Assembly: GCA_023473665.1 (NCBI GenBank)
Contig: JAMCYM010000003.1
Coordinates: 1 to 64,000 of the forward strand
Direction of reading: 5' to 3'
Length of the DNA: 64,000 bases
DNA from: Candidatus Marsarchaeota archaeon
GTDB taxonomy: Archaea > Micrarchaeota > Micrarchaeia > Micrarchaeales > Micrarchaeaceae
Every line of letters starts with the position of its first letter. Position 1 is the first letter of the stretch. The position numbers and the translations under genes were made by a program. Below, piece by piece: positions 1-64,000 of this stretch. Below the pieces are notes generated by a model. It was not told the origin of the DNA and searched no databases. It saw nothing but the letters and a program-made list of their open reading frames with translations.

Positions 1-85
1 CAGAAAATCTGACTGCGTAGATCCGCAGTAACTCTGCCGTCAGAAGTAGATCGATAGAAAAAGTAATGGTTGTTGTGGCAATTCA

Positions 86-106
86 TCCCCCAACAAGATT
101 GGGGGA
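86..106. terminator. Hairpin downstream of eL42
   Basis: A perfect 8-bp inverted repeat (TCCCCCAA / TTGGGGGA) with a 5-nt loop lies 28 nt beyond the stop of the eL42 gene, which reads on the minus strand. The copy of AATTC on each side is a direct repeat. It could be a 3'-end structure, but no clear T-run follows on either strand, so a terminator role is only inferred. Confidence 0.35.
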
Positions 107-133
107 ATTCTTGCCTATGTTATTAAATCAATT

Positions 134-424
134 TCATATGTTGAATTCGAGCTTCTTCTTGGTGCGGGAGCCCAAAACCCTTTCGACAGTATAGCCGCAC
201 TTTTTGCACTCCAGAAGCACCTTCTGCCGCTTTGCCATCTTCTTTACTGTTGCTTGTCCTTTGACCTTGCCGTGGTAGCCCTTCAGCTTCCTGTCCCTGC
301 GGCGCTGGCCGATATTGAGCCCCGAGTTCGGCTTCTTTGAATAGATGGTCACTTTGTGAGGGGTATGGGTGTTGCATTTGGGGCAGTATGTTGTGATTTC
401 CTTTGGTATCTTCATTGTAACCAC
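134..424 (-). CDS. rpl44e: Large subunit ribosomal protein eL42 (L44e)
   Basis: This is a 96-residue basic zinc-ribbon protein of the archaeal and eukaryotic 50S/60S subunit, located near the E site in known structures. Two CxxC knuckles are visible (CPKC near residue 14 and CKKC near residue 73), with the family signatures RRRDRKLKGYHG and KKMAKRQKV between them. Length is normal. ATG at 424 or at 415 (MKIPKEI) could be the start; family members usually begin near the second. It lies 12 nt downstream of the GINS gene on the same strand, an arrangement that couples translation and replication genes in other archaea too. Confidence 0.95.
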   Translation of the reverse strand: MVTMKIPKEITTYCPKCNTHTPHKVTIYSKKPNSGLNIGQRRRDRKLKGYHGKVKGQATVKKMAKRQKVLLECKKCGYTVERVLGSRTKKKLEFNI

Positions 425-436
425 TGTTTAGTAGCA

Positions 437-922
437 TCATGATAGTTCGCAGAGCTTGTTCGACATGAGGTATGCCGCATCCTCCTCGTTGGAAACCTCC
501 ACTATGCTGGATTTGTTTATAGGCCCTATCTTGTTTCCTGATGGGAGGAAAATCTCAGGTATGTCTCTGAGTGCGTGTAATGATGGTTTGCTCATTTTTC
601 CAGCGCTTAAATTTTCGTTGCTGAAAAGTTTTTGCAGGGCATTGTAGAATTCGGCCTCTTCTGCGGGGGCCGGTTGCGGCTGCTGCTTGCCGTACGCAAC
701 ATACACCATTATTTTTTGCTTGCGGCGTTGGAATATGGCATCTACAATCCTTATGGTATTAGTTTTGATTGTTGTTGATTCTTCGTTGTTTGCTGTGTCC
801 AGTTCTGAAACAAACGCTTGCACGTCCGAATAGAAACTTTTGGGTATGAGTTGAAGTGTATTGGTTGCTTTCTCAGATTGGTAAATCTGCCAGATGTAAT
901 CATAACTTATATTCATAGTCAA
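437..922 (-). CDS. gins51: Archaeal GINS complex subunit (Gins51/Gins15 type)
   Basis: This 161-residue protein resembles the Gins51 subunit, part of the replicative helicase complex with MCM and GAN/RecJ. The N-terminal A domain shows the family pattern: IWQIYQSEKATNTLQLIP then SFYSDVQAFV. The C-terminal B domain is recognisable as LRDIPEIFLPSG, then KIGPINKSSIVEVSNEEDA, matching the usual 'DIPEFVG..YGPF..GDVV.LP' block. A proline/alanine-rich linker near residue 85 joins them. Domain order A-then-B indicates the Gins51 rather than Gins23 type. It is followed by eL42. The assignment rests on motif recognition; sequence identity is low. Confidence 0.78.
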   Translation of the reverse strand: MTMNISYDYIWQIYQSEKATNTLQLIPKSFYSDVQAFVSELDTANNEESTTIKTNTIRIVDAIFQRRKQKIMVYVAYGKQQPQPAPAEEAEFYNALQKLFSNENLSAGKMSKPSLHALRDIPEIFLPSGNKIGPINKSSIVEVSNEEDAAYLMSNKLCELS

Positions 923-1055
923 GTCAGCACCCCTATCTTCCTCTAATCATAAAACACAAACACTGCAACTATAATACTTGAATTTTGTTTTTTGTTAGGT
1001 ATATATATTATTAACAACGGCCGAATACCGGAATTGCAGGGTCCCTAAGCTTGGA

Positions 1056-1130
1056 TAGCGAGGAATGGATTTGAACCATTGATCTCCGGGTTATGAGCCC
1101 GGCGGGCACTCCAGACTACCCCACCTCGCT
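1056..1130 (-). tRNA. Initiator tRNA-Met (CAT)
   Basis: The minus strand folds into a full cloverleaf: a 7-bp acceptor stem AGCGAGG/CCTCGCT, D stem GGGT/GCCC, anticodon stem CCGGG/CCCGG around the loop CTCATAA, and a T arm with TTCAAAT. The three consecutive G-C pairs at the base of the anticodon loop and the A1-U72 first pair are hallmarks of the initiator rather than elongator tRNA. Discriminator base is A; CCA is not encoded. No intron is present. Confidence 0.96.
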
Positions 1131-1219
1131 TCGAAATCAACACAAGCCCCAATGACTGCAGGCATATTATCACGCCAAACTATTAAAATAGTGCATTCTT
1201 TGCGTGCAGGCGTGAATTG

Positions 1220-2131
1220 TTATCTGTACTTCTTTCCCTGCGCAAGCTTGTATGGTTCGGAGGCTGCCTCTGCACCCTTCTCTGTCTCCTGCTCATCATC
1301 AGCGCCGGCCAGCTTTTGGGCGCTTTCGGCGCTTATCTGCTCGTTCGCCTCCCTCACCAGCCGGTCGGCCTCTATCCTATCTATCCTAGTAAGCATGCCA
1401 TTGCATGTGCACCTGAATCTGGCCTCGTAGGCCGCATCGAAGGTGAAGATAAGCTTATTGTCGTCATAGCAGTTCTTGCAGATAAAGTAGTCATTGCAGT
1501 TGTCCTTGACAACATCGCCAGTCTGCGTCATGTTCTTGACATAGTCCAGGAACTGCCCTATCTTGTTCACGTTTATGTACCACGCAAAGGAAAGCCAGCC
1601 GTCGACGTTCTTGGAAATGTTGTAGTTGGTTATGCCGTAGCCTTGCATTATGTTGAGTATGCGCCTTACCGCGTTGATCTTCAAGCCAAGCTTGTCCGCA
1701 ATCTCCTCATCTGTCTTTGGGGAATTTAGGAGCTCAACTACCTCTATAGCCCGCTTGCTCACGTTCTTCCTGAGATAAGACGATACCATATCGTTGCTCC
1801 CCAGGCTGTTTATTATCACGCTTGCGGCTCTAGCGTACATCTCCGCAGAGTCTACAACGCCTGCCTTTGCCGGCCTTGGAGCCTGCTTTTGAGCTGCGGG
1901 CGCACGGCGGTTTGAAGCTGCAGTACCGTGCCTGCCCTTGATTGCATTACTCCCGTGCCTGGCCGTGCTTCTCCGATCGCGCTTCACGGCGCTTGCACCG
2001 GGGCGCATGCCTGTCGTGTGCAGGTGCGTACGCTTAGCAATGTTCGTCTTCTTGCTTTTGGCTGTGCTGCGCTTTTGCCGCGCTGCGGCTGCCCTGCGTT
2101 TCTTCGAAGCGTGAACTGCCTTTTTTGCCAT
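1220..2131 (-). CDS. tfe: Transcription initiation factor E alpha subunit (TFE) with long basic N-terminal extension
   Basis: This 303-residue protein contains the TFE-alpha core at roughly residues 95-245: a winged helix (ASVIINSLGSNDMVSSYLRK ... TDEEIADKLGLKINAVRRIL), followed by a zinc ribbon with C-x2-C (CKNC near 217) and CTC (near 241). TFE assists promoter opening with TBP and TFB. The first ~90 residues are Lys/Arg/Ala-rich and of low complexity, absent from typical ~170-180-residue archaeal TFE, and may bind DNA or RNA nonspecifically. The C-terminal tail is acidic. It is divergent from eL15, with an intervening region of about 290 nt. Confidence 0.9.
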   Translation of the reverse strand: MAKKAVHASKKRRAAAARQKRSTAKSKKTNIAKRTHLHTTGMRPGASAVKRDRRSTARHGSNAIKGRHGTAASNRRAPAAQKQAPRPAKAGVVDSAEMYARAASVIINSLGSNDMVSSYLRKNVSKRAIEVVELLNSPKTDEEIADKLGLKINAVRRILNIMQGYGITNYNISKNVDGWLSFAWYINVNKIGQFLDYVKNMTQTGDVVKDNCNDYFICKNCYDDNKLIFTFDAAYEARFRCTCNGMLTRIDRIEADRLVREANEQISAESAQKLAGADDEQETEKGAEAASEPYKLAQGKKYR

Positions 2132-2425
2132 AAAATGCGCCTTAGCGTAGGTTCCTGTTATGCATCTAGTATTTTGTCTTTTCTAGTATTTAATGGTTGC
2201 TATGATGGCTTTCGTAAATTCTGCTTGTGCTCCAAGAACCACTGGTTAGGATATTGCAGCGCAGGAAATATTTATGCATTGCGCTTGCCATGTCGTCGCA
2301 CTAACGCTCTTCGCTGGTTATCGATTGAAGCGAGACCGTATCACAGCACATGATATAAATACCTTTACATGCAGAATCCTCTACTGCAAGCCTGACGCTT
2401 ATTTTGCAAGTTTGCGAGGGAGATT
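2132..2425. promoter_or_regulatory. Divergent promoter region between TFE and eL15
   Basis: Two plus-strand TATA-like boxes are visible: GAAATATTTATGC near 2266-2278 and GATATAAATACC at 2352-2363. The second fits transcription of eL15 with a leader of about 45 nt. The first would fire about 60 nt earlier and could drive a small transcript across 2290-2350. On the minus strand, ATTAAATAC near 2186-2194 suits TFE. No tRNA or convincing small ORF was seen here. Confidence 0.5.
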
Positions 2426-2938
2426 ATGGGCTTTTACAAAGAATCAAAGAAGGCGTTCGCAACCGAATACAAGGAACGCTCCCAGACCTATAGGGACAGG
2501 CTTGCCGCATGGGGCAAGGAGTCTGCCGTGTCAATGGCGATCCGGCCGACTAACCTAGCAAGGGCAAGGGAGCTCGGCTACAAGGCCAAGCAGGGCGTGC
2601 ACATAGCTAGGGTATCTATCCGCAAAGGCAGGCGCATGCGCCCTGCAGTAGGCGGTGGCAGGAAACCGTCGAAGAGCGGACGCTTCTTCTCCAGGACGAA
2701 GTCCCTGCAAACGATCGCGGAAGAGCGCGCCGCTGTCAGATTCGCGAACATGGAGGTCCTAAATTCATATTTTGTCGGTGAAACGGGCGAAAGGCGCTTC
2801 TACGAGGTGATATTGCTCGACAGGGCAAGCCAGGTCGTCATGGCCGACCCCTTCTACAGTTCTGTCGTCTCAAGAAGGTGCAGGGCCCAGCGCGGCCTTA
2901 CCCGCTCCGGCAGGAAATCCCGCGGCCCGCCGCGCTGA
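2426..2938 (+). CDS. rpl15e: Large subunit ribosomal protein eL15
   Basis: This 170-residue basic protein carries eL15 hallmarks: MGFYKESKKAF at the N terminus, then SQTYRDRLAAWGKE, IRPTNLARARELGYKAKQG, the RKGRRMRPAVGGGRKP block, and a C terminus ending RGLTRSGRKSRGPPR-like. eL15 binds 23S rRNA in archaeal and eukaryotic ribosomes. Length is slightly short of the usual ~195 residues. A good TATA box lies 65 nt upstream. The downstream Pcc1 gene begins about 11 nt after the stop, indicating cotranscription. Confidence 0.94.
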   Translation: MGFYKESKKAFATEYKERSQTYRDRLAAWGKESAVSMAIRPTNLARARELGYKAKQGVHIARVSIRKGRRMRPAVGGGRKPSKSGRFFSRTKSLQTIAEERAAVRFANMEVLNSYFVGETGERRFYEVILLDRASQVVMADPFYSSVVSRRCRAQRGLTRSGRKSRGPPR

Positions 2939-2949
2939 CCGTGTTTCCC

Positions 2950-3258
2950 ATGGCTAGCGCAAACTCCTACAAGGCAACGATAACAATAGCCAAGCGCCTG
3001 CCAATCGAATACAAAGGCGTTATCGGCGGTTACAAGGCATACAGGCGCAGCAGCATCTCTACGAAAGAGGACAAAGCCTCGATCTCAATAAGCATAGCAG
3101 CTGACGATGCAACCGCGTTGCGCGCGTCATTGAACTCGATAATGCGCGACATACGCATAATAGAAAGCACCGGAAGGCTTGCTAGGCGGCATCAGACGGA
3201 CGGCAGCGCTGCCAAGCGTCGGCAGGCGAGGCGCCGACGTTCATCCAGCCTAATATAG
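2950..3258 (+). CDS. pcc1: KEOPS complex subunit Pcc1
   Basis: This ~102-residue protein matches the small dimerisation subunit of KEOPS, which makes the tRNA t6A modification with Kae1, Bud32 and Cgi121. The recognisable signature is the long helix DATALRASLNSIMRDIRIIE near residues 56-75, following beta strands with alternating hydrophobics. The C-terminal ~25 residues are Arg-rich and unlike the usual family end. Start is taken as ATG 2950; GTG 2941 in frame is an alternative. It follows eL15 by 11 nt, probably one transcript. Confidence 0.72.
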   Translation: MASANSYKATITIAKRLPIEYKGVIGGYKAYRRSSISTKEDKASISISIAADDATALRASLNSIMRDIRIIESTGRLARRHQTDGSAAKRRQARRRRSSSLI

Positions 3259-3302
3259 CGCCATCCATGTGTCTACCGGTACTTCGTCGCATAATGAAAA
3301 AT

Positions 3303-3312
3303 CTATAAATAT
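3303..3312 (+). promoter_or_regulatory. TATA box for the S10-type ribosomal cluster
   Basis: CTATAAATAT is a strong archaeal TATA element, preceded by an A-rich BRE-like stretch (GAAAAAT). It lies about 100 nt before the uL3 start and is the only clear promoter between Pcc1 and uL3, so it probably drives uL3 through uS3. Confidence 0.6.
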
Positions 3313-3409
3313 GTGCGCCCATCAATATGCTTGGCTCTAGGACGCACGACGTGTCATCTTTTTCACTTCGGTGCACTTTCAATTAGAGCATTGCAGCACA
3401 GTGGTTCGA

Positions 3410-4369
3410 ATGGCAGGATCGCTACAATACTGGCCCAGGCGGCGTGCGCGGCACAGGCTTCCACGCATCAGGAACTCGCCAATACTGACTGAGCCGGCGC
3501 TTTCCGGAATAATCGCGTACAAGGCCGGAATGGTGAGCCTTGGAGTTGTCGACGATTCCAACTCGCCCACCAAGGGCATGGAGGTAATGCGCGCCGGTAC
3601 TGTGCTCGAAATTCCAAAGATGGAAGTTTACGGCATAAGGCTCTACAAGCGCGATGCAAACTCAGGCTACAGGGGCGCTGCCACAGAAGTATTGCACAGG
3701 CAGGCCTCAGAGAGGTTAGGCATCAAAAAGGTAAAGGCCGATGAAACAAAGCTCGCAGACCTGAAGGCGAAGGCCGGCGAATACGGCGACGCCACAGCGC
3801 TCGTGGCCGCGTATCCGAAGGGCATGAGCGTAGGCCAGCACCACACTACCAGGTTCGAGAGCGCTGTCGGAGGAAAGAGCGTCGAGGAAAAGCTTGACAC
3901 GCTATCGAAGCTTCTTGGCAAGGAGCTCAAAGCGTCAGACGTGTTCAAGCCTGGCGAATACATAGATACGATTTCCATAACAAAGGGCAAGGGCTGGCAG
4001 GGTGCGATAAAGCGCTTCGGCGCCTCGCGGCAGTTCCACAAGGCAACGCAGAAGATAAGGCACGTCGGGCCCATCGGGGCGTTCACTCCAGGGAAGGTGC
4101 TCTACAGCGTGCCACGGGCCGGACAGATGGGATTCAACTACCGCACGGAGCAGGGCAAGCGCATACTTAAGATAGGCCAAAAGGAGAGCGCGCACGAAAT
4201 AAACCCCAAGTCGGGGTTTGCAAACTACGGCCAGGTAAGGAACGATTACGTGCTCATAGAAGGCTCTGTGCCAGGCGCTGCCAAGAGGCTCGTCAGGATA
4301 AGGAAATCCATAAGCGGGCAGGGCGCCAAGGGCGCGAATGAGCCCAAACTCACATTCATAACGGGCTGA
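3410..4369 (+). CDS. rpl3: Large subunit ribosomal protein uL3
   Basis: This ~319-residue protein is uL3, which reaches the peptidyl-transferase centre. N-terminal GSLQYWPRRRA matches the archaeal/eukaryotic 'GS..(Y/F).PRKRA' block. Later, KGKGWQGAIKRFG and GQMGFNYRTEQ are family signatures, with AFTPGKVLYSVPRAG between them. The start is uncertain: ATG 3410 leaves little sequence before GSLQYWPRR, GTG 3401 adds three residues, and ATG 3371 adds an unfamiliar 13-residue leader. It heads the ribosomal cluster, with uL4 following after 5 nt. Confidence 0.93.
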   Translation: MAGSLQYWPRRRARHRLPRIRNSPILTEPALSGIIAYKAGMVSLGVVDDSNSPTKGMEVMRAGTVLEIPKMEVYGIRLYKRDANSGYRGAATEVLHRQASERLGIKKVKADETKLADLKAKAGEYGDATALVAAYPKGMSVGQHHTTRFESAVGGKSVEEKLDTLSKLLGKELKASDVFKPGEYIDTISITKGKGWQGAIKRFGASRQFHKATQKIRHVGPIGAFTPGKVLYSVPRAGQMGFNYRTEQGKRILKIGQKESAHEINPKSGFANYGQVRNDYVLIEGSVPGAAKRLVRIRKSISGQGAKGANEPKLTFITG

Positions 4370-4374
4370 ATTAG

Positions 4375-5169
4375 ATGGCAACCACCAACTTGTACTCTCC
4401 GGACGGCAGGCAGGCCGGCAAGGTGGAGCTGCCGCAGATCTTCAGCGGTGAGGTAAAGCCCTGGCTGATAAGCAGGGCCGCCGTCGCCGAGCAGTCAAGG
4501 CGAATGCAGCCGCAGGGCCATTTCGTCCTGGCAGGCATGCAGACTACGGCAGCATACTACGGCGCCATGATGTCATGGCGCTCCGGCAGGCACGTCGGCA
4601 AGGCGATACGGCCCCGAGAGAAGCTCGGAGGCGGAGCCCTTGGCAAGATAAGGCGTATACCCTCGTCCGTCAAAGGCAAGCGCGCGCACCCGCATCTTGT
4701 CGAGAAGGGCATACACGAGAGCATAAACGACGGCGAATACAGAAGCGCGGTCACCAGCGCCGTAGCAGCTACCGCAAGCAACGAGAGCATGCCGCCAGGC
4801 CTATCGGTCAGCCTTCCTGTAGTGGTATCAAATGGCATTGAATCGGTAACCAAAACTAAGGCCGTGCTCGCGCTTCTCAAGGGCATTGGTGTGCTCGAAT
4901 ATGTGCTTTCAGGCAGTTCAAAGGTGAGGAAGGGAGTAAGGCGCTCGTCAGTCCAAAAGCCGAAGGCGCGCAGGGTGCTCGTCGTGGTCAATGCCGACAA
5001 AGGCATAGCCAGGGCCGCGCGCAACATACCCGGCGTGGAGGTGAGCACCGTCGACCAGCTCAGCATAGAGAAGCTCGCGCCAGGCGGCGCGCACCATGTG
5101 CTGGCGATATGGAGCGAAGATGCCGTAAAGGGCGTGACAGAAGCGATAAGCAAGCTAAGCTTGAGGTGA
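4375..5169 (+). CDS. rpl4: Large subunit ribosomal protein uL4
   Basis: This 264-residue protein is archaeal-type uL4, which lines the exit tunnel. Visible signatures are LPQIFSGEVKPWLISRAAV at the N terminus, then SWRSGRHVGKAIRPREKLGGGALGKIRRIPSSVKGKRAHPHLVEK, the tunnel loop and its flanks, and a C-terminal VEVSTVDQLSIEKLAPGGAH block. Length is normal for archaea. It starts 5 nt after uL3 and ends 4 nt before uL23; a GGTGA motif at its 3' end probably serves as the ribosome-binding site of uL23. Confidence 0.95.
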   Translation: MATTNLYSPDGRQAGKVELPQIFSGEVKPWLISRAAVAEQSRRMQPQGHFVLAGMQTTAAYYGAMMSWRSGRHVGKAIRPREKLGGGALGKIRRIPSSVKGKRAHPHLVEKGIHESINDGEYRSAVTSAVAATASNESMPPGLSVSLPVVVSNGIESVTKTKAVLALLKGIGVLEYVLSGSSKVRKGVRRSSVQKPKARRVLVVVNADKGIARAARNIPGVEVSTVDQLSIEKLAPGGAHHVLAIWSEDAVKGVTEAISKLSLR

Positions 5170-5173
5170 ATGC

Positions 5174-5425
5174 ATGTCGGTGCTCAGATATCCGCTCGCG
5201 ACAGAAAAGTCGATCAACGCGGTCTCACGTGGCAACGTCATAGTCTACATTGTGGACACGCGCTCGACGAAGAGCGAGATAAGCAAGGAGTTCGAACGGA
5301 TGTTCAACGTGAAGGTGGAGAGCGTGCGCATAGCCAACTTACCAACCAACTCGAAGAAGGCGTTCATAAAGCTGGCGAAGGGCTTCAACGCCAGCGACAT
5401 CGCCATGAAGCTGAAATTGGTGTGA
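5174..5425 (+). CDS. rpl23: Large subunit ribosomal protein uL23
   Basis: This 83-residue protein is uL23, located at the tunnel exit where SRP docks. It has the family pattern YPLATEKSINAVSRGN at the start and EFERMFNVKVESVRIANLPT followed by K-rich KKAFIKLA. Length matches archaeal members. An AGGTGA motif 7 nt upstream of ATG 5174 serves as ribosome-binding site. uL2 follows after 3 nt. Confidence 0.93.
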   Translation: MSVLRYPLATEKSINAVSRGNVIVYIVDTRSTKSEISKEFERMFNVKVESVRIANLPTNSKKAFIKLAKGFNASDIAMKLKLV

Positions 5426-5428
5426 TGC

Positions 5429-6139
5429 ATGGGAAAGAAACTCAGGCAGCAAAGAAGGGGCAAGGGCAGCAACCTGTACACTAAGCTGCCGGGCACGTTC
5501 AATACGAGCGTCAGCTACGCCAAGGAGCCGTCGTTCACCGGCTACGCAGAGGTGATGGGGCTGAAGAACGATACGGGCCACACATCGCCAGTCATGGAGG
5601 TAGCATACGACGACTTCAGCAGGGGCTTCATGCTTGCGCCAGAGGGAATAGCCATCGGCGCCAAGATACACTTCGGTTCCGGCAGCTACAGCATTGGCAG
5701 CGTCATGAGGCTTGCCGACATACCTGAGGGCATACCTATATTCAACATAGAGTCCGTGCCCGGCGACGGCGGCAAGTACGTCAAGGCGGCAGGCGCGTAC
5801 GCCTACATAACGTCCCGCACGGGCAATACCGTAACGGTGCTCATGCCTTCTAAGGCAATGGTCACCATGGATTCGGCGTGCAGGGCGCAGCTCGGCGTAG
5901 TTGCGGGCGGGGGCATGAGCGACCAGCCGTTGGTAAAGGCTGGCAAGAACCACTACATCATGCACGCGATCAACAGGACCTGGCCAAGGAACCGCGGCGT
6001 GAAGATGAATCCTGTGGACCACCCGTTCGGTGGGAAGCAGCACCATAAGGGCAAGAGCAGCATGACCTCGAGGAACGCTCCGCCCGGAAGGAAGGTCGGG
6101 CACATAGCCGCAAGGCGCACTGGCAGAAGGAAAAGGTAA
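5429..6139 (+). CDS. rpl2: Large subunit ribosomal protein uL2
   Basis: This 236-residue protein is uL2, essential for subunit association and peptidyl transfer. The C-terminal catalytic-centre region is plain: WPRNRGVKMNPVDHPFGGK with the conserved histidine, ahead of the GRKVGHIAARRTGRRK tail. The N terminus GKKLRQQRRGKGS is typical of archaea. Length is normal. It is cotranscribed with uL23 upstream; a 41-nt gap with a possible internal AT-rich element precedes the next small gene. Confidence 0.95.
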   Translation: MGKKLRQQRRGKGSNLYTKLPGTFNTSVSYAKEPSFTGYAEVMGLKNDTGHTSPVMEVAYDDFSRGFMLAPEGIAIGAKIHFGSGSYSIGSVMRLADIPEGIPIFNIESVPGDGGKYVKAAGAYAYITSRTGNTVTVLMPSKAMVTMDSACRAQLGVVAGGGMSDQPLVKAGKNHYIMHAINRTWPRNRGVKMNPVDHPFGGKQHHKGKSSMTSRNAPPGRKVGHIAARRTGRRKR

Positions 6140-6180
6140 GGAATAAATACCGATACAACGATAATTTAGACGGTGTTATC

Positions 6181-6399
6181 ATGGCAGAGAGAATATCAGG
6201 CACGGCTGTTAAGAGAGAGCCAGGCTACCTATACTATCTTGGCAAGGACGGCTACGTGTGGCGCACGCCTATGAGGGGCAAGAAGGGAAGCAAGGAGAAG
6301 GTCTCGCAGGAGAAGGTTTCGCGCGAGGATGGCTACCTGTACTTCATAGACTCGAGCGGCTACGTGTCGAGGGCCAAGCAGGCCCGAGGCAGGAAGTAA
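6181..6399 (+). CDS. Small basic protein with two GYLYYL-x-GYV repeats, inside the ribosomal cluster
   Basis: This 72-residue protein has two copies of a short motif: GYLYYLGKDGYVWR (residues 18-31) and GYLYFIDSSGYVSR (residues 51-64), separated by a Lys-rich linker. Each may form a beta hairpin. pI is high, as for ribosome-associated proteins. I do not recognise it as a named ribosomal protein. It lies between uL2 and uS19, where most archaea have nothing, on the same strand with short spacing, so cotranscription and a ribosome-related role are inferred. Real coding status is supported by the repeat symmetry and context. Confidence 0.75.
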   Translation: MAERISGTAVKREPGYLYYLGKDGYVWRTPMRGKKGSKEKVSQEKVSREDGYLYFIDSSGYVSRAKQARGRK

Positions 6400-6408
6400 G
6401 TGTAAAAC

Positions 6409-6795
6409 ATGGCTGAAAGGATTGCGTTCAAGGGCCGGCTTCCGAATGCTTTGGCAGCGATGAGCATAAGCGAATACAAAGGGCTCGTCAAGTCGAGGCA
6501 GAGGCGCTGGCTCTCACGCAACTCCATTCAGTACAAAAAGCTGTCCGAGAGGATAGAGAGCAGGAAGGCTCAGGGCAAGCCCGTCAGGACGCACATGAGG
6601 GAAGCCCTTATTCTGCCTTCATGGGTCGGCATGGAGTTTGATGTTCATAACGGCAAGGAGTTCGTGCGGGTGGGCATAACGCCCAACATGCTTGGGCACA
6701 GGCTTGGCGAGTTCTCGCCCACGACCAAGCGCGTGCAGCACTCTGCTCCTGGAATAAAGGCTACGCGCGGCAGCAAGTTCCTTGACAAGAAGTGA
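6409..6795 (+). CDS. rps19: Small subunit ribosomal protein uS19
   Basis: This 128-residue archaeal-type uS19 sits in the 30S head with uS13. Signatures are RTHMREALILPSWVGMEFDVHNGKEFVRV and MLGHRLGEFSPTTKRVQHSAPGIKATRGS. The archaeal N-terminal extension with the SRQRRWLSRN block is present. It begins 9 nt after the small repeat protein and is followed by uL22 after 9 nt, so both are in the same operon. Confidence 0.95.
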   Translation: MAERIAFKGRLPNALAAMSISEYKGLVKSRQRRWLSRNSIQYKKLSERIESRKAQGKPVRTHMREALILPSWVGMEFDVHNGKEFVRVGITPNMLGHRLGEFSPTTKRVQHSAPGIKATRGSKFLDKK

Positions 6796-6804
6796 GGCGT
6801 TTTA

Positions 6805-7572
6805 GTGAAGTATTCGTTCAATGCAAAGGGAGAAAGGCTCGTATTCGCTGGAGCCAAGGACCTCAACGCCAGCCACAAGGATCTGGCGGCGGTGTGCGAC
6901 TCGATACGCTACAAACCGACAGAAAGCGCGATGGCGATACTGGACGGCGTGGTGGATGCAGGAGCCCCGATAGAGTTCAAGAGAAACAACAAGGGAATGG
7001 GCTCTAGGCACGAGCTGCACGGCCGCAAGGGCAGGTACCCAAAAAAGTGCGCGGCAATGGTCAGGAAGGTGCTCGCCAATGCCATGGCTGTCGCAAGGTC
7101 GAAGGGCTATGACGATACGGGCATGTTCGTTGTGCACGCATCGGCCAACAAGACACAGATAGTCAGACGCTCGCCTTCAAAAGGCATGCTCTACCACTCT
7201 GACAGCTATGGCTACCCGTCGATAAGGCACAGCGACATAGAGCTGTCAAAGGTGGAGATAGGGCTTGCCGTGCCAGAGGACGTTAAGCTCGGCAGGCAGA
7301 CGATGCTCATGCTTAAGAAGTTCAGCTCCATGTCTGCAAAGAAGAATGCGCAGGCGAAGGGAGCGCCGCAGAAGCCGAAGGCGCAGGTCAAGGCGAAGGC
7401 GCCAAACGCCAAAACAACATTGAAAACAGGCATAGGGCTGGCCAAGGTGCAATCAGAAGCAGGCAGCAAGCCAGCCACGCAAGAAACACCGAAGGAGAGC
7501 AAGCCCTCAGACGAGCCGCCGCGTTCTGCACCTCAAAACCAGGCTGAGGACAAGTCTGCAAGCAAGAATTAG
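6805..7572 (+). CDS. rpl22: Large subunit ribosomal protein uL22 with Ala/Lys-rich C-terminal extension
   Basis: This 255-residue protein begins with GTG. The uL22 core spans about residues 1-155, with family signatures in ASHKDLAAVCDSIR, AMAILDGVVDAGAPIEFKRNNKGMGSRHE, YPKKCAAMVRKVL and the glycine-rich SYGYPSIRHSDIELSKVEI end. uL22 lines the exit tunnel. The last ~90 residues are Ala/Lys/Pro/Glu-rich and of low complexity (APQKPKAQVKAKAPNAK), extending well past the typical ~155-residue archaeal length. It is followed by uS3 after 8 nt. Confidence 0.92.
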   Translation: MKYSFNAKGERLVFAGAKDLNASHKDLAAVCDSIRYKPTESAMAILDGVVDAGAPIEFKRNNKGMGSRHELHGRKGRYPKKCAAMVRKVLANAMAVARSKGYDDTGMFVVHASANKTQIVRRSPSKGMLYHSDSYGYPSIRHSDIELSKVEIGLAVPEDVKLGRQTMLMLKKFSSMSAKKNAQAKGAPQKPKAQVKAKAPNAKTTLKTGIGLAKVQSEAGSKPATQETPKESKPSDEPPRSAPQNQAEDKSASKN

Positions 7573-7580
7573 GTGAATAG

Positions 7581-8204
7581 ATGGCCATCGAAAGAAAATT
7601 CATCGACGACGCGGTAATAAAGCTTAACATATCGAAGTTCCTCTCGAGAAACCTCTCGAAGGCGGGCTTCTCGCGCGTCGAGATACAGAAGACGCCCGTA
7701 CTGACGCGCATAACTGTGTATGTGCTCAATCCCGGCAGGGTCATAGGCAGGGCCGGCAAGACGATTGACGAGCTCACCGAAACCATACGCTCCAAGTTTG
7801 ACGTCAACAATCCGCAGATAAGCGTTGTGGAAGTCGGCAACAAGATGCTCGAGCCGCTGCTTGTCGCAAAAGACATAACGTTCAAGCTAGAGCGCTCTAT
7901 AAACCCCAGGAAGATCCTACAGTCGACGCTCAAGGTCATAATGGAGAATGGGGCACTGGGTGCAGAGATAATAATGAACGGCAAGCTGGCAGCGAAGGGA
8001 GCACGCGCCAGGTCAATACGGAAGAGCGTGGGCTACATACCGAAAGCGGGCGACGTCACATCGCTGGTACATGTGGGCGTTGCTACAGCCTATCCGAAAT
8101 ACGGCGCAATTGGCGTGATAGTAAGAATAGTGCCGCCAGGCACGAAGTTCCCAGACAGGGAAATAAAGGCCGTTGAAATACCAAAGGCAATACTGAACAG
8201 CTGA
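7581..8204 (+). CDS. rps3: Small subunit ribosomal protein uS3
   Basis: This 207-residue uS3 has the KH domain with GRVIGRAGKTIDELTETI (GxxG loop) near residues 52-70 and the archaeal C-terminal domain with GARARSIRKSVGYIPKAGD. uS3 lines the mRNA entry channel. ATG 7581 is preceded by AGGTGAATAG, a good ribosome-binding site. It is the last ribosomal gene here: uL29, eIF1/SUI1 and the rest of the usual S10/spc order do not follow. Confidence 0.95.
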   Translation: MAIERKFIDDAVIKLNISKFLSRNLSKAGFSRVEIQKTPVLTRITVYVLNPGRVIGRAGKTIDELTETIRSKFDVNNPQISVVEVGNKMLEPLLVAKDITFKLERSINPRKILQSTLKVIMENGALGAEIIMNGKLAAKGARARSIRKSVGYIPKAGDVTSLVHVGVATAYPKYGAIGVIVRIVPPGTKFPDREIKAVEIPKAILNS

Positions 8205-8288
8205 ATGCGGTTTGGCTAGCGAAACGTGCGGAAAGGTTTTTAGCATAGGCTTCGCAAAAGGGAAGAAGCAGCGCAACGGAACGATTGC

Positions 8289-11200
8289 ATGGGCTACATA
8301 ATACTTACTGCATTGATCGCCTTCATAACTATGTTCGTGCCTGGCGAGCTTCTCGCCCTGGCACTGCTCCGCAAAACCAAGTTATCCTTCTTCGAGATTT
8401 CTGTCATAGGATTCATATTCGGCCTCATAGCGCCAGCGAGCGCCACCTGGATAGAGTCATACTTCATGAATGCAGTGCACGCGTTCACGTTCTCGCTACC
8501 TCTCTTCGAAGCCAATGCCATTATACTTGCAATAGTAGGCTTGGCGCTCTGCATACAGCAGGGTGCCTTCGACGGCCTGTTCGCTGTGCTGGGCAGTAAG
8601 CGCAAGGAGGTTGTAGCCGCAGAAAGGGCCGAGATAGCGTCTCTTGAGAAGGAGGCAAAGATGACTATCACTCAATTGCGCGAAGAGCTATCCCAATACG
8701 AGGCTGCAAGGTCGGTGATATCGCGGCACCAGGCAGAGGAGGGCGATATGCGCAGGCGGCATGAGGGAGAAATGAGCGGCATCAACCTCAACCCTAACGA
8801 GCGCGCCCACATATCCAGGCTTCACTCTGAGGAGGAAGAGCGCCTGATGCGCGACCACGAACAGGAGGAGCGCCTGCTGCTGTCCAAGCTTAAGAGCGGC
8901 ACCACACAGGCAACGCGCCATCGCGGCGTTTGGCTCGGCGCAAATTGGGTGTGGCTGGTTCTGCTCACGATAATGCTGCTCACGTTTGCAACGCGCATGC
9001 TTAGCGTCAGCATAACCCCACAGTTCTTCGAGTTCGATCCGTACTTCGACATGCTTAGCGCAGAGTCAATACTGACATTCGGCTATCAGGTGCTGTTCTC
9101 GCCAAGCGCCTGGCCGACCATAGCTGCAGGCACTGTGATGCGCATACAGCCCATAGTGCCCTACCTAGAGGCTTACTGGTACTCGCTGGCCAACTCCCTT
9201 GGCCCGCACTATGCAACGTTCAGCACCTCGCTGATGAGCTATGTAGGCGGGATTTACGCCCCTATAACTGCAGCATTACTCGTCTTTGTCGTGTTCATGC
9301 TGCTCTACCACGAGTACGGAAAGTACATCGGCCTCATAGGCGCATCGCTTGCAGCTACCATGCCTGTGCTGTTCACCACGTTCGTATCAGGAGAGCAGCT
9401 TCTCGAACCTTGGGGTATATTCACGCTTTTCTTCTTCTTCGCGGCATACATGCTTGCAGTCAAGGACATGAAGAGCACAAGGCTAGCCATACTGGCCGGT
9501 GTAGCATTCGCCTCAACGTTCCTCGGCGCCCACTACTACACAGTAGATGCCGGGGTTCTCGCCATTTACATACTTATACAAGGCATAATAAGCGCGTTCA
9601 GGAATGACCTGAATCGCGATTTCTTCAAGATGAACATAATAGTTATAATCGTGATATCGCTTTTCCTGATCGCGTATCACCCATACCACGCCACGCTCTC
9701 TGGTCGCATACCAAACCTTCTTGGCATGCCTATCACTGTAGGCCTGCCCATAGCTGCGCTCATAATCGTAGCGATATTCGAATATGTGCCGAAGGCGCTC
9801 AAGAAGTACAACATGCTGTTCAAGAAGCTTAACTTTACTGAGTATCTTATCTGGTTCGTATTCCTGCTTGTAGTCGTGGCAGCATTGACATTTGCTACGC
9901 CTGTAGGCAATCCAATAAAAGCATACCTTAACCTAAGCACAAAGTTCACGACGCCTTCGTCTGCGCTCTTCATGACTGTTGAGGAGTACATACCGACAGG
10001 TCCGCTGTACAACTTCGGATCCAGCGGCTTAGGGTTGCTAGGTTCAAGTATCGGTGGGGTGCCGATAGTGCTGTGGCTGGTTTGCCTGATCTCGATATTC
10101 TTCATTTTCCTGTCTATAGGAATAAGGAACAGCAAGACAGGTATACTCTATGTGGCCATAGCCTTGCCATTGATGCTTGCAGGATTCTCAGAAGTAAAGT
10201 ATCTTCCCCACTTCGGGGTAGCGCTGATCATGCTTTTCGGCATAATGCTCGGCGAAATCTATTTCATGGTCAAGTCAGACTACTACAAGGGCCTGAAGAA
10301 CCGGGACCGCGTACTCATGGTATCTGCCGCTTTGGGCCTCGTATCACTGCTCATAAGCTTCTCCCTGTCGACGACTGCAGCGCTTTACGCCATAGCATTC
10401 ATATTCATAGTGCTGCTGTTGCTGCTTCTTTATTTCAGCCAGGCGCTTGGCAAATCTATGTGGAAGCAGGACGAAGTCACAGCCGACTCTATGCATATGA
10501 ATTTCATAATGGTCCTGGTCTTTACTGCAGGCCTGTTCATGATATCAAGCCTGTTTGCATTCGTCTACCTGTTCATACTGCTAGTCACCCACAAGATGGA
10601 CACACAAAAGCGCAAGCTCTGGGGGCTCATAGTTCTGCTGCTAGTGATAGAGATAGCTGCAATATTCGTCAACCATTCACCTATAATGGGCGAAAGCACT
10701 TCCATACTTTCAGCTTTCTCTGCCGCTGCTCTTCACGCCTCCAGCCCAACCACCGCCTGCAATACGCTCGCTTCGACGAGCAGCATAGGCTACGACCTGT
10801 ACTGCAATGTGGTTCCGCAATACTGGCTTGAAGCTACCGCTTGGATGCGCCAGAACCTCGGCCCCTATGCCCCAAGGGTGCTCTCATGGTGGGACTATGG
10901 CGACTGGATCAACTGGTTTGGCAATACCAATGCGGTGCTCAGGGGCGACAACGCTAATGCGCTTGAGGATTATGCCACAGCAGCCAGTTTCGTTCTTGGT
11001 ACAAACGACAGCTTCGGCCCGTCCGTACTGGCCAACATGATGAACACCAACCAGACGAAGTATGTGCTGTTCGACAACCAGCTCATATCGAAGTGGCAGG
11101 CGCTCGACTTCCTAGCATGCGTCGACGTGAACCAGACATCTAGGGCATACGCGATAGCACAGGGACGCCTGCAGAGCCCGCCCCAGCCGTATGTGCTCGG

Positions 11201-11768
11201 CAACTCTCCATGCGAGCTCAGCCACGATCCAGCGTACACGCTCGTGCCATTGGATGCGCTGATCGGAGCAAACACATCGTCGCTGAACTTCTACTGCTCG
11301 ATATCAAACTCGACAAGCACCTATATCAAGTCTTACGAGGTGCAGGGCAATTCGCTATCTAACACAAGCGTTTGCGTAAGCACGATTCCGACATCGACCG
11401 GAGCGGCGCAGCTCTACACGTCTACCGGCGCGAAAATGAATGCAATGATACCTTTGAGCTATTACGTAGGCGTAATACCCATCCAAGGCACAGACTTCGT
11501 AGAATACCCGACAATATACCTCCCGAACGGGCCGAACGGCACCATAACCGACGCACCGTCCAAGTTCTACACCTCAAACTACTACAGGGGCTTCTTCCTT
11601 GGCGAGCTTCCAGGATTCACAGAGGTATACCCAAGCAACGCTACGGGCATAAACTACATCAACGGCACGTACCCGATACGCATATTTGAGCTTAACAACT
11701 TCACAGGCACGCTGCCTGCTGTGCCGAGCAAGCCCTCGTGGGTGCACAACAACTACACCATGCCGTAG
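8289..11768 (+). CDS. aglB: Oligosaccharyltransferase AglB/STT3 with extra N-terminal membrane and coiled-coil region
   Basis: This 1159-residue membrane enzyme transfers lipid-linked glycans to Asn in N-x-S/T sequons outside the membrane. The catalytic core begins around residue 230. EFDPYFDML near residues 248-256 corresponds to the first external loop acidic motif, and WWDYG at 867-871 is the STT3 signature. About 13 hydrophobic segments lie between. Unusually, the first ~110 residues form separate membrane helices, followed by a charged His/Glu/Arg-rich coiled coil at about 115-205 (RHQAEEGDMRRRHEGEM). The C-terminal third is soluble. It follows uS3 by 84 nt, with its own weak AT-rich region. 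Confidence 0.9.
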   Translation: MGYIILTALIAFITMFVPGELLALALLRKTKLSFFEISVIGFIFGLIAPASATWIESYFMNAVHAFTFSLPLFEANAIILAIVGLALCIQQGAFDGLFAVLGSKRKEVVAAERAEIASLEKEAKMTITQLREELSQYEAARSVISRHQAEEGDMRRRHEGEMSGINLNPNERAHISRLHSEEEERLMRDHEQEERLLLSKLKSGTTQATRHRGVWLGANWVWLVLLTIMLLTFATRMLSVSITPQFFEFDPYFDMLSAESILTFGYQVLFSPSAWPTIAAGTVMRIQPIVPYLEAYWYSLANSLGPHYATFSTSLMSYVGGIYAPITAALLVFVVFMLLYHEYGKYIGLIGASLAATMPVLFTTFVSGEQLLEPWGIFTLFFFFAAYMLAVKDMKSTRLAILAGVAFASTFLGAHYYTVDAGVLAIYILIQGIISAFRNDLNRDFFKMNIIVIIVISLFLIAYHPYHATLSGRIPNLLGMPITVGLPIAALIIVAIFEYVPKALKKYNMLFKKLNFTEYLIWFVFLLVVVAALTFATPVGNPIKAYLNLSTKFTTPSSALFMTVEEYIPTGPLYNFGSSGLGLLGSSIGGVPIVLWLVCLISIFFIFLSIGIRNSKTGILYVAIALPLMLAGFSEVKYLPHFGVALIMLFGIMLGEIYFMVKSDYYKGLKNRDRVLMVSAALGLVSLLISFSLSTTAALYAIAFIFIVLLLLLLYFSQALGKSMWKQDEVTADSMHMNFIMVLVFTAGLFMISSLFAFVYLFILLVTHKMDTQKRKLWGLIVLLLVIEIAAIFVNHSPIMGESTSILSAFSAAALHASSPTTACNTLASTSSIGYDLYCNVVPQYWLEATAWMRQNLGPYAPRVLSWWDYGDWINWFGNTNAVLRGDNANALEDYATAASFVLGTNDSFGPSVLANMMNTNQTKYVLFDNQLISKWQALDFLACVDVNQTSRAYAIAQGRLQSPPQPYVLGNSPCELSHDPAYTLVPLDALIGANTSSLNFYCSISNSTSTYIKSYEVQGNSLSNTSVCVSTIPTSTGAAQLYTSTGAKMNAMIPLSYYVGVIPIQGTDFVEYPTIYLPNGPNGTITDAPSKFYTSNYYRGFFLGELPGFTEVYPSNATGINYINGTYPIRIFELNNFTGTLPAVPSKPSWVHNNYTMP

Positions 11769-11805
11769 CCTATTAATTCCTTTCCGAGACAAATACTCCT
11801 TGCAT

Positions 11806-11880
11806 GGGCTTGTAGCTCAGCCTGGTCAGAGCGGCGGTCTTATAAGCCGTAGGTCGTGAGTTCAAATCTCACCAGGCCCA
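11806..11880 (+). tRNA. tRNA-Ile (TAT anticodon)
   Basis: The plus strand folds with acceptor GGGCTTG/CAGGCCC, D stem GCTC/GAGC, T arm GTGAG-TTCAAAT-CTCAC and discriminator A. The anticodon loop is C-T-TAT-A-A, giving UAU, which reads AUA. The body closely resembles tRNA-Ile(GAU) of archaea. The anticodon stem has wobble pairs at both ends (G27-U43, U31-G39). A TATA-like CCTATTAATTCC lies at 11769-11780. Most archaea instead read AUA with a CAU tRNA carrying agmatidine. Confidence 0.9.
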
Positions 11881-11911
11881 TCAATTAGCGTGCAAAACGG
11901 CCTCGAGCTTC

Positions 11912-13066
11912 TTACCCATTGCCCTTCTCCATGCTATGGCCGGAATGCGGTTCCTCGCCCTGCTTTTTTGCGTCTTTGAACAGAAGCTTGTAGCTTACGC
12001 CGCTCAAAAGCTGGAATATGCCGCCGATGAATATCGGTACGGGCAATGCATAGTCCATCAGGTAGCCGCTTGCCCCGGAACTTAGCTGCGCTGCCCTTGA
12101 GGCTATGCCCTGCACGCTTGTCGCAGCTCCATAATCCTCTGTATCTATGCCCCTTACATTGACAGAAGTCCTGCTCGGGCTTCCGAAACCGGCTATTATC
12201 GCCCTAGCGACATACACCAATGCTACAATGACAAGCGCAGGCGATATTGCCATTAGAAAGAGCAGCAGGCCGCTGAGCATCCTAGTATAAGAAGATATGT
12301 TGAGTGCGTTGAACTTGTGCGCTATGGCCGAAGATACGTATGAACCGGATGCAGTAGCGATGTATACAACGCTGAATATTATGCCTATCTCGAGGGGGCT
12401 GGCCCCGTAAGAGAGTTTAAACCACAAGGGCAGCAGGGGCATCACAAGGCCCATTCCCACGCCGCCCAATGAGTTTGCAACAATCATCCTCAGAGAGTAT
12501 TTTATGCTGCTCTTTTTCATGATCTTTGTAGTCTTGGCAGGCCTTTGGGCGTCGTGTAGCATCATCAAGAATATAACTGAAACGCCAAGAAGCGCCGCTG
12601 CAATGACGAACAGGTACCTATATGCGCTGAGCAATCCCACATATAAGCTCAATGGTGAAACCAGACTGAAGATTATGCTTCCTCCAACGGCTGCTGCCGA
12701 AGCCGTCATTGTCAATAATGAATACTTCCTGACCCTTTCCTTTCCTTCTTTATAGTTGTTGGCAACAAACGCATTTGTTCCAGGAGAAAATGCTCCTCGC
12801 ATGCCTCCAGCGCTTCCACTCAACCCAGCTATTATCATACCAGCAATTATGTATGCAACTGAGGATGATACGGCTATGATAAGCGCCCCTGCAAATGCAA
12901 ACGTCTCAGCAATTACGAGCTCTGCCCTGTAGCCCTTCCTGTCCCCTATAATGCCAAGAAGCATCGTGAGGAAGACCATGAAGAGCATTGTAGTTGCGGC
13001 TACAAGGCCCACCTCTATTATGCTTATGTGCAGCGCAGTGAGATAAAGCGAAAAGGCAAGGCTCAT
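11912..13066 (-). CDS. Major facilitator superfamily transporter
   Basis: This protein of at least 384 residues has about 11 hydrophobic helices in two halves. The loop GIIGDRKGYRAELVIAE after helix 2 matches the MFS GxxxDRxGRR motif, and the central loop (DAQRPAKTTKIMKKSSIKYS) separates the halves. The substrate is unknown. ATG 13066 falls in the middle of helix 1: the same frame stays open upstream to about 13156 and reads KYLLYSRAFRSIALIYM, very like a normal MFS N terminus, but contains no ATG, GTG or TTG. The real start may be a near-cognate codon. It ends 32 nt after the tRNA-Ile gene, convergently. Confidence 0.85.
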   Translation of the reverse strand: MSLAFSLYLTALHISIIEVGLVAATTMLFMVFLTMLLGIIGDRKGYRAELVIAETFAFAGALIIAVSSSVAYIIAGMIIAGLSGSAGGMRGAFSPGTNAFVANNYKEGKERVRKYSLLTMTASAAAVGGSIIFSLVSPLSLYVGLLSAYRYLFVIAAALLGVSVIFLMMLHDAQRPAKTTKIMKKSSIKYSLRMIVANSLGGVGMGLVMPLLPLWFKLSYGASPLEIGIIFSVVYIATASGSYVSSAIAHKFNALNISSYTRMLSGLLLFLMAISPALVIVALVYVARAIIAGFGSPSRTSVNVRGIDTEDYGAATSVQGIASRAAQLSSGASGYLMDYALPVPIFIGGIFQLLSGVSYKLLFKDAKKQGEEPHSGHSMEKGNG

Positions 13067-13248
13067 GTATATCAGGGCTATGCTTCTGAATGCCCTTGAG
13101 TAAAGCAGGTACTTGAACCGTCCATCTACATTATCTTTGATTATACAATCAGCTCGTCACTATACGATTTGCATTAATACGCGCCAAGCCTATTTAATAA
13201 CTGCAATTGCGTGCTAATCTTTCAAGCATTGCGCCCTGCCGCAACTCC

Positions 13249-13255
13249 TATATAG
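13249..13255 (+). promoter_or_regulatory. TATA box for the HIT gene
   Basis: TATATAG, preceded by AACTCC, lies about 30 nt before the GTG start of the HIT-family gene at 13284, with GGTTAGGTGG just upstream of the start as a possible ribosome-binding site. Confidence 0.45.
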
Positions 13256-13283
13256 ATTGCCATGAAAAGAGCTTTGTGGTTAG

Positions 13284-13676
13284 GTGGAATGCACATTCTG
13301 CAAACTAAAGGACGACAACAGCAAGATAATTGCGGAAGACAAGCTGTGCTATGCAGTATTTGACAAGTACCCTATAGAACGCGGCCACATGCTCGTCATA
13401 TCAAAGGAGCATTATCAAGACCTGCTTTCAACGCCCAATGAAGTTATATCCGGCATGTCATTGATGGCCGTAAAGCTCGGACGCATGCTAAGGGATCGCC
13501 TTGGGGCAGACGGCGTACAGATAAGCACCAATGTGGGGGATACGGCAGGCCAGCTCATAATGCACGTCCATATCCATGTCATACCTAGGTATGCCGGAAA
13601 GCCCAACAATTTTTCAAAGCGTGGCATGCTCTCCCAAACAGAGCAGGAAACGCTCAAAAAGCTCCTCGCCAATTAA
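13284..13676 (+). CDS. HIT-family nucleotide-binding protein
   Basis: This 130-residue protein has the histidine triad HVHIHVIPR near residues 93-101, the active site of HIT hydrolases acting on AMP-N or dinucleoside polyphosphates. The N-terminal C-x2-C (residues 3 and 6) is the zinc half-site seen in Hint-like members. The middle ERGHMLVISKEHYQDLL is a family block. Length is typical for a one-domain HIT protein. Start is GTG 13284 (GTG GAA TGC). Taw1 follows after 14 nt, suggesting one operon, though no functional link is known. Confidence 0.93.
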   Translation: MECTFCKLKDDNSKIIAEDKLCYAVFDKYPIERGHMLVISKEHYQDLLSTPNEVISGMSLMAVKLGRMLRDRLGADGVQISTNVGDTAGQLIMHVHIHVIPRYAGKPNNFSKRGMLSQTEQETLKKLLAN

Positions 13677-13690
13677 AAATAGGTCGTCGC

Positions 13691-14683
13691 ATGCCCGGGA
13701 TTCCAGAAGCGCTTAAATCAAGGATGCAGAAGCAAGGCTACCACTTTGCAGGCAGGCATTCTGCCGTGAAGATATGCGAATACACGTCAAAGGGCATGCG
13801 TGGCGGAATCCTGTGCTACAAGCACGCTTTCTACGGGATAGAGAGCTGGAGATGCATGCAGGCAACGCCAGCCATAGGCTGCGACCTCGGATGCAGGTTC
13901 TGCTGGCGCATCATACCAGAGGAAATGGGGATAAACTGGAATGAGCTCAATGCAGTTGACAGCTGGGACGATCCCGAATTTATAGTCGACAAGATGATTG
14001 AGGAGCAGCGCAGGATAGTGAGCGGCTACAGATCCATGGCAGATACCCCGCTCAAGCAGAAGCGCTGGGAAGAGGCCAATGCGCCAAAGCACGTGGCGAT
14101 AAGCCTTACGGGAGAACCTACCTTCTATCCGAAGCTCAGCGCCCTCATTGCTGCATTCCACAGGCGTGGCATAAGCACGTTCCTTGTAACAAACGGAACG
14201 CTTCCCGAAGCGATAGCGAAACTGGACCCGTTGCCGACGCAGCTCTACATATCATTGCAGGCACCGGACGAGCAAAGCTACGACAACGTGGTCAGGCCAA
14301 AGATAAAGAACACATGGGAGCGCTTCACAGAATCGCTGCGCATGCTTGGCAACCTAAAGACAAGGACCGTGCTGCGCATGACGCTTGTGAAGGGCCTGAA
14401 CATGCATAATCCCGAGGGCTATGCCAGCCTGATAGGCATGGCCAAGCCAAATTATGTAGAGGTGAAGGGCTTCTCGTTCGTAGGCGGCTCAAGGGGCCCA
14501 GCACGCGGCCTGTCTTTGCAGAGCATGCCTACGCATACCGAGATCAAGGAGTTTGCGGCGCGCTTGTCTTCGCTTACAGGCTATGCCTATACAGCGGAGC
14601 ACATGCCTAGCCGGGTTGTGCTCCTGTCCCGCGACGAAGAATCCGCGAAAAATAGAATAATAGACTTTACGGCTATCCGCTAG
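13691..14683 (+). CDS. taw1: 4-demethylwyosine synthase Taw1 (TYW1)
   Basis: This 330-residue radical SAM enzyme makes the tricyclic 4-demethylwyosine from m1G37 of tRNA-Phe and pyruvate. The radical SAM cluster C-x3-C-x2-C is visible as CDLGCRFCWR near residues 64-73, and a second conserved Cys set is present upstream (KICEYTSK, GGILCYKHAFYG, WRCMQATPA), consistent with the auxiliary cluster. SLTGEPTFYPKL and TNGTLPEAI are SAM-binding blocks; VKGFSFVGGSRGPARGL is near the end. Length is right for archaeal Taw1. Its 3' end overlaps the convergent RNase P gene by 11 nt. Confidence 0.92.
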   Translation: MPGIPEALKSRMQKQGYHFAGRHSAVKICEYTSKGMRGGILCYKHAFYGIESWRCMQATPAIGCDLGCRFCWRIIPEEMGINWNELNAVDSWDDPEFIVDKMIEEQRRIVSGYRSMADTPLKQKRWEEANAPKHVAISLTGEPTFYPKLSALIAAFHRRGISTFLVTNGTLPEAIAKLDPLPTQLYISLQAPDEQSYDNVVRPKIKNTWERFTESLRMLGNLKTRTVLRMTLVKGLNMHNPEGYASLIGMAKPNYVEVKGFSFVGGSRGPARGLSLQSMPTHTEIKEFAARLSSLTGYAYTAEHMPSRVVLLSRDEESAKNRIIDFTAIR

Positions 14684-15020
14684 CCCGAAGTTTCAAGTTT
14701 TTACCCTTCTGCCGTTTATAAACTATATGCTTCTCAGTGCCGCACACCATGCACTTGTAGGCTGCATAGCCCTTGCTGCTGGCGAGCACCACGCTGGCGG
14801 TGAGCCCTGGTACTAACACGGAGTTGCATTTGCTGCACAATACGTTGCGCATATCCCTGCCTAGGCCTATCCTGTAATGCGCGCTTATGCTGCGCAGCAA
14901 CACGACATACTCGCGCGAAAGTTCCGGCCTGTCGCGCAGATTCCTCCTTGCCAAGTCGAAAAGTATGGATATGCGCTGCCGCGCTATCTCCTTCACGAGA
15001 GCCTTCGAAGAACCCTTCAC
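14673..15020 (-). CDS. rnp4: Ribonuclease P protein component 4 (Rpp21/Rpr2)
   Basis: This 115-residue protein contains a helical N terminus (AKQRISILFDLARRNL-like) and a zinc ribbon with CSKC near residue 62 and CMVCGTEKHIVYK near 90, matching archaeal Rpp21, which binds the specificity domain of RNase P RNA with Rpp29. Length is typical. It is the last gene of a probable operon starting with PCNA, 12 nt after the DJ-1-like gene. Confidence 0.85.
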   Translation of the reverse strand: MKGSSKALVKEIARQRISILFDLARRNLRDRPELSREYVVLLRSISAHYRIGLGRDMRNVLCSKCNSVLVPGLTASVVLASSKGYAAYKCMVCGTEKHIVYKRQKGKNLKLRASG

Positions 15021-15032
15021 ATGACCATGCCC

Positions 15033-15554
15033 TTACTTTACCCCTATGCGCGAGAGCATCTCATCCATGCCGCGCTCGACTCCAGAGCCGTTCCTTATGG
15101 TTATTATGTTGCTGGCGAACTCTACCTCGTTCTCTGTCGGAACGCCATGGAACAGCACGACCAGTCTCTTCGTTTCTTCGTCAGATGGCGTTGATATTCC
15201 CTTGCCCTTTATGATGTTGGCTCTCGCCACTATCTTCACTGAGTTGTCTATTGCTGCTATGTATTTCTTTGCAGCGTCGAACTGCATCATCAGGTCGAGA
15301 AGGGGTCTGAACTCGTACAGCTTGTAGGAGTCTATGCCCGCCCCATCCACGAGCACTATGCCATCATAGTCCTGGGCCGACACCATGCCGGTGTTTATGT
15401 CCGGCTTGACCGTTTCGCCGTGCCTGCCTATGCACGTACCCTTGCTGTAGCTCGTTATCTTGTACGGCACCCTCCATCTGTCGAAAAAGAGCTTCACCAT
15501 ATTCAATGTCTCGTCCCTGAAGTCCTTCGGCGGCAGGAATACCAGAAACGTCAT
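15033..15554 (-). CDS. DJ-1/PfpI-superfamily protein with the nucleophile Cys replaced by Asp
   Basis: This 173-residue protein follows the DJ-1/PfpI fold pattern: an N-terminal strand and FRDE acid (residues 12-15), GRHGETVKPD, the YDGIVLVDGAGID strand-loop, LLDLMMQF, then IAAIDNSVKIVARANIIKGKGIST. The elbow usually reads AA(I/V)CHG with the catalytic Cys; here Asp takes its place, and no Cys is nearby. It is therefore unlikely to be a standard deglycase or protease, and function is unknown. It lies between the threonyl editing domain and RNase P component 4 in the PCNA operon. Confidence 0.72.
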   Translation of the reverse strand: MTFLVFLPPKDFRDETLNMVKLFFDRWRVPYKITSYSKGTCIGRHGETVKPDINTGMVSAQDYDGIVLVDGAGIDSYKLYEFRPLLDLMMQFDAAKKYIAAIDNSVKIVARANIIKGKGISTPSDEETKRLVVLFHGVPTENEVEFASNIITIRNGSGVERGMDEMLSRIGVK

Positions 15555-15597
15555 TCTATCACCAATAGTTGCCAGGCAAAATATTTAAGCAATGCAG

Positions 15598-16020
15598 TTA
15601 TATGATGCGCGAGATCCTTGCCAGCTTGTGGCCCTTGGCCTTCAGCTCTATCTCGTAGAACCTGCCGAATGAGAGCGTCTGTACTGCGAATTTCCTGTCA
15701 ACGAGCCTGCTGCCAAGCATGCCGAGCATCTTCTGCGCGGCCTGCGGGCTGGAGAGTTCGCCGAACATGTGCGCAAATGGGTTCAATACAACAGAATACA
15801 CGCCCAGCTGTGCGGCTATCGACTGTATTTCATTCACCGCTCTGTCAACAGTGTCAACCATCTTTGGCTCATCAGATTTCTCGAAGCTCACGAAGATCAG
15901 CAGGGCCTCTCCGCTCTCTATGGGTTTGCCCTCCTCAAGAAGAGATGACCTGCCGCCTTCTGTAGGAATCGCCTTGAACCGTTCGACGTGCCAGCACATG
16001 AATCGCACGCCACTCACCAT
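15598..16020 (-). CDS. Stand-alone archaeal threonyl-tRNA synthetase editing domain
   Basis: This 140-residue protein matches the N-terminal editing domain of archaeal ThrRS (a DTD-like fold) that hydrolyses Ser-tRNA(Thr). The C-terminal GRFYEIELKAKGHKLARISR mirrors the family [20 protein letters not shown], and VVLNPFAHMFGELSSPQAA mirrors VVYPYAHLSSDLASPEKA. EALLIFVSFEKSDE is the central strand block. No catalytic, anticodon-binding or class II motif is attached, so it is a free editing factor. It sits 8 nt after PCNA. A ThrRS lacking this domain would be expected elsewhere in the genome. Confidence 0.82.
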   Translation of the reverse strand: MVSGVRFMCWHVERFKAIPTEGGRSSLLEEGKPIESGEALLIFVSFEKSDEPKMVDTVDRAVNEIQSIAAQLGVYSVVLNPFAHMFGELSSPQAAQKMLGMLGSRLVDRKFAVQTLSFGRFYEIELKAKGHKLARISRII

Positions 16021-16028
16021 ACTAATGC

Positions 16029-16772
16029 TCAGCTCTCCATGTAAGGAGCCAGGAAGTATGCCACCTGCGCGTCGCCTATCTTGTAATTCACCATTATAGG
16101 CTCGTCGTTCTTCAGGGACATCTCAATCGGGGAATTGGACGGGCACGCGCTCACTATGCGCTCCAGGTACTCAAGGTTGAACGTGGCTGAAGACGGCTTT
16201 GACACTTCAAGCTTCTTTATCATGTCGGCCTCGTTCAGGTGCTCCTCCTCAAGCTCTCCCGCGTCGCCCTTGGCCACCACCATGAACGACTCCTTTGCTG
16301 TCCTGAAGCCAATGTACGTGGAAAGCAGGTTGGCGTCCTTGAGGATCTCCTTGAAGGCGTCGCTCTTCACCGTTACATGCGACTCGAACTCCACCTTCGG
16401 CTCCTTATCTACGTCCTTCTTTACGTCTATCATAGGGAGCTTGTAGCGCCTCCTGCTCTTCTCGCCGATGAACTCTATCTGTAGCTTGTTGCCAGAATCC
16501 TTCATCAGCAGCTGCTCCCCTGCACGGGCGCTTGCCAGTATCTTGCTGAAATTGTCCAGGTTCAGGCCAACGTTGGCCTGCTTATCAGAGTCGTACTTTG
16601 AGAAGGCCTTGTTGGGTATCGAGAACGACACCATGCTTATGCCGGAAGGATCCATGGCCTTGAGTGAAATACCCTCCTTTGCTATGGCGAACGAGCCCTC
16701 GTCAACTAAGCTGACTATCGAGTCAACGCAGTTCTTCCAATACCGTGCATCGTCAATCTTAATCTCGAACAT
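16029..16772 (-). CDS. pcn: DNA polymerase sliding clamp PCNA
   Basis: This 247-residue protein has two similar halves typical of PCNA, which forms a ring around DNA and tethers polymerase, FEN1 and ligase. Visible signatures are GISLKAMDPSGISMVSFSIPN, VGLNLDNFSKILASA, the interdomain loop around residues 115-130, IEMSLKNDEPIMVNYKIGD and the terminal VAYFLAPYMES. Length is normal. It heads a minus-strand operon with the threonyl editing domain, the DJ-1-like protein and RNase P component 4. Confidence 0.96.
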   Translation of the reverse strand: MFEIKIDDARYWKNCVDSIVSLVDEGSFAIAKEGISLKAMDPSGISMVSFSIPNKAFSKYDSDKQANVGLNLDNFSKILASARAGEQLLMKDSGNKLQIEFIGEKSRRRYKLPMIDVKKDVDKEPKVEFESHVTVKSDAFKEILKDANLLSTYIGFRTAKESFMVVAKGDAGELEEEHLNEADMIKKLEVSKPSSATFNLEYLERIVSACPSNSPIEMSLKNDEPIMVNYKIGDAQVAYFLAPYMES

Positions 16773-16950
16773 CTACACACCCACAATTAGTATTATTAAT
16801 GCTCTATAAAGAAATAAAAACGTATGCAAACCTGGTATTGTCTATAAACTCGTCAACTGAATAGGTGTGTGCAGGCAAACAGAATAAGAGACATATTCCA
16901 CAGGACCGCATCGATCACCTATGCCAGGCAGGGCAAAGAGAAGCAAAAAG

Positions 16951-17038
16951 GGCCCTAGCCGGGATTTCCGCGATGCTCGTGTCGGACCCGGCCTTTAAGG
17001 TCCACAGCCTTACGTGCGGCCGCTACACCACTAGAGCC
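16951..17038 (-). tRNA. tRNA-His (GTG) with a 16-nt intron in the T loop
   Basis: The minus strand gives acceptor stem GCTCTAG/CTAGGGC with an encoded extra G at -1 facing C73, the identity pair of tRNA-His. The D stem is GTGT/GCAC, and the anticodon stem TAAGG/CCTTA encloses CTGTGGA with anticodon GUG. The T stem CCGGG/CCCGG encloses 23 nt instead of 7. TCCG/CGGA within this insert pairs as a 4-bp central helix flanked by 3-nt bulges, a bulge-helix-bulge-like splice motif. Removal of about 16965-16980 leaves a 7-nt loop (TCCGACT). A TATA box CTTTAAATATC lies near 17068-17078. hisS is divergent. Confidence 0.88.
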
Positions 17039-17119
17039 ATACAAACAAGTAGGGTTTGCTTGTAAAGATATTTAAAGCGAGCCTGTAACGCCGCTAACTA
17101 ATCCCCGCATTGGGAATGC

Positions 17120-17131
17120 GCGTGCGCACGC
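17120..17131. promoter_or_regulatory. 12-bp palindrome upstream of hisS
   Basis: GCGTGCGCACGC is a perfect palindrome that ends about 10 nt before the TATA-like CTAATAAATG (17141-17150) of hisS. Its position suits an activator or repressor site, or an extended BRE. This is inference from location only. Confidence 0.3.
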
Positions 17132-17182
17132 ACACAAAACCTAATAAATGGTGCATCTCCATAAGTAACGACTGGTGCTCTG

Positions 17183-18565
17183 ATGTCTGCAGACAAAGAT
17201 GACGCAGATGATATCGGCGGATGGCTGCGTGACATAAAGGGCACGCAGTCCTTCCTTCCCGACGAGCAGATAATCAGGGAATACATAGCCGATGTCCTTA
17301 AAAGGCATTTCAGGCTGTACGGCTACAGACCCATTGAAACATCGATACTTGACTTCTACGACATAGCCGCGAGCAAGTATGCTGGCGGCGCTGAGATACT
17401 CAAGGAGACGTACAGGCTCAAGGACCAGGGTGGCCGCGACCTGGTTCTGCGCTATGAGCTTACCTTCAAGCTGGCCAAGCTAATAGGCATGAATCCAAAC
17501 ATGCGCCTGCCATTCAAGCGCTATGAGATTGGCAAGATATTTCGTGACGGGCCGGTCAACACCGGCAGGCTAAGGGAGTTCACCCAATGCGACGTGGACG
17601 TAGTTGGGACCAAGAGCCCGCTTGCAGACGCAGAGCTCATCTCGCTCGCGTTTGAGGTGTTCAAAGACTTCGGGATAGACGTATACATAGAGTTCAACAG
17701 CAGGAACCTGCTGTTCGGCATATTCGAGCATGCCGGCATACCTGAAGGCAAGCGCGCCGACGCGGCGTTGAGCGTGGACAAGCTTATGAAGGTGGGGGAA
17801 AGCGGGGTAAGGAAGGAGCTTGCCGAGAAGGGGATAAGCAAGGAATCCATCGATGCAACGTTCAAGCTGATGGGCAGAGCAGGCTCTGAAGCATCAAACG
17901 AGGAGAAGCTTGATTACATTGCGCGTGAGGCCGACAATGACTCTGCCAAAGCAGGCGTATCGGAGCTCAAGGAGATGCTCGGATTCTGCTCCATGCTGCA
18001 TACCGCTGGCGATCTCAGGCTGACGCCAACGCTTGCGCGGGGCCTTGGCTACTATACTGGCATAATGTACGAGGTGTATGCCGCGGACGGCACCATGAAG
18101 AGCACGCTTGCGGCAGGAGGCCGCTGGGACAGGATGGTCGGCGACTTCCTAAAGTCCAGCAAGGAATATCCAGCTACTGGCATATCGTTCGGCCTGGATA
18201 CCATCTATGCCGCCCTTCAGGATACGAAGGCCAAGGTACCGGGCTATTCAGCGCACAAAGTGCCCGTGCTCCTCATAATCCCCATCGACACGATGGAAGA
18301 GAGCCTCAAGATACTGCAGCAGGCGAGATCCGCAGGCGTTAGCGCCGACCTGCTTCCGGAGAAAAAGCTGAATAAGGCGCTCGAATACGCGAACAGCGAG
18401 TCGATACCCTATACTATGGTGGTCGGCAAGAAAGAGCTCGAACTCGGAACGGTAAAGCTTCGGGACATGCAGACGGGCAAAGAACGTGAGATAAGTTTGT
18501 CGGCGCTTAAGAGTTCGCTGACGATGCTGAAGGGCTACGGAGAGCATCTTGTTAATGGTGCTTGA
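17183..18565 (+). CDS. hisS: Histidyl-tRNA synthetase
   Basis: This 460-residue class II synthetase charges tRNA-His. Motif 2 is seen as FKRYEIGKIFRDGPVNTGRLREFTQCDVDVVG, the ATP-contact region as LRYELTFKLAKLI (usually LRPELT), and the histidine-specific loop as TPTLARGLGYYTGIMYEV (usually RGLDYYTG, so Asp is Gly here). Motif 3 is GGRWDRMVGDF with GISFGLDTIYAAL. The C-terminal ~95 residues are the anticodon-binding domain (VPVLLIIPI). A TATA-like element is at 17141-17150. The cognate tRNA-His gene is divergent and 145 nt away. The last 14 nt overlap the convergent gene at 18552. Confidence 0.94.
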   Translation: MSADKDDADDIGGWLRDIKGTQSFLPDEQIIREYIADVLKRHFRLYGYRPIETSILDFYDIAASKYAGGAEILKETYRLKDQGGRDLVLRYELTFKLAKLIGMNPNMRLPFKRYEIGKIFRDGPVNTGRLREFTQCDVDVVGTKSPLADAELISLAFEVFKDFGIDVYIEFNSRNLLFGIFEHAGIPEGKRADAALSVDKLMKVGESGVRKELAEKGISKESIDATFKLMGRAGSEASNEEKLDYIAREADNDSAKAGVSELKEMLGFCSMLHTAGDLRLTPTLARGLGYYTGIMYEVYAADGTMKSTLAAGGRWDRMVGDFLKSSKEYPATGISFGLDTIYAALQDTKAKVPGYSAHKVPVLLIIPIDTMEESLKILQQARSAGVSADLLPEKKLNKALEYANSESIPYTMVVGKKELELGTVKLRDMQTGKEREISLSALKSSLTMLKGYGEHLVNGA

Positions 18566-19022
18566 CTGGTATTAGCTTTGCAGCCATTTTCACATCAGAA
18601 ACTTTTATCTCTTCTATATATGGGAAATCCTTCCTGACAATATTTTCAAGTGTCCTGGCAAGCCCCGCAGCTGCGTTTTTGGCCTCATTTTCAGTTATCC
18701 TGTTCTGCGTCTCCTCAACATAAACCGCGAGCGTTTTATTGGCATTGAATCTGTCCAAGTACCTGATTGCAAATGTCATTCCGCTCTTGCTGTCGCTGAA
18801 AAGTGCCCCATCGATCTTTTTGTCTTCAATAAACTTGTTTATATTTCTGGTAAAAAAGTCTTCTGAACCCCTAAGTGCCATCATTCTCGGGGTCTGAAGT
18901 ATGAGCTGGGCAGCTGCAGTATACTTGCGCTGCCAGATACTGCCCTCCACTGTTACATATTCTCTTATCGTTGCTGTTTTCTCTGGATCGGCGTACTTCT
19001 CCATGACACCCCCATACTGCAT
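18552..19022 (-). CDS. Hypothetical protein, 156 residues
   Basis: I do not recognise this protein. It is soluble, with mixed alpha/beta character and no Cys. A central part reads FTRNINKFIEDKKIDGALFSDSKSG, then IRYLDRFNANKTLAVYVEE, resembling alternating strand and helix; the C-terminal half has LARTLENIVRKDFPYIEEI. ATG 19022 or ATG 19004 (MEKYADPEK) could be the start. Base composition is more AT-rich than its neighbours. Its 3' end overlaps hisS by 14 nt convergently, and tRNA-Pro lies 49 nt upstream. Confidence 0.7.
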   Translation of the reverse strand: MQYGGVMEKYADPEKTATIREYVTVEGSIWQRKYTAAAQLILQTPRMMALRGSEDFFTRNINKFIEDKKIDGALFSDSKSGMTFAIRYLDRFNANKTLAVYVEETQNRITENEAKNAAAGLARTLENIVRKDFPYIEEIKVSDVKMAAKLIPVKHH

Positions 19023-19071
19023 AATGTAACAAGATATTTATAATTTACAGAAACTCCAAGGCGGAAAGCAA

Positions 19072-19144
19072 TGGGGCTGCCGAGATTTGAACTCGGGTAT
19101 CCAGCGCCCGAGGCTGGAAGTCTGCCAGGTTAGCGTACAGCCCC
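19072..19144 (-). tRNA. tRNA-Pro (CGG)
   Basis: The minus strand has acceptor GGGGCTG/CAGCCCC, anticodon stem CCAGC/GCTGG around CTCGGGC (anticodon CGG, reading CCG), a T arm with TTCAAAT and discriminator A. The D stem is poor: CGCT against AGAC gives only two pairs, though the D loop AACCTGGC is ordinary. No intron is seen. The gene may still be functional, since G18-G19 and T-loop bases are intact. Confidence 0.86.
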
Positions 19145-19193
19145 GCAAGTGTAGTATTGCGCGCCAGCTTTTAAAAATGCCTATGCGGCTGGC

Positions 19194-20222
19194 GTGCGCA
19201 AGCTTTTTGTATCTGCGATGAGATGTAATGGCATGGATGCATCGGAAAGCCTTGATTTTGCCTACAAGTACCCGTTTTCGCAAGAAGCAAAGGCAGTGGT
19301 CGACAAACTGGGCATTTCCAGGCTGGAGCCCCGGTACCTGGCCCTTGGCGCGGAGAGGGTTCAGGCCGCGCTTGACGAAGAAGTCAAAAAGCACATCGGC
19401 GCATCGTTCTTCAGCATATCGATAGACGGCATAAAGCAGGGCGACATACTGAGCTACGTGGCATCAAGGATGATAGTCAGCGCCATATCAGACCGCACAG
19501 TCATAGAAAGCTTCGTGAACAGCGAGGCAAGGCGATCAGAGGAAGCGCTCCGTTCCGACACCTCGCAGAATGCAATGCGCCTATCAACCGAGCTGGGCAT
19601 CAGAGTCCAGAATTCAGACGGAGAGTTCATGATGAAGTTCTCAGACTTCCTGCAGAACGCACCCCGCGTCGAAGAGCACTCCCTTGTAAATCAGAAGCTT
19701 TCAATGGGATACGTTATAGTGAGTTATGAAGCAATGATTGCGCTTATCAGCGAGGCGATGCGTCGCGCAATACGTGCCGGTCTGCCAATACCAAAGAAAG
19801 AGCTTCCGCCATATGCACTCGACTTCGCCAAATCAGTGCGCCTTACTGTAAAGGCGAAACCACTCGCGCCCGGCACTAAGGGTATAAACTGGATAGAGAG
19901 GCTTCTTGCGACCCCGATACCAGACGTGCGGCACAGGACGGTCAACCTAATACTGGCGCCATACATGATCAACATCAAAGGGATGGATGTAGAGAGTGCC
20001 ACAAAAGTCATAATGGAGTACATAGAGCGGTGCAAAGCCGTTAACCCTGACACCCGCATAACAGAGAAGTACGTCAGGTACCAGTGCGAATACGCCAAAC
20101 GCAAGGGGATGAAGCCGCTTAAGCTTGTCAATGCGCGCGACCTTCTCGGCAGCATTGTAGAGCTCGGCGCATATGGTCCAGAAGCTGGCAAGGGCAGGCC
20201 CGAAAGCAAGGCAAGCAGGTGA
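19194..20222 (+). CDS. priL: DNA primase large subunit (PriL-like) with a PriX-like C-terminal domain
   Basis: This 342-residue protein begins with a PriL-type helical domain: FAYKYPFSQEAKAVVDKLG, an AL..R..AA pattern and LSYVASRMIVSAISDRTVIESFVNSEARR. The C-terminal ~110 residues (INWIERLLATPIPDVRHRTVNLILAPYMINI ... RITEKYVRYQCEYAKRKG, quoted in parts) resemble the helical core shared by PriL C-terminal domains and PriX. Only three Cys occur in the whole chain, so the usual four-Cys 4Fe-4S site of PriL is not apparent. Primase starts DNA synthesis with RNA primers. A small zinc protein overlaps its 3' end by 50 nt. Confidence 0.68.
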   Translation: MRKLFVSAMRCNGMDASESLDFAYKYPFSQEAKAVVDKLGISRLEPRYLALGAERVQAALDEEVKKHIGASFFSISIDGIKQGDILSYVASRMIVSAISDRTVIESFVNSEARRSEEALRSDTSQNAMRLSTELGIRVQNSDGEFMMKFSDFLQNAPRVEEHSLVNQKLSMGYVIVSYEAMIALISEAMRRAIRAGLPIPKKELPPYALDFAKSVRLTVKAKPLAPGTKGINWIERLLATPIPDVRHRTVNLILAPYMINIKGMDVESATKVIMEYIERCKAVNPDTRITEKYVRYQCEYAKRKGMKPLKLVNARDLLGSIVELGAYGPEAGKGRPESKASR

Positions 20223-20397
20223 CACTATTCCAGAAATCAGGGTTCTATGCGATATATGCGGTAAAAGGTTCGCGGAGCACGTATGCAAGCTATGCGGCCG
20301 AAGGGTGTGCAGCGAGCATTTCGATAACAAGGCCGGGCTGTGCACTGTTTGCGAGCGTGGGAAGTACGCACATCAGGCTCGCCCAGCAGGAAAATAA
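20173..20397 (+). CDS. Small zinc-binding protein (B-box/HIT-finger-like)
   Basis: This 74-residue protein has a cross-brace-like array: C-x2-C (CDICG), C-x2-C (CKLCG), C-x3-H (CSEHF) and C-x2-C (CTVC) between residues about 26 and 62. The pattern resembles short treble-clef or zf-HIT/B-box domains common in archaea. The function is unknown. ATG 20173 is the only canonical start in frame and lies 50 nt inside the primase gene, so the two are translationally coupled; the first ~22 residues read off the overlap and look unstructured. Confidence 0.75.
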   Translation: MVQKLARAGPKARQAGDTIPEIRVLCDICGKRFAEHVCKLCGRRVCSEHFDNKAGLCTVCERGKYAHQARPAGK

Positions 20398-20431
20398 GCG
20401 ATTGCACCTATATGCTGAAGACGCCTTCTTG

Positions 20432-21034
20432 TTACCTCTTCCTTAATGCCAAGAACGCGGCAACAACTATTACAATCACTACAACCACTGCAGCAATCTC
20501 ATAGCCAGTGTAATTCTGGCCTGTGGATGTAACTGGGCTTGCCGATTTTATAGTTGATGTCGGGGCTGAAGATGCGGCAGCCGTAGTTGGTGCGCTTGTA
20601 CTGGCAGTAGTGTTGCTTATCGTTGGGCTTGCAGCCGGAGACGGCACTATCACCATCACTGTTGCGGTATTGGTCGACGGGTCATCGCCGGTGGCATTAA
20701 GCTCCACCATATAAGTGCCGCCCACTGTGCTGCTGCTTGCAGATATCGTCAATGTGCCCGAATAGGTAGGATCTCCGTATGTGGTGCTTGGCTGTGCAGT
20801 TATGCCATCTGCTGCCAATTGGTTCTTGTTTGCTACATTTGTCGTGGTTCCCCAGGTATTGCCGCTTACTAGCGTAACCGTGTAGCCGACAAGCACGCTG
20901 TGCCCCGGATGAACCGTAACGCTCGCGTTAGTTACCGATACGGTAGAAGTGCCATATCCGTATTGCGCCGAAGCCAATGGTATCATTGCAATTGCCATCG
21001 CAGCGAGAACAAATACAAACGTGTTTCTCATCAA
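20432..21034 (-). CDS. Secreted, membrane-anchored Ser/Thr-rich protein
   Basis: This 200-residue protein has an N-terminal signal peptide (MMRNTFVFVLAAMAIAMIPLASA, quoted to the cleavage region), then a beta-rich domain with several N-x-S/T sequons, a Ser/Thr/Ala/Pro linker at about 130-168 suited to glycosylation, and a C-terminal membrane helix ending RKR. Topology is therefore outside with a short basic tail inside. It resembles archaeal cell-surface or S-layer-associated proteins; the specific role is unknown. The gene is convergent with the small zinc-protein gene. Confidence 0.8.
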   Translation of the reverse strand: MMRNTFVFVLAAMAIAMIPLASAQYGYGTSTVSVTNASVTVHPGHSVLVGYTVTLVSGNTWGTTTNVANKNQLAADGITAQPSTTYGDPTYSGTLTISASSSTVGGTYMVELNATGDDPSTNTATVMVIVPSPAASPTISNTTASTSAPTTAAASSAPTSTIKSASPVTSTGQNYTGYEIAAVVVVIVIVVAAFLALRKR

Positions 21035-21133
21035 ACCACCAACAACTATACCAAAATATAGCTGTTATATCTGGTTTCACTACATACAAATAAATAGATA
21101 TCCGGGCGGCGTTTTACCCGCTTGAAACAAAAG

Positions 21134-21249
21134 TGCCAAACAGCAACATGCTTTCCCGGCCGAAACCAGTACACACATATCGTGGGCAGGCTTAGCTTCC
21201 GAGTTCGGAATGGGATCGGGCGTTTCCCTGCCCCTATTGCCGTTTGGCA
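21134..21249 (-). rRNA. rrf: 5S ribosomal RNA
   Basis: About 116 nt on the minus strand. Helix I is formed by TGCCAAAC and GTTTGGCA at the two ends. Loop B/C contains the near-universal GATCCCATTCCGAACTCGGA and AGCTAAGCC sequences. The gene stands alone: no 16S, 23S or tRNA adjoins it in this window, in keeping with unlinked rRNA genes in many DPANN archaea. A TATA box lies 22-31 nt upstream. Confidence 0.96.
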
Positions 21250-21270
21250 GGTATTAATTGCGTCAATCAC

Positions 21271-21280
21271 CTATAAAAAG
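21271..21280 (-). promoter_or_regulatory. TATA box of the 5S rRNA gene
   Basis: Read on the minus strand the sequence is CTTTTTATAG, 22-31 nt before the first base of 5S rRNA, the expected spacing for an archaeal TATA element that starts at or near the mature 5' end. Confidence 0.6.
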
Positions 21281-21363
21281 CTTGCTCGGGTAGGTATTGT
21301 CGCATAATCGGTGCCTTGAGATGGATTGTCGCATTCGGTGCTTAGACATCTGGTGTTTGGAAG

Positions 21364-21395
21364 CCCACGAATTTATTCGTGGGAGGATGTCACCA
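21364..21395 (+). mobile_element. Solo IS200/IS605-type end hairpin
   Basis: CCCACGAAT and ATTCGTGGG form a 9-bp stem, followed directly by AGGATGTCACC. This hairpin plus GAGGATGTCA tail is the usual transposon right end and guide-RNA scaffold end in IS605-group elements carrying tnpB. No tnpA or tnpB occurs nearby. Just upstream, TTGTCGCATAATCGGTGC and TTGTCGCATTCGGTGC are near-direct repeats. The element is probably a relic or non-autonomous copy; a second, degenerate copy lies at 43092. Confidence 0.55.
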
Positions 21396-21493
21396 TACGT
21401 GATTGGAATCTAATTTAAATAATGTGATGTTTGCCAGGGTTTTCATGTGATTGCATGCCCTAAAGCAACCGATAAATTGCTTTCCTTCGATAC

Positions 21494-21997
21494 ATGAATG
21501 GTAGCATGCCGGTCGAAACGAAGGTAATAAAGATAGAAAAGGCCCCTGACACCCAGCTGATAGTCGGGCATGCAGGCTTCATAAAGACGCCAGAAGACCT
21601 TTACGAGGCTCTTGTCAATGCTGTCCCTGGCATAGAGGCAGGCATAGCATTTGTCGAGGCGAGCGGCCCATGCTTGGTGCGCACGGAAGGCAATTCACGC
21701 GAGTTGGAGGAGCAGGCAGGCAAGGCAGCGCTGGAAATAGCCGCAGGCCACACGTTCGTGATATTCTTCAGGAAGGCTTATCCCATAAACGTGAAGGAGA
21801 GCATAGCAAGGGTGCCTGAAGTCGCCAGGATATACTGCGCCACCGCGAATCCGGTGCAGCTGATAGTTGCCGATACTCCTGATGGCAGGGCTGTGCTTGG
21901 CGCAGTCGATGGCAGCAGCGCAAAAGGCATCGAGAATGCAGACGACAAGAGCGTCAGGCGCGATTTCCTAAGGAAGCTGGGCTACAAGCTAAAGTAA
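21494..21997 (+). CDS. Adenosine-specific kinase family protein (PF04008)
   Basis: This 167-residue protein strongly resembles the archaeal family described as adenosine/AMP-binding. Blocks include GHAGFIKTPEDLYEALVNAVPG, GIAFVEASGPCLVRTEGN, AAGHTFVIFFRKAYPINV, VARIYCATANPVQLIVAD and the C-terminal RRDFLRKLGYKLK. Physiological role is not established for the family. ATG 21494 or ATG 21506 (MPVETK) could be the start. A TATA-like TAATTTAAATAATG lies near 21411-21424, giving a leader of 50-60 nt. It ends with an A-rich stretch before the convergent membrane-protein gene. Confidence 0.9.
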   Translation: MNGSMPVETKVIKIEKAPDTQLIVGHAGFIKTPEDLYEALVNAVPGIEAGIAFVEASGPCLVRTEGNSRELEEQAGKAALEIAAGHTFVIFFRKAYPINVKESIARVPEVARIYCATANPVQLIVADTPDGRAVLGAVDGSSAKGIENADDKSVRRDFLRKLGYKLK

Positions 21998-22047
21998 CAA
22001 CTAACCAGTTAGAAAAGGAAAAGAAAAAGAAAAATAAAATTAGGCGT

Positions 22048-22392
22048 TCAGCCCTTATAGGTCAAGCCTAGTATGCTGCCTATCAAGCCGAGTATGAAGC
22101 CGATTACGAAGCCGCCAAAGGCGCCAAGGCTTATTATCGAGAACACGAGCGCGATAATAGACCAGGTCTTGACCTTGCTCACATTAGTATTGTACAGCAT
22201 AACAGATGCGAGTATCATTATTATGCCCGATACTATGCCAAGCACTCCGCCTATAGCACCCAAGGCTCCAAGGCCGAATATCCCTGTGAGCGCCGCGCCC
22301 AATACCCCTTCCATGATTCCTCCTATCAGGACAAATATCCCTCCTAGCAAGACAAGGACAAATGCCGCAGTAGGTTTGTTTCCGGTTGCCAT
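22048..22392 (-). CDS. Four-helix small membrane protein (DUF4064-like)
   Basis: This 114-residue protein has four hydrophobic helices rich in Gly, Ala and Ile, with short turns such as NTNVSKVKTW between helices 3 and 4, and ends LTYKG. The layout resembles DUF4064/DUF6114-type proteins seen in archaea and bacteria, whose function is unknown. No charged residues are buried in the helices, so a carrier role is not indicated. It is convergent with the adenosine-kinase-family gene and divergent from the S66 peptidase gene 220 nt away. Confidence 0.75.
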   Translation of the reverse strand: MATGNKPTAAFVLVLLGGIFVLIGGIMEGVLGAALTGIFGLGALGAIGGVLGIVSGIIMILASVMLYNTNVSKVKTWSIIALVFSIISLGAFGGFVIGFILGLIGSILGLTYKG

Positions 22393-22612
22393 TCTTGACC
22401 ACCGAGCTAAAATATCAGTGAAGTAATAAAAAGCTGCTGCTGTGCGCCGATTTGCTAGATTGGATGTGCAGTAACAACGAAATCAAACATTGATAACGCA
22501 GTAGCGCATCAGCAATCTCTCCAGCTTCATATTCCAATGTGTTGAGCTTGCTCCTGCCGCAGCGCAGATTCGCTGCCAAGATAGAGTTAAATTCGTTGCA
22601 TGCCAACCATTA

Positions 22613-23632
22613 GTGATGCACGAACGCATGGTTAAGCCTCCGGCCCTGCGCCCAGGCAGCACGATAAAGATAATCGCGCCGTCGAGCATGATGACATCGA
22701 TGGCCGGCCTGTCGAGCGCCGTGCAGTTCCTTCAGGGCAATGGCTTCAAGGTCAGCCTTTCGAAGAGCATGACCAAGGAATCGACTACCAGGTTTCTCAC
22801 AGCGGGCGACCACGTCCGCAAGACGGAGCTTGAGAACGCTTTCAAGAGCGACGAAATAGACGGAATAATGGCCCTGCGCGGAGGCGCGGGCTCCATAGAC
22901 ATACTATCCAGGATAGACTACGACGTTGTGAGGGATCACCCGAAGGTATTCGTGGGGGCCAGCGACATAACGCTGCTCCAGCTCGCTTTCCTGCGCAAGG
23001 CGCACATGGTCTCGTTTCAGGGGCCAATGCTAGTTGATCTTACGGATTCTGATTCTACCTTCAGGCAGTACAACTGGTCGGTGCTGTCCGATATGGTGAG
23101 CACCGGCAATGCGCTCAAGCTCAGGGCCCCAAACGAGAGCAGCTGGTCCAGGACCGTGAATGAGGGCAAGGCGAGGGGCACGCTCCAGGGCGGCAACCTG
23201 TCGGTCTACGCCCTTGTTGCAAACACCGCATATATGCCAGACCCTACAGACAGCATACTCTTCTTCGAGGACGTCAATGTCGAGCCATGGATGGTCGACA
23301 ATCTGCTCTCGTCGCTGGTGCTGAAGGGCATAATACAGAAAGCGAACGGCCTGTTCTTCGGCGAGTTCCCTAACTACACGCTATCCGATGCCCTCCTGTC
23401 CCAGGCGGTCTCTCCCTATCTTTCGAAGAACCTGTTTGTCGAGGACTACATAAAGGCCACTCTAAACAGCGTCATATCTGACATGCTCATCAGCAAGGCA
23501 CCAGGCAAGCCCTCTTTCATAGAGTTCTCATGCTGCCACGGCAACTATATAACCACGATGCCACTCGGCACTCGCGTGGAGATAGATGCAGAGGAACGCT
23601 CCGTGCAGATGCTCGAGAGTGCGGTCGACTAG
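22613..23632 (+). CDS. Peptidase S66 family protein (LD-carboxypeptidase/MccF-like)
   Basis: This 339-residue protein matches the S66 serine peptidase family. The N-terminal part has PGSTIKIIAPSS; ALRGGAGSIDILSRIDYD is the Rossmann-like block, and VGASDITLLQLAF holds the nucleophile Ser in the usual GxSD turn. The C-terminal half has ILFFEDVNVEPWMVDNLL with the catalytic Glu and CCHGNYITTMPLGT with the His. In bacteria members cut murein tetrapeptides or inactivate microcin C; an archaeon without murein suggests the detoxifying type. Start ATG 22613 or the in-frame ATG 22628. Confidence 0.87.
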   Translation: MMHERMVKPPALRPGSTIKIIAPSSMMTSMAGLSSAVQFLQGNGFKVSLSKSMTKESTTRFLTAGDHVRKTELENAFKSDEIDGIMALRGGAGSIDILSRIDYDVVRDHPKVFVGASDITLLQLAFLRKAHMVSFQGPMLVDLTDSDSTFRQYNWSVLSDMVSTGNALKLRAPNESSWSRTVNEGKARGTLQGGNLSVYALVANTAYMPDPTDSILFFEDVNVEPWMVDNLLSSLVLKGIIQKANGLFFGEFPNYTLSDALLSQAVSPYLSKNLFVEDYIKATLNSVISDMLISKAPGKPSFIEFSCCHGNYITTMPLGTRVEIDAEERSVQMLESAVD

Positions 23633-23639
23633 TGGTTTA

Positions 23640-24548
23640 ATGGAGCGCATGGAGCTCGGCAGGACCGGCGAACTAATACCAAAGATCGGCATAGGCACCT
23701 GGAAGATGCCCAACGACTCGAAGGAATGCGAGAGCGCGATACGCGCTGCGATAGACAGTGGCATGGACCTCATCGACACCGCAGAAATGTACGCAAACGA
23801 AGAGATGGCCGGACGAGCGATAAATGGTAGAAATGCATTCGTAGTCACGAAAGTATCGCCGCACCATTTCCATGCAATCGACGTTGAGAAGGCATGCGAT
23901 GCCAGCCTGAGGAGGCTCGGAGTCAAAAGCATAGACTTGTATCTGCTCCACTGGCCCAACGCCAGCATACCTATAAGCGAGACGATGAGAGCCATGGAAG
24001 GCCTTGTAAAGGCAGGCAAGGTCAGGCACATAGGTGTGAGCAACTTCTCTGTAGAGGAGATGGTGGAGGCACAGGCTGCGCTGAAACAGGAGGAGATAGC
24101 TGCAAATCAGATGGAATACAGCGTATACGTACGCTCCATAGAGGACGGGCTGCTCGAATTCTGCCAGAAAGAGCACATCACGGTCATGGCATACAGCCCC
24201 CTTGCCAGAGGTTCGATACCAAATGCATCCAAGACAAGCATACAGGAAGCGCTTGAAGAGCTGGCGAATAAGCACAAAAAGACGCCCGTGCAGGTCGCGC
24301 TCAACTATCTTATATCCCATGTCGGGGTAATGGCCATACCGAAGGCGAGCAGCATGGCGCACGTGAAGGAGAATGCAGGCGCAGCAGGCTGGCATCTCAC
24401 GCAGAGAGAGATGTTAGAGATAAGCAGCCTCGGGAATCTCCAGAGGCCTATGGTCCATGGTGCTGTAAAGTGGCTGGCCAAGAACATGTCTGCATGGTCT
24501 TCTATAATGGAAAGGATCGAGAGGTCCAGGCGCTCGGGTCCAGATTAG
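23640..24548 (+). CDS. Aldo/keto reductase
   Basis: This ~302-residue NAD(P)H-dependent oxidoreductase forms a TIM barrel. The catalytic tetrad is visible: Asp and Tyr in LIDTAEMYANEE, Lys in FVVTKVSP and His in YLLHWPN. The cofactor-binding end reads VMAIPKASSMAHVKENAGAAG. GVSNFSVEEM and AYSPLARGSI are family motifs. The substrate is unknown. ATG 23640 is chosen because it begins 7 nt after the S66 gene and matches the usual N terminus; longer in-frame openings read into that gene. Confidence 0.93.
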   Translation: MERMELGRTGELIPKIGIGTWKMPNDSKECESAIRAAIDSGMDLIDTAEMYANEEMAGRAINGRNAFVVTKVSPHHFHAIDVEKACDASLRRLGVKSIDLYLLHWPNASIPISETMRAMEGLVKAGKVRHIGVSNFSVEEMVEAQAALKQEEIAANQMEYSVYVRSIEDGLLEFCQKEHITVMAYSPLARGSIPNASKTSIQEALEELANKHKKTPVQVALNYLISHVGVMAIPKASSMAHVKENAGAAGWHLTQREMLEISSLGNLQRPMVHGAVKWLAKNMSAWSSIMERIERSRRSGPD

Positions 24549-24564
24549 CTACGCATGGCAAAAA

Positions 24565-27500
24565 TCAGCGGGCTTGCGCCCTTACGAATACCTTTACAGG
24601 CGTATCCATGACGTCGAATTCCTTGGCCTGCTGGCCTTCGGGAATTCCATTGACCACGTTCTTGGCATTTAGGCTTGCAGCCAGCCTTTTGGTGCTCCGC
24701 TGCAGCAGCCCAGCTAGCTGCGCGCTCGTGTCATAATAAAGTTCTATCCTGTCGATGCGCTTCAGTCCGAGCTCCTTGCGCATCAGCTGCACGTTGCGCT
24801 CGAACTCCCTCAGCGTCGCATCCTCTACCACCGCTTCGTCTCTTGCAGTGTCGACGTATGCCTTGCCGTACTTGAACAGCACGGCATCAGATTCCTCGGC
24901 ACGTTTCTCTGTGGCGAAGTGCTCCGGCCCTATGGTGAACGTGCCTGCGCCTGTGTGCAGCGCAAAGTGCCCATGTGACTCAATTTCCGAGCGTAGCTCT
25001 GCGGCATCGGCCTTCCGCAGGGCGTCAGCCACCGCGTTCGCATTCTCCTTGAAGTCGGGACCGAGCTTCTTGAAAACAGGAATTACAGCCTCGCTCAAGC
25101 CCTCTACCTCTTTCACCACAAGCTTGTTCGAGTTCGTATAATCCTCTATCAATCCTGACAGCTTCTGTGCAGTTGCGAATGCATCTTCGCTGCTCAGCTC
25201 CAGCGTTGCGCTGACAACTGGCCACCTGAGCCTTATGCCGGCCTTCTCCCTGCTGTTGAGGAGCGCCGTTATCGATTCTGTCGCTACATCAAAATCCTTC
25301 TCGAGCTCCTTGCCTATGAGCCCCTGCCTTGCCTTGGGCCAGCGCTCCATGAACACGCTCTCCTTGTAGTGGTAAAGGCGCAGGTATATGCTTTCCATGT
25401 TCATTGGGGCAAGCGGTGCCATGGCCAATATGAGGTTGAAGAGCGCGTAGTTCACTATGTCGAGCGTCTTCCTGGCCCTGCCTTTTGCGCTGCCGACTAT
25501 CTTCTTCTTAGCTATCTTCAGGTAAAACCTGCTAAGGTCATTGACCGCAAAATCGACGATTGCGTTGACGCTCTTGTGCGTTTCGTATCCGTCGAAGCCC
25601 TCTGTGGCCTCTGCGATCGCGCTGTTGAGCCTTGATACGATCCAAGCGTCCTCGGGGTCCAGGCCCTCCAGGTTCCTCGGGGTTTTAACCCTCTTCGGAG
25701 TGTAGCCTACCACACTGGCATACTCGTTTATCATGTTGGCCATGTTATGCATCAGCATAAGCACTCCCTGCATCTCCTCTATGCCTGTTTCTGAAAATTT
25801 TATGTTCTCGTGCGTGACAAACCTTGTAAGATAGAGTCGCACCGCATCGACCGGATACTTGCCAATCAGGTCCTTGGCCCCGACATAGTTATGCTTGCTC
25901 TTATGCATGGCAAAGCCCTTGCTGTCCGTGACCCACCCATGCAGCATTATTGTGTTGAAAGGGGTCTTGTTGTAGGCAGCAACGCCGGTCTTCATTAGTG
26001 TCGCAAACCATCCGCGTATCTGGTCAGGCCCCTCTGTCACAAAGCTCTTGCCGTACATCGCCGTGAACTCATCGCTGCTGAGGCTGGCAGTGTGGGCCAC
26101 ACCAGAATCGTACCACACGTCGAATATGTCCGGCACCCTGTGCATCGTGCCCCCACACTTCCCGCACTTGAACGTTATCTCATCTATGAAGGGTTTATGC
26201 AGGTCCTCTTCAGTGCGGTGCACCTTCCTACCCTCGCCTTGCTCAAGCTCATCCAAGGAGCCAATTACTTTTCTGTTACCACATGAATCACACACCCATA
26301 TTGGCATAGGTATGCCCCAGTACCTCTGCCTGCTTACCACCCAGTCTGGCGCATCCCTTATGCTGTCCAGGAACATGCGCTTAAGTTCAGGCGGATGCCA
26401 CTCAATCCGGTCGCACTCCCTGATTATGCGCTTCTTCATCTTAGCCACGTTTACGAACCACTGCTCTGTAGGCAGGTAGACGAGCTTCTCGTGGCACCTC
26501 CAGCAGTGCGGGTAGCTGTGCGTCAGCTGTGTCTTGGCCAGCAGGGCGCCATTAGCCTCGAGGTCCTTCTCGACCTCACGGTTGGCGTCGTGTATGAGGG
26601 CCACGCCAGCGTACTTGCCTGCATCGACCGTGTATTTGCCGTCGGTGCCCACTAGCGACAGCATTGGCGCTCGCAGCGATTTGGCAAGAGCGAAGTCCTC
26701 TGGGCCGTATGCAGGCGCAACGTGCAGCAGGCCGGAGCCTTCCGCCATGCTCACCAGCTCCTCTGACATGACCACCTTGTGGTACTTCCTGAAGCCCTTC
26801 TGCCTAGGGACTTCCTTCTCGAGCGGATTGGTGTAATAGATGCCGTCGAGTTCCGAGCCGAGGAACTCGCTGAGCACTATGGGTGAGAGGCCGAAATCCT
26901 TCGCTATGGCGTCGAGCCTGTCCTTCGCGACTATCATCTCCCTGCCATTGATGCTCGCCCTCACGTACATGGCCGTTGGATTGACTGCCACAAGCATGTT
27001 GCCCGGTATTGTCCATGGGGTAGTGGTCCAAGCGAGAAGGTACGCCCCGCCACCAAGCTCTATCTTCGGCTTCGAGAGCTCCTTGTTGACCTTGTAAAGC
27101 ACGTATATTGAAGGATCCGTGTCGTCCTCTTCCTCGACCTCAGGGCCCTTCGCAAGCACTGTGCCGCAGTGCACGCAGTACGGCATCACCTGTGTGCCCC
27201 TGTAAACGAGCTTCTTGTCGTATATCTTCTTGAACACACCAAAGCTCTTCTCTATGTAATCAGGTGCAGCCGGTATGTAGGCGTTGGCGAAGTCCATCCA
27301 TACTCCGTAGCGCATTGCTACCTCGATCTGATCCTTCATGTAGGTCCTGTAGGCCGCAGTGCAGGCCTTTACGAATTCCCCCACGCCAATTCCCGTCTCG
27401 ATCTCACGTTTCGACTTTATGCCAAGGTCGCGCTCGACGCGGTTTTCGGTAGGCAATCCATGCACGTCGAAGCCAGCCCTGTCGAAGACGTTCCTGCCAT

Positions 27501-27708
27501 TCATGCGCCAGAAGCGCAGTATCGCGTCCTTCCTGGAATAGCCCCGTGCATGGCCGAGGTGCAGCTCCCCGTTGGCGTATGGCGGCCCCTCAAGGAAGAA
27601 GTAGGGCTTGCCCTCCTTGTTGAACGTGTTGACGCGCTCCCGCGTATGCTCGCGCTCCCACTTCGCGAGCGATTCCTCTTCAGACTTTATCAGGTCAGGA
27701 GCGAGCAT
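24565..27708 (-). CDS. ileS: Isoleucyl-tRNA synthetase
   Basis: This 1047-residue class I synthetase charges tRNA-Ile. The HIGH motif is HLGHARG near residue 51, after FFLEGPPYANGE. The editing domain shows AWTTTPWTIPGNMLVAV. The region AGFDVHGLPTENRVERDLG and the zinc-site pairs (CVHCG, CRHC-like, CDSCG, CGKCG) are present. The KMSKS signature is altered to AMHKSKHN after GWVTDSKG. The anticodon-binding and C-terminal domains follow. It is relevant that this genome has a UAU tRNA-Ile gene at 11806, since the enzyme must accept it. Confidence 0.94.
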   Translation of the reverse strand: MLAPDLIKSEEESLAKWEREHTRERVNTFNKEGKPYFFLEGPPYANGELHLGHARGYSRKDAILRFWRMNGRNVFDRAGFDVHGLPTENRVERDLGIKSKREIETGIGVGEFVKACTAAYRTYMKDQIEVAMRYGVWMDFANAYIPAAPDYIEKSFGVFKKIYDKKLVYRGTQVMPYCVHCGTVLAKGPEVEEEDDTDPSIYVLYKVNKELSKPKIELGGGAYLLAWTTTPWTIPGNMLVAVNPTAMYVRASINGREMIVAKDRLDAIAKDFGLSPIVLSEFLGSELDGIYYTNPLEKEVPRQKGFRKYHKVVMSEELVSMAEGSGLLHVAPAYGPEDFALAKSLRAPMLSLVGTDGKYTVDAGKYAGVALIHDANREVEKDLEANGALLAKTQLTHSYPHCWRCHEKLVYLPTEQWFVNVAKMKKRIIRECDRIEWHPPELKRMFLDSIRDAPDWVVSRQRYWGIPMPIWVCDSCGNRKVIGSLDELEQGEGRKVHRTEEDLHKPFIDEITFKCGKCGGTMHRVPDIFDVWYDSGVAHTASLSSDEFTAMYGKSFVTEGPDQIRGWFATLMKTGVAAYNKTPFNTIMLHGWVTDSKGFAMHKSKHNYVGAKDLIGKYPVDAVRLYLTRFVTHENIKFSETGIEEMQGVLMLMHNMANMINEYASVVGYTPKRVKTPRNLEGLDPEDAWIVSRLNSAIAEATEGFDGYETHKSVNAIVDFAVNDLSRFYLKIAKKKIVGSAKGRARKTLDIVNYALFNLILAMAPLAPMNMESIYLRLYHYKESVFMERWPKARQGLIGKELEKDFDVATESITALLNSREKAGIRLRWPVVSATLELSSEDAFATAQKLSGLIEDYTNSNKLVVKEVEGLSEAVIPVFKKLGPDFKENANAVADALRKADAAELRSEIESHGHFALHTGAGTFTIGPEHFATEKRAEESDAVLFKYGKAYVDTARDEAVVEDATLREFERNVQLMRKELGLKRIDRIELYYDTSAQLAGLLQRSTKRLAASLNAKNVVNGIPEGQQAKEFDVMDTPVKVFVRAQAR

Positions 27709-27789
27709 TTTTGCACCATTCCGGGCTGTATCTGTAGATTTGCGCCGCCTGCTTATAAATATTGTGTGTTAGCTGCGTTTACGCACAAT

Positions 27790-28521
27790 TTATTTCTCGC
27801 GCCAGCCAGACATGCGCATCGCGATTGCAAAGTAGACAAGCGTTTCTATCGCAAGGACCGGCAACGCATACCAAGCAAACGGCGAGAGCCCGAAAAGCCA
27901 CTGGCTGAACATCGCGGCGGGCGTGACCGGCGACACCATGAGTACGTAAAGAGCCCACTTGGGCAATATCGTGTAAGGATAGAAGCTCGGCGGTATGGTG
28001 GTCAGCACCACGCTCACTATGGCCATGACTCCCCACAGGTTGCGCACGTGCCTTATCAGGCCGGTTATCACGATCGATATGGCCATCACGGCGATGAGTA
28101 GCACGAACATAACGCCTATGAAGGCCAGGAAGGGTAATGCAGAGAAGATGCCAAGGTATAAACCTATCAGCACGTATAGCGCAATGCCAGGAAGTGATGT
28201 GGCGAGGTAGCTGAAGGCAAGGCCGAAATTGTAATCGAACGGCGAGAGCCGTGTAGCGACGAAAAGGTCCTGTATCCTGAGCTGTATGCGCTGGAATGCC
28301 GCGTCAGCGCTTCCATAGACTGCATTCGATGAGACTATGGTGAGAAATCCTCCTATAACCGCGAAGTCGATGAGTCTGCCGGCTGAGAATATGGTGATTA
28401 AGAAGAGGAATACTAGCGGGTACATGAGCGATGATACAACGTACGAGATGCCCCTTGGTATGCTGTTTATACCGTAGTACCAGGTAAATGCACCTATGAA
28501 CTTAAGATTCAAGCTCCACAC
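27790..28521 (-). CDS. ABC-2 type exporter permease
   Basis: This 243-residue protein has six hydrophobic helices with the ABC-2 layout, including a re-entrant-like segment near residues 170-195 and the loop RHVRNLWGVMAIV. LPGIALYVLIGLYLG is one of the helices. Its ATG lies inside the 3' end of the ATPase gene (20-nt overlap), so the two are translated together. Substrate is not evident; drugs, lipids or polysaccharides are typical of the family. Confidence 0.85.
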   Translation of the reverse strand: MWSLNLKFIGAFTWYYGINSIPRGISYVVSSLMYPLVFLFLITIFSAGRLIDFAVIGGFLTIVSSNAVYGSADAAFQRIQLRIQDLFVATRLSPFDYNFGLAFSYLATSLPGIALYVLIGLYLGIFSALPFLAFIGVMFVLLIAVMAISIVITGLIRHVRNLWGVMAIVSVVLTTIPPSFYPYTILPKWALYVLMVSPVTPAAMFSQWLFGLSPFAWYALPVLAIETLVYFAIAMRMSGWREK

Positions 28522-29359
28522 CTCTTATCACAAACAGGTCCTCAAGCGTTATCGGCTTTATGGTGTAACTATGCTCGACGTAGCGTTCGGCCTCATGCTC
28601 CCTAATATACATTATCTTCGTGTTGCCTATGGTGTACTTGCCTCCCACATTAGCAGCAGTCGTTTCGGCCCGCACCATGCCGTTGAACCTCTTGAGCAAG
28701 CTCTTCATCGTGCCGTGGCCTATAACCTCCCCGTTGTCAACCATCGCTATCTCGTCAGATAGCTCTGCTGCCTCCTCCATGTAGTGCGTGGTGAGCACCA
28801 AGGTGCCCTTGAGCATCTTCACCGCGCTCCACACCTCCAGTCTCGAGAGCGGGTCAAGACCAGTAGTTGGTTCGTCAAGGAAAACTACGTCTGCGTTTGC
28901 CGCGAGTGCCATCGCAACGAATATCTTGCGCTTCATGCCACCAGAGAGCTCGTCCGACGGCGTGTTTCTTGCATCGTAAAGCTCAAGCGTCCTGAGCGCG
29001 TCTTCCGCGTCCCTGGCTGCCTGCCGCACGGTCGAGCCCCTGGCTATGAGATACGTCTTGAGGTGTTCCATAGGCGTCAGGAACCCCATCGGGCTGGCTT
29101 CCTGCGGTATGCTGACCAGCTTCTTTCTCAGGGCCTCGGCATCTTTCACCACGTCCAGGCCATCGACGGTCGCCCTGCCAGAACTCGGAAGGAGCTGCGT
29201 CGACAGTATGCGCATGAGCGTTGTCTTGCCGGCGCCGTTCCTGCCTATTACGGTAGTTATTTGCTTGTCAAAGCTCAGACTGACGCCCTTGAGCGCTACG
29301 GTGCCGTCCTTGTAGCGCTTTCTCAGCCTGACTATGTCTATCACAATAATACCCGACAA
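28502..29359 (-). CDS. ABC transporter ATP-binding protein
   Basis: This 285-residue ATPase has Walker [11 protein letters not shown] near residues 38-47, the signature LSGGMKRKI near 138, Walker [13 protein letters not shown] near 156-167 and the switch histidine in LTTHYMEEA. The architecture and partner permease indicate an ABC-2 export system resembling DrrA or Nod-type exporters. It is upstream of and overlapping the permease gene. Confidence 0.95.
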
Positions 29360-29434
29360 CTAAGAAAGACAAGGTAGATTTGCAAGCAAAAGTCTAAAGC
29401 CCCTGCTCCTGCAATGGTGCTGCAGGGCTTGCAG

Positions 29435-29617
29435 TCACTTCCCGCTTGCAGGCCTCTTCACGAGAACCATGACATACTGCCCCAGCTTGTCGTATGCGCT
29501 CTCGAGCTTGTCCATTTTGACGTGCTCGGGAAGCTTCACCTCCCTGTTATGGACAAGCCCGATCAGCAGGTTCTCATGTCCTTTTATCAGACCGGCTACC
29601 CTATCTTCATGCTTCAT
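29435..29617 (-). CDS. Small hypothetical protein, 60 residues
   Basis: I do not recognise this protein, which reads MKHEDRVAGLIKGHENLLIG at its start, with a mixed charged helix and a strand YVMVLVKRP at its end. ATG 29617 is preferred over ATG 29635 because the longer start lies within a palindrome near the expected transcription start. GGTGGTGTG upstream of 29617 is a fair ribosome-binding site. The promoter TATA ATTATAAATT lies near 29647-29656. Confidence 0.6.
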   Translation of the reverse strand: MKHEDRVAGLIKGHENLLIGLVHNREVKLPEHVKMDKLESAYDKLGQYVMVLVKRPASGK

Positions 29618-29627
29618 CACACCACCG

Positions 29628-29643
29628 CTATACATAAGTATAG
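29628..29643. promoter_or_regulatory. Palindromic operator-like site
   Basis: CTATAC-ATAA-GTATAG has perfect 6-bp arms. It lies just downstream of the TATA box for the gene at 29435-29617, spanning the expected transcription start, where a repressor would block initiation. The regulator is unknown; the small product itself could be a candidate but shows no obvious HTH. Confidence 0.4.
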
Positions 29644-29875
29644 CAATAATTTATAATAGGCGCTCAATTGAAAGGAAATGCGATTTTCAAGCCCTATCAA
29701 TGTATTTGGGCATTGCTGCAATGGCAAGTATACGCGGATATCATAGGCAATGTGGGGCGCGATTTAAGTATTTACAGATATTTACACCGAACAGCAACGC
29801 TTAATAATCTATCTGCAGAATGGATTTCATACGTTTAGTGACGTAGTACTTTTTGTAACACCATACAGTGAACAC

Positions 29876-30112
29876 ATGAATCCCCTTACATGGCTCCTGA
29901 CAAAGGGCAAAAGAAAGCACTATCTTGACGAGGTCAATGCATCACTTGCCGCCAGACATGCGGGACCGAGGCCCCGTGGCCTAACGCAGATCGGCAGCGA
30001 CGTTGCTATAGTGAACGACAAGGAAGACATGTGGCGCATAGTGCCAAGGGAGCAGGCAGACGATTACATCCACTCTGTCAGGGACCAGGAACAGAGAACC
30101 GCCAAGCTCTAA
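29876..30112 (+). CDS. Small hypothetical protein, 78 residues
   Basis: I do not recognise this protein. It starts MNPLTWLLTKGKRKHYLDEV and has a central predicted beta region (GSDVAIVNDKEDMWRIVPRE) and a charged helical end. No Cys, signal or membrane segment is present. The reading frame is codon-biased like its neighbours. An upstream AT-rich stretch (GATTTAAGTATTTACAG near 29762-29778) may be the promoter, though it is about 100 nt from the start. Confidence 0.55.
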   Translation: MNPLTWLLTKGKRKHYLDEVNASLAARHAGPRPRGLTQIGSDVAIVNDKEDMWRIVPREQADDYIHSVRDQEQRTAKL

Positions 30113-30158
30113 TCTATTTTCTCTTTCTGACCCTATACCCCAATAGCCAGCCTGCCCA

Positions 30159-30232
30159 GATAAGCTTAAATATCTCTTCCGGCTGAGCGCTCCATGCGGG
30201 CTGTAGGGGTGTTACTATTCCAGGCATGCTGA
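30159..30232 (+). promoter_or_regulatory. Promoter and 12-codon upstream ORF of the thyX-like gene
   Basis: The TATA box CTTAAATATC (30159-30168) would start transcription near 30190-30195, where an ATG at 30194 opens a 12-codon ORF (MRAVGVLLFQAC). Its TGA (30230-30232) overlaps the first codons of the thyX-like gene (ATG 30226). A leaderless upstream ORF terminating on the next start could couple or attenuate translation. No sequence other than position supports this. Confidence 0.35.
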
Positions 30233-32103
30233 AATACAAGGAGCGATACACAGATGAGCAGCAGCGCATCTTAGCTCCGTATTTTACCAGCATCTACGGC
30301 AATGTCTTTGTTCTGCGCGACTCCTTGTCGCAGACCACCAAGGCTGCACTGTTCGGTAGGTATTCGCGCTCCTCAAAGAGTATGAGGACGCTTTTCCTCG
30401 ACGAATTCGTTAGGGATCCAAATACTGGAGAATACCACGGAGGACTGCAAGATCACATAGATGCCCTTGAAAAGGCTTCGAAGTTCAAGGTTGGCGGGCC
30501 TAGGTCGGAGGCCTTCTTCAGGCGGGTGTTTTCCGAGTACGGTGACGACTCTGTGATAGACTCGGCATCGGCCCACATCGCGCTCGAGGGAGTCGATCAG
30601 GTCGAGGCAAAGTACATAGAAGACGGCAGGCTCGCTGGCTACATAGAGAAATCTACGCGGTTCGTTGACTTCACTGGCAGGTATAAAATCGACAATGAGG
30701 GCTACATAGCAGGCAAGAGTGATAATGGCAGCTATCTCTACAAAGAATACCCGGAAATAATGGCCTCTAGCCTAGGCAATGCCTACAGGCAGACGATGGA
30801 CCTGCTTTTCTCGACGGTGAAGACCCTGCAGGAGCCGGTTGCCGACGAACTGCGCAAAAGGTACCCGCTGGATGGCTTTCCATTCAAGATAAGCATAAAC
30901 GGAAAGGAGCAGGAGGTCCTGTTCTCCGAGATAGAGCACATAAACGGCATAGACATAGAAGCCGAGAAAAGGAAGGCAACTAAGGCATACAATTCGTCAG
31001 TGAAGGCAGCATCTTTTGATGTAGTGCGTGTTCTGCTTCCAATGTCGACCATGACGAATATCGGCTGGCATTCCTCATACAGAACCGCTGACCATTCTCT
31101 TGTGAAGATGCTCTCTTACGATTATCCTCCAATACTGGAAACCGCAGATTCCGTCTACAACGAGCTTGCGAAGGAAAACGAACCGCTGATAAGCAGGGTG
31201 AAGGACAGGCACGGGACTGAAGAGATAAAGTTCCTAAAGCAAAGAGATTCATGGCTACGCATACTCGCCAGCAGGATGGATAATAACCCTACTAATGACA
31301 AGGAAGACGGCCCGGACGTCAGGCTTTTCCACAATGACACCCAAAGGGACGCGCTAGTCAGGGTGGCTGCAGCTACATTATACCCTTACACGAACCTGAG
31401 AATGAGACAGATAATGGCTAGGCTTAAGTCAGCAGACCGAGCTTCTGATATAAGGGCCATAACAACAACCAACCACGACAATGCAATTGGTCATCAAGAG
31501 CGCATGGCAGAGCTTCCTGATCTTCAGAATGGTCTGCTAGATTCACGGGCAGTGATAAGGACAGCTTCGGCAGGCCGGAGCAACAGGCGCCACAAGCCGC
31601 CAAGATCGTTCGAGCTGGCAAACTATGATGTGGAACTAGTCGGAAACATAGGTATATTCCGCGACCTGCAGCGCAACCGGTTCACCCTGCAAACCAGGCA
31701 GCGTTTCGGCATATCGAACGGCTATGATACGCCGAGGCTCTTGATTGACATAGGCCTTGATGGCAAGTTCAAGGACGCTATAGAAGCCGTGCAGAGCTTG
31801 TACAAGGACGTGCTCACAACTGCGCCCAAATACGCAGAGGCATGCGTAACTCTCGCACACAGAGTCAGATGGATAGCGAGCGCCGATTTGCGCCAGTTCA
31901 TCTGGATGCTGGAGCTAAGGACCGGCCCGCAGGGGCATCCCGATTACAGAAAGCTGATGCAGAAGACTTACCAACTGCTGCGCAGCGAGCAACCTTCGCT
32001 TGTCAACCGCATTACCATGAAGTTCGTAGACTCGGACGATTACCCGCTCGGCAGGCTGGCTGCGCTGCACAGGACTGAAGGCAAGCTCGAAAAACTAGGT
32101 TGA
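30226..32103 (+). CDS. thyX: Tandem, divergent ThyX-like protein (flavin-dependent thymidylate synthase family)
   Basis: This 625-residue protein appears to hold two ThyX-like halves. In the first, SEYGDDSVIDSASAHIALEGV, KYIEDGRLAGYIEKSTRF parallels the ThyX helix 'HxSxxEHxxxxF' and the 'RHRxxSxNExSxRY' motif, but with the RHR replaced. In the second, near residue 480, IFRDLQRNRFTLQTRQRFGIS parallels the same motif with RNR. ThyX makes dTMP from dUMP using FAD and methylene-THF. Such long ThyX-like proteins occur in DPANN and CPR genomes. A dTMP kinase gene follows with overlap, supporting the pathway. Whether both halves are catalytic is unclear. Confidence 0.72.
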   Translation: MLKYKERYTDEQQRILAPYFTSIYGNVFVLRDSLSQTTKAALFGRYSRSSKSMRTLFLDEFVRDPNTGEYHGGLQDHIDALEKASKFKVGGPRSEAFFRRVFSEYGDDSVIDSASAHIALEGVDQVEAKYIEDGRLAGYIEKSTRFVDFTGRYKIDNEGYIAGKSDNGSYLYKEYPEIMASSLGNAYRQTMDLLFSTVKTLQEPVADELRKRYPLDGFPFKISINGKEQEVLFSEIEHINGIDIEAEKRKATKAYNSSVKAASFDVVRVLLPMSTMTNIGWHSSYRTADHSLVKMLSYDYPPILETADSVYNELAKENEPLISRVKDRHGTEEIKFLKQRDSWLRILASRMDNNPTNDKEDGPDVRLFHNDTQRDALVRVAAATLYPYTNLRMRQIMARLKSADRASDIRAITTTNHDNAIGHQERMAELPDLQNGLLDSRAVIRTASAGRSNRRHKPPRSFELANYDVELVGNIGIFRDLQRNRFTLQTRQRFGISNGYDTPRLLIDIGLDGKFKDAIEAVQSLYKDVLTTAPKYAEACVTLAHRVRWIASADLRQFIWMLELRTGPQGHPDYRKLMQKTYQLLRSEQPSLVNRITMKFVDSDDYPLGRLAALHRTEGKLEKLG

Positions 32104-32114
32104 ATGGCGATTTT

Positions 32115-32939
32115 ATGGCTTACATAATGATAGAGGGTCCCGAAGGCGCAGGTAAAACAGAAGGGGCTGCACGTCTGTTCGCTGGAATCAAGTCTGCAGG
32201 CTACGATGTGATGGTAAATCATGAGCCAGGGAACGGTACGCTTGGCACGCTGGTGAGGGCGACCCTGAGCGGCATAAAAAAACACGATTATGAAAGGCTG
32301 AAGTCCTTTATCCGGGACGGAAGCGAAATTGAACTTCTCCTGGATCACCTAACAAGCAATGAATACCGCGGCCCCAAAGTAATTGACACTATTAAGAGCG
32401 ACTATTCCACAATAAAAGGGCTCATACACGATGATACTGTTTTCGACAAGTTGCTAGAATCCATGTCTGCCGCAAATAAGATAGATGTAGAGTCATTGCA
32501 GCTCCTTTTCACAGCTGTAAGGAGCGAGGACATGAAGAGGCTAAAGCCCTTTCTGGAACGCAGGGACATGGCGGTTATATCGGACCGTGGGTACCCATCC
32601 ACAATAACATATGCGGAGAGCTCAGGTCCAAACAAGGCGTACGCAGATTTCCTTAAGCTAATAAATTCCAGATTCCCGAAACCAGACAAGCTATTCATAC
32701 TTTATGCACCTCCTGAAATCCTGCTGAAGCGGGTTCAGCAGCGGGGCGGCATAGAGGAAAGGTTCGACAAACTGGAATCCATCAGAAACATAAGCGACAG
32801 CTACAGACGCAATTTCCCAGATGCATTCTACATTGATGCATCGCAGAGCCGCGAGAAGGTTTACGAGGAGCTTTTCAACGAGACGATGCGTGTGCTCAAT
32901 AAGCTGGGCGTCAGTCCAGTATATAAAACGGCCGATTGA
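32115..32939 (+). CDS. tmk: Thymidylate kinase-like P-loop kinase with a central insertion
   Basis: This ~274-residue protein begins MAYIMIEGPEGAGKTEGA with the dTMP-kinase P loop (usually EGxDGxGKTT). NHEPGNGTLGTLVRATL matches the substrate block 'REPGGT.lGE.lR'. VISDRGYPSTITYAES is the DR(Y/W) motif, and VQQRGGIEERFD is the lid. About 80 extra residues (roughly 65-140) lie between the R-block and LLFTAVRSEDM. It phosphorylates dTMP. The TTG at 32100 in frame overlaps the preceding stop; ATG 32115 gives the canonical N terminus. Confidence 0.82.
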   Translation: MAYIMIEGPEGAGKTEGAARLFAGIKSAGYDVMVNHEPGNGTLGTLVRATLSGIKKHDYERLKSFIRDGSEIELLLDHLTSNEYRGPKVIDTIKSDYSTIKGLIHDDTVFDKLLESMSAANKIDVESLQLLFTAVRSEDMKRLKPFLERRDMAVISDRGYPSTITYAESSGPNKAYADFLKLINSRFPKPDKLFILYAPPEILLKRVQQRGGIEERFDKLESIRNISDSYRRNFPDAFYIDASQSREKVYEELFNETMRVLNKLGVSPVYKTAD

Positions 32940-33211
32940 CCAAAGTCACAAAACTAAGCGTGCCCGCGTCGAAACGCGGGCACGGCCGATGTTTCCACCG
33001 GTCTTCTGGGTTGTGCCAGAGAGCCTGGCGAAATTATTGCAACATAAAAGTATTTAATTGTTTATTTAACTTCTTATTTTTGTAGTAAAGTATAAATAGT
33101 TTATCTGCGTACTTTTAGCAGGAAATGCGCTGCCTGCGCTATACAAGTGGCAAACCGGTGTGTCACTTCTTCTTGGGTTGTCGCTAGGGCCAGCAGCAGG
33201 TTTCCTGGGTT
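32940..33211 (+). other. Intergenic region with a strong hairpin and three GGGTTGT repeats
   Basis: A perfect hairpin at 32959-32984 (CGTGCCCGCG/CGCGGGCACG, plus a T-A pair and a CGAA loop) follows tmk. Three copies of a TTCYTGGGTTGT-like element occur near 33004-33014, 33170-33181 and 33202-33213. TATAAATA at 33091-33098 is a good promoter. No tRNA fold was found. The region may hold a terminator and a short transcript. Confidence 0.4.
33125..33187 (+). CDS. Possible leaderless 20-residue peptide
   Basis: ATG 33125 lies 27-34 nt after the TATA box TATAAATA (33091-33098), the spacing of a leaderless transcript. The reading frame gives MRCLRYTSGKPVCHFFLGCR, with three Cys and one His that could bind metal, then TAG. 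It could equally be the untranslated leader of the next gene (33212). No homologue is known to me. Confidence 0.3.
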   Translation: MRCLRYTSGKPVCHFFLGCR

Positions 33212-33553
33212 GTGGAAATGGAGAACTTGGAGACAGAGCGGAAGCTCTACAAGAAGCACTTTCACAGGCGCTTCATGTATGAGCGGAAACTAAGGAAAGT
33301 GTTGGATTCCATGATAGGGGAAAGGAATGAGATGTACGGCATAACAGAGGAGCGCATGGAAGCATGCGAAGGAATGGCAAACGACGCAAGCACATCTAGC
33401 GGGCTCACCGAGCTCGTTGTCAAAGCAATCGACTACGAGAAGCTAAGCCAGAAGATGAAGTTGGACATGGGCGCCGACAGGCAGTACCAGATCCGCATGC
33501 GTGTGTCATGGAAGGGTGTCTCCTCGGATGATATAGGCCGTGCACTTCAGTGA
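33212..33553 (+). CDS. Hypothetical basic helical protein, 113 residues
   Basis: I do not recognise this protein. It starts with GTG 33212 or ATG 33218 (MENLETERKLYKKHFHRRF). The N-terminal half is highly charged and probably helical (YERKLRKVLDSMIGERNEM); the C-terminal half has a strand-rich segment (YQIRMRVSWKGVSSDDIGRAL) that looks like a ligand- or protein-binding module. No membrane segment. A T-rich run after the stop (TTTTCTTTTTTTG) is a plausible archaeal terminator. Confidence 0.6.
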   Translation: MEMENLETERKLYKKHFHRRFMYERKLRKVLDSMIGERNEMYGITEERMEACEGMANDASTSSGLTELVVKAIDYEKLSQKMKLDMGADRQYQIRMRVSWKGVSSDDIGRALQ

Positions 33554-33587
33554 TTTTCTTTTCCCTATCTTTTTCTTTTTTTGTGAA

Positions 33588-34079
33588 TCAACTCTTTGCG
33601 ATGAAGCCCCTGAAGCTCTTCTTGTAGAAAAGGAAGTACGTTATTATTATGAAGTCGACTATTATTGCGGCATGCATCACAGTGCAGTATATGCATATGG
33701 CTTTCACTACAAAAATTTCGAGATAAATTAAGTATGGCACCAGCACCAGGCCGAAGAATCGCCATCCGAATAGCAACCTGAACGCGCGCTTGAACACGCG
33801 GTCGCTTCCGAAGCTTACAAGATACACCAGACCAAGATTTATCACGAAGTAAACCGCGGCCAGCACGTCAAGCGGCACGCCAAACACCGAATCGTAGCTG
33901 CTCTGGAGCACCTTGTAGCAGTTTATCACGATGCTGTTCGACGCAAGGGTATTGCCGAGCACGCAGAATGGCAGCGGGCTGTGCAGCGTGTAAAACAGGA
34001 AGAGCACCATGGATGAGCTCCACAGGCCGAACAGCGACATTACTATGAGCACGATGAACTTTGGCCAGCTCACGCGCAT
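33588..34079 (-). CDS. Vitamin K epoxide reductase (VKOR) family membrane protein
   Basis: This ~163-residue protein has four or five membrane helices. The redox motif is CIYC near the C terminus (AICIYCTVMHAAI), and the loop Cys pair is in PFCVLGNT and INCYKVLQSSYDSVFGVPLDVL, which matches VKOR exactly in layout, including the Ser before the FGVP block. VKOR reoxidises a thioredoxin-like partner using quinone, driving disulfide formation outside the membrane. ATG 34079 is preferred; ATG 34106 is very near the TATA region (CAATTAAAATTATC). Confidence 0.88.
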   Translation of the reverse strand: MRVSWPKFIVLIVMSLFGLWSSSMVLFLFYTLHSPLPFCVLGNTLASNSIVINCYKVLQSSYDSVFGVPLDVLAAVYFVINLGLVYLVSFGSDRVFKRAFRLLFGWRFFGLVLVPYLIYLEIFVVKAICIYCTVMHAAIIVDFIIITYFLFYKKSFRGFIAKS

Positions 34080-34124
34080 ATCGGCACCCGAGTATAATAC
34101 ATCCACGCAACGATAATTTTAATT

Positions 34125-34140
34125 GCTAGGTTTACCTAGC
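34125..34140. promoter_or_regulatory. Palindromic site upstream of the VKOR gene
   Basis: GCTAGGT-TT-ACCTAGC has perfect 7-bp arms. It lies immediately upstream of the AT-rich promoter element of the VKOR gene, at about -40 to -60 relative to the start, which suits a regulator that responds to redox state or other signals. Identity of the regulator is unknown. Confidence 0.4.
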
Positions 34141-34148
34141 TCCAGCGT

Positions 34149-34442
34149 CTATCCGACTACGATACGGAAATGCCTCTCAAGTAGCCTCTCAACGCGCTTC
34201 CAGTACTTGGCACCTTCCTTCACATGGCCGTTCCTCTCAAGATCCTCTGCTATATCATGCATCTTCGCGGCCTTTATCCTATACCCAACAGCCAGTTTCG
34301 CCCTTGAATATGGCATACCGAACTGCAGTTGGTACTCCTTGATCATGAATGCCGTAGCCTTATCGAAGTCCTTGCGACCGTGCCACATCCACCACCCAAT
34401 TTCATACTTTGCAAGAATCCTGCGCCTGTGTCGCGCGTCCAT
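34149..34442 (-). CDS. Hypothetical helical protein, 97 residues
   Basis: I do not recognise this protein. It is Trp/Tyr/Arg-rich and all-helical: YEIGWWMWHGRKDFDKATAF near residue 13, then a long C-terminal helix with KEGAKYWKRVERLLERHFR. The GWW..H pattern suggests a conserved family, perhaps a small RNA- or protein-binding module. The start ATG 34442 is preceded by GGTGGGGCA, exactly as the Nudix gene upstream, so both are strongly translated from one transcript. Confidence 0.65.
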   Translation of the reverse strand: MDARHRRRILAKYEIGWWMWHGRKDFDKATAFMIKEYQLQFGMPYSRAKLAVGYRIKAAKMHDIAEDLERNGHVKEGAKYWKRVERLLERHFRIVVG

Positions 34443-34453
34443 TGCCCCACCAT

Positions 34454-34894
34454 TTAGGCGATGCCGGTTTTAACCTTCAGCAGACCCTGCCACCTCAGCA
34501 CGTCATCCCTTGAGTCAAGCATATCATTAGGCAAGCCCATTAAGCTGAACCATTTGTAGCTTTTCGATTCGCCATTCAGAGAAATCTTTGTGTTCCTGTC
34601 TATCGCAGTAGCGTAGAAATGCAGTGTGTAAGGCGCCGATCCTGTAGGTGATTTCCTCACCTCTACCTCAACAAGCCTCTTAGGGTCTAGTCTTATGCCG
34701 ATCTCCTCCTTGACCTCTCTTATGCACCCCTGCAGTGGTGTTTCGCCGGCTTCTACCGCCCCACCAACATTGCCCCACCTTGGCATGCCTTCCCACACCT
34801 TTCCCTGCTTCCGCTTCCATTCCCAGTTCCTGTTCAGCAATAGTACACTAGAAAGAGATTTGTCAAATACGCATACGAAGGCGCCTCTAAACAT
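34454..34894 (-). CDS. Nudix hydrolase
   Basis: This ~146-residue protein has a full Nudix box, GGAVEAGETPLQGCIREVKEEIGI (read as GX5EX7REUXEEXGU), near residues 44-66. Nudix enzymes cut nucleoside diphosphate-linked compounds such as NADH, ADP-ribose or oxidised nucleotides. MPRWGNVGGAVEAG and the flanking strands match. ATG 34894 with GGTGGGGCA upstream is preferred to TTG 34918. A TATA-like element lies near 34935-34947. The 97-residue gene follows after 11 nt. Confidence 0.9.
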   Translation of the reverse strand: MFRGAFVCVFDKSLSSVLLLNRNWEWKRKQGKVWEGMPRWGNVGGAVEAGETPLQGCIREVKEEIGIRLDPKRLVEVEVRKSPTGSAPYTLHFYATAIDRNTKISLNGESKSYKWFSLMGLPNDMLDSRDDVLRWQGLLKVKTGIA

Positions 34895-35135
34895 TGCCCC
34901 ACCTGCCCTAGTAACCAAAGGCTATTGTACTAATTAATCTATCTAATTTTCTGTACATGCCTAAATAACAAGCCAGGCTCCGCCTGCTAAGTTTCCAGGC
35001 TATACATTTAACGCATTCAAAACTAATAAAAACATTTTGGGCGTAATTCAAAACGGCGCAGATGTTGCCTGCGCTGGCAACGGGGATTGGGTGACCGTTT
35101 TGGCATATGACAACAGTGGGAGGAGCGTAAGCTCT

Positions 35136-35999
35136 ATGGTGAGAAGCTTTAGCCCAAGCCATGCTACTGCCAGTAAAATTGACGCGCAAGAATCAAATAC
35201 TATTTATGCAACGCAAAGCATGCTAAGGGTCAAAAGCGAGCCAGAAACTAGCAAAGCGGACTTTTACCACTTGATCCGATCTTACAAAGTCACTGATGTA
35301 ATCTCAATGCTGGGCCACTGCGACCTGAATATATGGCAATATGTCGTCGGACTGTATAGCCCATATAGCTGGGAATACAAGATAATTAAACGGGCCTATA
35401 AACGCGCGCTAAGGAAGGAAAACAATTCCAAGCACGAATTGTTCGTGGAAGATCAGATAGCAGCTATTGCAGCTGGCGACCACGGGATAAAGTTAGAGAC
35501 GAGCTTTGAGAACAGTCTTGCCGCAAAGCTGAGTGTATTCCAAATCCCGTTCTCAACGCACACAAAGCATTTCAAGGTTACAGTAAATGGCACCGATTAT
35601 ACATTCAGCCCTGATTTCTACATACCTGTAGCGTACCATGGCAGGCGAGTGCTGGCTGAGGTTCATTCAATGAATTACTTCACCCCTACCTACCTTGAAA
35701 TTTTGCGCGAGTTTATGGATTCACGAGCCGCAGAAGAATATTATTTCATCTTGATAACCAATGCACGGCCAAAGAAAAAGAACACGCTCAGGATAATGAT
35801 GAACAAGCACGGCTACAACGAAGAGGACATATGCGACAAGCTCATATACATAAAGTACAACCAGAAAGAACACATGGAAATAAACCTGAAGGACGAGAAC
35901 GGTTCAGTATACAGGTACCTAAGCATACTAAAGGAGCACAGCAAACCGATGCAAGGCTCTTTAACGGAACCGCACGGGCAACCAATGCTACGCCTATAG
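35136..35999 (+). CDS. Hypothetical protein with a PD-(D/E)XK-like C-terminal region
   Basis: The recognisable part is the C-terminal ~130 residues: FENSLAAKLSVFQIPFSTHT, then FKVTVNGTDYTFSPDFYIP, then RVLAEVHSMNYFT. The spacing of an E, a SPDF Asp and an E-x-H is like the PD-(D/E)XK nuclease core (Lys replaced by His), with FYIP and LITNA as flanking strands. The upstream part reads DFYHLIRSYKVTDVISML and has a basic segment (KRAYKRALRKENN). TTG 35037 would open it further; ATG 35136 or ATG 35220 are likelier starts. A nuclease role is inferred, not shown. Confidence 0.55.
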   Translation: MVRSFSPSHATASKIDAQESNTIYATQSMLRVKSEPETSKADFYHLIRSYKVTDVISMLGHCDLNIWQYVVGLYSPYSWEYKIIKRAYKRALRKENNSKHELFVEDQIAAIAAGDHGIKLETSFENSLAAKLSVFQIPFSTHTKHFKVTVNGTDYTFSPDFYIPVAYHGRRVLAEVHSMNYFTPTYLEILREFMDSRAAEEYYFILITNARPKKKNTLRIMMNKHGYNEEDICDKLIYIKYNQKEHMEINLKDENGSVYRYLSILKEHSKPMQGSLTEPHGQPMLRL

Positions 36000-36063
36000 C
36001 TATACTCGCTAGTTTTGCCAAAATGAACTTGCTAAGCCGGTTGCAGTACTTGACCGCAAAGAA

Positions 36064-36182
36064 CGCCAGGGTAGGGATTTGAACCCTAAAGCCCTTGCGG
36101 GCACCGGTTTGCGTGCATCACCAATCAGCTCTTGATCTCTGAGATTCAAGACCGGCGCAATACCAGTTTCTGCCACCCTGGC
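36064..36182 (-). tRNA. tRNA-Ser (TGA) with an intron in the anticodon loop
   Basis: A class II tRNA on the minus strand. Acceptor GCCAGGG/CCCTGGC, D stem GCAG/TTGC, anticodon stem CCGGT/ACCGG, variable arm GCCC-GCAA-GGGC, T arm TAGGG-TTCAAAT-CCCTA and discriminator G mark it as Ser. The loop begins CTTGAA and ends A, so removal of about 36110-36144 (35 nt) gives CTTGAAA with anticodon UGA. Inside the intron, TCAAGA pairs with TCTTGA across the anticodon, but the usual helix at the 3' splice side is not clear. The exact cleavage points are uncertain. Confidence 0.85.
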
Positions 36183-36205
36183 ACGTGAAGCATTGCGCGC
36201 TATGG

Positions 36206-36213
36206 TATTTAAG
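36206..36213 (+). promoter_or_regulatory. TATA box for the HerA-like gene
   Basis: TATTTAAG lies 26-33 nt before ATG 36239, the position for a leaderless transcript. It starts 24 nt beyond the 5' end of the tRNA-Ser gene, which is transcribed the other way. Confidence 0.5.
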
Positions 36214-36238
36214 CGTTAGCGCGCGCTCTGGTGATTTT

Positions 36239-37996
36239 ATGATGTCGAATAACTTTATATCGAAAATGGTTGGAATGATTAAGTCGATGTTTGCTGGCGG
36301 TGGGCCTGCCGAAGCGGCAAGCAGCGAGCTTTCGCTGCTTGTCGGCTCCGCATCGCAGGCGCTCGAGCCGGTCCGCATGATGCGCTACAGGCAGGGAAGG
36401 CGCGGCGCAGAGATAGGATCGTATATGCAGCACGCGTGGAAGAACGTCAACGGAAGTGTGGTGATAGTTCCTGCCAATGAGACAAACCCTCACATCATAG
36501 TGGTGGGCATGAGCGGCATGGGTAAGAGCACGCTGCTCAAGTCGTTCCTCGTGGACATAAGCGGGGCGCACACTAACTCAATAGTGTTCGACGCCCACAA
36601 CGAGTACGCAGGCATAGCAGATGCGCTCCACGGCAGCGTGCACTACGCGCAGAGCTCGAGCCTGAACATCTTCGAGCTCGACGGCCTCCGTACAGAGGAG
36701 CGCATCTCTGAGCTCTCCATGCTATTCAAGGAGGTGTACGGCCTAGGCTACATACAGGTCACTAAACTTATGGAGTGCATGCGCTACGCCTACAGGAAGG
36801 CGCAGTCTTCTGGCGACGGACATGCCCCTACAATATCTACGCTCCTGGACGAAATAAACATATTCCTGAAGAATGCCAGGCTGGCGTCCGAGCGCAGCAC
36901 GCTCCTTCACCTGCGCTCAAGACTCTCGCTGCTCAATACTCCTGCGCTGAACAGCGAATTCATAGACACGCGCGCCCTGATGCACGGGATGCACTCGTTC
37001 TCGCTGGCCGGCCTGCAGAACGGCGAGGCGCGCTACATATACATGCACGAGCTGCTTTCACGCATCTATTCGCTGATGCACTCCAACGATAAGGAGCGCG
37101 GCATACGCATGCTCATAGTGATAGACGAGGCGCAGGCGCTGCTGGACAGGCGCTACAGCGAGAGCGGCATAGTGCGCAGGCTTATGGAGGAAGGCAGGAA
37201 GTATGGCATAGGCGTCATAGCTGCAACCACATCAATAGCTTCATTGCCAAGGCAGATGCTGGCCAATGCTGCCAACTTCATAGCTCTGCGCACCATCGAA
37301 CCCAAGGAGGCGCGCTATATGGCCGACCTTCTGTCTAGGGGCAGTCCCGATGCATCAGCGGAGCTTGCAAAGAGGATCGTGCGCCTTGATGTTAACGAAG
37401 CGTTGCTCATAGCAGACGGCAAGCCAGTCATAGCAAAGACGCGCAGTGCCGCATCGCTCCCTGCTGCGCCCCAACCGGACAATTCCATGGTGCTGGCCCT
37501 GCAGTCCATCAGGCATCCAATAAAGCGCGAAGCGCTTGAAGCAAAGATCGGCAGCGAGGCCACTAATCGTGCGCTATCCGACGGCATTCTAGTTCCGTTC
37601 ACTACAGCATCGGACGGCCATGCCGTGGAGTGGCTAATGCAACGCAATCCCTCTCTGAGTATAGAGCACGAGGTGCGCGTGATGCAGATAAGCGAGTCGC
37701 TGCGCAAGCATGGCATAAGGCACTACGTAATTGACAACTCCAATGGGCCCGATATGCTTGCCTACGTGAACGGCAAGCGCATAGCGATAGAGTATGAAAC
37801 CGGCAGGAAGAACGTTAAGGAAACCGCCGCGATGCTCAAGAGCAGAGAGTCCAAGTACGACTCAGTAGTTGTATTCGTAAATGATGATGCTTACCTGTTC
37901 TACAGGAACAACTTCGAGAACGGAAACGTAAAGGTATTAAAGTTCGATGATATCCGGCTTTCATCGACTGCAGAACTAAGCCACGCATGCAGCTAA
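36239..37996 (+). CDS. HerA/VirB4-type ATPase fused to a C-terminal PD-(D/E)XK-like domain
   Basis: This ~585-residue protein has Walker A VGMSGMGKSTLL near residues 97-108 and Walker B MLIVIDEAQALLDRR near 289-303, with an arginine-rich sensor region (RQMLANAANFIALRT), all typical of DUF87/HerA ATPases that pump DNA. The C-terminal ~90 residues read PDMLAYVNGKRIAIEYETGRK then SVVVFVNDDAYLFY: PD, then E-x-E, like the PD-(D/E)XK fold, where Lys of ExK is absent or shifted. ATG 36239 is chosen for its TATA spacing. A role in DNA export, repair or defence is possible. Confidence 0.82.
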   Translation: MMSNNFISKMVGMIKSMFAGGGPAEAASSELSLLVGSASQALEPVRMMRYRQGRRGAEIGSYMQHAWKNVNGSVVIVPANETNPHIIVVGMSGMGKSTLLKSFLVDISGAHTNSIVFDAHNEYAGIADALHGSVHYAQSSSLNIFELDGLRTEERISELSMLFKEVYGLGYIQVTKLMECMRYAYRKAQSSGDGHAPTISTLLDEINIFLKNARLASERSTLLHLRSRLSLLNTPALNSEFIDTRALMHGMHSFSLAGLQNGEARYIYMHELLSRIYSLMHSNDKERGIRMLIVIDEAQALLDRRYSESGIVRRLMEEGRKYGIGVIAATTSIASLPRQMLANAANFIALRTIEPKEARYMADLLSRGSPDASAELAKRIVRLDVNEALLIADGKPVIAKTRSAASLPAAPQPDNSMVLALQSIRHPIKREALEAKIGSEATNRALSDGILVPFTTASDGHAVEWLMQRNPSLSIEHEVRVMQISESLRKHGIRHYVIDNSNGPDMLAYVNGKRIAIEYETGRKNVKETAAMLKSRESKYDSVVVFVNDDAYLFYRNNFENGNVKVLKFDDIRLSSTAELSHACS

Positions 37997-38158
37997 GTAA
38001 ATTTTGACACTGTAACCAAATTCATCCATTTCAGACGTATGCAAAAGGCATTCGTTGCTTGTTGCCTGGAGATTATGTGACAGGCAGCAATACGGGCCAG
38101 TTGCTTGCCCTGGCAATGCTTATTTAATCCTTGAACAACAATGCTTAATGGTGTTACT

Positions 38159-39103
38159 GTGGGTGAGCAGACAGTTGCCTCTGAGGCAAGGAAGTTTGCA
38201 GGCAGCGCCGCTGCCGGAATCGATGCGCTAGTTATCATAATACTGGGCGGATTGGCCATATACTTCGAGGGCTACTTGGCCGGCAGCGTGCTCACTCTTA
38301 TCATAATCGCGATCGTGCTGTCACTGTCGCTTCGCGTGGTTAGGCAGTGGGACAGGATGGCCGTGCTGCGCATGGGCAAATACGTGGGTCTGATAGGTCC
38401 AGGCCTTTATGCCATAGTCCCAATATTCGATACCACGCCTGTTCGCGTCGACCTGCGCGTCATAAGCACAGTATTCAGCGCCGAGAAGACGCTCACGAAG
38501 GACAACGTCCCGGTAGACGTCGATGCGATACTGTTCTGGCAGGCCAGGAATCCCGAAAAGGCAGTACTGGCGGTGCAGAATTACATCGGCTCGGTGCAGC
38601 TGGCCGCGCAGACTGCGCTTAGGGACATAATCGGCAAGAACGAGCTCTCTTCTATGTTATCAGGCCGCGACATAATCGGCAAGGACATAGAAGCGCTGAT
38701 AGAGGAGCGCATAACATCTTGGGGCATCAACGCCATAAGTGTAGAGATCCGCGACGTGACCATACCAGCGGAGCTCCAGAACGCGATGGCTAAGGTGGCC
38801 ACATCGGACCGCGAGAAGCAGGCGCGCGTCATACTTGCGGAGAGCGAGAGCCTCGCAGCTGACAAGATGCTAGAGGCGTCGAAGAAGTACCAGAGCGACA
38901 TCTACGCGATGCAGCTCAGGGCCATGAACATGATGTACGAGATAAGCCTCGCGGGCAAGAACCTCATGGTATTCGTGCCGGTCGAGAGCAAGGGATTCTC
39001 CATACCTACTCCGATAGGTACCCTGGGCATAGCAGATCTGCAGAAGATGTACGGCCAGACAATAGGTGGTGCCGATACCAAGCAAGCGAAGAAGGGCAAA
39101 TAA
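38159..39103 (+). CDS. SPFH/stomatin-like protein (slipin)
   Basis: This ~314-residue protein has two N-terminal membrane helices (about residues 22-65), then the SPFH domain with QWDRMAVLRMGKYVGLIGPGLYAIVPIFD, LRVISTVFSAEKTLTKDNVPVDVDAILFWQA and TALRDIIGKNELSSMLSGRDIIG, then a helical coiled region (EKQARVILAESESLAADKM). Such proteins organise membrane domains. A TATA element TATTTAAT (38121-38128) favours GTG 38159 over ATG 38141, which would lie at or before the transcription start. The next gene overlaps by 38 nt. Confidence 0.87.
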   Translation: MGEQTVASEARKFAGSAAAGIDALVIIILGGLAIYFEGYLAGSVLTLIIIAIVLSLSLRVVRQWDRMAVLRMGKYVGLIGPGLYAIVPIFDTTPVRVDLRVISTVFSAEKTLTKDNVPVDVDAILFWQARNPEKAVLAVQNYIGSVQLAAQTALRDIIGKNELSSMLSGRDIIGKDIEALIEERITSWGINAISVEIRDVTIPAELQNAMAKVATSDREKQARVILAESESLAADKMLEASKKYQSDIYAMQLRAMNMMYEISLAGKNLMVFVPVESKGFSIPTPIGTLGIADLQKMYGQTIGGADTKQAKKGK

Positions 39104-39533
39104 GGCGCGTGCAAAGCCGAAACGCAAGCAAATAAGGCGCGCTGCATCGGCAGCCAAGCCACGGCTGCCGGTCTACAGGCTCAAGCACGACATGTACAGG
39201 AAGCGCCGCGGCGGCACTGCGAAGCTAATTGACATATACTGCGCCAACTGCGGCGAGCTGGCATTGATCTACCAAAACGATGCGCCGAAGGGCATGCTGC
39301 GGCGCTGCTATATCGACAGGATATTCTGGCCCCCTAAATACGAGGAACTGCAGCATGCCAGGCGCGCCCTCGACATCAGCGCCATGCCAAACCTCTTGTG
39401 CCTGAAATGCGGCACCCTGATTGGCACACCGATGCTCTATGCAAAGCCCGGCGAGCAGCGGCTGGCATACAGAATGGTTGGAAAGTCGTTCATGAGCAGG
39501 GCAAGCACTCATGCCATAAGCAGGGGCAAATAA
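39066..39533 (+). CDS. Basic zinc-ribbon protein, 155 residues
   Basis: This protein overlaps the slipin gene by 38 nt and begins with GTG. The first ~50 residues are Lys/Arg/Ala-rich (KRRRANKARAKPKRKQ), then two Cys pairs, CANCGELALIYQND and CLKCGTLIGTPMLY, bracket a central CYIDRIFWPPKYEEL. It could form one zinc ribbon, perhaps binding nucleic acid. I do not know a named family. A shorter start at ATG 39192 would still contain the zinc ribbon. Confidence 0.68.
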   Translation: MVPIPSKRRRANKARAKPKRKQIRRAASAAKPRLPVYRLKHDMYRKRRGGTAKLIDIYCANCGELALIYQNDAPKGMLRRCYIDRIFWPPKYEELQHARRALDISAMPNLLCLKCGTLIGTPMLYAKPGEQRLAYRMVGKSFMSRASTHAISRGK

Positions 39534-39582
39534 AACCTGAAAGAATGAATGGCTGCCATTCGGCAAAATCCTCCCAGAAAAC

Positions 39583-39592
39583 AATAAATATC
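39583..39592 (+). promoter_or_regulatory. TATA box for the gene at 39622
   Basis: AATAAATATC lies 30-39 nt before ATG 39622, which supports that ATG as the start rather than the upstream in-frame GTG 39601, which would be too near or within the promoter. Confidence 0.45.
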
Positions 39593-39621
39593 TGGTCAAT
39601 GTGAGTAAGCGCAGTGGGATT

Positions 39622-40206
39622 ATGCCATTTGTGCTTAGAAAGTGGCCTCAGCCAGCTCCAGTTGAGCTTACCCCAGTCGATAAGATATCAGTATCGCTTC
39701 AACGGCGTTCCATCCTAATTAACAGGCTGAGCAACGAACAAGCCAATATCGAGATGGCGACCTTAGACGTGCGCCTCGGGTACGACATTAAGCGCGCCGA
39801 AGCCGACATAACCTCGATCAATGAGATCGCAGAAGTTCTAAATTCAGGGACCCAAGAAACCAGTGCGCTCAAGCGCCTCTTCCAGGAGATGGACGTATTC
39901 CTTACGAAAGATGAAATACTGAATGCTTATCATATAAGCGAAAAGTCATTCCGAGAATTGCGCTACTACCTGCTGCTTATGCCTCCTTCTGAACTTATAA
40001 GCAGAGGGCAGGGCGGTGTCGCAGCGGCACGTGCTCCGCAATCCACATTCGGGCTCTCAGACGATGGAAAAATGGCGGCACAGATCGCGAAGGACCCAGG
40101 ATCGCTTCTTGCCGAAAGAAAAGCGTATATCGCCAAGGCGAACGAAGCCATACACGACTACCTTGCTGGACGATTAGAGGTAGGCCCCGGCATACGCAAG
40201 CAGTAA
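39622..40206 (+). CDS. Hypothetical coiled-coil protein, about 194 residues
   Basis: I do not recognise this protein. Residues ~20-90 form an extended helix (RRSILINRLSNEQANIEMA), and the middle region has a helix-turn-helix-like segment, FLTKDEILNAYHISEKSFREL. The C-terminal part is Ala/Gly-rich, then helical (AYIAKANEAIHDYLAGRL). No Cys and no membrane segment. It could be a DNA-bound or structural protein. It stands alone between the Zn-ribbon gene and the MFS gene. Confidence 0.65.
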   Translation: MPFVLRKWPQPAPVELTPVDKISVSLQRRSILINRLSNEQANIEMATLDVRLGYDIKRAEADITSINEIAEVLNSGTQETSALKRLFQEMDVFLTKDEILNAYHISEKSFRELRYYLLLMPPSELISRGQGGVAAARAPQSTFGLSDDGKMAAQIAKDPGSLLAERKAYIAKANEAIHDYLAGRLEVGPGIRKQ

Positions 40207-40302
40207 TGGCCTTTCCTTTGTACGATGCAAATGCATCCAAACCGCTCAAAATTTGGCTGCCTACGGGTTAAATAGCCTTTCGGTAAATAAATCTAGTTCT
40301 TT

Positions 40303-41814
40303 ATGGCGGATAGCAAGGACCATAGCGCAGGCGCGCCTTTCAAAACCGAGCCTATGACCGGAGCGCAGAAGCGCATACTGCTAGTCATAATGCTGGGCAC
40401 GATGATGAGCGCTGTAGACGTAACCATAGTGCTTCTTGCCCTTCCTGCCATGACAAACGCCCTGCACACCAACCTGGCCGGTACGATATGGGTCATACTT
40501 GCATACCTGCTCACCGTGACCATACTGACAACACAACTGGGCAGGGTTGGCGATATCTATGGCAGGGGCCGCATGTTCAAGCTCGGCTTCCTAGTCTTCA
40601 CAGTCGCTTCGGCCCTGTGCGGCGCATCATTCAACGTCGTCATGCTAATAGGGTTCAGGGTGCTGCAGGGCCTAGGCGGCGCCCTAATGCAGGCGAACAG
40701 CGGCGCGCTAATTGCTGACACGTTCGAGCGTCATAACCGCGGCCGCGCATTCGGATTCACGGGCCTTGGCTGGAACATGGGCTCCATGCTCGGCATAGTG
40801 CTTGGAGGCGTGCTCACCACGTTCGTCGGATGGCCATACATATTCTACATAAACGTGCCGATAGGCATAATCGCGCTCTATCTCGGCTACAAGTACATAC
40901 CGACAGACGTGCAGGGCAAGCACGCGCTTGACATACGCGGGATGGTACTGCTTGGCGCCGCGCTCCTGCTCATAACGTTTGGAGGAGTGAGCATTGCAAC
41001 CACAGGTATAGGCACATACCAGTTGCTAATGCTTATAGCTGGTGCCGCACTGGTGCCAGCATTCATAGTGGCTGAGCTGCGCTCAAAGGCGCCTACAATA
41101 GATTTCAGGGCGTTCAAAAACCGCATACTCTCAAATTCCATAATGGCGGCATTCTTCCAGAGCCTCGGCTATCTTGCAGTCGCGTTCATCATAATCATGT
41201 ACCTGCAGGGGGTGCGCGGCCTGGATCCATTCACCGCTTCAATGCTTCTGCTTCCTGGCTATGTGCTCAGTAGCTTCATATCACCTTACACGGGCAGGCT
41301 GTCAGACAGGGTTGGCGCGCGGTCTATAGCAACAACCGGCATACTGCTAATGCTCGCTTCGGTGCTTGCATACCACGTTATTCTGACGGCAACCACTCCC
41401 TACTACGTGATAGTACTGCTGACGCTGGTAAGCGGCCTCGGCTCCGCGATGTTCTTCCCTGCCAACAACAGCGCAGTCATGGCCAACGCGCCGCAGGGCG
41501 CCTACGGTTCCATATCAGGCATAACGCGCACAATGGCCAACATAGGCACCCTTGGCAGCTTTATAATGACAGTGAGCATTGCATCGCTTGCCGTGTCGAG
41601 GAATGTCGCGTTCAGCATATTCGTTGGCACGTCCGATCTTACCGGACACATATCTACTGAGTTCGTAGCAGGAATACATGCCGTATTCATCATATCAGCT
41701 GTGATACTAGCGATAGCTGCGGCGCTATCATGGCTGCGCGGGAAGGAGCAGAGGCATGCGCCAGGAGCGCAAATCAGATATAATGCTCAGCATTCCTCCA
41801 GTGCGCACGGCTGA
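40303..41814 (+). CDS. MFS drug:H+ antiporter, DHA2 (EmrB-like) type
   Basis: This 503-residue protein has 14 predicted helices, as in the DHA2 family. The N terminus shows LVIMLGTMMSAVDVTIVLLALPAM with the conserved Asp, then LGRVGDIYGRGRMFKLGF (motif A) and GFRVLQGLGGALMQANSGAL (motif B), GRAFGFTGLGWNMGSMLGIVLGG (motif C). Substrates are lipophilic drugs or cations, exported in exchange for protons. In a low-pH habitat the gradient would be ample. A TATA-like AATAAATC precedes ATG 40303. Confidence 0.93.
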   Translation: MADSKDHSAGAPFKTEPMTGAQKRILLVIMLGTMMSAVDVTIVLLALPAMTNALHTNLAGTIWVILAYLLTVTILTTQLGRVGDIYGRGRMFKLGFLVFTVASALCGASFNVVMLIGFRVLQGLGGALMQANSGALIADTFERHNRGRAFGFTGLGWNMGSMLGIVLGGVLTTFVGWPYIFYINVPIGIIALYLGYKYIPTDVQGKHALDIRGMVLLGAALLLITFGGVSIATTGIGTYQLLMLIAGAALVPAFIVAELRSKAPTIDFRAFKNRILSNSIMAAFFQSLGYLAVAFIIIMYLQGVRGLDPFTASMLLLPGYVLSSFISPYTGRLSDRVGARSIATTGILLMLASVLAYHVILTATTPYYVIVLLTLVSGLGSAMFFPANNSAVMANAPQGAYGSISGITRTMANIGTLGSFIMTVSIASLAVSRNVAFSIFVGTSDLTGHISTEFVAGIHAVFIISAVILAIAAALSWLRGKEQRHAPGAQIRYNAQHSSSAHG

Positions 41815-41892
41815 CCTGTGGCGATGATCCTCAATCTTGGCGCGTGCCCTCATTCCTTTTATTAAGCTTTTCTTACAAAAGTCTCTGTTAAA

Positions 41893-42438
41893 ATGGCATC
41901 GACTAAAGGCGGAGCTGCAGCCGGCGTCCGGACTAGAGAGCTGGAACGCATGATTTACGAGAGCCTGCCAAAACTGAAAAGGCAACGCCTCCTTGCCCTC
42001 GGCTGCAGCAATATGCAGCTCCTGTTTGCGATGAAGCGCAGGTACCCATTGCTCTGGATAACAGTGCTGTCAGAGAGCCAGGCCAAGCTTACAAAGGCTT
42101 TGGCGCTTGCGAACCACAATAGGGTCGTTATGAGGTTCATCGAAGGCAGCACAAACGAGCTGCCTTTGGAAGACGAGAGCTTTAACATAATAGTAGGCTG
42201 CATGCCACTAGTGCCTAGCAATCCTGAAAAGCGCGCAAAGGTGCTTTCCGAGCTCTATCGGGTGCTGCGCAAGTCAGGTCATGTTGTCGTAACGAGTGCC
42301 TCAATGAAGCGTGAATTCAAGTTTGCGCTTGAAGGCTCAGGCTTTGAACAGGTCAAGGTGCAGAAGGCCATGCGGCTCTATGTCTATACGGCGGTGAAGG
42401 TTGAGTCAGAGCAGCTGCTCTCGCAGCCTGGGACGTGA
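41893..42438 (+). CDS. SAM-dependent methyltransferase-like protein, class I
   Basis: This 181-residue protein has a Rossmann-like core. RLLALGCSNMQLLFAMKRR corresponds to motif I (GxGxG replaced by GCSNM), IEGSTNELPLEDESFNIIVG to motif IV, and LRKSGHVVVTSASM to the later strand. Motif I is degenerate, so SAM binding is uncertain. The substrate is unknown. It precedes the CDP-alcohol phosphatidyltransferase gene by 4 nt and is probably cotranscribed. Confidence 0.72.
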   Translation: MASTKGGAAAGVRTRELERMIYESLPKLKRQRLLALGCSNMQLLFAMKRRYPLLWITVLSESQAKLTKALALANHNRVVMRFIEGSTNELPLEDESFNIIVGCMPLVPSNPEKRAKVLSELYRVLRKSGHVVVTSASMKREFKFALEGSGFEQVKVQKAMRLYVYTAVKVESEQLLSQPGT

Positions 42439-42442
42439 TGTA

Positions 42443-43075
42443 ATGAGAAGCGCAGACCTTGCAACGATAATACGCACCTTACTGATAGTGCTGTTCGCGT
42501 ATCTTGTAATCCTGAAGTTCAATGCCATAGCAATAATTGTGCTATTCGTGTTAATAATCGCGCTTGACGGGGTAGACGGCTTCCTGGCCGTTAGGGAGGA
42601 GAGCAACGGCGCAATAGGCCTTATATACTATCTTCGCGCTTCCATGGGCAATGAGGAGGCCCATGCGCGTGTTAAGCAAATCAAGCTTTCGCTGTCGAAG
42701 AAGGCACCCCACGGCGCTCGCATAGACGTGGCCGGCGACCGTGTGGTCGAGTATGTCCCATGGCTTCTCTTCATGTTCCTCCACATAGTGCCCCTCTTCG
42801 TAGTGATAATAATAGTGATAAGGCATTCATTCGCTGACGCGCTCATGGCTTCCAGAGGCACATCTTCGAAAATGAAGTCCGGATTCGCGCGCGCAGTATA
42901 CGCTTCCAATGCGTCGCGCGCAGGAATAAACATAATGAAATTAGTTACATTTTCCTACCTAGTGCTGGTCTACGTGCTTGCGTATCCTCTCTGGATAGGC
43001 TATGCGCTCATAGCGCTCCTGGTGATCTACGTGCTCGTAAGAGGAATAGCGGAGATCTACGAATCGCTGAAATGA
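42443..43075 (+). CDS. CDP-alcohol phosphatidyltransferase with an insertion in the catalytic motif
   Basis: This 210-residue membrane protein has the CDP-OH motif in two parts: DGVDGFLAV near residue 42 and GARIDVAGDRVVEY near 92 (GxxxDxxxD intact). The canonical motif is DGxxARx8GxxxDxxxD; here about 50 residues lie between the halves and the Arg of DGxxAR is Val. About six membrane helices follow. The family transfers alcohol phosphates such as inositol phosphate or glycerol phosphate to CDP-archaeol. The start ATG 42443 follows the methyltransferase stop. Confidence 0.75.
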   Translation: MRSADLATIIRTLLIVLFAYLVILKFNAIAIIVLFVLIIALDGVDGFLAVREESNGAIGLIYYLRASMGNEEAHARVKQIKLSLSKKAPHGARIDVAGDRVVEYVPWLLFMFLHIVPLFVVIIIVIRHSFADALMASRGTSSKMKSGFARAVYASNASRAGINIMKLVTFSYLVLVYVLAYPLWIGYALIALLVIYVLVRGIAEIYESLK

Positions 43076-43091
43076 TTTAACTTTGCATAGC

Positions 43092-43132
43092 GGGAAATCC
43101 CACATCCTTCAGGGGTTGGAGGATGTCACCAA
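43092..43132 (+). mobile_element. Degenerate IS200/IS605-type end
   Basis: AATCCCACATCC then TTCA, GGGGTTGG and AGGATGTCACC resembles the end at 21364, sharing the GGAGGATGTCACCA tail exactly. The stem is imperfect. No transposase or tnpB gene is near. Probably an old solo end. Confidence 0.45.
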
Positions 43133-43370
43133 CGCATAAAAGTACATATTGCCGATTAACCATGACACCATGCTGGGAATAGAAGAGCTGAAACGGGCAT
43201 GAAAATAATAACTCACCCCGGCAGCATGTCAGATACGCTGGACCCCCGGCAGGCCCTAAGGTTCTGCTACAAAGTACTGCATGCGCGACAGAATTAGCAA
43301 CTTTTCAGAATGCAGCATGCAATAAATAAATAATAAATATCTGGACTGGCTAAGCGGATACGATACTTAC
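43133..43370 (+). other. Intergenic region with a possible structured transcript
   Basis: ACGCATAAAAGT near 43132-43143 is TATA-like. Downstream, TGACA-CC-ATGCTG (43164-43176) and CAGCATGTCA (about 43221-43230) form a 10-bp stem with a bulge. A second TATA, AATAAATATC, at 43332-43341 fits a leaderless start at ATG 43371. No tRNA or convincing ORF was found in the 240 nt. Confidence 0.3.
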
Positions 43371-44552
43371 ATGACGCACACAATTCAAAACATGCCAGAC
43401 ACAAAGCCCAGTGCAGCGCAGGCACTCACAACCGACGACTACAGGATAATTGCGTCGAAGCTCTCGCTGCCGAAGGGGATAGGCTCAGATTTGGGTATCT
43501 ACTATTTTCCAGAGATGGAAGGCCGCAAAGAGCTGGTATCAGACATAATTGCGGGTGCCAAGGCGATATGCAGGGATAGCACCATAGCTGCAAGGGCAGC
43601 CATGCCCGTATACGCCTCTTCTGATAATGGTGTGCTTGACGAGAACACAAAGAGGCAGGTGCAGATTGCAGTCATCCAGCTCAAATGCATGCAGGTGCCG
43701 TTCAGCCACATAGACAAGGAGATAAACTACAGCATAAAGCACAATCTCGATTTCTTCGCACCAATGTTCGACGTGAAGGCGCTTACCAATCTTTCTCCGA
43801 CCGCCAACCCCTCACTGCTGGCTAAGAGCCGCGACGCAATGGCGTACCAGGCATCCCAGCTTCTGACAGACTCCGGATTGCAGATAAGCATCAATGCAAA
43901 ACTATCAGATAACAATCGTGGCCAGCAGCGAGCTATGCTTTCGCCCGCTGTAGCTCCGGATGGCAGGTTCCTACTGGTTGCAAAGAGCAATGCACGCGAG
44001 GAAATCGAGAAACTGCTCGGCAAGGACAGCATAACGTATACGCCAGAGCCCCCGAGCACCGATGGTAAGTTCATCTATCTGTGGATTGATGTGAAGAGCA
44101 GGCTCGCATCTGATATGGTTAACAAGCTTCGCACCAATCCCCCCAAGTTCATACAGGATTACGTCCAGTTCCACCACATAGGCAACAGACACATGTCGTT
44201 CCCCCCGAAAGAGATAGCCACGATTTGTGGCACAGCCTTTACAACTTCCATCGCAGAGAACTTCGGAAAAGCGCTCGCAAATGACTTGAAGACTACAGAG
44301 CACGGCCAACGAAGAGTCGTGCAGGTCATAATCGAGCTGCTTGCAGCCATGCCCGAAGACCATGCCCGCACCCTCATAAGGGCCGCAGGCCAAGAATCCA
44401 AATCCAGGAAGTCGTTGTTCGTCTACGGCACTGCATCGTCGCACAAGAATATAATAAGGCTGCTCACAGAGTCGGTGCCAAGAGAACTGGACAACATGGC
44501 AGGTGATTCAGCGGCCAAGCGCGTCAGTGACATTTTACGCAAAAGCACCTGA
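43371..44552 (+). CDS. Hypothetical protein, 393 residues
   Basis: I do not recognise this protein. It is soluble with mixed structure: LTTDDYRIIASKLSLPKGIG at the N-terminal region, DENTKRQVQIAVIQLKCMQVPF, and a C-terminal helical part (RRVVQVIIELLAAMPEDHARTL). The middle (KFIYLWIDVKSRL) has strand character. Only two or three Cys occur, too few for a zinc site. It has its own TATA and a short leader. It is convergent with the large secreted protein gene, 21 nt apart. Confidence 0.65.
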   Translation: MTHTIQNMPDTKPSAAQALTTDDYRIIASKLSLPKGIGSDLGIYYFPEMEGRKELVSDIIAGAKAICRDSTIAARAAMPVYASSDNGVLDENTKRQVQIAVIQLKCMQVPFSHIDKEINYSIKHNLDFFAPMFDVKALTNLSPTANPSLLAKSRDAMAYQASQLLTDSGLQISINAKLSDNNRGQQRAMLSPAVAPDGRFLLVAKSNAREEIEKLLGKDSITYTPEPPSTDGKFIYLWIDVKSRLASDMVNKLRTNPPKFIQDYVQFHHIGNRHMSFPPKEIATICGTAFTTSIAENFGKALANDLKTTEHGQRRVVQVIIELLAAMPEDHARTLIRAAGQESKSRKSLFVYGTASSHKNIIRLLTESVPRELDNMAGDSAAKRVSDILRKST

Positions 44553-44573
44553 CACACGCCATGCTGCCTCTTT

Positions 44574-46016
44574 CTAGCTCGCAGTGACGTTCGTGCTCGC
44601 AGTGGCTCCATCCTCTCCTGCTATGCTTACCGTATAAGTAAGGTTGGCGATCAACGATATCCCGATATGGCTCTTCCCAAACAGGATTGGCCCGTTGTAC
44701 GAAAGCGTGACGTTCTGCCCCGGCGCGAGCGAGTAGCCGTTAGGGCCCTCCGCTTCTGCTTCTGTGAACGGCAGCGAGAGCGTGCCGTTGGCAGCTACTA
44801 TGAAATTGAGCGCGTTATGGTAGCTGTGCGTGTAATTCTCGGCCTCGGATATCGTCTTATGGAGCTCAGGGCTGGATGCATTAAAGTTGTGCATGCCCTC
44901 CATGATGCTGGCGTTCATCCTGTTGCTCATGTAGAGCATCATGTTGCGTACCTGTGTGGCGTTGGCGCTTATGTTGAGTGCCTTAAGCGCTGTGGCCACG
45001 CTGTTGTTGCTGCTGAAGTTGAAGTGCTGCAGCATCAGCCTGCTTACGGCCGACGAGTTGAGGCCGAGCGCCTCTCCTATGTCTCCGGTTTCATTGAGAT
45101 GCTCGACTGTGCTGGCACCGCCCAGCAAGCCTGATATGCTGGCATTCATCATGTCCTCAGCGTGACTCAAGTCTATGCTGTAGCCCGCCTCGTAGCCGTA
45201 TGATCCGGCTGGTGGACTCATGTCGCCCAATGCTGTGGCTGATACTGCGGCGCGCATGTAACCTGAGAGTACTACGTGCTTGAGCACCACCGATGAGTTG
45301 CCATCATTTTGCACTGTGACTGCTAGCGAAGTTGAGTTGCCTGACACTGCCAGGCTAGCACCAGTTACCGATATGGTGGCCCCTGCCCTGTTCAGCGCCT
45401 CTCTCTCGCCGGTTTGGATGCGCTCAGTGGCGCCGACGCGCGCCTGCGCGCTTGATACGGCTCCATTTCCAGTAACAACTGCCTTGAGCGATGGAACAAG
45501 CACAAAGACATCCTGTGTGCTCGTGTAGATCTGCACTATGGTCGGCGTCATGTCTATCACGGCCAGGCCATTCGTGACGTTCAGATTGCTGTTGAGCTTG
45601 ACGAGCAGGCTGGAGCTCGGCACCGTGACAGCGTATGTCGTGCCGTTAATCGTTATATTGGCATTGGTTATGTTGAACCTGACCATGTTGAAGCTCTGGT
45701 TCTGACGCACTTTCAGTGAAGCTATGGTCTGCGTTATGTTGGTCAAGTTCATCAAGTTGATCGAGCCGCTTGCGTTGACTGAGACGAAACCTGTCGTGTT
45801 TGCTGCGCCCGCCTCGTGGAGCTGCACGGACGAATAAGTTATGACCAGCGACTGCGTGCCGTTTGGCACAAGTGGAGGGTCGGTGAGCTGCAGCACTATC
45901 GTGCCCTGAGCGGCCTGCGCAGCAGGCGCCCTCTGGTAAGACGCAAAAGCGTACAGTATAACAGCAACTACTATTATGCCAAGTACTATTCCAGCTATCG
46001 CACCTTTGCTCGCCAT
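44574..46016 (-). CDS. Secreted DUF4382-type protein with many N-glycosylation sequons
   Basis: This 480-residue protein has an N-terminal membrane anchor (IAGIVLGIIVVAVILYAFASY), then a DUF4382-like domain: GTIVLQLTDPPLVPNGTQSLVITYSSVQLHEAG, with later blocks on INLMNLTNITQTIASLKV and FNMVRFNITN. The C-terminal half has repeated N-x-S/T sites and helical stretches, ending with a beta domain. It is outside the membrane, suited to modification by AglB at 8289. The role is unknown; it may be a surface protein. Confidence 0.8.
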   Translation of the reverse strand: MASKGAIAGIVLGIIVVAVILYAFASYQRAPAAQAAQGTIVLQLTDPPLVPNGTQSLVITYSSVQLHEAGAANTTGFVSVNASGSINLMNLTNITQTIASLKVRQNQSFNMVRFNITNANITINGTTYAVTVPSSSLLVKLNSNLNVTNGLAVIDMTPTIVQIYTSTQDVFVLVPSLKAVVTGNGAVSSAQARVGATERIQTGEREALNRAGATISVTGASLAVSGNSTSLAVTVQNDGNSSVVLKHVVLSGYMRAAVSATALGDMSPPAGSYGYEAGYSIDLSHAEDMMNASISGLLGGASTVEHLNETGDIGEALGLNSSAVSRLMLQHFNFSSNNSVATALKALNISANATQVRNMMLYMSNRMNASIMEGMHNFNASSPELHKTISEAENYTHSYHNALNFIVAANGTLSLPFTEAEAEGPNGYSLAPGQNVTLSYNGPILFGKSHIGISLIANLTYTVSIAGEDGATASTNVTAS

Positions 46017-46110
46017 ACCAATACCTGTTGAGTCATGTCTGAAAGCGTATAAAAAACATTCATTCTGCGTAATAGTAGCTTGCTACATGCATGGCACAGG
46101 CCCTTACTCC

Positions 46111-46500
46111 CTACATGCCAGGCCCGCCGGCGCTCTTGGCTTCTACGCACTGCAATATGCTCCTGCTCTCCATCCTGTCGCTCACCGCACCGTCCTCGTC
46201 ATACGCATATGCTGTTATGTTGAGCACATACTCGTCAGGCACGCTGTTGGTACCCGTATAGAGCCGTATCTGCTTCTCCTTTGTTCCATGCGGCGGCAGT
46301 ATGCCTACCCTTGTCCTGCCCTGGAGAAGCTCCCCATCATGCTCGAGCGAGAGCGGCCTGTCTACTTTTACGTCGCACTCGCACCAGTAAGTCTTTCCAG
46401 GATCGGTATTCTCAAGCCTGAGCGTCATCACTGCCTCGTTCTTTGAATAAGCCTTCAACTCCTTAGGCTCGAATGATGCGCTGACGTTTATGAGCCCCAT
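46111..46500 (-). CDS. Hypothetical beta-sandwich protein, 129 residues
   Basis: I do not recognise a named family. The pattern INVSASFEPKELKAYSKNEAVMTLRLENTDPGKTYWCECDV (quoted in parts) reads as an Ig-like or CARDB-like domain: strands with a conserved N-T-D-P-G turn, two close Cys (WCECDV), and YVLNITAYAYDEDG near the end. No signal peptide, so probably cytoplasmic or a domain of a complex. It is divergent from the wHTH gene at 46614. Confidence 0.65.
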   Translation of the reverse strand: MGLINVSASFEPKELKAYSKNEAVMTLRLENTDPGKTYWCECDVKVDRPLSLEHDGELLQGRTRVGILPPHGTKEKQIRLYTGTNSVPDEYVLNITAYAYDEDGAVSDRMESRSILQCVEAKSAGGPGM

Positions 46501-46613
46501 CTGGTCGCCTGCATCTGCAGTTTATCGCCTGCGATTATATGCTCACGCTAAAGAATATATACCTTGATGCAGCATTCTTACTGATTTATGGCATACAGCC
46601 AGCGGCTGATTGT

Positions 46614-47072
46614 TTGGAGCTCAACGAGGCAAAGCTGATAGAGAGCGAGGTGACCCTGAGGAACCTGCGCCTCACAAAGGAGGTGACCGAGACGCGCAGG
46701 TCGATGGTGAGGTGGCTTGCGCTGTCGCTAGGCATAATAAACCCAGGAGAAACAAGGCTCAGCGCGCTCGGCGTGCTCGATGCGATGCTCTACTTCCAGT
46801 TTACCAAGCGCCAGGATCCGAGCGTGGAGGAGCTTTCGGATTACATAAGCAAGGCATGGGGAGCAATGAACGAGAAAACGCTGCGTTACCATTTGCTTCA
46901 GCTGAAGAACGCCAACATACTGACTCATTCAAAGGGCAGATACTCATTCGTTAGGTCGGACAACAGCGAACCATACGACGAGTTGGCCTGGATTGAGAGC
47001 TATTTCAGCAATGAACTCGCCCCTATACGCGATAAGGTCTCGACGGTCATAAGGGAGCTGAAAGGCAGGTAA
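46614..47072 (+). CDS. Winged-helix protein, 152 residues
   Basis: The C-terminal ~90 residues contain a winged helix: LGVLDAMLYFQFTKRQDPSVEELSDYI, AMNEKTLRYHLLQLKNANIL then THSKGRYSFV as the wing. The N-terminal part is a charged helix. A TATA-like ATATATAC at 46554-46561 lies inside the longer frame that would start at ATG 46539, so TTG 46614 (TTG GAG CTC AAC) is the likely start. It is probably a transcription regulator; it precedes the large CARDB surface protein by 12 nt and may be cotranscribed. Confidence 0.7.
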   Translation: MELNEAKLIESEVTLRNLRLTKEVTETRRSMVRWLALSLGIINPGETRLSALGVLDAMLYFQFTKRQDPSVEELSDYISKAWGAMNEKTLRYHLLQLKNANILTHSKGRYSFVRSDNSEPYDELAWIESYFSNELAPIRDKVSTVIRELKGR

Positions 47073-47084
47073 GCGGTGCATCTA

Positions 47085-48794
47085 ATGGTCAACAAGACAA
47101 ACGCGCTTGTGTACATAGTAATAGCCGCGGTAGTGGCGGCCACAGTATTCACAGTCACGGCAATGCAGCTGCATCATCCATACGACATAAGCGTATCTAT
47201 GCAGCGGACTGGCCAGGTGGGAGCTGTCATGTATCCCTACCAGAACTTCGATTTCAAGGTCATAGTAAGGAACTTTGGCAGCACGGTGAGCGACATGCCT
47301 CTCAGCGTGTACCTGAACAACTCTGTGATAGACTCGTACAAGGTGAGCCTGCCTGCGCACAGCAACGTGACGATAAACGAGAGTTACACGTTCACCACCA
47401 ACGGCACGTTCGTGATCAATGCTGTGGCAGATCCTGCCGAAGTGTTCGACATAGCAAACAGGTCAGCCGCGCACAGCTCCATGAATGTGACTATAACTGC
47501 GCCAGAGGTGCCCAACTTGTACACATCGGTGCCTAACAATGGTACAGTATATACGCAGAGCTTCACGCTCTTCGGCAAGGGAATCGCATTTGCGACGATT
47601 CTCGGCAGGGACTACAACCTGAGCGCGTTCTCACCGCTGCTCGGTCCCGCTGCTACAGTTACATCTACCACACTCGTCGACCTTGTAGCTGCCGGCATGG
47701 TGAACCTTGCCAATGGCGTTTATTCCAGCTATGCCAACGGCACCGCAGCGTACGCGCTGTGGCTGCAGGGCTCGCTGAACAGCAGCTCGGTGAGCAGCAT
47801 ACTGCTTACCTACTCGTTCGGTTCAAAGGCTGTACAGACACGCCAGGGAAGCGCCTATTACAGCGCCGTAAGCAACACAGTGAGCGTATGCGCGCTCACA
47901 ACCGAAGGCTGGACAAAGCTTTTGGCGTACTACAACGCCTCTGCCAACGGCACGTGCGTGTCCCTGGCAAATGCGACATACAATCCATATATGAACGGCT
48001 CGCTGATCGCAGCCATCGATGGGGCCAACACTCTGTTCGCGTATCAGGGCAACTTCATCTACACCAACTCAACATCAATCGGGACTGCAATAAGCCTAAA
48101 CCTCACATCAAATACGCTGAGCCCTACCTACCTGTTTGACAACGCGTATGGATACTTCGCCTCATCTATATCAGACTCGCATACAAACCTGTCAAGCTTC
48201 AATTCCACGTGCATGGGCCTTGTGTACTACAGCAACTCGACCAACACCACAATGTGCTCAGTCTACATATCCCCAGTCCGCTCCGGCTATTCCAACGAAT
48301 CGCTCATATCGAGCATCGACATACATCCGAATTACACCGCGTCGCTCTATTCGTTCATCAACAATACATACACGCTTGCAGCCCATTATAATGCGGGCAG
48401 CCTGATGAGCTCCCTCAACATAAGCGGCAGGTCGGCGAGCTGGAAGCCGGCATTCTCCAACTCCTGCTCATCTGGCAATTCATCAATAGGCTGCAGAGTG
48501 ATATCGTTTAATCTTACAAGCGACTCTGCGCTCATCAATATAACCAATGACCTGCCGATGTCTATGCGCATAAACAGTCTTGCATGCTATATGGCAGGCC
48601 TGCGGTACAACCAGACTATGAACGCGACGCTGAAGCACGGCGCTTCAGCAGAAGAGAGCATAACCTGCCACAATCTGCCGATAGCTGCTGTCAGCGCAAT
48701 TACGAGCTATACTTTGTACATGAACTACAGCTATGGCGGCGCAGCGCGCTCGCTGTACGGCTACCTGAACGCCACCAACGCGTACCTGGGCTGA
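47085..48794 (+). CDS. Large secreted surface protein with CARDB-like domain
   Basis: This 569-residue protein has an N-terminal membrane helix (ALVYIVIAAVVAATVFTV), then a CARDB-like domain (FDFKVIVRNFGSTVSDMPLSVYLN, quoted in parts) in the first ~140 residues and a long Ser/Thr/Asn/Tyr-rich outside region with more than 30 N-x-S/T sequons (NSSS, NGTC, NSTN, NYTA). It is likely heavily glycosylated and part of the cell envelope. GTG 47076 is in frame, but ATG 47085 is preferred. A role in attachment to a host or to surfaces is possible. Confidence 0.8.
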   Translation: MVNKTNALVYIVIAAVVAATVFTVTAMQLHHPYDISVSMQRTGQVGAVMYPYQNFDFKVIVRNFGSTVSDMPLSVYLNNSVIDSYKVSLPAHSNVTINESYTFTTNGTFVINAVADPAEVFDIANRSAAHSSMNVTITAPEVPNLYTSVPNNGTVYTQSFTLFGKGIAFATILGRDYNLSAFSPLLGPAATVTSTTLVDLVAAGMVNLANGVYSSYANGTAAYALWLQGSLNSSSVSSILLTYSFGSKAVQTRQGSAYYSAVSNTVSVCALTTEGWTKLLAYYNASANGTCVSLANATYNPYMNGSLIAAIDGANTLFAYQGNFIYTNSTSIGTAISLNLTSNTLSPTYLFDNAYGYFASSISDSHTNLSSFNSTCMGLVYYSNSTNTTMCSVYISPVRSGYSNESLISSIDIHPNYTASLYSFINNTYTLAAHYNAGSLMSSLNISGRSASWKPAFSNSCSSGNSSIGCRVISFNLTSDSALINITNDLPMSMRINSLACYMAGLRYNQTMNATLKHGASAEESITCHNLPIAAVSAITSYTLYMNYSYGGAARSLYGYLNATNAYLG

Positions 48795-48797
48795 ACC

Positions 48798-49085
48798 TTA
48801 AACTATGAAGTCCTTGGCGCCCATGCCCTTCGGAAAGGCGCGGCCGTTCTGCGTCTCGACAGGCAGGCCGAACTGGTCGGCAAGCCTCTGGAGTTCGCTC
48901 ATGTCTATTACTTTGTCAAGGAAGAGCTCCACGAATTCCTCGTTCGCAAGTTTCACGTTTTTTACTTTGAATACTTGGAACTGCAGCATGCTGGCGCGCT
49001 TGACGCGCTCCCTCAGGCTGCCCTCCCTTATTATGCGCTTTGCAGATTCGCTCAGCATGCTTCCACGGCAATTCTTGCGATGCAA
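48798..49085 (-). CDS. Hypothetical protein, up to 95 residues
   Basis: I do not recognise this protein. The C-terminal half, ELQRLADQFGLPVETQNGRAFPKGMGAKDFIV (quoted in two parts), looks like a conserved small module. The N-terminal part is basic and helical. The upstream start is uncertain; MLSESAKRIIREG (ATG 49058) is a probable start, shorter than ATG 49085. It is convergent with the large secreted protein gene and divergent from nuoH. Confidence 0.6.
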   Translation of the reverse strand: MHRKNCRGSMLSESAKRIIREGSLRERVKRASMLQFQVFKVKNVKLANEEFVELFLDKVIDMSELQRLADQFGLPVETQNGRAFPKGMGAKDFIV

Positions 49086-49153
49086 GGCTTAAAACACATT
49101 ACATGCACGTCATCTTTTTATTTGTGAGGCGCTAAGCGTAATCGGGCGCCGCG

Positions 49154-50191
49154 ATGGATATAAGCTCAGCATTCATTGCACACTACTATTCCGCAGTGCA
49201 GTCGTGGCTCTCTGCATACCTGCCGCACTTTGCCAGCTCTGCGCTCGCGCTCCTCGCCTCATTCATAATCTTCGCCATATTGCTGGCGGTTCTGGTCATG
49301 GTATTCTCGTACATGTTCGGCTGGATCGAGCGCAAGACGATGGCGCGCATGCAGTCCAGGCACGGCCCTACCTACGTCGGCAAGTTCGGGATACTCCAGA
49401 ACATGGCTGACGTGATAAAGCTGCTCTCGAAAGAGAACATAGTGCCGGACGGCGCAGACAAGCTATTGTTTCGGCTCGTGCTGCCCATCACATACGCGTC
49501 GTTTGTCATGATGCTCGCCTTCATACCTTTCACAAACGCGTTCATTGGCATAGGCACGAGCTTGGGCCTGATAGTGGTGTTTTTGCTGCTGTCGTTCGTG
49601 CCGCTGCTCCTCTTCCTGGCCGGATGGTCGAGCGGCAACAAGTACGGTTCCATAAGCGCGCAGCGCTCTGTGGTGATGCTGGTGAGCTACGAGCTGCCCT
49701 TGCTGCTGGTAATAGCTGCTGTCGCGCTGATGGCCGGAAGCTACAGCTTTTCCGGCATAGTGGGAGCCCAGTCCGGCATGTGGTACGCGGTGCTTATGCC
49801 CATCGGCTTCGTGATATTCTTCATAGTGATGCTCGCAGAGCTGGAAAGGCCGCCGTTCGACATACGCGAGGCCGACAATGAGCTGATCGCAGGCTGGCTC
49901 ACCGACGTGGGCGCGCCGTACTATGGCCTCGCGCTCTTCCTAGACTACACGCGCATGTTCGTCGGCACGCTCCTAATATCAATACTGTTCCTCGGCGGCT
50001 GGAACGGGCCGGTGCTCCCGCCGTTCGTATGGCTAATGGTGAAAGTGGTAATACTCACGTTCTTCATAATAGTGATACGCGCCACCACAGTGCGCATGCG
50101 CCTGGACAGGCTGCTGCACTTTGGCTGGATATACCTCCTCCCTCTCTCAGTAATTAATTTATTGATTTCATTCGCATTGTTTGTCAGGTGA
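49154..50191 (+). CDS. nuoH: NADH-quinone oxidoreductase subunit H
   Basis: This 345-residue membrane protein forms the heel of complex I near the quinone site. Signatures: GWIERKTMARMQSRHGPTYVGKFG, LQNMADVIKLLSKE, and ELERPPFDIREADNELIAGW. About eight helices. It starts the gene block nuoH-I-J-K-L-M-N. Subunits A-D, which normally precede H, are not upstream here. A TATA-like stretch TTTTTATTTG precedes at 49108-49118. Confidence 0.95.
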   Translation: MDISSAFIAHYYSAVQSWLSAYLPHFASSALALLASFIIFAILLAVLVMVFSYMFGWIERKTMARMQSRHGPTYVGKFGILQNMADVIKLLSKENIVPDGADKLLFRLVLPITYASFVMMLAFIPFTNAFIGIGTSLGLIVVFLLLSFVPLLLFLAGWSSGNKYGSISAQRSVVMLVSYELPLLLVIAAVALMAGSYSFSGIVGAQSGMWYAVLMPIGFVIFFIVMLAELERPPFDIREADNELIAGWLTDVGAPYYGLALFLDYTRMFVGTLLISILFLGGWNGPVLPPFVWLMVKVVILTFFIIVIRATTVRMRLDRLLHFGWIYLLPLSVINLLISFALFVR

Positions 50192-50195
50192 GCGG

Positions 50196-50558
50196 GTGAT
50201 ACTTAAACCAATCGTAAAGGTGGGTACGCAGATGCTGAAGAAGCCCGCAACTCTCGAGTTCCCCGAGCAGAAGGAATCCCTGGCAGACAACTACCGCGGC
50301 ATACACAAGCTCGACATGAAGACTTGCATAAGCTGTGCGGCATGCGCAAGGATATGCCCCAACCAGACAATAGACATGGTCGACACGGAAACCGAGCACG
50401 GCACGAAGAAGATGCCTCAGATAAACCTGGAGCGGTGCCTATTCTGCGCGTTGTGCGAGGAAGTATGCCCTACGCAATGCCTCGTGCTCACGAAGGACTA
50501 CAGCTTCGAGGCCTACGACAGGCGCGAATACATAAAAAGGCCTGAGGACCTCAGATAG
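50196..50558 (+). CDS. nuoI: NADH-quinone oxidoreductase subunit I (two 4Fe-4S ferredoxin)
   Basis: This ~120-residue protein carries two CxxCxxCxxxCP motifs: CISCAACARICP and CLFCALCEEVCP. In complex I these clusters hand electrons to N2 in NuoB. GTG 50196 is preferred as start, 4 nt after nuoH's stop, preceded by CAGGTGAGCG. Length is somewhat short but typical for archaeal and bacterial short NuoI. nuoJ follows after 9 nt. Confidence 0.93.
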   Translation: MILKPIVKVGTQMLKKPATLEFPEQKESLADNYRGIHKLDMKTCISCAACARICPNQTIDMVDTETEHGTKKMPQINLERCLFCALCEEVCPTQCLVLTKDYSFEAYDRREYIKRPEDLR

Positions 50559-50567
50559 CGTGGTACA

Positions 50568-51044
50568 ATGCTGCCTACGCCACTGTTCCTCCTGATTTCG
50601 GTAATAGAGTTCGTTGCTATTGCGCTAATCGTGATGTCAAGGGATTTGCTGCACTCGAGCCTCGCCCTCGCCGTTCTGTTCTTCCTGAACTCCGTCATGT
50701 TCCTGCTGCTTGAACAGCCCCTGCTCGCGGTCATACAGCTCTTCATACTCATCGGGGGCATATCTACCTACATGATAATAGGGGTGGCATCGTCGAGCTT
50801 CTCCATGTTCAGGCACGGCCGCCCGGCAGTCATGGTGCTTCTCGCTGCTGTGCTCTTTGCTGTGATGGCATATCCACTTTCCGGCATGTCGTTCCAAAGC
50901 ACGCAGTCCAACGTTGCAACTGTGGCGGGCGCCGGTGCAGAGGTCAGCCAGTATATAGGGATATTCTACCTTCTCACGTTCATGACGTTCGCTGTAGCGC
51001 TGGGCTCCATACTGCTGTTCAAGAAAATAGGCGAGAGGAAATGA
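50568..51044 (+). CDS. nuoJ: NADH-quinone oxidoreductase subunit J
   Basis: This 158-residue protein has five helices. LLHSSLALAVLFFLNSVMFLLLEQPLLAVIQLFILIGGISTYMIIG is the family pattern (quoted in parts), with the Glu in the membrane helix. NuoJ is part of the proton path near the quinone pocket. It overlaps nuoK by 4 nt. Confidence 0.9.
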   Translation: MLPTPLFLLISVIEFVAIALIVMSRDLLHSSLALAVLFFLNSVMFLLLEQPLLAVIQLFILIGGISTYMIIGVASSSFSMFRHGRPAVMVLLAAVLFAVMAYPLSGMSFQSTQSNVATVAGAGAEVSQYIGIFYLLTFMTFAVALGSILLFKKIGERK

Positions 51045-51340
51045 TACCGATTGAGTTCATAATGCTCGGCTTCGCGCTTTTCGCCATCGGCATGGCTGGA
51101 ATGGCCACGAGCCGCCATCTGGTGGTAATGATGATGTCGATAGAGGTGGCGCTCGTAGCCAGCACCCTCGTTGCCACGGCGTTCTTCTATCTGTCTGCAA
51201 ACGGCGCCATAGTGCCGCTGCTTTTCACGGTGTGGTCGGTTGCCGCTGTTGAGGCCATACTGATAATCGTTTTCTACAAGTACATGGCCAGGAATGAGAT
51301 GAGCCTCGACGTGAGCAAGCTCTCCGAGCTGAAGGATTGA
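51041..51340 (+). CDS. nuoK: NADH-quinone oxidoreductase subunit K
   Basis: This 99-residue protein has three helices and the family blocks MLGFALFAIGMAGMATSRHLVVMMMSIEVAL and AAVEAILIIVFYKYM. The two conserved Glu in helices 2 and 3 are seen (SIEVAL, AVEAILI). It begins inside nuoJ's stop and ends 1 nt before nuoL. Confidence 0.94.
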   Translation: MIPIEFIMLGFALFAIGMAGMATSRHLVVMMMSIEVALVASTLVATAFFYLSANGAIVPLLFTVWSVAAVEAILIIVFYKYMARNEMSLDVSKLSELKD

Positions 51341-51341
51341 C

Positions 51342-53114
51342 ATGATAGCGATATATGCAGTGGTCGTGCTCGTCATCGCCGGGATAGCCGCGCTGCTCTC
51401 CCGCAGGCATGTGCTTGCGCCCAGGTACATAGCATTGGCTGGCAGCCTTGCGGCCCTGGCAATCATCACGTATGCATTTGTGTACGGAAGCGCAGGCACA
51501 TACTCAATACCATGGTTTGGCATAGGCCAGTACTCGTTCCCGATAGTGCTGGAGACGTACAGCCTGAACATGCTGCTGCTTCTCCTGGTCGGCGTTATAA
51601 CACCGCTGATATTCCTGTACTCGATAGGTTTCATGGACGTGCCCACGGAGCAGGGCCGCTTTTACTTCGAGATCAGCGTGTTTGCAGCTGCAATGATGCT
51701 TTTTGCCATCGCTGGCAACCTCATAACTATGTTCCTGGCGTGGGAGATGCTAGGAATAACGAGCTACCTGCTCATAGGCTTCTGGTACTACAAGGGCCGC
51801 GCGGCCGAAGCCGCGCGCAAAGCTATAACTACCATAATAATAGGCGATGTGCTGATGCTCTCTGCAATCCTATTGATATTCAGCACTTACCATACGATGA
51901 GCTTCAACGCCATACTTGCTGCGCCATACAGCAGCTCCCTGACTGTCGCGATGGCGCTTCTGCTCGTAGCCATTTTCACAAAATCGGCGCAATTCCCGTT
52001 CCACGAATGGCTGCCTGACGCCATGGAAGGCCCAACTCCGGTTTCAGCCTTCCTCCATTCGTCCACCATGGTCAAGGCGGGCGTGTTCCTTGCGGCTGTG
52101 CTTTTGCCCCTGTTTGCCAAGGCCGGCCTGCTAAGGGTCATGCTCGTCGTCGGGCTTGTCTCCGCGCTGCTCGGTGCATCGAACGCGCTGGCCGAAAGGC
52201 ACGTGAAGCGCATACCCGCCTATTCCACCATAGAGGACATAGGCCTGATGTTCGTGGCCCTCGGCCTGAACGCACTTGCAGCAGCCATGCTGTTCTTCGT
52301 TGTGCAGGCGTTCTACAAGGCATTGCTGTTCATGAGCGCAGGCTCGATAATGCGCGCCAACAATGAAACGACAAACATATACGACCTCTACGGGGCGTCG
52401 AAGCGAAAAATCATTGCTGCGGCATCGATAATCGGTGCGCTCTCGCTGGCAGGCATAGCCCCGTTAAGCGGCTTCTTCGGCAAGGCGGCCATAGGCACAG
52501 CGTCGCTCGCAGTCAATGCGCTCGTGTATGCCGTGCTCATGGTGATAGGGTTCGCCAGCAGCATCTACATATTCAGGTGGCTCATCGTGCCGATGCGCAA
52601 GGCGCCGGAAGGTGAGGAGGTGCGCCTCTCAGGCAAATACGCGCATATTCCGAGATCCATGCTCGCGGCGCCCGCAATTCTCGCGGTTATGGTGGTTGCG
52701 GTCTCAGTGCTTTACCTATATCTTCCGGGCTATCTGTCGCAGCATCTATCCGACATAGGCGTGCTAGATGCGGCCATTGAGAGCGGCGTGGCGGTTGCTG
52801 GCATAGCGATAGCATATGTGCTGTTCAGGAACGTCAAGCCATTCGCGCCTTCGCGCCACAGGATGGCGGTCAGCGCGCTCTACAATAGCCTGCTCGTCAA
52901 CAAGGCCTACCAGCTCATAGCCAGGTTCTTCTATGCGATCGGCGCAGGAATCGACTCGATCGACAATGGGTTGTATGAGGCAGCGCTTTCGGGCGGCAAC
53001 GGCGTAGTATATTCTGGCAGGCAGTTGCGGCGCATAGTGACCGGCCAGCCCAACATGTATCTAGTTGCAGCTCTCATCGGCATAATGCTGCTGGTCGTAG
53101 TGATGGTGGTCTGA
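51342..53114 (+). CDS. nuoL: NADH-quinone oxidoreductase subunit L
   Basis: This 590-residue antiporter-like subunit has SYLLIGFWYYKGRAAEAARKA, FHEWLPDAMEGPTPVSAFLHSSTMVKAGVFL and GIAPLSGFFGKAAIG. The conserved Glu and Lys of the antiporter path are present. The long C-terminal lateral helix seen in bacterial NuoL is suggested by helices in the last ~90 residues. It shares the last G with the start of nuoM at 53114. Confidence 0.95.
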   Translation: MIAIYAVVVLVIAGIAALLSRRHVLAPRYIALAGSLAALAIITYAFVYGSAGTYSIPWFGIGQYSFPIVLETYSLNMLLLLLVGVITPLIFLYSIGFMDVPTEQGRFYFEISVFAAAMMLFAIAGNLITMFLAWEMLGITSYLLIGFWYYKGRAAEAARKAITTIIIGDVLMLSAILLIFSTYHTMSFNAILAAPYSSSLTVAMALLLVAIFTKSAQFPFHEWLPDAMEGPTPVSAFLHSSTMVKAGVFLAAVLLPLFAKAGLLRVMLVVGLVSALLGASNALAERHVKRIPAYSTIEDIGLMFVALGLNALAAAMLFFVVQAFYKALLFMSAGSIMRANNETTNIYDLYGASKRKIIAAASIIGALSLAGIAPLSGFFGKAAIGTASLAVNALVYAVLMVIGFASSIYIFRWLIVPMRKAPEGEEVRLSGKYAHIPRSMLAAPAILAVMVVAVSVLYLYLPGYLSQHLSDIGVLDAAIESGVAVAGIAIAYVLFRNVKPFAPSRHRMAVSALYNSLLVNKAYQLIARFFYAIGAGIDSIDNGLYEAALSGGNGVVYSGRQLRRIVTGQPNMYLVAALIGIMLLVVVMVV

Positions 53115-54520
53115 TGTTCCCATACCTGTTCGTGATGCTTGGCACGCTTCTGGCAGGAGTGCTGGCAACGCTGCCTTTCGGGAAGCGCGCCTCACGCGGC
53201 ATAGCGATCGCTGCGACTCTCGCTGTCCTGATAATGGTCGCGCTCATGCTGATAACTGCGCTCGAGTATGGCGCAGCGTTCAGCGGATCACTGCCTTACA
53301 TAAGCGCATTCGGGATATCGTTCAGCCTCCAGGCCGGGGCGGTGCAGCTGATGCTGATAACGATGGCCTCCATAGTGGCATTCGCGGCCGTCATCGGCGG
53401 CAATGTAGAAGCAGAGAACGTGAAGGCATCGAACGCCCTGGTCATGCTGTTCGAGCTTTCTGCCATAGGCCTGTTTGCGTCTGCCAACTTCTTCCTGTTC
53501 TACATCTTCTGGGACATAGGCGTAATTGCGGGCTTCTTCATGATATATTCGCTGGGCGGCGCCATGAAGCGCGTCGCCGCTAACGCCTACCTTGTATATT
53601 CCATATTCGCAAGCGCCATGCTGCTCCTTGGGATACTGCTGATATACTTCTACACCCCGGTGCACACGTTCAGCATATCAGGCATAGAAGCTGCGGCCGG
53701 CTCCATACCTGTCGCGCTGCAGGAGCTCATATTCCTTCCGATGTTCATAGCATTCATCGTCAAGATGCCCGTTTTTCCGTTGCATTCGTGGATGCCCAAT
53801 GCCTATGCAGAGGCCTCGACCCAGGGCTCGATGCTGCTGAGCGGCGTCCTCTCCAAGTTCGGCGCATATGGAATGCTGGTGCTCTTCTCAATGCTCCCTA
53901 TTGCATCGAAGGTGTCTGGATATGTTTTCGCCCTCGCCTCCATATCAGCATTCTACGCTGCGTTCGCAGCCATGCACCAGTCAGACATAAAGCGCATGGT
54001 CGGCTACACAAGCATGCTTGAAGGCTCAATAATACTCGCAGGCATAAGCGCGCTGAACTACTTCGGGACATACGGTTCTGCATACCTGATGCTCGCGCAC
54101 GGGCTTGCAGTCGCGCTGCTCTTCCTGGCGGCAGGCTCTGTGCAGAAGCTTTTCGGCGACACTGACATGCGCTCCCTGCGCGGTATAGCGAAAAATGCCG
54201 GCCCCACAGCGTACACCTTCCTGCTCGGCATATTTGCGACGACAGGCATGCCGCTCACTGCCACATTCATAGCAGACGTGCTTATATTCATTGGAGCCAT
54301 AACCGCATTCGGTGTGCTTGGAATAGTTCCGCTGCTCAGCATAATACTTGTGGGCGCATACATGTACTATGCGGTCAGGAGGTCGTTCCTCTCGACAGCT
54401 ACCTTCACCCCGTCAAGATGGCGCATCGGCGCATCGCAGAATGTGGCATATGCAGTATTGTTTTCATCGATATTCATTTTCGGCATCGTACCGGTGCTGC
54501 TGCAGCTTGTCAAAGTATAG
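53114..54520 (+). CDS. nuoM: NADH-quinone oxidoreductase subunit M
   Basis: This 468-residue antiporter-like subunit has FPLHSWMPNAYAEASTQGSMLLSGVLSKFGAYGML, with the His and Glu/Lys typical of NuoM, then AAMHQSDIKRMVGYTSMLEGS and GMPLTATFIADVLIF. It overlaps nuoL's last nucleotide and is followed by nuoN after 8 nt. Confidence 0.95.
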   Translation: MFPYLFVMLGTLLAGVLATLPFGKRASRGIAIAATLAVLIMVALMLITALEYGAAFSGSLPYISAFGISFSLQAGAVQLMLITMASIVAFAAVIGGNVEAENVKASNALVMLFELSAIGLFASANFFLFYIFWDIGVIAGFFMIYSLGGAMKRVAANAYLVYSIFASAMLLLGILLIYFYTPVHTFSISGIEAAAGSIPVALQELIFLPMFIAFIVKMPVFPLHSWMPNAYAEASTQGSMLLSGVLSKFGAYGMLVLFSMLPIASKVSGYVFALASISAFYAAFAAMHQSDIKRMVGYTSMLEGSIILAGISALNYFGTYGSAYLMLAHGLAVALLFLAAGSVQKLFGDTDMRSLRGIAKNAGPTAYTFLLGIFATTGMPLTATFIADVLIFIGAITAFGVLGIVPLLSIILVGAYMYYAVRRSFLSTATFTPSRWRIGASQNVAYAVLFSSIFIFGIVPVLLQLVKV

Positions 54521-54528
54521 GTGCTTGA

Positions 54529-55935
54529 ATGGGATTCATACCACAGATATGGGCTGCATACTCGATTGTAGTACTGATGGCACTGCTCGTCGCTTCCGGC
54601 ATGGCTGCGCAGTTCCACAGGAAGAAAGGAATGGCTTTCTGGCTGTCTACTGCATTTCTCCTGGCGCTCGCGGCACTAGCAGCATACGAATTTGCCATGT
54701 CTGCGAATTTGGTGCTCTTCGACCTGTTGCACGTATACGCATTCTCGATGTTCTTCACCACACTATTCGCGGTGGGTCTGGAGCTGGCCAACGCACTATC
54801 CTACGGCCACAGCACGCGCTTCATAGAGATATCGGCCCTGCTCGGTTTCGCGGCCGTCGGAATCTTCGTCTTGCCAATGGCATATTCATTGCTTACAATA
54901 ATCATCGCCATCGAGCTCACGGCAGTCCCGACTGCGCTCATGATTGCTATTGGAGGCAAGCGCGACCTCGAGCCGGCTGTGAAGCTGCTCCTGCTCAGCT
55001 CGATAGCCATTGCCGTGCTCGCCTTTGCCGTGTCGCTGGTATTCCCGTACGACATGCAGCTGAGCCTGAGCATGCTCACCGCGAATCCTGCAATAAGTGG
55101 CAGCTACGTAGTGTTCCTGTCAATGGTGCTCTTCATAGCGGCCCTGGCCATAGAAGCCTCGCTCTTCCCATTCAATCTCTGGGTGCCAGACGTGTACCAG
55201 GGCGCGCCGGGAAACATCACCGCACTGATAGCTGGCATAAACAAGACCGTAGCGATTGTAGCGCTCATCGAGATACTTTTTACCGTGTTCATGGTGAGCA
55301 GGCCCGCGTTTATTGCAGGCATAGCCGTGCTCTCCGTGCTCACGATGTTCTTTGGCAATCTCACCGCAATGGTCCAGAGCAACGTTAAGCGCATGTTCGC
55401 CTATTCGTCAATATCACAGGCAGGCTACATAATGGTTGGCATAGCGGCAGCAAGCCAGTACGGCCTGTCATCGAGCGCATTCCAGATGGCGGCGCATATG
55501 TTCATGATAATCGGGGCATTCGCAATAGTGCTTTGGCTGGAAGAACGCAACATAAAAAGCGTGGAGGACTACAAGGGCCTGGCCATGAGGAACGGATTCG
55601 CAGGCATTGCGCTGACAATAATTATGCTGTCGATGGCCGGGATCCCGCCACTTATGGGCTTCATGGGCAAGTTCCTGCTCTTCTCGAGTGCAATAAGCTC
55701 CGGCCTTGTGGCCCTAGCTTTCATCGGGATAATCAACAGCTTCCTTTCGATCTACTACTACGGGCGTCTCATCTCAGCGATATACGACAGGCGGTACGAG
55801 CGCAAGCTTGCCATGGACCGGAGCGTCAAGGCAGTAGTTATAGTTACGCTGGCCGTGGTAATCGCTTTCGGGATATATCCTGCGCCGCTCATGGCGATAA
55901 CGAATTCTGTCATGCACAGCCTGCTAGCGCTGTGA
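54529..55935 (+). CDS. nuoN: NADH-quinone oxidoreductase subunit N
   Basis: This 468-residue subunit is the third antiporter-like protein. FPFNLWVPDVYQGAPGNITALIAGINKTVAIVA is NuoN-type, followed by TAMVQSNVKRMFAYSSISQAGYIMVGIA and GIPPLMGFMGKFLLFSSAI. It is the last complex I gene; the next gene is convergent, with a gap of only 4 nt between the two stops. Confidence 0.95.
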   Translation: MGFIPQIWAAYSIVVLMALLVASGMAAQFHRKKGMAFWLSTAFLLALAALAAYEFAMSANLVLFDLLHVYAFSMFFTTLFAVGLELANALSYGHSTRFIEISALLGFAAVGIFVLPMAYSLLTIIIAIELTAVPTALMIAIGGKRDLEPAVKLLLLSSIAIAVLAFAVSLVFPYDMQLSLSMLTANPAISGSYVVFLSMVLFIAALAIEASLFPFNLWVPDVYQGAPGNITALIAGINKTVAIVALIEILFTVFMVSRPAFIAGIAVLSVLTMFFGNLTAMVQSNVKRMFAYSSISQAGYIMVGIAAASQYGLSSSAFQMAAHMFMIIGAFAIVLWLEERNIKSVEDYKGLAMRNGFAGIALTIIMLSMAGIPPLMGFMGKFLLFSSAISSGLVALAFIGIINSFLSIYYYGRLISAIYDRRYERKLAMDRSVKAVVIVTLAVVIAFGIYPAPLMAITNSVMHSLLAL

Positions 55936-55939
55936 ACGG

Positions 55940-57046
55940 CTATTTCGCCAGACCCCTGAAGATAAAGCGCTTCAGCATTGTGCTTGGGCTGTCCATGTCG
56001 CCGTATCTGCTGAAGAACTGCTCAGCGCCGAAAAGTCTCGACATACGCATAAGTATGGCGAGGCTCCTCGGACCAGCGTTGGAGTAGTAGCCGTGAAGCG
56101 CGGAGTGCAGCATCAGGTCCATGCCATATTGCTTTCTCCACTCCTTCTCATAAGACGTAAGTGCTGTGCCTCTCGCTATGTGGTTGCCTATCACTTCTGC
56201 AGCTACCTTGGCGCACGAAGCTCCGAATATTATGCCGCCGCCGGTCGTCGCCTTGACCTGGCCCGCAGCGTCGCCGACCAGCATGACATTGCCCTTAACG
56301 GTGACCCTCCTAGACCCTAACGGTATGATGCTTGCATGGCCTGCAACCATTCTCGCGCCTTCCACTATGCCTTTAACCTCGTCCTCCTTCACAAAATCTG
56401 CGAATGCGCTGGCGCTGCTTCTCTTCGACATGCTGCTGGTGCCTATGCCGAGCTCTACCATATCGCCGGAATATGGCGCGGACCACCCGAAGAACCTCCT
56501 CGCATGTCTGTTTGCGAAGAAGAGATCTACCGAATGGCTGTCCTCAACATTGGCGCCGCTGTACTCTGCCTTGTATGTAAGCACATACTCTTTTATGGGC
56601 GGGAAGCCGAAAGCCGCTGCAACTCCCGATACCGCACCATCAGCTCCCACTATTATGTTGTTCCTGTCGCTTGCCAGTCTCTTCAGCTCATCTGCCCCGA
56701 GCCTGTTGGCAAATGTGATATTTGCACCTGCATGCTTGGCCTCGTCGAGGCATCTCCTCGCCAGCTTGCTGCGGTCCAGGACGTAAGCCTGCACGCTTCT
56801 CGCCTTGACCTTCAGGCTTTCCCCTCCAGCATGCAGCACCGCGCCGTCCAGCTCGTTCACTATTGCGCTTCTGTAATCGATGCCGATGCGCCCCAGCCCG
56901 TTCCTTGAGAGGATGCCGGACGCCTTGTCTGCTCCCTCCTCGACCCTGCGCTTTCCATCATAGACGTGAGTGTCGATGCCGCGCTGCGCCAGTTCCTTCG
57001 CAAGTATGAGCCCTATAATGCCTGCCCCAACAACAACTACCCTCAT
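55940..57046 (-). CDS. Geranylgeranyl reductase family FAD-dependent protein
   Basis: This ~368-residue flavoprotein begins MRVVVVGAGIIGLILAKELAQRG, a GxGxxG FAD site. VGADGAVSGVAAAFG is the second FAD-binding block, and LVGDAAGQVKATTGGGIIFG is the diagnostic GGR sequence. GGR reduces polyprenyl chains of archaeal lipids or quinones. The N-terminal extension from ATG 57121 is unlikely, since the TATA CTTTAAATATC lies near 57068-57078, and the start at 57046 gives the normal N terminus. Nearness to complex I hints at a quinone role, which is inference. Confidence 0.88.
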   Translation of the reverse strand: MRVVVVGAGIIGLILAKELAQRGIDTHVYDGKRRVEEGADKASGILSRNGLGRIGIDYRSAIVNELDGAVLHAGGESLKVKARSVQAYVLDRSKLARRCLDEAKHAGANITFANRLGADELKRLASDRNNIIVGADGAVSGVAAAFGFPPIKEYVLTYKAEYSGANVEDSHSVDLFFANRHARRFFGWSAPYSGDMVELGIGTSSMSKRSSASAFADFVKEDEVKGIVEGARMVAGHASIIPLGSRRVTVKGNVMLVGDAAGQVKATTGGGIIFGASCAKVAAEVIGNHIARGTALTSYEKEWRKQYGMDLMLHSALHGYYSNAGPRSLAILMRMSRLFGAEQFFSRYGDMDSPSTMLKRFIFRGLAK

Positions 57047-57119
57047 GTCCGTCGCTCCACGATTATCGATATTTAAAGCTTTCCATCTAAACCTTAATAA
57101 CTGATTTGTTGGTGTTCGC

Positions 57120-57470
57120 ACGGCCGATAAGAAGGGGAAAAAGGAACCTCAGGCAGGCAGCCTCGAGAATCCCAAGATAAAGATACAGAACATAGTTGTC
57201 AGCGCCGACCTGCACGCAGTGATAGACCTCTATACGCTCTCGAAGGAGGTGAAGGCCGTTGACTATGAGCCGGAGCAGTTCCCCGGTGCCATATTCAGGG
57301 TGACAGAGCCGAAGGCCGTGATAATACTGTTCAAGAACGGCAAGATGATATGCACAGGGGCCAGCACGGAAGCCGACATAAGGCGCGTGCTTGACTATGC
57401 AGCCAAGATAATGTCGAAGTATGTCATATCGCTCAATCCGCCGGCCAAGGAAGGCAGCAAGGCGAAATGA
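57120..57470 (+). CDS. tbp: Single-repeat TATA-binding protein (half TBP), non-canonical start
   Basis: The open frame spans 57105-57470 and encodes one TBP repeat: KIQNIVVSADLHAVIDLYTL, VDYEPEQFPGAIFRVTEPK, AVIILFKNGKMICTGASTEADI. Normal TBP has two repeats in ~180 residues; here there is one in about 116, and a stop follows. The Phe of QFPG and LF are retained. The first ATG/GTG/TTG in this frame is GTG 57219, inside the fold. ACG 57120 (ACG GCC GAT AAG) would give an ordinary N terminus, ADKKGKKEPQ. A TATA-like element lies near 57089-57100. A 1-base deletion in GGGGAAAAAGG is an alternative explanation. Confidence 0.78.
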   Translation, partial: TADKKGKKEPQAGSLENPKIKIQNIVVSADLHAVIDLYTLSKEVKAVDYEPEQFPGAIFRVTEPKAVIILFKNGKMICTGASTEADIRRVLDYAAKIMSKYVISLNPPAKEGSKAK

Positions 57471-57473
57471 GCG

Positions 57474-58595
57474 CTACATCTTCTTTACTCTGTTTAGGGC
57501 CTTGTCGAAGGTCTCAAAAAACCTGTCCCATGAGTAATGCTCCCTGACTCTTGCAATTCCTGCACGGCCTATTTCCTCTGCAGTGCTAGGATGCTCGGCA
57601 ATGAACCTCATCTTGGCTGCCATCTCCCTTTCGTCGTTTACAAGGAAGCCAGTCTTCCCGTCAACAACGGTTTCCTTTGGCCCGCCCTCGTTCACGGCTA
57701 TTACGGGCTTGCCGCTTGCCATCGCCTGCAATGGCGTCAGCCCGTAATCCTCATTTATCGGTGGGTAAAGCACCGCAGTAGCATGTGAGAATAGCCTCTT
57801 CAGCTTGTCGTCATCTATGTTTGGCAGCACCGATATTCCCTTGATTTTCTTGGCTTCCTCCACAACCTTTGCATAGTAATCGCTGTAAAACCGATCGCCA
57901 GAGAGAGCGCCCGCCAATACAAGCTTGTAATTACCTGGCCTGCTCATCCGCCTGAATTCCTTGAATGCCTTTATGGCGAATAGCTGCCTCTTGTTAGGCG
58001 AGAACCTTGATGGATAAAGAAAATACTTCTCATCGCTACCGTTTGCATATTCTTTGTATTCAATACCGCCATTGAGGACCTTCGCCTCCCTACCTAGATA
58101 GGTGCGAATCCTGCTGCGAGTGTTCTTGCTGTTGGCGAGTATCAGCTCTATCTTGCTTACCATTTTCCTGTCAATGCGCCTCACGAAGTTAAGCCCTATC
58201 ATGTGGAGGGGCCGCTGGTAAGGCTTCTTCATCGCCATCCTGAATTGGTATAGGTCGTATAGGTCTCTGAGAGGCGTATGGCAGTACCAGAGTACGCGCT
58301 CGTTGTTGTTCCTCACCCAGTGGCTCGGTGCGACGTGTGCGTTTATAACGTCATAGTCGTCTTCTAGCTTGAGGTTGTAGAACGAAAGGCCATAGTTAAG
58401 TCCCTGGACCACCCTACCATAAGGGAGCAATGCCAATCCCTTTCTCCCAATCACTTTTACGTCCAGGTCTGCGAACTCAGGAAATGTGCCCTCCTTGTTG
58501 TATTCCGCAGTGTATATCCTGGCCTTGTAGTGCTGCGCTATCTTCAGCACCACCATCTCTGCGCCGCCCCTGAGCGTAAGATTCGCCTGTGTCAT
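57474..58595 (-). CDS. Glycosyltransferase family 4 protein
   Basis: This ~373-residue protein has a GT-B fold. TLRGGAEMVVLKIAQHY is the N-terminal glycine block, VLNGGIEYKEY follows, YPSRFSPNKRQLFAIKAF starts the nucleotide-binding half, and LYPPINEDYGLTPLQAMASGKPVIAVNEGGPKE is the E-x7-E signature. It transfers a sugar from an activated donor, maybe for AglB glycans or lipids. ATG 58595 is used, because ATG 58685 would meet the divergent SRP54 start and TATA-like CTTTTAATAG lies near 58622-58632. The stop of TBP is 4 nt from its stop. Confidence 0.88.
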   Translation of the reverse strand: MTQANLTLRGGAEMVVLKIAQHYKARIYTAEYNKEGTFPEFADLDVKVIGRKGLALLPYGRVVQGLNYGLSFYNLKLEDDYDVINAHVAPSHWVRNNNERVLWYCHTPLRDLYDLYQFRMAMKKPYQRPLHMIGLNFVRRIDRKMVSKIELILANSKNTRSRIRTYLGREAKVLNGGIEYKEYANGSDEKYFLYPSRFSPNKRQLFAIKAFKEFRRMSRPGNYKLVLAGALSGDRFYSDYYAKVVEEAKKIKGISVLPNIDDDKLKRLFSHATAVLYPPINEDYGLTPLQAMASGKPVIAVNEGGPKETVVDGKTGFLVNDEREMAAKMRFIAEHPSTAEEIGRAGIARVREHYSWDRFFETFDKALNRVKKM

Positions 58596-58688
58596 GATGA
58601 GCTTCAGCGAAACACCTAATACTATTAAAAGGCAAAGTGCTTTATACTTTGAAAATAAACGCCGTAAATTACTAAGAGTTGGCACAAA

Positions 58689-59987
58689 ATGGACTTGGGA
58701 GAGGGGCTCAGGCAGGCCCTTGCGAAGATATCGCGCGCCACAATCATAGACGCGAAGACCATACGAGAGTTCAACAAGGAGCTCCAGAAGACTCTGCTAA
58801 GCGCGGACGTAGAGGTATCGCTGGTCTTCAGGCTCACTAAGAACATAGAGGAGAAGGCGCTGAAGAGCAGGCCACCGGCAGGGCTCGCGCCCCGGGATTA
58901 CATAACAAACATAGTGTACGACGAGCTGGTCGCGCTGATGGGCCCCACCTACGAACCCGAGATAAAGAAACAACGCATACTGCTCATGGGTCTTTACGGT
59001 TCCGGTAAGACGACCACCGCGGCAAAGTTGGCGCGCTTCTATCAGGAGCGCGGGCTCAGCGCGGGGCTCATATGCTGCGACGTCTCCAGGCCTGCTGCCT
59101 ACGAGCAGCTCGAGACGCTGGCCAAGCAGGCGAATGTCGCTTTCTTTGGAATAAAGGGCGAGAAAGACGCATCGAAGATCGCGCGACAGGGCCTTGCAGC
59201 GCTCAAGGACAAGCAGGTTGTGATATGCGACACGAGCGGCAGGAATGCGCTCGATCCGGCACTTATAAGCGAGTTGAAGCGTGTCAACGCGGAATTCATG
59301 CCCGATAGCAAGATGCTTGTCATAGGGGCCGACATAGGCCAGGTAGCGGGCAAGCAGGCCCGCGAGTTTGACAACGCCGTCAAAATAAATGGCGTTATAA
59401 TAACCAGGATGGATGGCACTGGCAAGGGCGGGGGCGCGCTGAGCGCCGCCAATGCGGCAAGCGCGCGCGTGCTATTCATAGGCATAGGGGAGAAGCTAAA
59501 GGACCTGGAGCCGTTCGATGCCGACAAGTTCATAGGCGGGCTGCTCGGCGTGCCAGACATAGCGAGCCTCGTGGAACATGTCCAGAGCGCGGTAAAGGAG
59601 GCAAACATAAAGCCGGAAGAGATTGACATAGAGAAGTTCAACATCGATACCTTCTATTCCCAGCTCAAAGCGCTGAACAAGATGGGTCCGCTGAAGAGCG
59701 TCCTTGGCATGCTCGGCGCGCCTGACATGCCTAAGGATCTCGTCGAGCAGAGCGAGGGCAAGCTTAACAAGTACAAGATAATAATAAGCTCCATGACCAA
59801 GGCAGAGCGGAACGACGAGCATCTGTTGCACGAGCAGGGGAGAGTGGCGCGCATAGCAAAAGGGAGCGGCATGACGGAAAGGGACGTGCGCGAATTGATA
59901 TCAGACTTCAACAAGATGAAGCGCTCGTTCAAGATGCTAAAGAACGACCGCAACATGAAGAGGTTCTTCTCGAAGATGGGCGGCTAA
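58689..59987 (+). CDS. srp54: Signal recognition particle protein SRP54
   Basis: This 432-residue GTPase targets ribosomes to the membrane with 7S RNA. N domain ~1-85; G1 GLYGSGKTTTAAKLA near 101-115; ICDTSGRNALDP is G3 with DTSGR; TRMDGTGKGGGAL is the NG-specific block; the M domain follows with helices including SSMTKAERNDEHLLHEQGRVARIAKGSGM, the RNA-binding helix pair (quoted in part). Length is typical for archaea. A T-rich region follows, containing the 16-codon minus-strand gene. Confidence 0.95.
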   Translation: MDLGEGLRQALAKISRATIIDAKTIREFNKELQKTLLSADVEVSLVFRLTKNIEEKALKSRPPAGLAPRDYITNIVYDELVALMGPTYEPEIKKQRILLMGLYGSGKTTTAAKLARFYQERGLSAGLICCDVSRPAAYEQLETLAKQANVAFFGIKGEKDASKIARQGLAALKDKQVVICDTSGRNALDPALISELKRVNAEFMPDSKMLVIGADIGQVAGKQAREFDNAVKINGVIITRMDGTGKGGGALSAANAASARVLFIGIGEKLKDLEPFDADKFIGGLLGVPDIASLVEHVQSAVKEANIKPEEIDIEKFNIDTFYSQLKALNKMGPLKSVLGMLGAPDMPKDLVEQSEGKLNKYKIIISSMTKAERNDEHLLHEQGRVARIAKGSGMTERDVRELISDFNKMKRSFKMLKNDRNMKRFFSKMGG

Positions 59988-60049
59988 ATTAGCAGAACAC
60001 GATATTAAAGAAGAGGAAGAGAAAAAGAAAAAGCAAAACAATCAAATGC

Positions 60050-60100
60050 TTATCTTTTTCTCTTCTTTCCTTGTGACTTCTTCTTTGCTTTCTTTGCCAT
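60050..60100 (-). CDS. 16-residue very basic peptide
   Basis: The minus strand encodes MAKKAKKKSQGKKRKR then TAA. It has a TATA-like ACTTAAAAATG 30-40 nt upstream (about 60123-60135), a short leader (GTGAGAAAA) with possible ribosome-binding GTGAG, and a long T-rich run just after its stop, typical of archaeal terminators. The composition resembles tiny ribosomal proteins such as eL41, but the sequence does not match it. A standalone transcript with promoter and terminator makes coding plausible. Confidence 0.45.
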   Translation of the reverse strand: MAKKAKKKSQGKKRKR

Positions 60101-60239
60101 TTTTCTCACGTTTAGTAACATTTTTAAGTTGTCACAATAATTATTTAAATGTAGATACATATTGCAGTCGTAGAATGTAAAAGCAAGTGTATTCTGCTAC
60201 ATGATATTTTATCAAAGTATACGATATGGTCGCATTTCA

Positions 60240-61346
60240 ATGCCTGGCAAGAAAGAAAATTTGGAATCAAGGCTCGTCGAGCTGGAATCCGAGTTCTCAA
60301 AGACGAAGGACAATAAGGCGACAAACAAGCATCTTGCGAAACTCAGGGCGAAGATAGCGGAAACCAGGCGCGAGATAGTAAAAGCCAGCAAAAAGGCCAA
60401 AGGGAAGGGGTTCTTCGTAAAGAAGGGCGGAGACGCGACAGTAGCGCTTGTCGGGTTCCCCAGCACCGGCAAATCGTCCCTGCTAAATGCGCTTACTAAG
60501 GCAAACTCGAAGACTGCGCCATACGCATTCACAACGACAGGCATAATACCCGGCACCATGGTCTACCGTGATGCGCACATACAGGTGCTCGACATGCCCG
60601 GCTTGATAGAGAATGCCCATACCGGGCTGGGAGACGCGGCTAGCATAACCGCGCAGATACGCGTGGCAGACCTGCTGGTGTTCGTGGTCGAAGTCAACAA
60701 CACTGCCCAGCTCGATGTGCTGATGGACGAGCTGTCGGAGCTGTCTGTTTACGTGAACAAGCGTAAGCCGGAGGTGCAGATTAACGAATCGTCGTCGTAT
60801 TCCGGCCTCAGGTTCGAGGTCAACCGCTCCGGCCTGCAGGATGACACGCTTCGCGCAATATTTGCAGGTTTCGGGGTGTATAACGCAACGATACGCATAT
60901 GGGATGCAATCGGCGAGGACGAGCTTATATCCCTGCTTGCGGGCAAGTCATGCTACAAGAGGGCCATAGTGGCCATGAACAAGATAGATACGAATGCAGG
61001 TTACAAGGCCATCGCTCAGGAACTGTCACGACGCCATGGGATAGAAGTTGTGCCTGTCAGCGCCATAGATTCCAGCACGCTGGCCCCTTTGCTGGCAAGC
61101 ATATACTCGAATTCCGGGCTGATCAGGGTATACCTGAAGCCTCGGCTCGACAAGGAGAGTTCCCCGATAACCGTAAGGTCAGGCTTCACGGTCGGTGAGC
61201 TGGCTAGGCGCGTCCATACTGACATCTTGGACGAGATGAAGTGCGCGTATATAGAGGGAAGCAGCGTCAAGTTCTCCAACCAGCGCGTCGGCGCCAAGCA
61301 TGTGCTTGCGGATGGCGATGTCATCACGTTTATACGGAAGACGTAA
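60240..61346 (+). CDS. Drg-type GTPase (Obg superfamily) with TGS domain
   Basis: This 368-residue GTPase has an N-terminal helical region, then G1 VGFPSTGKSSLLNALT near residues 75-90, G2/G3 TTTGIIPGTMVYRDAHIQVLDMPGLI and G4 VAMNKID. The C-terminal ~75 residues are the TGS domain (SSPITVRSGFTVGELARRVHTD ... DVITFIRKT, quoted in parts). Drg proteins act with ribosomes in translation. ATG 60240 (MPGKKENLESR) is chosen as the family-like start. The DNA around 60201 is AT-rich and promoter-like. Confidence 0.93.
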   Translation: MPGKKENLESRLVELESEFSKTKDNKATNKHLAKLRAKIAETRREIVKASKKAKGKGFFVKKGGDATVALVGFPSTGKSSLLNALTKANSKTAPYAFTTTGIIPGTMVYRDAHIQVLDMPGLIENAHTGLGDAASITAQIRVADLLVFVVEVNNTAQLDVLMDELSELSVYVNKRKPEVQINESSSYSGLRFEVNRSGLQDDTLRAIFAGFGVYNATIRIWDAIGEDELISLLAGKSCYKRAIVAMNKIDTNAGYKAIAQELSRRHGIEVVPVSAIDSSTLAPLLASIYSNSGLIRVYLKPRLDKESSPITVRSGFTVGELARRVHTDILDEMKCAYIEGSSVKFSNQRVGAKHVLADGDVITFIRKT

Positions 61347-61414
61347 AGCGTTTCATGGCAGAGAAAAAGATAAACTATTAAACGAAACGAGCGAAATATG
61401 ACTGGCGAGTGATC

Positions 61415-61849
61415 ATGTCCATCAAGTACTGGGAATTCGAGGATGCGCCCCTTAAGGAAAAGCTGAAGGGCGCCAATGTGAGGGACGTAGCCAAGATTTT
61501 CTTCGATAACGAAACAGAGGCATACCGGTTCGCCGCGCTGCTCCTTGAGGTAAAGAAGCTGAAGAAGCTCAGGCTGAAGGACGTGCCTGGGACTATACCA
61601 CTTGCTACCGCTAAGCGCTATCTGGATTACGCCGTGCAGCTGGGCCTCCTAAGCCATGAGGGCACGGCGTATGAGCTCACGGACAGGTTCAGCAGGCCGC
61701 TGCGCAACATAGCATCGTACATAAAGGCATGGATGGAGTCGCAGGTCATTGACGACCTCTCTGTGCAGTTCCCAAACGCGCGCACAGACAAGCAGGACAA
61801 GCGGGGTGGCCGTGCGCTGCACGAGAAGAGCGGGCCCGACGGGATTTGA
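61415..61849 (+). CDS. Winged-helix-like protein overlapping tRNA-Arg
   Basis: This ~144-residue protein has a helical N-terminal half (VRDVAKIFFDNETEAYRFAAL) and a winged-helix-like middle, TAKRYLDYAVQLGLLSHEG, ending with TAYELTDRFSRPL. The last ~6 codons (SGPDGI, stop TGA) lie antisense to the 3' end of the tRNA-Arg gene. GTG 61409 or ATG 61415 could start it. A TATA-like AACTATTAAACG precedes. It is likely a transcription regulator of archaeal type; the target is unknown. Confidence 0.68.
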   Translation: MSIKYWEFEDAPLKEKLKGANVRDVAKIFFDNETEAYRFAALLLEVKKLKKLRLKDVPGTIPLATAKRYLDYAVQLGLLSHEGTAYELTDRFSRPLRNIASYIKAWMESQVIDDLSVQFPNARTDKQDKRGGRALHEKSGPDGI

Positions 61850-61944
61850 ACCCGCGACCGTCAGCTTTCTTCATACCTGATGAAACTTCTTAGATGGAAG
61901 CTTCTTAGAAGGCTGCTGCTCTGTCCAAGCTGAGCTACGGGCCC
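61831..61944 (-). tRNA. tRNA-Arg (TCT) with a 39-nt intron at 37/38
   Basis: Minus strand: acceptor GGGCCCG/CGGGCCC, D stem GCTC/GAGC, anticodon stem GCAGC/GCTGA, T arm GCGGG-TTCAAAT-CCCGT, discriminator G. The anticodon loop starts CTTCTA; removal of 61867-61905 leaves CTTCTAA, anticodon UCU. CTTC of the loop pairs with GAAG near the intron's 3' end, and 3-nt bulges TAA and AAA flank this 4-bp helix, a bulge-helix-bulge motif at the standard site. Its 5' end overlaps the last base of the tatD stop; its 3' end overlaps the gene at 61415 by 19 nt on the other strand. Confidence 0.9.
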
Positions 61945-62747
61945 TAACGCATAAGGTTTGACATCCTAATATTAAAGAATCTTCTAGTATTCTGCATCAG
62001 CGCGGTTGCTGCCTCGTCGAATCCGATCCCCTTTACATTGGCTATGATGGCTATGGATTTTTCCACGTCTTTCGGCACCGCATTGTTTACGGGCGAGTCC
62101 GTCTCTGCAAGCAAGTTCTGCATTGGCACTGCCTTTATCGCGCGCTTCCTTTTCGACGACTCCATAGGCGGGATCGAGACCATGTAGCCCAGGCCGGCAG
62201 CGCGCCTTGCCTGTTCGGCATCGCCCTCGAAGAAATGAAGCTGCACCATTTTCGCGCCCTTCTGCTCTAGTATATCGAGCGCCTCTACCAACGCATTCCT
62301 AGTGTGGATGCAAACCGGAAGCCCCAATTCTATTGCCAGGTCTACAAGCCTTTCGAATACGAGTTTTTGCCTTTCCAGCATGCGCCCATCGGTCGCGAAC
62401 TTCTTATCTATGCCTATCTCGCCTATCGCCACTATTGAGCCACGATTGTCCCTTGCAAGCTGCATGTTCTTTTCCAACTCCGCATCGCTTATTGCGCCAG
62501 CGTACTCTGGATGCACGCCTACGGCCGCAAATACGTTTATTCCGTCGCTCACAGCAAGCGTCTTGATGTTCGAGGCCAGGTCAACGCCGTTAGCGACTAT
62601 CACCTTTACACCATAATCTATGCTCTCCCTGAGCGTCTCAGAACTGAGGCTCTCTATATGACAATGGGCATCCGCCAGTTCTGGCCTGCTTCTCCGCACT
62701 TCCAGCCTGTTGACAAGGAGTTCCCTTGACCTGAGCGCCTCTACCAT
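61944..62747 (-). CDS. tatD: TatD-family metal-dependent deoxyribonuclease
   Basis: This ~267-residue TIM-barrel hydrolase has the first metal motif ADAHCHIES near residues 24-32, then VIVANGVDLASN, AVGVHPEYA, IGEIGIDKKFA with the Glu, VCIHTRNALVEALDIL with the third His, and LLAETDSPVNN with the final Asp. It probably has 3'-5' exonuclease or DNase activity. ATG 62747 is the chosen start with TATA CTATATATATT near 62776-62786. The stop TAG (61944-61946) overlaps the first base of tRNA-Arg by one nucleotide. Confidence 0.9.
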   Translation of the reverse strand: MVEALRSRELLVNRLEVRRSRPELADAHCHIESLSSETLRESIDYGVKVIVANGVDLASNIKTLAVSDGINVFAAVGVHPEYAGAISDAELEKNMQLARDNRGSIVAIGEIGIDKKFATDGRMLERQKLVFERLVDLAIELGLPVCIHTRNALVEALDILEQKGAKMVQLHFFEGDAEQARRAAGLGYMVSIPPMESSKRKRAIKAVPMQNLLAETDSPVNNAVPKDVEKSIAIIANVKGIGFDEAATALMQNTRRFFNIRMSNLMR

Positions 62748-62851
62748 TCCCGTCACACGTAAAGCGTTGTCCCGCAATATATATAGCCCTTTATTGGGCA
62801 AAGAGTAACTGCGGCATTGCCGAGACGGCGTTCCGCATCTATGGTGTTGCA

Positions 62852-63886
62852 ATGGAGAGCGTTCAAAGCCGTGAAAGGGCGCTGGTCAGGAAGCAGGATC
62901 GCATGCTTACTGCGCTGTTCATAATAGTTATAGCAGGAATAGCGTTCAACGTTTACGCTTTCTACACCACGCAGGGCAAGGTCAACGCACTGGCTGTCGA
63001 GGTTCTGTCCCTACAGAACGGCACGGGTCATTCATCCAGCTTTTCAGCGCAATTCACCCAATTCGGCAGCAGGCTTACGAACATAGACCAGCCTCTCAAC
63101 TCGAGCGAGCTGGCCGTCATAAACAATGCGCCGCAGTCATACTTCGAGACTGCTGGCGCTATGCTGCTCAATGGCAGCATTTCTGACCTAGTGCAAGTCC
63201 CAACTGCGAACTCTACATACAAGACGCAGCAATTCACATATGGCGGCAAGCCCAGCGTTATATACATTGGCGCCATATCATGCATATACTGCGGTGAGAA
63301 CAGGTGGGCCATGGCGCTTGCGCTCGGCCAGTTTGGGAGCTTCACTAAACTGTATAAGGGCTACAGCAGCTTCGGCGACGAGGACGTTCCGACACTCTAC
63401 TGGACAAATGACAATTACACAACTCCATCTGGCGTCGGCTATGGCAATGGCTATCACAGCAACTACATAAACTTCTTCTCCGCCGACTACGAATCGCCAA
63501 TAGTGGAGGGCTTCCAGGTGCAGCCGCTAAGCTATTTCGTATCGCTTGCACCCAACTCAACTTATTTGGCAGCTATGTCGTTCATGAACAGCACCAACAA
63601 GTTCGAGGGCACACCATTCACCCTGTGGGGCAATGTGCTGTCGCCCGGAGCTGACGGTGTCGTGTTCGGGAACACCACGCCGAGCGGTACTACTCTGCCA
63701 CTTACCTACATGACGCACGAGCAGGTGCTCAGCCAGTTCAAGAACTTCAATGACAGATTTGCGTGGGGCGAGTATGCAGCTGCAGACGTGTACATAGCAT
63801 ACCTGTGCCCTGCGATAAACAACACGGCAAGCATCTGCTCTCTTCCTGCCATAAAGCAGCTTGAGGCCGATGCGGGTGCAGCGTGA
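62852..63886 (+). CDS. DUF929 thioredoxin-like membrane-anchored protein
   Basis: This 344-residue protein has one N-terminal helix (LTALFIIVIAGIAFNVYAFY), then an outside domain with the DUF929 signature: GKPSVIYIGAISCIYCGENRWAMALALGQFG, whose CIYC is a thioredoxin-like redox pair (quoted in parts). Many N-x-S/T sequons follow. DUF929 is typical of Sulfolobales and ARMAN-like archaea. Function may be disulfide exchange outside the cell, possibly with VKOR at 33588. The next gene overlaps the stop by 1 nt (TGATG). Confidence 0.85.
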   Translation: MESVQSRERALVRKQDRMLTALFIIVIAGIAFNVYAFYTTQGKVNALAVEVLSLQNGTGHSSSFSAQFTQFGSRLTNIDQPLNSSELAVINNAPQSYFETAGAMLLNGSISDLVQVPTANSTYKTQQFTYGGKPSVIYIGAISCIYCGENRWAMALALGQFGSFTKLYKGYSSFGDEDVPTLYWTNDNYTTPSGVGYGNGYHSNYINFFSADYESPIVEGFQVQPLSYFVSLAPNSTYLAAMSFMNSTNKFEGTPFTLWGNVLSPGADGVVFGNTTPSGTTLPLTYMTHEQVLSQFKNFNDRFAWGEYAAADVYIAYLCPAINNTASICSLPAIKQLEADAGAA

Positions 63887-64000
63887 TGCGTCTCTATGAA
63901 CTGCTTAGGAAGGTATACAGCCCGAAATACGTCGCGCTGAACGTTGCGGCATTCGCCGTGTATTACCTTGCAGCCACAAGCATAGCGAAGTTCAGCAGCG
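63886..64000 (+). CDS. Membrane protein, truncated by the window end
   Basis: ATG 63886 overlaps the stop of the DUF929 gene (TGATG). The 38 residues visible, starting MRLYELLRKVYSPKYVALN, then have a hydrophobic stretch AAFAVYYLAATSIA, so it is likely a membrane protein. The rest is beyond the window. Cotranscription with DUF929 suggests a related function. Confidence 0.6.
   Translation, partial: MRLYELLRKVYSPKYVALNVAAFAVYYLAATSIAKFSS

Follow-up and report, generated by a model that had tools for sequence, protein, structure and literature searches.

The TBP of this micrarchaeal genome is probably split into two one-lobe proteins, here termed A and B, which would pair, mainly as A-B, into a TATA-binding saddle that recruits TFB, with B started at an ACG codon; we put the probability of this reading at about 0.6. 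Transcription in all archaea and eukaryotes requires TBP, whose two repeats in one chain are thought to stem from duplication of a one-lobe ancestor. In the proposed arrangement, A and B would be made from unlinked loci and would join edge to edge as the usual saddle, mainly A-B with A-A also possible, and the paired lobes would then bind TATA boxes and recruit a normal TFB. A tightly spaced Shine-Dalgarno sequence would set translation of B at the ACG, a weak start that would probably hold B below A or tie its synthesis to initiation factors. The dimers themselves we infer from the architecture of TBP.

Gene B lies near the end of the window, that is, the whole 64,000-nucleotide stretch of DNA that was analyzed (Table 1). 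Its open frame (57105-57470; translation beginning FVGVRTADKKGKKEPQAGSLENPKIKIQNIVVSADL...) contains one TBP repeat and closes with a TGA at 57468-57470, in agreement with the original prediction of a single-repeat TBP followed by a stop. The match of B to the PF00352 profile (89.8 bits versus a cut-off of 22.9) is far above chance; its scores against the NCBIfam archaeal TBP models (PRK00394 series), at 67-89 bits, fell below the curated cut-offs of 181-347, and two tandem repeats in one chain were found neither in B nor in its partner, each having one repeat. An AlphaFold2 model of B, based on a 38-sequence alignment (mean pLDDT 85, core mostly above 90), superposed on human TBP (1cdw) with an rmsd of 0.7 Å over 81 residues and spanned about half of each TBP target in the structure comparison, and all 44 PDB matches at E<=0.001 were TBP or TBP-containing chains. 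By its predicted fold, B is one TBP lobe. The claim that another half could not be accommodated upstream also held: with the divergent flavoprotein gene starting at 57046, a second repeat would not fit.

Table 1. Features of the half-TBP gene B and its surroundings in the window, and of the partner gene A elsewhere in the genome
Feature	Position	Strand	Evidence or context
FAD-dependent oxidoreductase (flavoprotein), divergent to B	55940..57046	-	at 30/32 family B loci
TATA-like TATTTAAA, divergent intergenic region	57070..57077	+	sequence; similar in relatives; genome TATA-like peak
Shine-Dalgarno-like GGTGTT, 3 nt before ACG	57111..57116	+	GGTG at -9 genome peak, orthologue spacing
ACG start codon	57120..57122	+	ACG in 32/43 family orthologues
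Half-TBP gene B, 116 residues, ACG start, TGA stop	57120..57470	+	PF00352 1e-25
Complete TBP lobe, single	57177..57425	+	HMM domain limits, AlphaFold2 model
Glycosyltransferase, convergent to B	57474..58685	-	28/32 family and 4/6 sister-family B loci
Half-TBP A, 115 residues, ATG start, beside ribosomal protein L21e gene	C3:209159-209506 (minus strand)		

The window genome (779 kb, 96% complete, a draft in three contigs) contained exactly two TBP matches, each of a single repeat, unlinked and 152 kb apart. A second TBP elsewhere in the genome, which the original prediction had proposed to look for, was thus found, though as half A only; no full-length TBP was detected in the whole-genome TBP search, and a hidden full-length TBP was rejected for this genome. 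Because the unlinked half A exists and a full-length TBP is absent, B would be half of a TBP divided between two genes. The expectation that a half TBP must dimerize was upheld in part: pairing is very probable, but with half A located 152 kb away, a B homodimer is less likely here than an A-B heterodimer or a mixture of dimers. A homodimer would better suit relatives with a single half-TBP gene.

The comparison with related Micrarchaeota covered 37 genomes of the family, the window's own included, and exactly two separate single-repeat genes, the A/B pair, were identified in 30 of them; four genomes, less complete or fragmented, had one half and two had none. The family includes two complete genomes, those of ARM-1 (G026) and the co-cultured “Ca. 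Micrarchaeum” A_DKE (G032). No full-length TBP was found in any of the 37 genomes except G012, where, besides A and B, an 8.4-kb contig (C43, L004) carried a canonical full-length TBP; this copy is probably foreign and would come from contamination by another archaeon, perhaps a host. In the sister family, a single TBP match was identified in 15 of 23 sampled genomes, and it was always A. Many of these A-only genomes were near-complete, so TBP function in general does not require B. Nine further families included genomes at least 90% complete with one single-repeat TBP, while two repeats in one chain were encoded in families f3, f4, f6, f7, f12, and f20. Gene A was divergent to the L21e gene at 26 of 31 loci in the family (f1) and adjoined it at 20 of 22 in f2; L21e likewise adjoined the micrarchaeal full-length TBPs (13/13) and single TBPs of other families (11/26). 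On this basis, A and these micrarchaeal TBPs share one locus. Two further arrangements were observed. In G059, A (L021) appeared as an in-frame tandem duplication at a contig end, the copies being DNA-identical over 90 nt; the fusion may be very recent, or assembly may have produced the arrangement. Genomes of family f11 carried three single-lobe TBP genes (L111, L112, and L113 in G082; L130 and L131 in G087), two of which lay close together in G087.

These distributions bear on a different division of labor, in which an A-A homodimer is the general TBP and B is a scarce paralogue that, as A-B or B-B, tunes or redirects promoter choice, its ACG keeping it low. We consider this unlikely, if the most serious of the alternatives: A is the positional TBP orthologue in other families by virtue of its place beside L21e, many sister-family genomes (e.g., G037 and G039) get by on A alone, and the long branch of B (described below) and its weak start codon would both suit a low-abundance paralogue. 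A weak start would also be odd for one of two obligate partners if equal amounts were needed. On the other hand, both genes have been kept across about two dozen genera of the family, and the conservation of B is no lower than that of A (mean pairwise identity 0.77 versus 0.72), which together suggest a core rather than accessory role for B.

Phylogenetic analysis of the individual lobes, on 83 alignment columns and hence of limited resolution, separated the micrarchaeal repeats (A, B, other singles, and both halves of two-repeat chains) from the canonical N and C lobes, with support of 99/97 when four canonical TBPs were included and 100/97 with seven. The B group (100/100) formed a long branch nested with A (97/92). 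Constraining B with canonical C lobes was rejected (AU p 0.016 to 0.023), as was, more strongly, constraining all C halves together (p 0.0003 to 0.0005). The grouping of all micrarchaeal repeats apart from canonical lobes suggests that TBP in this phylum was at one time a single lobe. The simplest history on the tree starts from this one-lobe stage: the lobe gene was duplicated to give A and B in the archaeal order studied here, and elsewhere it was duplicated anew in tandem and the copies fused; an alternative to the one-lobe stage is that two lobes were homogenized by gene conversion. In the micrarchaeal two-repeat chains, the repeats were 58-76% identical in 12 of 13 cases, versus 42-55% in canonical TBPs, by a simple count in which L118 is out of register. 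We would give even odds to the fuller scenario of a phylum whose TBP reverted to a one-lobe dimer and then evolved into unlinked A/B heterodimers here and re-fused chains elsewhere, with a conserved ACG on one lobe. If it is true, the presumed pre-duplication stage of TBP survives in living, partly cultured organisms. The half TBP had been likened to the presumed ancestor of TBP; since the tree suggests that the one-lobe stage is secondary in Micrarchaeota, these lobes would not represent the ancestral state of all TBPs preserved to the present.

The same trees weigh against an origin of A and B by gene fission, with a canonical TBP split into its N and C lobes, which then became more alike. 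Such an origin would fit the preferences of the window protein, which matched C lobes best, both in 2z8u and 1pcz and in 9 of 10 NCBIfam TBP models. Gene fission is nevertheless improbable, given that A showed no N-lobe preference (5 to 5 in the same models), that micrarchaeal repeats stood apart from every canonical lobe, and that both constraints were rejected, although these tests rest on short alignments and so are not final.

Residues expected of a working TBP were present in both halves. The DNA-kinking Phe pair and the central Asn and Thr were found in A and B, and the QFPG, LFKNGK, and ICTG motifs, along with Asn in column 5, were retained in nearly all copies. The TFB-contact motif EPE, variable in canonical N lobes, was identified in 30/30 A and 32/33 B sequences. 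Two Glu residues of the C lobe are known to contact TFB (PMC7221094); as both lobes keep TFB-binding Glu residues, there is no sign of a fixed pair orientation. The genome encodes one TFB, normal and complete (376 aa, a zinc ribbon and two cyclin repeats, with both cyclin-repeat matches in this one protein at C2:169238-169762), and TATA-like hexamers peak genome-wide at -52 to -29 relative to starts. Single TBP domains do work in other proteins, e.g., RNase HIII (PMC7221094), and the half-TBPs might by analogy act as monomers or outside promoter recognition, with another protein replacing TBP; the retained DNA- and TFB-contact residues, the presence of TFB and TATA-like boxes, and the lack of any other TBP in the genome make this very unlikely. 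Upstream of B itself, the TATA-like TATTTAAA could serve either B or the divergent gene. An element resembling TATTTAAA-GCTTTC-CATNTAAA recurred there (57068-57100 in the window, and orthologous regions) and may be a double TATA element and possible autoregulatory site.

For the start of B, the original prediction had noted that no ATG, GTG, or TTG precedes GTG 57219, which falls inside the fold, and had placed the start at ACG 57120; both points were confirmed, and no other codon is a plausible start. Among 43 family orthologues, the start position was ACG in 32 (related sequences, and therefore not independent events), ATG in eight, GTG in one, ATA in one (L141), and GCG in one (L146), these classes being assigned from sequence contexts and L055 being ambiguous, with an ATG two codons upstream. 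ACA, ACC, and ACT were never found at this position in the 43 orthologues, even though ACG makes up only 37% of the genome's Thr codons. An in-frame stop immediately preceded the ACG in L040, L056, L063, L065, L137, and L145, and the ATA in L141. Most B orthologues had the spacing GGTGNT-N3-ACG, matching the geometry of the genome's ATG starts: in genome sequence sampled as stretches (about 450 kb), GGTG at -9 formed a sharp genome-wide peak (27/214 genes), and GGTG-type sites with a 3-nt gap preceded ATG 30, TTG 9, GTG 3, ATA 3, and ACG 2 times. Because the ACG is conserved in B while A starts with ATG in 29/30, the weak start is specific to B and, on this pattern, is kept by selection. Low expression of B from the ACG, as had been proposed, is plausible, and a reduced or regulated dosage of B is the likely reason for the weak start.

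Other noncanonical starts were observed in these genomes. ACG as a general start codon of this genome was rejected, as Shine-Dalgarno sequences were not enriched before it (3.2% versus a mean of 4.2%), as was an ACG start exclusive to B, since a PHP-domain gene in the genus also uses one. That gene (G000 C3:102164, minus strand) starts at ACG straight after an in-frame TAG (GGTGGT TAG ACG); among its relatives (L236-L238), ACG was also found in G001 and G002, and ATG in more distant ones. In the window genome, RNase HII (G000 C3:82989-83696, minus strand) had an ATA start after GGTGGT-TGC, and ATA, ATC, or ATT apparently serves as its start across numerous relatives in the two families (L266-L295). 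A probable DNA-binding regulator (G000 C2:91130-91996, minus strand) seemingly starts at ATA after GGTGGT-AAC. A literature search on ACG start codons in archaea returned nothing relevant.

In chloroplasts, C-to-U editing restores ACG starts, and B might similarly be translated from an AUG made by RNA editing, or else from another start codon altogether. We regard both routes as highly improbable: C-to-U editing could not convert the ATA and GCG that stand at the same position to AUG, and another start would conflict with the in-frame stops directly upstream of ACG in six genomes and with the location of the next canonical codon, GTG, inside the fold. Between G000 and its congener G001, the B lobe differed by 28 synonymous and 0 amino-acid-changing substitutions, a pattern by which B is under purifying selection and not degenerate. 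The sequencing deletion once considered possible is excluded by this ratio together with the recurrence of the identical frame and ACG in independent genomes. That B is a pseudogene or an assembly artefact, for which only the draft state of the three-contig genome speaks, has a negligible chance against dozens of independent genomes, the complete A_DKE genome included, that repeat the gene with its frame and start, and against the same 28:0 ratio.

Lineages whose only TBP has one lobe would offer a direct test of the duplication step: whether a dimer of lobes binds TATA, how direction is set if it is symmetric, and what is gained from asymmetry. The long-assumed stage of a one-lobed dimeric TBP could thereby be examined in living cells, and “Ca. 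Micrarchaeum” A_DKE, which grows in co-culture and has a complete genome, is a relevant organism. The conserved ACG on B and the AUA, AUC, or AUU on RNase HII also mean that gene finders restricted to ATG, GTG, and TTG will overlook or shorten core genes of this phylum. Bacterial infC has an AUU start codon and is, like B, a core information-processing gene with a conserved noncanonical start; here, the codon is ACG and the gene that of an archaeal TBP.

With canonical two-repeat TBPs (PF00352; 1pcz, 2z8u, 1mp9, and 1cdw), A and B share the lobe fold, the DNA-contact residues, and the TFB-contact Glu, and TFB and TATA-like boxes are likewise present. They differ in having one lobe per chain, in being encoded by two unlinked genes here and by one gene in many relatives, and in scoring far below every NCBIfam TBP cut-off. 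Stand-alone proteins of a single TBP domain were reportedly described in some Archaea by Brindefalk et al. (NAR, 2013); here, by comparison, entire lineages have no TBP other than half-proteins. No report of a single-lobe TBP in Micrarchaeota was found in our literature searches, in which TBP was described as two repeats (PMC7221094), counted as conserved without comment in a 2021 DPANN survey (PMC8407392), and given a one-lobe ancestor as a hypothesis (PMC12917281). The poxviral VETF-l and VITF-3l, TBP-like bi- or tripartite chains with TFIIB-like partners (PMC12917281), likewise depart from the two-lobe TBP plan in transcription initiation, whereas A and B are stand-alone lobes.
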